From the NCBI GenBank assembly GCA_013290035.1, contig JABCYT010000026.1, positions 1-13,610 of the forward strand: a stretch of DNA of 13,610 nucleotides, read 5' to 3'. Shown here piece by piece: positions 1-13,610 of the stretch. Numbering within the stretch: the first letter of the stretch is position 1; each line of letters opens with the position of its first letter. Below the pieces are notes generated by a model. It ran no database searches. It was not told the DNA's origin and saw nothing but the letters and a program-made list of their open reading frames with translations. The position numbers and the translations under genes are program-made. The stretch is from Alphaproteobacteria bacterium. Its GTDB lineage: Bacteria > Pseudomonadota > Alphaproteobacteria > Reyranellales > Reyranellaceae.

Positions 1-1432
1 CCGCCACCTGCTGCATCACCGTGTAGGTGCCGGTGCCGATATCGTGCATGCCGGCCTCGACCAGCGCCGAGCCGTCGCTCGTCAGCGTGACCCTTGCCTT
101 GGCCGGCCAGCGCCAGTGCGTGTAGATCGCACCGGCCATCCCCTGCCCGACCAGGTAGCGGCCGTCGCGCATCGAGCGCGGCTCGGGCGTCCGCTTCTCC
201 CAGCCGAAGCGCGCCGCGCCCTCGGTCAGGCACCGGCGCATGGCACGGGTGGAGAACGGCCGGCCGCTCAGCGGATCGATCGCGGTGTCGTTCAGCAGTC
301 TCAGCGCCACCGGATCGATGCCGGTTTCGTACGCCAGCTCGTCCATCGCGCTTTCCAGCGCGAAATGCCCCAGCGCCTCGTGCGGCGCGCGCATGGCCGT
401 CGGTGTGTTGCGATTGACATGAACGATCTTGTGGTTGGTCGCGATGCCGCCGCTCGCAGCCCACAGCGAGCGCGTCGCCAGCGCGGCATATTCGATGTAG
501 TTGTCGAACACCGGCGTCGGCGAAATGCTCTCGTGGCGGATGCCCAGAAGCTTGCCGTTCTTGTCGGCGCCCAGCGCGATCGTCTGGATGGTGGCCGCCT
601 GATGGCCGACCATGGAATACATCTGGGCGCGCGTGAGCTGCAGGCGCACCGGCCGCTCCAGGACCTTGGCGGCAAGCGCCGCCAGCAGAGTATGGGGCCA
701 GACATAGGCCTTGCCGCCGAAGCCGCCGCCCAGGAAGTGGGATACCACATTGATCTTCTCCGGCGGCAGGCCGAGCACGATGGCCAAGAGTTCCCGCACG
801 CCGAAAATGTGCTGGGTGGTTTCATAGAGCGTCAGCGTGCCGGCGGCGTCCCACATCGCCGTCGTGGCGTGCGGCTCCATCTGGTTGTGATGGCGATCGG
901 CCGTGGCATAGGTGCGCTCGATCCTGATGGCAGCACTCGCGATCGCCTTGTCGGCATCGCCGACCGACGAGGCCACCGGCCACAGGAATTGCGGAGGATC
1001 GACGGCTTCCCGCGCCGTCTGCAGCCCGAACACGATGGGCTGCTGCGCGTCGTACGCGACCTTGATCAAGGTGCCGGCATGGGCCGCCTGGTCGAGCGTC
1101 TTGGCGATGACCAGAGCGATCGGCTGGCCGGCATAGTGGATCTCGTCGTCCTGCAGCGGCAGATAGGACTGCCCATGCGGATGCAGATGGCTCCAGGGTT
1201 TGGGCGTCGGGTTCATGCGCGGCATGTTGCGGTGGGTGAACAGCGCCAGCACGCCGGGCGCCGCCCCCGCCGCGGCGGTGTCGATCGACACCGTGCGTCC
1301 GCGGGCGATCGTGCTGTGGACGATGGCGGCGTGCACGGCGCCTGCGACCGGAACGTCGGCGGTGTAGCGGGCAGCGCCGGTCACCTTCAGCCATCCATCG
1401 ACGCGGGACAGGGCCTGTCCAATGGCGGTCAT
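1..1432 (-). CDS. Molybdenum hydroxylase, molybdopterin-binding subunit (PaoC/YagR-like), 3' part missing
   Basis: Large catalytic subunit of a xanthine-dehydrogenase-family enzyme, which binds the Mo-cofactor and oxidises the substrate (aldehydes, if the PaoABC comparison holds). Starts at ATG 1432, whose ATGA overlaps the stop of the FAD subunit; AGGAG lies seven bases upstream. 477 residues are visible; family members have about 730-780, so the C-terminal third, with the catalytic Glu region, lies beyond the left edge. Seen: the N-terminal segment RVDGWLKVTGAARYTADV (about residues 10-27), typical of the family; GGGFGGK at 235-241, the Mo-cofactor loop; MRAPHEALGHFALE from 347, equivalent to the MRAPGE region of PaoC, with His in place of the usual Gly. 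The order [2Fe-2S]-FAD-Mo matches paoABC/yagTSR and cox operons. The family is certain; the substrate is inferred from the FAD subunit. Confidence 0.9.
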   Translation of the reverse strand, partial: MTAIGQALSRVDGWLKVTGAARYTADVPVAGAVHAAIVHSTIARGRTVSIDTAAAGAAPGVLALFTHRNMPRMNPTPKPWSHLHPHGQSYLPLQDDEIHYAGQPIALVIAKTLDQAAHAGTLIKVAYDAQQPIVFGLQTAREAVDPPQFLWPVASSVGDADKAIASAAIRIERTYATADRHHNQMEPHATTAMWDAAGTLTLYETTQHIFGVRELLAIVLGLPPEKINVVSHFLGGGFGGKAYVWPHTLLAALAAKVLERPVRLQLTRAQMYSMVGHQAATIQTIALGADKNGKLLGIRHESISPTPVFDNYIEYAALATRSLWAASGGIATNHKIVHVNRNTPTAMRAPHEALGHFALESAMDELAYETGIDPVALRLLNDTAIDPLSGRPFSTRAMRRCLTEGAARFGWEKRTPEPRSMRDGRYLVGQGMAGAIYTHWRWPAKARVTLTSDGSALVEAGMHDIGTGTYTVMQQVA

Positions 1433-2424
1433 GCGCGGGCTCCTGCGCTCTGCAGCGCGCGCAGGCTGACGCGCCGGGCCAGTTCGACCTTGAAGCCGTT
1501 GCCGGCGAGCGGCCTTGCATCGGCGAAGGACGTGGCGATCGCCGACTTCAGTGCCTCGACATCGTCCAGCGACGCGCCGCGCAGGGCCGTCTCGGCCGCT
1601 GTCAGCCGCCACGGCTTGTGAGCCACGCCGCCCAGGGCCAGTCGCGCGGAGCGGATGCGCCGACCGTCGGTCGCAAGTGCAGCCGCCGCGGAGACCAGCG
1701 CGAACTCGTAGGACTGCCGGTCGCGAACCTTCAGGTAATGCGAAGCCCGCCCAGCTTCCTGCGCCGGCACCTCGACAGCGACGATCAGCTCACCGCGCTC
1801 GAGCGCGGTGTCGCGCTGCGGCGTGTCGCCGGGAAGGCGGTGGAAATCGCCGAACGGAATCGACCGCTCGCCGCTGCGCCCGCGCACGATGACATGGGCG
1901 TCGAGCGCCGCAAACGCTACCGCCACGTCGGAGGCGTGGGTGGCGACACAGGCTTCCGACCAGCCGAAGATCGCATGGTTGCGATTGAGGCCGCGCAGGG
2001 CCGCGCAGCCCGAACCCGCCCGGCGCTTGTTGCAGGGCAGATCGTCGCCGTCGCGGAAGTAGGGGCAGCGCGTGCGCTGCAGGATGTTGCCGCCGATGGA
2101 CGCCATGTTGCGCAACTGGCCGGAGGCGGCAAACAGCAGCGCCTCGGCGATCACTGGAAAGCGCCGTCGCACCTCGACGTCGGCCGCAACGTCGCTCATG
2201 CGGGCCAGCGCGCCGATGCGCAGGCCGCCGTCGGGCACCGCCTCGATGCGCGCCATGTCCGGCAAACCGTTGATGTCCAGGAGCCGCTCGGGCAGCGCGG
2301 CACGGTCCTTCATCAGCCCCAAAAGGTCGGTGCCGCCGGCAATGAAAGCGAGCGCCGGATCGCGGGCATGGGCGGCGATGGCCATCGCCGCATCGCCGGC
2401 GCGCGACAGGGCGAACCGATGCAT
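1429..2424 (-). CDS. Molybdenum hydroxylase, FAD-binding subunit with four-cysteine [4Fe-4S] insert (PaoB/YagS-like)
   Basis: 331-residue middle subunit that passes electrons from the Fe-S clusters through FAD. FAD-binding signatures are FIAGGTDLL (27-35) and ASIGGNI (108-114). Directly after the second is a cysteine-rich insert, with QRTRC, CNKR and GSGC around C120, C131 and C140, and a fourth Cys at C159. This layout is known from E. coli PaoB and 4-hydroxybenzoyl-CoA reductase beta subunits, where the insert holds an extra [4Fe-4S] cluster; it is absent from ordinary CoxM/XdhB subunits. The closest match by eye is PaoB, including the NR-HAI and C-A-H-SD pattern. The gene starts three bases after the stop of the [2Fe-2S] gene, with GGGAAGG upstream, and its stop overlaps the start of the molybdopterin gene. 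Translational coupling and a fixed subunit ratio are likely. Confidence 0.9.
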   Translation of the reverse strand: MHRFALSRAGDAAMAIAAHARDPALAFIAGGTDLLGLMKDRAALPERLLDINGLPDMARIEAVPDGGLRIGALARMSDVAADVEVRRRFPVIAEALLFAASGQLRNMASIGGNILQRTRCPYFRDGDDLPCNKRRAGSGCAALRGLNRNHAIFGWSEACVATHASDVAVAFAALDAHVIVRGRSGERSIPFGDFHRLPGDTPQRDTALERGELIVAVEVPAQEAGRASHYLKVRDRQSYEFALVSAAAALATDGRRIRSARLALGGVAHKPWRLTAAETALRGASLDDVEALKSAIATSFADARPLAGNGFKVELARRVSLRALQSAGARA

Positions 2425-2427
2425 GGG

Positions 2428-2991
2428 TCAGCGCCTTCCCGTCGCCGCTTCGGCAATTGCCTCGACGATATTGGGATAGCAGGCGCAGCGGCAGAGATTG
2501 CCGCTCATGCGCTCGCGAATCTCGGCGTTCGACAGGTCCGCCAGGGTGAGGGAGCGGGCCACGTCGGCCGTGGCGGCGCTCGGCCAGCCGGCCTTTGCCT
2601 CTTCGATCATGGCCACGCCCGACATGATCTGGCCCGACGTGCAGAAGCCGCATTGAAAGCCGTCATGCTCGACGAAGGCCGCCTGGACGGGATGGAGCCG
2701 CCCGCCGTCCTCCAGCCCTTCGATGGTGGTGATCCGCCGGCCCTCCTGCATCGCCGCCAGGGTCATGCAGGAAAGCACGCGGCGTCCGTCGATATGCACG
2801 GTGCAGGCGCCGCACTCGCCACGGTCGCAGCCCTTCTTCGTGCCGCTGAGCGCCAGCATGTCGCGCAGAGCGTCGAGCAGCGTCGTCCGCGGCTCGACCG
2901 CGATCGTGCGCGGCCGGCCGTTGACGGTGAGGCGCACGGACAGGGGCGCCGATACATCCGCCTTGGGAATGGGCCTGGTCCTGCTGCGCAT
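2428..2991 (-). CDS. Molybdenum hydroxylase, [2Fe-2S] subunit (PaoA/YagT-like, no Tat signal)
   Basis: 187-residue small subunit with two [2Fe-2S] clusters. The plant-ferredoxin-type site is C55-x4-C60-x2-C63-x11-C75 (GCDRGECGACTVHIDG). The second, helical site uses C114-x2-C117 (CGFC) and C167-x-C169 (LCRC). I chose ATG 2991 over the in-frame ATG at 3012 because AGGAG sits five bases before it, directly after the stop of the upstream reductase gene. E. coli PaoA carries a twin-arginine signal that exports the complex. Here the N-terminus (MRSRTRPIPKADVSAP) lacks a hydrophobic segment, so the assembled enzyme should be cytoplasmic unless the true start differs. The gene follows the RclA-like gene by ten bases, so the molybdoenzyme and the Rcl-like genes share a transcript. 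Confidence 0.92.
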   Translation of the reverse strand: MRSRTRPIPKADVSAPLSVRLTVNGRPRTIAVEPRTTLLDALRDMLALSGTKKGCDRGECGACTVHIDGRRVLSCMTLAAMQEGRRITTIEGLEDGGRLHPVQAAFVEHDGFQCGFCTSGQIMSGVAMIEEAKAGWPSAATADVARSLTLADLSNAEIRERMSGNLCRCACYPNIVEAIAEAATGRR

Positions 2992-3001
2992 TTCCGCTCC
3001 T

Positions 3002-4411
3002 TTACGAGGCATTCATCGCCAGCCGGGGCGCCACATTCGACAGCAGCGGCCCCAGCCCCTCGGCGAAGGTCAGATGCGTAATGACCGCGTCGCGCACGAT
3101 CGGGTAAGGCGTCCTTGCCAGCATCGCCATCTGCACGGCCGCCATCACCTCGCCCGCTTCCGAGCCGAGCATGGTGAAGCCCAGGATGCGGTCGTCGTCT
3201 TCGCCGACCATGACCTTCATGAAGCCCTGCGTTTCGTCGGTCGCCTCGGTGCGCAACACGGCGCTCATCGGCAGCTTGGCGACGCGCGCCGCGATGCCTT
3301 GCCGCTCGGCCTCGCGTTCGTTCAGTCCGACATGGGCAAGCGGCGGCTCGGTGAACAGGCAACGCGGCACCAGCCGATCGCGCGTGCTGCGCTTGCCGCC
3401 GGCCATGTTGTCCCTGACGATGCGGAAGTCGTCGACCGAGACGTGGGTGAACTGCGGGCTGCCGGCGCATTCGCCGATGGCCCAGACATCGGGCGCGGTC
3501 GTTTCCAGCCGCTCGTTCACACGAATATATCCGCGATTGTCGAGCTCGACGCCGGCCTCCTCGAGACCGATGCCGGTGGTGTTGGGGATGCGGCCTGCCG
3601 CCACGAGTATGTCGCTGCCCTCGATCGTCCGTTCGCCGGCGGCCGAGCGCACCGTCACGGTCACTTTCTTTCCACTCTCTCCGTCGACCTTGAGCACTTG
3701 GGTGGACACCAGGAACCCGACGCCTTCATCGCTCAGGAGGCGCTGCACGGCATCCGCGGCGTCGACGTCTTCACGGCTGATGATCTTCGGTCCCGGTTCA
3801 ATGACGGTGACGCGGCTGCCGAAGCGGCGATACGCCTGGGCCATTTCGATGCCGACATATCCGCCGCCCAGCACGACCAGATGCGCGGGGGCATAGTCGA
3901 GCTCCAGCGCCTCGACATGGGTCAGCGGCTGGGCGGCGGCGAGGCCGGGAATGTCCGGGATGGCCGCATGGGTTCCGACATTCAGCACGATCTGATCGCC
4001 CGCGAGAAGGCGCGTGCCGCCGTCGTTCAATCGGACCTCGATCGTCCTGGCCGCCGCGAACCGCGCGGTCCCCATGATCAGGTCAACGCCGCTCCTCTTG
4101 TAGGCGTCGAGGTGAAAGGCGACCTCGCGGTCGACCATGGCGCGCTTGCGCTGTCGTACCCTTGTCATGTCCGTCTTGACGGCGCCGTTCATGGATCCGA
4201 ACTGGGCGGCATGGCTTGCCAGATGGGCGATCCGGGCGCTCCAGATTTCGTTCTTGCTGGGCATGCAGGCCACGTTGGGGCACGAGCCTCCCACCCATTG
4301 CCGTTCCACCACGGCCGTGCGCTGGCCCGTCTGCGCCAGATGCCAGGCCAGATGCTTGCCGCCTTGTCCGCTGCCGAGAATCACCGTCTGGAAAGTTTCT
4401 ACTTGGGGCAT
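3002..4411 (-). CDS. RclA-like FAD/NAD(P)H disulfide oxidoreductase
   Basis: 469-residue class I pyridine nucleotide-disulfide reductase. GSGQGG (13-18) binds FAD, GGSCPNVACMPSK carries the redox pair C44/C49, GGGYVGIE (182-189) binds NAD(P)H, and AIGECAG (311-317) is the second FAD contact (Glu replaces the usual Asp). The stretch around 318-350 (SPQFTHVSVDDFRIVRD, then GKRST and DRLVP) closely resembles E. coli RclA, a reactive-chlorine-induced flavoprotein reported to reduce Cu(II). The active-site spelling CPNVAC and the C-terminal HLTFAEGL (H446, E451, where most members have HPT-x-xE) are more like mercuric-reductase relatives. GGAGG lies five bases before ATG 4411. The gene follows the DUF417 gene by 27 bases, recalling rclA-rclC. 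It is RclA-like rather than proven RclA; MerA-like or generic dihydrolipoamide-dehydrogenase-family labels are alternatives. Confidence 0.85.
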   Translation of the reverse strand: MPQVETFQTVILGSGQGGKHLAWHLAQTGQRTAVVERQWVGGSCPNVACMPSKNEIWSARIAHLASHAAQFGSMNGAVKTDMTRVRQRKRAMVDREVAFHLDAYKRSGVDLIMGTARFAAARTIEVRLNDGGTRLLAGDQIVLNVGTHAAIPDIPGLAAAQPLTHVEALELDYAPAHLVVLGGGYVGIEMAQAYRRFGSRVTVIEPGPKIISREDVDAADAVQRLLSDEGVGFLVSTQVLKVDGESGKKVTVTVRSAAGERTIEGSDILVAAGRIPNTTGIGLEEAGVELDNRGYIRVNERLETTAPDVWAIGECAGSPQFTHVSVDDFRIVRDNMAGGKRSTRDRLVPRCLFTEPPLAHVGLNEREAERQGIAARVAKLPMSAVLRTEATDETQGFMKVMVGEDDDRILGFTMLGSEAGEVMAAVQMAMLARTPYPIVRDAVITHLTFAEGLGPLLSNVAPRLAMNAS

Positions 4412-4438
4412 TGCATCCTCCGTCTTCGACCTTCGCGG

Positions 4439-5020
4439 CTAACGTGTCGTGGCTTGCCGTGATTCCATCACCCTCTCGACATCCTGCTTCAGCAGATAGA
4501 ATGACGCTGCGAAGAGAACGACGTCCTTCATCAGGAACGGCACGTTGCCCACCATGGCAGGGAAGCCGCCGGCCGAGGGCGCCCAACCATCGGGCATGAA
4601 GGGGATGATGCTGACGGTCGACAGGAAGGTGACGCACGACCCGGCGGCACCCAGGATACCCAGCCGCTTGTTCCAGAAGCCAAGGAACAGCAGCGCCCCG
4701 AATGTCCATTCCGACGCGCCCAGGAACCGGCTCGCGCCGCGAACGCCGAAGGCGGGATACATCCAGGAAATGAGCGGGCCATTGCTGATGAACGGGATCA
4801 GCACCTGGGCCTCATACTCGAACCACTTCTGGTAGCCGAACAGCAGGAAGATGAGCACCATCGCGGCGCGCATCAGATGGTAGTCGAGATCCTTCGTCAG
4901 AAGGCCGAGACGCGCCATCGCCTTCGTCAGCAGATTGACGGGAATGTTCAGCAGGGCGTCGCCCGCTGTTGTCGTCTCTCGTGGACTGCCGTACGGGACT
5001 TCGACTTTGCCGTCTTGCAT
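4439..5020 (-). CDS. DUF417/YkgB-family inner-membrane protein (RclC-like)
   Basis: 193 residues. The start is set at ATG 5020 because GGAGAG precedes it by four bases; in-frame ATGs at 5053 and 5083 lack such a site. There are four likely membrane segments at about residues 47-63, 98-115, 120-140 and 165-178. Motifs shared with E. coli RclC (YkgB) include the GYQKWFEYEA region (62-71; RclC has a similar K-F-x-YEA), PFISNGPLISW (76-86), NKRLGILG (117-124), GWAPSAGGFP (145-154) and FLMKDVVLFAAS (162-173). RclC helps E. coli survive reactive chlorine; its molecular job is unknown, and DoxX-like quinone contact has been suggested for the wider fold. First gene of the minus-strand operon, directly before the RclA-like gene, which supports the assignment. 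No homologue of small RclB is visible, and the regulator in this window is LysR-type rather than the AraC-type RclR. Confidence 0.85.
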   Translation of the reverse strand: MQDGKVEVPYGSPRETTTAGDALLNIPVNLLTKAMARLGLLTKDLDYHLMRAAMVLIFLLFGYQKWFEYEAQVLIPFISNGPLISWMYPAFGVRGASRFLGASEWTFGALLFLGFWNKRLGILGAAGSCVTFLSTVSIIPFMPDGWAPSAGGFPAMVGNVPFLMKDVVLFAASFYLLKQDVERVMESRQATTR

Positions 5021-5057
5021 GCGACTCTCCGTCCAGGGTTCTGGGCGCAACATGCAG

Positions 5058-5069
5058 CGAACGCGTTCG
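5058..5069. promoter_or_regulatory. 12-bp perfect palindrome upstream of rclC-like gene
   Basis: CGAACGCGTTCG is a perfect 12-bp palindrome, 38 bases before the rclC-like start, and the half-site CGAACG recurs at 5085-5090. The position suits an operator or promoter element of the minus-strand operon. No regulator can be assigned from sequence. Confidence 0.4.
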
Positions 5070-5094
5070 GCGCGGCAGACCACTCGAACGGATA

Positions 5095-5115
5095 GGAATT
5101 ATTCCCGTCGGGAAT
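5095..5115. promoter_or_regulatory. GGAAT/ATTCCCG overlapping inverted repeats (LysR-type box)
   Basis: Two overlapping palindromes: GGAAT-T-ATTCC (5095-5105) and ATTCCCG-T-CGGGAAT (5101-5115). The second also reads ATTCC-N5-GGAAT and so contains the T-N11-A frame of LysR-type regulator boxes. It lies 80 bases before the rclC-like start and 118 before the copC-like start, between divergent genes. The regulator is inferred to be one of the two LysR paralogues nearby. Confidence 0.55.
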
Positions 5116-5143
5116 GAAGGTGGATGCCCGGCGAGGCGCGGCC

Positions 5144-5162
5144 GGGAATAAGTTCTATTCCC
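5144..5162. promoter_or_regulatory. GGGAATA-N5-TATTCCC inverted repeat
   Basis: Perfect seven-base arms around AGTTC, 71 bases before the copC-like start. It uses the same GGGAAT half-site as 5095-5115, so this 68-bp stretch holds five half-sites. It could be a second operator for the divergent promoters. A terminator is unlikely because no gene ends nearby. Confidence 0.5.
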
Positions 5163-5233
5163 TCAAGCCAGCTATGCGCACGCCAGGCTGCGCCTATCTT
5201 GCCCGTCTCATCCTCTCGATGGAGGCCGTCACG

Positions 5234-5650
5234 ATGGCGCAACATTCCCGAGCCATTGCTCTTGCCGTTCTGTGCTTGCTGGGCTTTCAGGCGCATGCCC
5301 AGGCGGCCGACCGCGACACGCCACGGCCTCTTCGAATGGAAAGCGTGACCATCGGCGAACGCGGCACCGAAGTATTGCTCCAGTTCGATCGGCCCATCAG
5401 CCACGAGCGGTCGACGCTTTTCCTTGTCCTCAACGGCAAGGTCATCGAAACCATACATCCTCGCCTGGAAGCCTCACCCAAGGTGTTGTTCGCGAGGATC
5501 CAGACTCCGACACCAGGCGCCTACGTGCTGCGGTGGACGGTTTGTCCGCAGGGCAGCAATGACAGGTACGACGGAGAATTTCCGTTCACGGTCGGCCAGA
5601 TGGCGGCAAGCGCGGGCGAGCCCCGTCAACCGGGCTCGCGTGTCGAATAA
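5234..5650 (+). CDS. Small exported CopC-domain-like protein
   Basis: 138 residues. ATG 5234 has GGAGG eight bases upstream. Residues 6-25 form a hydrophobic signal segment ending AHAQAA, so cleavage near residue 25 and a periplasmic location are likely. The remaining ~110 residues resemble the CopC/YobA beta-sandwich: FDRPISHERS (51-60), a middle strand ending in PKVLFARI (82-89), then PTPGAYVLRWTV (92-103) and GEFPFTVG (114-121). The usual CopC Cu(II) ligands, an N-terminal His after cleavage and a D-x-H near the end (DGH), are not seen; the matching stretch reads SNDRYDG. Copper binding is therefore doubtful, though one Cys (C104) lies there. Divergent from the RclC/RclA-like operon with a shared promoter region, so a common stress response is plausible. 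Its 3' end overlaps the lysR1 3' end by 25 bases. Confidence 0.7.
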   Translation: MAQHSRAIALAVLCLLGFQAHAQAADRDTPRPLRMESVTIGERGTEVLLQFDRPISHERSTLFLVLNGKVIETIHPRLEASPKVLFARIQTPTPGAYVLRWTVCPQGSNDRYDGEFPFTVGQMAASAGEPRQPGSRVE

Positions 5651-6540
5651 GGCCTGGCGAGCTCGGCTTCGACAAAATTTGCGAAAGCCCGCGCCTTGGC
5701 CGTCACCATCCGGCCCGTCGGAAACAAGGCCCAGCAATCGAGCGACGGCAGGTTCCAGTCGGGGAGGACCGCGCGCACCGCACCGGATGCAAGCTCCGGC
5801 GCAAACATCCATTCCGAGGCGATCGCATAGCCCAGGCCGCTGAGAACCGCGGCCCGCACCCCCTCGGCGGCGCTGACACGCAGCCGCCCCGACAAGGTGA
5901 CGGAAATATCGGAGGCACCCTGGCGAAAGGTATAGGTGTCGCCGCCGCCCGCCCGCTCCATCGTATAGATCACGGCGGAAAGTTGAGCGAGGTCGCTCGG
6001 CGCCTTCGGAACGCCGCTTTGCTCGAAGAAAGCCGGCGTTCCGACAACCAGTCGACGGCTTGTCGCGACCTTGCGCGCGATCACGGAGGAATCGTTCGGC
6101 ACCCCGGTGCGAAACGATATGTCCACGCCCTCCTGGATGAGGTCACCCGTGCTGTCGCTCAAGACGAGGTCGAGCACGAGGTTCGGGTGCTGATCGAGGA
6201 AGACAGGGAGCCGGGGCACGATGTGCAGGCGTGAGATCGTCACGCCGGCACTGGCTCGCAGGCGACCGGTGAAGCCTGCGGCAGCGCTCGAGATGGCGAT
6301 GTCTGCATCGCGTGCCTCGTCAATGATCTTGCGGGCGCGTTCGTAGAAGTCTTGGCCAGCTTCGGTCGGTGTCAGGCCCCGCGTCGAACGCATCAACAGC
6401 CGCACGCCGAACCGTTCTTCCAGGTGCGCGATGGATTTGGACACGGCCGGCTGGCCAATCTTGAGATCGCGTGCCGCTGCGGAGAATGACTTCGTCTCCA
6501 CGACACGAACGAACGTTTCCATGGTGCCAAGGCGATCCAT
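5626..6540 (-). CDS. LysR-type transcriptional regulator 1
   Basis: 304 residues, the usual family length. The N-terminal winged helix-turn-helix covers about residues 1-60 (SFSAAARDLKIGQPAVSKSI as recognition region, then LEERFGVRLLMRSTRGLTPT), followed by a linker helix and a periplasmic-binding-protein-like effector domain from about 90. ATG 6540 has GGAGG six bases upstream. It is a clear paralogue of the next gene upstream, lysR2, sharing most of the DNA-binding domain and motifs throughout the effector domain (RLHIVP, FRQGA, AAEGVRAAVL, PTGRM). It is not divergent from a target in the classic way; its 3' end runs into the copC-like gene. Plausible targets are the copC/rclC promoters or its own promoter. 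The effector is unknown. Confidence 0.95.
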   Translation of the reverse strand: MDRLGTMETFVRVVETKSFSAAARDLKIGQPAVSKSIAHLEERFGVRLLMRSTRGLTPTEAGQDFYERARKIIDEARDADIAISSAAAGFTGRLRASAGVTISRLHIVPRLPVFLDQHPNLVLDLVLSDSTGDLIQEGVDISFRTGVPNDSSVIARKVATSRRLVVGTPAFFEQSGVPKAPSDLAQLSAVIYTMERAGGGDTYTFRQGASDISVTLSGRLRVSAAEGVRAAVLSGLGYAIASEWMFAPELASGAVRAVLPDWNLPSLDCWALFPTGRMVTAKARAFANFVEAELARPYSTREPG

Positions 6541-6581
6541 CCCGTTCCTCCATGCGCAGGAGATTGGAGGTAATCGTATGG

Positions 6582-6616
6582 GAGTTCATTTGCCCGAACT
6601 CATTTTGCGGAAGCAA
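6582..6616. promoter_or_regulatory. Inverted repeats in the lysR1 upstream region
   Basis: Within the 126-base gap before lysR1: GAGTTC-N8-GAACTC (6582-6601, perfect six-base arms) and TTGC-GGAA-GCAA (6605-6616). They lie 42-76 bases upstream of the lysR1 start and suit operators for autoregulation. Neither is followed by a T-run, so I do not read them as the lysR2 terminator. Confidence 0.4.
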
Positions 6617-6666
6617 GAAATTTGCTCACACCATGCTGCCGGAGAGCAAGATCCGGTCGCCGCGAC

Positions 6667-7605
6667 CTAAAGGCGCGTCGCTTCACTCGGAGTGACAGTG
6701 ACGGCGCCCGGTTCTGATGACGCCCGCGTCAACTCCGCTTCGACAAATGCCGCGAAGGCGCGCGCCTTGGCGCTGGGCATGCGGCCGGTTGGATAGACCG
6801 CCCAGAGGTCCATTGGCGGCAGCGACCAGTCCGTCAGCACCCGTTGCACAGCACCTGACTCCAGCTCCGGACTGAACATCCATGACGACGTTATGGTCAG
6901 GCCCATGTCGGCCAATACGGCGGCGCGTACGCCCTCGGCCGCGTTCATCCGCAGCGGCCCTGAGACGGTGACTGAGACTTCGGTCGCCCCCTGGCGAAAG
7001 CACCATGTGCCGGCGCCCTCGCGGCTGTAGATCACCGCCGCGTGGCCGGCGAGCTCTGCGGGCGTCGCCGGCACTCCCGATCGGGCGAAATAGGCTGACG
7101 TCCCCAGCACATGGTGGGGGCAAGATGCCAGCTTTCGCGCCGAGAGCGACGTCGAGTCCGCGAGCGGGCCCATGCGCAGCGCGACATCCACGCCCTCCTC
7201 GATCAGGTCGATGATCCTGTCGTCGAGCACCACGTCCATGGTGAGACCGGGGTGCGCGCCGAGGAACTTCGGCAGGTGCGGTACGATGTGCAGCCGCGCA
7301 AAGGTGACGGCGGCGCTGATCCGCAGGCGCCCCGTCAGCCCCTTGCCGGCGCCGCGCGCCACCGCTTCGGCCTCGTCGGCTTCCTCGATCGACCGCTTGG
7401 CGCGCTCATAGAAGCTCTGCCCGGCTTCGGTCGGCGCGAGACCGTGCGTGGAGCGCATCAGCAGGCGCACGCCCAGGCGCGCCTCCAGCTGCGCCACCGT
7501 CTTGGAGATCGCGGGCTGACCCATGTTGAGCGCCCGCGCGGCGGCCGAGAATGACCCGGCTTCCACCACACGGACGAAAGCTTGCATTGCCGCCAGTCGG
7601 TCCAT
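6667..7605 (-). CDS. LysR-type transcriptional regulator 2
   Basis: 312 residues from ATG 7605, chosen because it aligns with the MDRL start of lysR1 and has GGA six bases upstream; ATG 7611 (two residues longer) is possible. The N-terminal helix-turn-helix contains SFSAAARALNMGQPAISKTV and RLLMRSTHGLAPTEAGQ, and the effector domain follows from about residue 90. Compared with lysR1 it has a C-terminal extension of about ten residues. It is divergent from the SDR and crotonase genes, the classic arrangement of a LysR regulator and its target, so it probably controls that pair. The inverted repeat ATTCC-N5-GGAAT overlaps its start region. The tandem paralogous layout suggests local duplication and then divergence of target or effector. 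Confidence 0.95.
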   Translation of the reverse strand: MDRLAAMQAFVRVVEAGSFSAAARALNMGQPAISKTVAQLEARLGVRLLMRSTHGLAPTEAGQSFYERAKRSIEEADEAEAVARGAGKGLTGRLRISAAVTFARLHIVPHLPKFLGAHPGLTMDVVLDDRIIDLIEEGVDVALRMGPLADSTSLSARKLASCPHHVLGTSAYFARSGVPATPAELAGHAAVIYSREGAGTWCFRQGATEVSVTVSGPLRMNAAEGVRAAVLADMGLTITSSWMFSPELESGAVQRVLTDWSLPPMDLWAVYPTGRMPSAKARAFAAFVEAELTRASSEPGAVTVTPSEATRL

Positions 7606-7609
7606 GCTC

Positions 7610-7624
7610 ATTCCATCCAGGAAT
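7610..7624. promoter_or_regulatory. ATTCC-N5-GGAAT LysR-type box at lysR2 start
   Basis: Perfect five-base arms (ATTCC, GGAAT) with a five-base spacer, giving the T-N11-A frame of LysR boxes. The same arms and spacing occur at 5101-5115. The site sits at the lysR2 start, where binding would block its transcription or translation initiation, and 154 bases before the divergent SDR start. Confidence 0.5.
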
Positions 7625-7667
7625 GGAGATTATCGCTACACGGCGTCTGCCGCATCCCTCGCCCTGA

Positions 7668-7679
7668 GGTCACGTTACC
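7668..7679. promoter_or_regulatory. Imperfect palindrome in lysR2/SDR intergenic region
   Basis: GGTCACGTTACC is symmetric in five of six base pairs, about 100 bases before the SDR start. The rest of the 172-base gap shows no convincing -35/-10 pair. A weak operator candidate only. Confidence 0.2.
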
Positions 7680-7777
7680 GGTCGCGCGCTACTGCACCCG
7701 CCACCATCAGGCAACGGACCGTCGTCCTGCGGCACGCCCGATACCGGCCGTCCGACCTCGAAAGAAAGAACACCTCG

Positions 7778-8527
7778 ATGCCGAAACTTGAAGGAAAGGT
7801 CGCCGTCGTCACAGGCGGCAGCAGCGGGATAGGTCTCGCCACCGCCAAGCGCTTCGTTGAAGAAGGAGCGTTCGTCTACATCACCGGCCGCCGCCAGGCC
7901 GAACTCGACAAGGCCGTCTCCGAGATCGGCCGCAATGTCACGGCCATCCAGGGCGATGTCTCAAACCTCGCCGATCTCGACAGGCTCTACGCGAAGGTCG
8001 GCGAGGGAAAAGGCAAGTTCGACATCCTCTTCGCCGGCGCTGGTATCCTCGACCCCCAGCCGCTCGCCGAGACCACGGAGGAACGTTTCGACAGGGTCTT
8101 TGCGATCAACGCTCGGGGGCTGGCTTTCACGGTCAAGAAGGCCCTCCCGCTCCTGAAAGACGGCGGAGCGATCATCGTGATTACATCGATCGCCGAGAGC
8201 AAGGGGATCCCCGGCTTCACCGCCTACAGTGCCACCAAGGCGGCGGTCCGCTCCTTCGTCCGCACGTGGACGGCCGAGTTGAAGGACCGTCGCATCCGGG
8301 TCAATGCGATCAGCCCCGGCCCGATCGACACGTCGATCTTCGAGCAACAGGCGCCGACCAAGGAAGGGGCCGACCAGGCCCGCGCCCAGTTCGCCGCAGC
8401 CGTCCCGTTCGGGCGGCTCGGCCGTCCTGACGAGATCGCATCGACCGCCTTGTTCCTCGCTTCTGACGAAGCAAGCTTCATCGCCGGCGTGGACCTCCCG
8501 GTCGACGGCGGCATGACCGCGATCTGA
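7778..8527 (+). CDS. Short-chain dehydrogenase/reductase (SDR), LysR-divergent
   Basis: 249 residues, classical SDR size. ATG 7778 opens MPKLEGKVAVVTGG; the ribosome site is weak (GAAAGAAAG). Seen: cofactor motif TGGSSGIG (12-19), catalytic S137, Y150 and K154 (YSATK), N111, and the C-terminal PFGRLGRPDEIAS / DLPVDGG pattern. The usual NNAG is FAGAG (85-89), a variation on the FANAG form I associate with SDRs next to LysR genes. ITGRR after beta-2 (35-39) suggests NADP(H). It probably interconverts an alcohol and a ketone; automatic labels such as glucose 1-dehydrogenase or 3-oxoacyl-ACP reductase would not be reliable. It is 38 bases before the crotonase-fold gene, so the two are co-transcribed. 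A role supplying the diketone for that enzyme is inferred. Confidence 0.93.
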   Translation: MPKLEGKVAVVTGGSSGIGLATAKRFVEEGAFVYITGRRQAELDKAVSEIGRNVTAIQGDVSNLADLDRLYAKVGEGKGKFDILFAGAGILDPQPLAETTEERFDRVFAINARGLAFTVKKALPLLKDGGAIIVITSIAESKGIPGFTAYSATKAAVRSFVRTWTAELKDRRIRVNAISPGPIDTSIFEQQAPTKEGADQARAQFAAAVPFGRLGRPDEIASTALFLASDEASFIAGVDLPVDGGMTAI

Positions 8528-8565
8528 GACAAAGTGAGTACACGCCCTAATCGAGGAGAAAGAAC

Positions 8566-9336
8566 ATGACGAAGTTCGAGGCGTACCGTGATGCGTTTCC
8601 CAACGCGCATCTCAAGCGCAAGGACAACGGTGTCCTCCAGGTCGCGCTGCACAGCAACGGGGGCAGGCTGGTCTTCAACGGCCACACGCACGAGCAGTTC
8701 GTCGATCTGTTCCATGCGATCGGCGAGGACCGCGACAACCGCGTCGTCATCCTCACGGGCACGGGTGAGGTGTTCATGGACACGATCGAGGCCGAAGGCT
8801 TCGATTTCTTCTCACCCCAGGGTTACGACAAGATCCTGCGCGAAGGTCGCAAGGTACTGATGAACATCCTCGACATCGAGGTGCCCATGATCACGGCCTT
8901 GAACGGCCCGGTGCTGCTGCATTCCGAATATGCGCTGCTGACCGATATCGTCATCGCGACTCCGGAAACGGTGTTCCAGGACAAGCCGCATTTCGATTTC
9001 GGCATCGTCCCCGGCGACAGCGTCAACCTCCTGTGGCCCGAGGTGATCGGCTCGATCCGCGGCCGCTATTTCATCCTGACGCGGCAAAAGCTCGATGCCC
9101 AGACGGCCAAGGATTGGGGCGTGGTCAACGAGATCGTGCCCGCCGACCGGCTGCTGCCCCGCGCGCACGAGATCGCCGACCAGATCGCGGTGCTGCCCCC
9201 GCTCACCAGCCGCTACACGCGCATCGCACTGACCCAGAAGCTGCGCCGGATCATTGACGAAGGCGTCGGATACAGCCTGGCGCTGGAAGGGATCAGCGCC
9301 GCCGACGTCGCCCGGAGTATGGCAGCGAAGAATTGA
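8566..9336 (+). CDS. Crotonase-fold protein resembling 6-oxocamphor hydrolase (beta-diketone C-C hydrolase candidate)
   Basis: 256 residues. GGAG lies seven bases before ATG 8566. It has a crotonase fold but is unlike CoA-dependent hydratases. It resembles Rhodococcus 6-oxocamphor hydrolase (OCH) over nearly its whole length: VVILTGTG (60-67), IEVPMITALNGPV (104-116), FQDKPHFDFGIVPGD (137-151), GRYFILTRQKLDA (166-178) and LLPRA (196-200). Residues H42, H119, H142, D151 and E241 fall where I recall OCH His45, His122, His145, Asp154 and Glu244, a constant offset of three with no gap. The two catalytic glutamates of enoyl-CoA hydratase are not evident. The inferred reaction is hydrolytic retro-Claisen cleavage of a cyclic 1,3-diketone to a keto acid, without CoA. 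The upstream SDR could form the diketone. Convergent with the CoA-ligase gene, with only 11 bases between stops. Confidence 0.88.
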   Translation: MTKFEAYRDAFPNAHLKRKDNGVLQVALHSNGGRLVFNGHTHEQFVDLFHAIGEDRDNRVVILTGTGEVFMDTIEAEGFDFFSPQGYDKILREGRKVLMNILDIEVPMITALNGPVLLHSEYALLTDIVIATPETVFQDKPHFDFGIVPGDSVNLLWPEVIGSIRGRYFILTRQKLDAQTAKDWGVVNEIVPADRLLPRAHEIADQIAVLPPLTSRYTRIALTQKLRRIIDEGVGYSLALEGISAADVARSMAAKN

Positions 9337-9347
9337 TTCGATGCGCA

Positions 9348-10958
9348 CTAGCGACGGGATATCTTGATGCCGGCAGCCTCGCGGTCCCAGGTCCGAGGCG
9401 TGACGCCACGTTCGCGCAGCTTGTACTTCTGAATCTTGCCGTTCTCGGTCGCGGGCAATGCCTCGCAAAATTCGATAAAGCGCGGGACGGCAAAATAGGG
9501 CATGCGTGGCTCGCAGAAGCGGATCAGATCGACCTCGCTGAGACGGCTGTCGGGTTGCCGGACAATGGCCGCCATGACCTCGTCCTCGGCGAGTTCGGAC
9601 TGGACGGGGAAAACCGCCGCCGTGGCGATTTCGGGATGGCTCAGCAGGACCTGCTCGACCTCGAAGGACGAGATGTTCTCGCCGCGCCGGCGGATCGCGT
9701 CCTTGAGCCGGTCGACGAACTTGAAATAGCCGTCGCGGTCGCGGATCACCCGATCGCCGGAATGGAACCAGCCGCCGCGCCACGCCTCTGCGGTCTTGTC
9801 CGGCGCAGCGAAATAGCCCCTGGCGAAAGCGAGCGGCTCATCGGCGCGCAAGATCAATTCGCCGGGTTCGCCATCCGGCGCGTCGCGGCCATCGGCATCG
9901 ACGACACGCGCGGCGAAACCCGGGCAGACGCAGCCCATGTAGCCGGCGCGCTGCCGATCGATCTTCGTGCCGATGACGAAATTCGTTTCCGTCGAGCCAT
10001 AGCCGTCGAGCAAACGGATGCCCGAGCGCTCGACGAACGCGTCGAGGAAGTGACCGGGCACGCCGGGCGCCAATGCGACACGCGTGCGGTGTTGGCGCTC
10101 CTCGGCGCCGGGCGGGCGCGACAGCAGGATCGGCACCATGGCCCCCAGAAGATAGGTGACGGTGGCGCCGCTGCGGACAAGGCCGTCCCAGAAGCCGGAG
10201 GCGGAGAAGCGCGGCTCGAAGATCGCCGTCGCGCCGGCGATGAGCGCCTGGAAAAAAGTGTTGAGCGCATTGGTATGGAACAGCGGCAGGGTGGTGCACA
10301 GAACATCCTGCTCGCCGATATCGAGCAGATGCGCGGTGTGATGCCCCCACCAGAAATACTGGGCCTGCGGACAGCACACGCCCTTCGACAGCCCCGTCGT
10401 GCCGGACGTGTAGAGGATCGCCAGCAGATCGTCGGGACGCGGCAGCGCCGCCGCCACCGCCGTTCCAAGCGCCGGCAGGAACTGCGCCAAGGCCGGCGGC
10501 GAGACGCCGTCGCGCGGCTCATCGATCAGCCAGATCCCTTCCAGCGGCAGGGCATCGAGTTCGACGAAATCGAGCGACCCCAGGAGCTCCGCTTCGATGA
10601 CGAGCAACCGGGCGCCCGAGTTCGTCAGGATATGCTGCAGCTGGGCACCGCGCGAGGCGGTGTTGATCGGCACCAGGACGGCGCCGAGCCAGCCGCAGCC
10701 GAGAAAGATCTCGATGAACTCCGCGCGGTTCGAGCACATCAGCGCCACCCGATCGCCGACGCCGATGCCGGCCTTGGCGAGCCGGCCCGCCGCCCGCGCC
10801 GCGACATCGGGCGTCTCGGCGAAGCTCCAGCGACGCTCGCCGGCTTGAACCAGGGTCTTGGCGCCGAATTTCGCCGCCTGCCGCCGAAGCATCGACGGCA
10901 GACAGCGTTCGCCGGCGGGAAAAAGCGGCAGCCCCTCAGATGGCCGCAGAGCCGACAC
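9348..10958 (-). CDS. AMP-forming acid-CoA ligase (CaiC-like)
   Basis: 536-residue ANL-superfamily adenylate-forming enzyme that activates a carboxylic acid with ATP and joins it to CoA. Motifs in order: YTSGTTGLSKG (183-193, phosphate loop), LPLFHTNALN (224-233), GYGSTE (319-324), GWFHSGD (396-402), the hinge region VDRLKDAIRRRGENIS (415-430), and ENGKIQK with catalytic K508. No signal peptide. The start is GTG 10958 with GGAGGG just upstream, inside the 3' end of the SDR gene, so the two overlap by 23 bases. Last gene of the minus-strand catabolic operon. By eye it is closest to carnitine/crotonobetaine-CoA ligase-like and medium-chain ligases, which does not fix the substrate; an alicyclic or ring-opened acid is inferred from the neighbours. 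Confidence 0.93.
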   Translation of the reverse strand: MSALRPSEGLPLFPAGERCLPSMLRRQAAKFGAKTLVQAGERRWSFAETPDVAARAAGRLAKAGIGVGDRVALMCSNRAEFIEIFLGCGWLGAVLVPINTASRGAQLQHILTNSGARLLVIEAELLGSLDFVELDALPLEGIWLIDEPRDGVSPPALAQFLPALGTAVAAALPRPDDLLAILYTSGTTGLSKGVCCPQAQYFWWGHHTAHLLDIGEQDVLCTTLPLFHTNALNTFFQALIAGATAIFEPRFSASGFWDGLVRSGATVTYLLGAMVPILLSRPPGAEERQHRTRVALAPGVPGHFLDAFVERSGIRLLDGYGSTETNFVIGTKIDRQRAGYMGCVCPGFAARVVDADGRDAPDGEPGELILRADEPLAFARGYFAAPDKTAEAWRGGWFHSGDRVIRDRDGYFKFVDRLKDAIRRRGENISSFEVEQVLLSHPEIATAAVFPVQSELAEDEVMAAIVRQPDSRLSEVDLIRFCEPRMPYFAVPRFIEFCEALPATENGKIQKYKLRERGVTPRTWDREAAGIKISRR

Positions 10959-11667
10959 TCAACCCTCCGCAGACATAGAGAACCTGGCCGGTGATGAAGC
11001 CGGACTGGCGCGCGGCGAAGAACATCACGGCGTTCACCACATCCTCGGGCCGGCCGAGCCGCTTCATCGGAATCGCCGCGGTGAGCGCGGCCTCGCTGTC
11101 GCCGCCGGCCGGAATGAGTTCGTGGAACATGGCGGTCCCCTGAACGGGGCCGGGCGCCACCATGTTCACGGTAATCCCGAACGGCGCGAGTTCCAGGGCC
11201 CAGCTCCTTCCCATGCCGACGATCCCGGCCTTGGTGGCGGAATAGGCGGTGCGGCCGATGGCGCCGAGCGCGGCGCGCGAGGAGATCATCACCACCCGGC
11301 CGAACTTGTTCTGCTTCATCGCGGGCAGGCAGGCTTGCAGCAGGATGAGGGCGCTTCCGAGATGAAGCTGCGCGAGGTCGCGTATGTCCTCGGCCGAGGC
11401 CTGGTCGACGAGCTTGTGCCGGGTCACGCCGGCATTGTGGACGAAATGCGTGATGGCGTGGCGGCCGGCGATTTCGACGGCGGCCTGGCTTGTCGCCCGC
11501 GCGTCGAGCAGATCGATCTCGACGGCGTGAAGAAGCGGATGACGCAACGCGGGTTTCTCGCGCGCGAGCGAAAAGACCTCGAAGCCGCGGTCGAGCATCT
11601 CCTTGACGATGGCGGCGCCAATCCCCGCGCCGCCGCCGGTAACGATCGCAGTCTCGCGTTCGCTCAC
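10936..11667 (-). CDS. Classical SDR oxidoreductase (FabG/acetoacetyl-CoA reductase-like)
   Basis: 243 residues starting at GTG 11667; its GTGA overlaps the stop of the cyclase gene. An upstream in-frame ATG (11796) would add 43 arginine-rich residues that do not fit the family. Intact classical SDR: TGGGAGIG (10-17), NAG (78-80), S129, Y142 and K146 (AYSATK), PGPVQ, and PMKRLGRPEDV near the end. The C-terminus GGLSVGSAAI fits 3-ketoacyl-ACP or acetoacetyl-CoA reductase-like members. It probably acts as a dehydrogenase on a hydroxy intermediate, perhaps a CoA ester, in the same pathway as the ligase. It is co-transcribed on both sides through overlapping genes, and the GTG start plus overlap suggest translational coupling. 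Confidence 0.92.
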   Translation of the reverse strand: MSERETAIVTGGGAGIGAAIVKEMLDRGFEVFSLAREKPALRHPLLHAVEIDLLDARATSQAAVEIAGRHAITHFVHNAGVTRHKLVDQASAEDIRDLAQLHLGSALILLQACLPAMKQNKFGRVVMISSRAALGAIGRTAYSATKAGIVGMGRSWALELAPFGITVNMVAPGPVQGTAMFHELIPAGGDSEAALTAAIPMKRLGRPEDVVNAVMFFAARQSGFITGQVLYVCGGLSVGSAAI

Positions 11668-12458
11668 GCCGTCGCCTCGCGGCGCGGCACCAGCGCGAGA
11701 ACCCGCAGCGGGCTGCCCGACCCTTTGCGGATCTTGAGCGGCGCCGCCACGATCACGGCGCCGGTCGGCGGCAACAAATCGAGGTTGGTCAGGCATTGCA
11801 GGCCGTACCGGCCCTTGCCGTGCATGTAGTAATGGGCCGGGTACGGCGGGTTGAAATGGTTGGCCTGGCCGGAATCGGTGCCGATGGTCTCGGTCCCGAA
11901 GCCATGGACGTCACGCTGATCGACGAGCCAGCGCACCGCCTCGGGGCACGGTCCGGGCGAATGCTGCCCATCGTCGGCCATGTTGACGTAGTCGCGGCCC
12001 ACCCGTTTCGACCAGTCGGTGCGCAGCAGCACCCAGTTGCGCGCCGGAATGCGGCCGTGCCGGCGTTCCCACGCCTCGATATCGGCAACCGTCAGCTCGT
12101 AATCGGGATTGCCGGCGGCCTGGCTGCTGATATCGATCACGCAAGCGGGCGCGATGAAGGCCGATACCGGAATCGTATCCACCGAGTTGTTCGGCACGTC
12201 CTTGCCGGACACCCAGTGAATCGGCGCGTCGAAATGGGTGCCGGTATGCTCGCCCATCGACAGATTGTTCCAGTACCAGGCGGGCCCGCGATCGTCGTAG
12301 CGCGAGACTTCCTCCATCCGGAACGGCGCGCATTGGCCGAGCTCGGGCGGCAGCACGATGGTCGGGAAATCCGGCGTCAGGGTATGGCTAAGATCGATCA
12401 CCGTGATGCTGCCGTTGGCGACGGCCGTGGCAAAGCCCAGCAGGCCTTGAGGATCCAT
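11664..12458 (-). CDS. Cyclase-family (PF04199) metal-dependent hydrolase
   Basis: 264 residues from ATG 12458, preceded by GGGAGG ten bases upstream. An ATG at 12479, whose ATGA overlaps the stop of the upstream gene, would add seven residues and cannot be excluded. The metal motif HTGTHFDAPIH (71-81) matches the HxGTHxDxPxH signature of kynurenine formamidase, isatin hydrolase and related hydrolases, giving H71, H75, D77 and H81. A second site His fits H209 (PAHYYMHG). The Glu normally twelve residues later in KynB-type enzymes is Q221 (YGLQCLTNLDLLPP). It likely hydrolyses a cyclic amide, lactone or enol-type bond; the substrate is unknown. The operon setting with SDRs and a CoA ligase favours ring-opening catabolism over tryptophan metabolism. 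Probably cytoplasmic, since I see no signal peptide. Confidence 0.9.
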   Translation of the reverse strand: MDPQGLLGFATAVANGSITVIDLSHTLTPDFPTIVLPPELGQCAPFRMEEVSRYDDRGPAWYWNNLSMGEHTGTHFDAPIHWVSGKDVPNNSVDTIPVSAFIAPACVIDISSQAAGNPDYELTVADIEAWERRHGRIPARNWVLLRTDWSKRVGRDYVNMADDGQHSPGPCPEAVRWLVDQRDVHGFGTETIGTDSGQANHFNPPYPAHYYMHGKGRYGLQCLTNLDLLPPTGAVIVAAPLKIRKGSGSPLRVLALVPRREATA

Positions 12459-12475
12459 TGGTGTCTCGCCTCCCG

Positions 12476-13610
12476 TCATGAGCCGAGCTCGCGCTCGACC
12501 GCCTTGGGATTGACGGCGAGGCGCGTGCGGATGTCCTGGGCAACGTCGCCCACGAACACGTCCTCCAGGCCGCGCCGCAGAGCGTCAACCGTGGCGGCCG
12601 CCAGCGCGGCCGGGGCGACCTTGGGCGGCGGTACCGTCTGATACCATTCGGTTTCGAGCGGTCCGAAGAAGACGTTCATCACCTTGACGCCGCCCGGCCG
12701 CAGCTCGGCGCGCAGCGATTGCGCCGCCGACAAGCAGGCCGCCTCGGTGGCCGAGAAAGCGCCATAGGCCGGCCAGTTCATGAGCGCATAGACCGAGAGC
12801 AGGTTGACGAAGGCGGCCGCCGAATTGATGCCGTCCGCGCCGCGCGCGCGCAGGGTCGGGCCGAAGGCCTGGGCGAGCCGCATCAGCCCGAGATAGCGAA
12901 TGTCGATTTCCTCGCGGGCGACGGTTAGGCCCTTGCGCTCGATCATGCCGCCCGCCCGGACATGCTCGGCTGTGTTGATCAGGATATCGACGCGGGCGCC
13001 GATCTCGCCGGCGACGTCGTCGACCGAGACGCTGTCGGTCATGTCCAGCGGCACGATCTCGACCCGCTCGATCCGCCGCAGCGCCTGCTCGCCGGGAAAC
13101 GGCTTCCACGGATCGGCGAGGCCCACGAAGACGATGCCGGCTTGCGCATCGGACAAGGCTTTCGCCATCGCCTGGCCGACGGCATTGCGGCCGTCGGTGA
13201 TCAAGACACGGCGAAATTTCGGATCGCAGGTCAATTCGCGCCATTCCGGGTCGTCGGACATGTTGGGCGTATCTCGTTCCGGCAGAGCGATCGCCACGGC
13301 CTGGCCGCTGCGGTCCAGTTTGAAAGCCATCCTAACACGCTCGCCTTCGCGCGCATCGCCATGAAGATGGGTGACGATGGACGGGCCGCAATCGAGCGCC
13401 ACGACGCCTACACGCCACGGCATGCGCTCGCGGAAATAAACATCGATCGAGGTTCGGATCGTCGTCTCGGCGAGCAGTGTGCCGCCGTTGGCGACCTCCT
13501 CGAACGGAATGCGCGGCGACAGGCAACGCGGGCAGGCATCGCGTGGCGGGTAGATCGCCGCCCGGCAATCGGTGCAGACCTGGAGCGCGAAGCGTCCCTC
13601 GGCGGCGGCC
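12476..13610 (-). CDS. Zinc-ribbon/OB-fold (DUF35) protein fused to a degenerate SDR domain, 5' end missing
   Basis: The frame is open to the right edge, giving 377 visible residues. The first 115 or so form a DUF35-type module: zinc ribbon C-x2-C-x10-C-x2-C (VCTDC, then ACPRC) with YPPRDACPRC, then an OB-fold stretch (GGTLLAETT to AFKLDRSGQAVAIALP). DUF35 proteins partner thiolase/SCP-x-like or aldolase enzymes acting on acyl-CoAs. A linker leads into an SDR-like domain (from about base 13210) with family landmarks but damaged motifs. TGxxxGxG is TDGRNAVG, NNAG is NTAE, and YxxxK is F-SAT-E (Phe codon 12755-12757, Glu codon 12743-12745). The Ser 13 residues before the Tyr position is kept. 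The SDR half is therefore probably not an active dehydrogenase of the usual type; a structural or binding role is inferred. The first start codon lies outside the window. The stop overlaps ATG 12479 of the cyclase frame. Confidence 0.85.
   Translation of the reverse strand, partial: AAAEGRFALQVCTDCRAAIYPPRDACPRCLSPRIPFEEVANGGTLLAETTIRTSIDVYFRERMPWRVGVVALDCGPSIVTHLHGDAREGERVRMAFKLDRSGQAVAIALPERDTPNMSDDPEWRELTCDPKFRRVLITDGRNAVGQAMAKALSDAQAGIVFVGLADPWKPFPGEQALRRIERVEIVPLDMTDSVSVDDVAGEIGARVDILINTAEHVRAGGMIERKGLTVAREEIDIRYLGLMRLAQAFGPTLRARGADGINSAAAFVNLLSVYALMNWPAYGAFSATEAACLSAAQSLRAELRPGGVKVMNVFFGPLETEWYQTVPPPKVAPAALAAATVDALRRGLEDVFVGDVAQDIRTRLAVNPKAVERELGS

Follow-up and report, generated by a model that had tools for sequence, protein, structure and literature searches.

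The 13,610-nucleotide stretch analysed here (the window) carries an open reading frame that routine annotation would assign to the enoyl-CoA hydratases, and whose product an earlier note on this DNA read as a candidate C-C bond hydrolase with the active-site residues of 6-oxocamphor hydrolase (OCH). The question raised by this locus is which of the two it encodes, and what role its neighbors suggest. The frame has an ATG start with AGGAGA upstream and lies 38 bp downstream of SDR1 on the same strand. The short-chain dehydrogenase/reductase (SDR) and LysR regulator with which the earlier note had paired the hydrolase are both present (Table 1). The SDR1 frame is readable from 7523, and SDR homology begins at about residue 86–88 of this longer frame. 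The molybdopterin-subunit frame probably has its true start inside the listed interval. As listed, the PF04199 frame shares 133 bases (11664–11796) with the SDR2 frame on the same strand, and the true start of SDR2 is therefore probably internal to its frame. The hypothetical protein divergent from the DUF417 operon has no Pfam match.

Table 1. Genes and candidate regulatory sites of the window (coordinates in nucleotides)
Feature	Coordinates	Strand	Description
Probable molybdopterin subunit	2..1612	-	Same molybdenum hydroxylase as the next two rows; cut by contig end; named by inspection
FAD subunit	1429..2424	-	Same molybdenum hydroxylase as 2428..3012
[2Fe-2S] subunit	2428..3012	-	Molybdenum hydroxylase (xanthine dehydrogenase type, Xdh)
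FAD pyridine-nucleotide-disulphide oxidoreductase	3002..4411	-	RclA/MerA-like, below those NCBIfam cut-offs
DUF417 protein	4439..5083	-	RclC-like, below NCBIfam RclC cut-off
Palindrome ATTCC-N5-GGAAT, exact copy 2	5101..5115		Upstream of DUF417/RclA-like/Xdh operon
Hypothetical protein	5114..5650		Divergent from DUF417 operon; first possible start touched by palindrome 5101..5115
LysR2	5626..6540	-	Paralogue of LysR1; 54% to L043 LysR
LysR1	6667..7611	-	LysR-family regulator; probable start 7605; divergent from SDR1-hydrolase
Palindrome ATTCC-N5-GGAAT, copy 1	7610..7624		At LysR1 start, between LysR1 and SDR1-hydrolase
SDR1	7778..8527	+	SDR with TGGSSGIG and YSATK motifs; candidate hydrolase partner
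Hydrolase	8566..9336	+	Predicted OCH/ABDH-type β-diketone hydrolase, crotonase fold, 256 aa; H42, H119, H142, D151, E241; S152
Acyl-CoA ligase	9348..10958	-	AMP-forming; passes NF004808 cut-off; tail to tail with hydrolase
SDR2	10936..11796	-	About 39% identical to module SDR of L043
PF04199 protein	11664..12479	-	Putative cyclase
SDR-like protein	12476..13423	-	Partial OB_ChsH2_C match at N terminus; frame open to contig end

In a three-way alignment with the two solved members of the type, OCH and the cyanobacterial β-diketone hydrolase ABDH from Anabaena, the window hydrolase is 47% identical to OCH and 53% to ABDH, and the three proteins agree at the columns of H42, H119, H142, D151, and E241. 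This is the alignment that the earlier note had proposed as a check, and it confirms the His/His/His/Asp/Glu set claimed there. Counted along the 1o8u chain, the OCH counterparts are H45, H122, H145, D154, and E244, which bears out the constant offset of three also claimed there, following a single gap near residue 19. The numbering has an independent check in 1szo, titled as the His122Ala mutant of OCH, which shows Ala exactly opposite H119. The spacing H-76-H-22-H-8-D-89-E, searched as an unanchored pattern, was matched in all 120 of the homologues listed (at least 120 exist), and 60 more diverse rows, when aligned, show H119, E121, H142, and D151 to be invariant and H42 and E241 at least 90% conserved. 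This spacing and conservation argue that the five-residue set is not a product of chance. The H42 exception in a 34-row alignment (A3) is a single row, L092, which has Gln.

Two further observations concern individual sequences. Residue S152 (9019–9021), which follows D151, is Gly in all 33 other rows of A3; the motif could be located in 117 of the listed homologues, of which only P0001 (97% identical) also has Ser. The hydrolase frame of locus L090 contains one TAG within an otherwise well-matched frame.

The nearest solved structures by sequence are ABDH (E 8.4e-85) and OCH (E 4.8e-70), followed by EchA15 (E 5.2e-26), so the window hydrolase is closer to ABDH and OCH than to any CoA-dependent crotonase in the PDB. 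A predicted structure agrees with this: the model built from a diverse alignment (pLDDT 95.2; a narrow-alignment model, at pLDDT 57.7, was poor and left unused) superposes on ABDH (Anabaena sp. PCC 7120, alr4455; PDB: 2j5g, 2j5s) at 0.8 Å and on OCH at 1.0 Å, better than on other crotonases. The window hydrolase differs from ABDH at 47% of positions and in having S152, and has F37 where OCH has W. The catalytic residues of ABDH are given as D153, H144, E243, and H43 in PMC3584854. The EchA15-type crotonases (PDB: 3qk8, 3q1t, 7m3w) are 26–28% identical to the window hydrolase and superpose at 2.1–2.3 Å by VIA-align; in 3qk8 the H142 and D151 columns keep their His and Asp, and 3q1t is argued to be possibly a β-diketone hydrolase itself (PMC3584854).

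In a quick tree, in which the split from three outgroup rows has an SH-aLRT of only 45 and several rows are long, the window hydrolase first joins proteins from bacteria of soil and plants; the ABDH group joins next (SH-aLRT 98), and the OCH_1o8u clade stays outside. That the window hydrolase is a true 6-oxocamphor hydrolase from a catabolic cluster for camphor or a similar bicyclic terpenoid, as its five OCH residues, 47% identity, and 1.0 Å superposition could suggest together with a neighboring SDR that might oxidize a hydroxycamphor-like alcohol, is extremely unlikely and was rejected in its strict form on the tree placement: the at least 120 proteins around OCH (those listed 67–96% identical to OCH) are distinct from those listed around the window hydrolase, the surroundings of its close relatives are of a GST/peroxiredoxin/SDR/LysR kind, the 13 window ORFs scanned with Pfam (13.6 kb only) include neither a cytochrome P450 nor a Baeyer-Villiger family, and no camphor genes were recognized in the window.

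The annotation problem itself is as the earlier note described it. Pfam returns ECH_1 alone, RefSeq names the relatives as enoyl-CoA hydratase/isomerase family, and NCBIfam likewise sees only a crotonase; 61 of its models match, and the 25 listed all fall short of their cut-offs, the best at 114.4 against 354 bits. Canonical enoyl-CoA hydratases use two catalytic glutamates, Glu144 and Glu164 in the rat enzyme. The first of these columns is Glu in the window hydrolase (E121) and the second is His (H142), whereas both columns are Glu in two crotonases of the same genome, L003 and L004. Sixteen further crotonase matches occur in the same assembly, and the full five-residue set is absent from all seven that were aligned as controls. 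In L002, a partial EchA15-like protein of the same genome, the H142 and D151 columns hold His and Asp and the H119 column holds Ala. An ordinary CoA-dependent crotonase of a degradation pathway, as annotated, would agree with the family names, with the adjoining CoA ligase, and with the alignment of E121 to Glu of L003 and L004. We consider this very unlikely and rejected it, since His occupies the second glutamate column here and across the family, the listed NCBIfam scores stay below cut-off, and the match to ABDH and OCH is far closer than to any CoA enzyme. From its sequence and modelled fold, the window hydrolase thus very probably belongs to the OCH/ABDH type of β-diketone hydrolases and is probably misannotated. 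What stood of the candidate C-C hydrolase proposed earlier is its type, by sequence, active-site set, and modelled fold; what did not is its supposed rarity, and it is nearer to ABDH than to OCH.

Far from being rare, the type is represented by at least 120 homologues of the window hydrolase (those listed 82–97% identical) and by 228 stretches encoding relatives in species genomes, the best 80 of which are 78–86% identical; large protein sets also surround OCH and ABDH. We therefore rejected rarity as a property of these enzymes. Their distribution is patchy. In a sample of 398 genomes spanning the phylum, 5 had relatives at E 1e-50, the window's own genome among them and with up to six candidates scored per genome, and in the order the count was 2 of 76 genomes, namely its own and one distant match; in this order-level search the other 64 genomes of the genus had none. 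High identity across Alpha-, Beta-, and Gammaproteobacteria, plasmids included, combined with this patchy presence points to horizontal spread. The window is the entire contig C26 of an assembly with 822 contigs and 74% completeness, so misbinning is possible; its G+C content of 66% lies inside the 63–71% range of 13 other stretches of the assembly.

Three places matching on a single plasmid were seen in Rhizobium sp. WYJ-E13 (NZ_CP076854.1), whose source is Curcuma wenyujin, a relative of turmeric. Curcumin is a β-diketone. A curcumin hydrolase, CurH, is cited in PMC12981152.

The neighborhood of the hydrolase gene was compared over 80 loci (the best 80 of 228) and the window. A gene was scored as a partner when it lay no more than 5.5 kb from the hydrolase and passed a fixed identity threshold of 50–60%, and counts were made on the 62 loci whose flanks each reach 5.5 kb or more. 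As the 80 loci have the highest similarity among the 228 and are related to one another, the counts are not independent. A similar LysR gene is found in 60 of the 62 loci, a peroxiredoxin-like (AhpC/TSA) gene in 55, a GST gene in 52, and a particular SDR, here called the module SDR, in 48, with an ene-reductase (OYE) in 14 and an alpha/beta hydrolase in 9. All four main partners occur together in 36 of 62 loci, and at least three of them in 58; past 5.5 kb, the same queries found partners in 0–2 loci each. Pfam searches on sample neighbors confirm GST, AhpC-TSA, SDR, and Oxidored_FMN. By RefSeq annotation, a Methylobacterium plasmid carries SDR, peroxiredoxin-like, GST, LysR, and hydrolase genes, and a Rouxiella plasmid has this gene set plus an alkene reductase. 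Peroxiredoxin-like, SDR, and LysR genes adjoin a 73% relative on a Paraburkholderia plasmid, and in Rhizobium tumorigenes a 65% relative adjoins transporters, with LysR, GST, alkene reductase, and peroxiredoxin-like genes 2–6 kb off. Among open-licence PubMed Central titles and abstract beginnings we found no description of the LysR/GST/hydrolase/peroxiredoxin-like/SDR neighborhood, which is weak evidence of absence. PMC9751292 lists a GST and a member of the enoyl-CoA hydratase/isomerase family near chlorite dismutase genes, with no link to the present hydrolase family found.

Five more distant plasmid members (41–47% identity) have mixed surroundings. The Deinococcus plasmid member has neither LysR nor SDR nearby, the Rhodococcus one (L100) has thiolase, acyl-CoA dehydrogenase, P450, and SDR genes, and the Streptomyces one has LysR and SDRs; an SDR adjoins the Sphingobium hydrolase, and molybdenum-hydroxylase subunits lie near that of Paraburkholderia graminis. 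Around L102 are a monooxygenase and a CoA transferase. The distant hydrolases L089 and L094 (40–42%) adjoin LysR genes (34–38%), one with a peroxiredoxin-like gene and the other with a module-type SDR, so the association of hydrolase and neighbors may be old. In P0282, an ABDH-like ORF that lacks the hydrolase N terminus is fused to an SDR 59–63% identical to the module SDR; this may be a gene fusion, or a product of assembly or deletion, and it suggests that the SDR and hydrolase genes adjoin there.

The window shares only part of this arrangement. It has a similar LysR, LysR1 sharing 67% identity with the hydrolase-associated LysR of L043, and the palindrome described below, but GST, peroxiredoxin-like, and module SDR genes are absent; SDR1 instead lies between LysR and hydrolase, where many relatives have GST, and a palindrome is added before the second operon. 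Only distant versions of the missing genes occur in the 74%-complete assembly (peroxiredoxin-like 46% at best, GST 46%, module SDR 39%, the last being SDR2), so the module reading is carried over to the window from its relatives. Genes like SDR1 (50–51%) are also present in two relatives, separated from the hydrolase by about 6.4 kb in L061 and 2.2 kb in L071. In L067 (3876–10786), a Candidatus Rokubacteria MAG, RclA-like, DUF417, and Xdh genes 67–81% identical to those of the window lie beside an 86% hydrolase, the stretch adjoining the hydrolase being 81% identical to the molybdopterin-subunit frame of the window; L067 has no LysR by the hydrolase and no palindrome at up to one mismatch.

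The palindrome, ATTCC-N5-GGAAT, fits the T-N11-A pattern of LysR sites. It lies within 160 bp upstream of 47 of the 76 module-type LysR genes, at about −18 in the printed examples, and the remaining 29 starts lack an exact copy. The core TTCC-N5-GGAA is likewise found at 47 of 76, whereas shuffled sequences gave 0.165 on average and never more than 2. Across 1.50 Mb there are 76 exact palindromes, compared with 0.62 expected from base composition and 0–4 copies for 29 rearranged 5-mers used as controls; 56 of 81 sequences contain at least one and 25 contain none. For nearly all (73/76), a LysR, GST, hydrolase, peroxiredoxin-like, SDR1, or DUF417 gene begins no more than 260 bp downstream, and three have no such assignment; in L061 an exact copy precedes the SDR1-like gene. 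For the window itself, which has two exact copies, 0.27 matches are expected when one mismatch is allowed, and 5 of 200 shuffles reach two or more.

The specificity of the palindrome for the cluster was also assessed over whole genomes. The assembly of the window has three copies, against one for a reversed control pattern, and the copy beyond the two of the window falls within a frame of contig C250. Twelve other genomes have 1–9 palindromes each, above the reversed control in ten; the two are equal in G496 (1 and 1), and the control exceeds the palindrome in G504 (4 palindromes, 6 controls). Thirteen of the 18 loci fetched from these 12 genomes were examined. Three are at clusters and ten elsewhere, nine of the ten being inside open frames of at least 100 aa and one (L114) between two. 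The off-cluster copies, nine of ten inside frames, look like chance, and control therefore appears local to the cluster. The two palindromes of the window would link SDR1-hydrolase and the DUF417/RclA-like/Xdh operon under LysR1, which likely controls both, with LysR2 as a possible alternative; no palindrome is found at the LysR2 start.

Considered together, these data make it quite probable, in our judgement, that the locus is an inducible 1,3-dicarbonyl module in which a CoA-independent, retro-Claisen β-diketone hydrolase is partnered by SDR1 and controlled through LysR1 and the palindrome, with activity, pairing chemistry, and regulation all read from genes and homology. We assume that the residue roles of OCH and ABDH transfer to the window hydrolase. 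By analogy, the H142–D151 pair would activate a water molecule that attacks one of the carbonyls of a 1,3-diketone, H119, with H42 and E241, would help to bind and protonate, and cleavage of the C-C bond would yield a keto acid. SDR1 would interconvert diketone and hydroxyketone, and the adjoining acyl-CoA ligase could activate the carboxylic acid product. LysR1 would act at the candidate palindromes in the LysR1/SDR1 gap and before the DUF417/RclA-like/molybdenum-hydroxylase operon. The cluster would then handle, on induction, a reactive 1,3-dicarbonyl or a compound converted into one, a reading suggested by relatives that pair the hydrolase with a similar LysR, often with the palindrome, and with GST, peroxiredoxin-like, SDR, and sometimes ene-reductase genes.

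The same β-diketone hydrolase might instead serve a plain carbon-source pathway, running through SDR1, hydrolase, CoA ligase, and β-oxidation, in which case the GST and peroxiredoxin genes of relatives would be incidental. Such a pathway would account for the CoA ligase, two more SDRs, and PF04199 protein beside the hydrolase, and for the catabolic-looking surroundings of some more distant members (L100, L102). We regard it as rather unlikely: the presence of at least three of the four main partners in 58 of 62 loci is too regular for incidental genes, and the palindrome ties the hydrolase to the DUF417/RclA-like genes, not to the ligase. For the clade as a whole we accordingly lean toward an inducible detoxification module rather than a catabolic pathway, with hints of detoxification in the GST, peroxiredoxin-like, and ene-reductase genes of relatives and in the RclA- and RclC-like genes of the window. 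A broader and more tentative proposal, to which we give somewhat less than even weight, is that OCH-type hydrolases are for the most part something other than camphor enzymes. Many of them, forming a large clade, would act within a so far undescribed stress or detoxification module that has spread horizontally and is controlled by LysR with ATTCC-N5-GGAAT as operator, cleaving C-C bonds of 1,3-dicarbonyls alongside GST, peroxiredoxin-like, SDR, and ene-reductase proteins and, here, the DUF417/RclA-like and molybdenum-hydroxylase genes. Induction would come from an electrophile of plant or soil origin, for example a quinone or vinylogous acid.

The OCH/ABDH hydrolase type is already known; what is new here is the conserved neighborhood with its common palindrome. 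C-C hydrolases that desymmetrize diketones have synthetic uses, and the annotation gap is a broad one, as common “enoyl-CoA hydratases” of soil and plant bacteria are predicted, very probably, to cleave C-C bonds without CoA. Given the conserved neighborhood and candidate operator, the question of what ABDH-type hydrolases naturally act on becomes open to direct test, since a regulator whose site is defined offers a way to its inducer; this neighborhood, with its likely switch site, recurs in many soil and plant bacteria.
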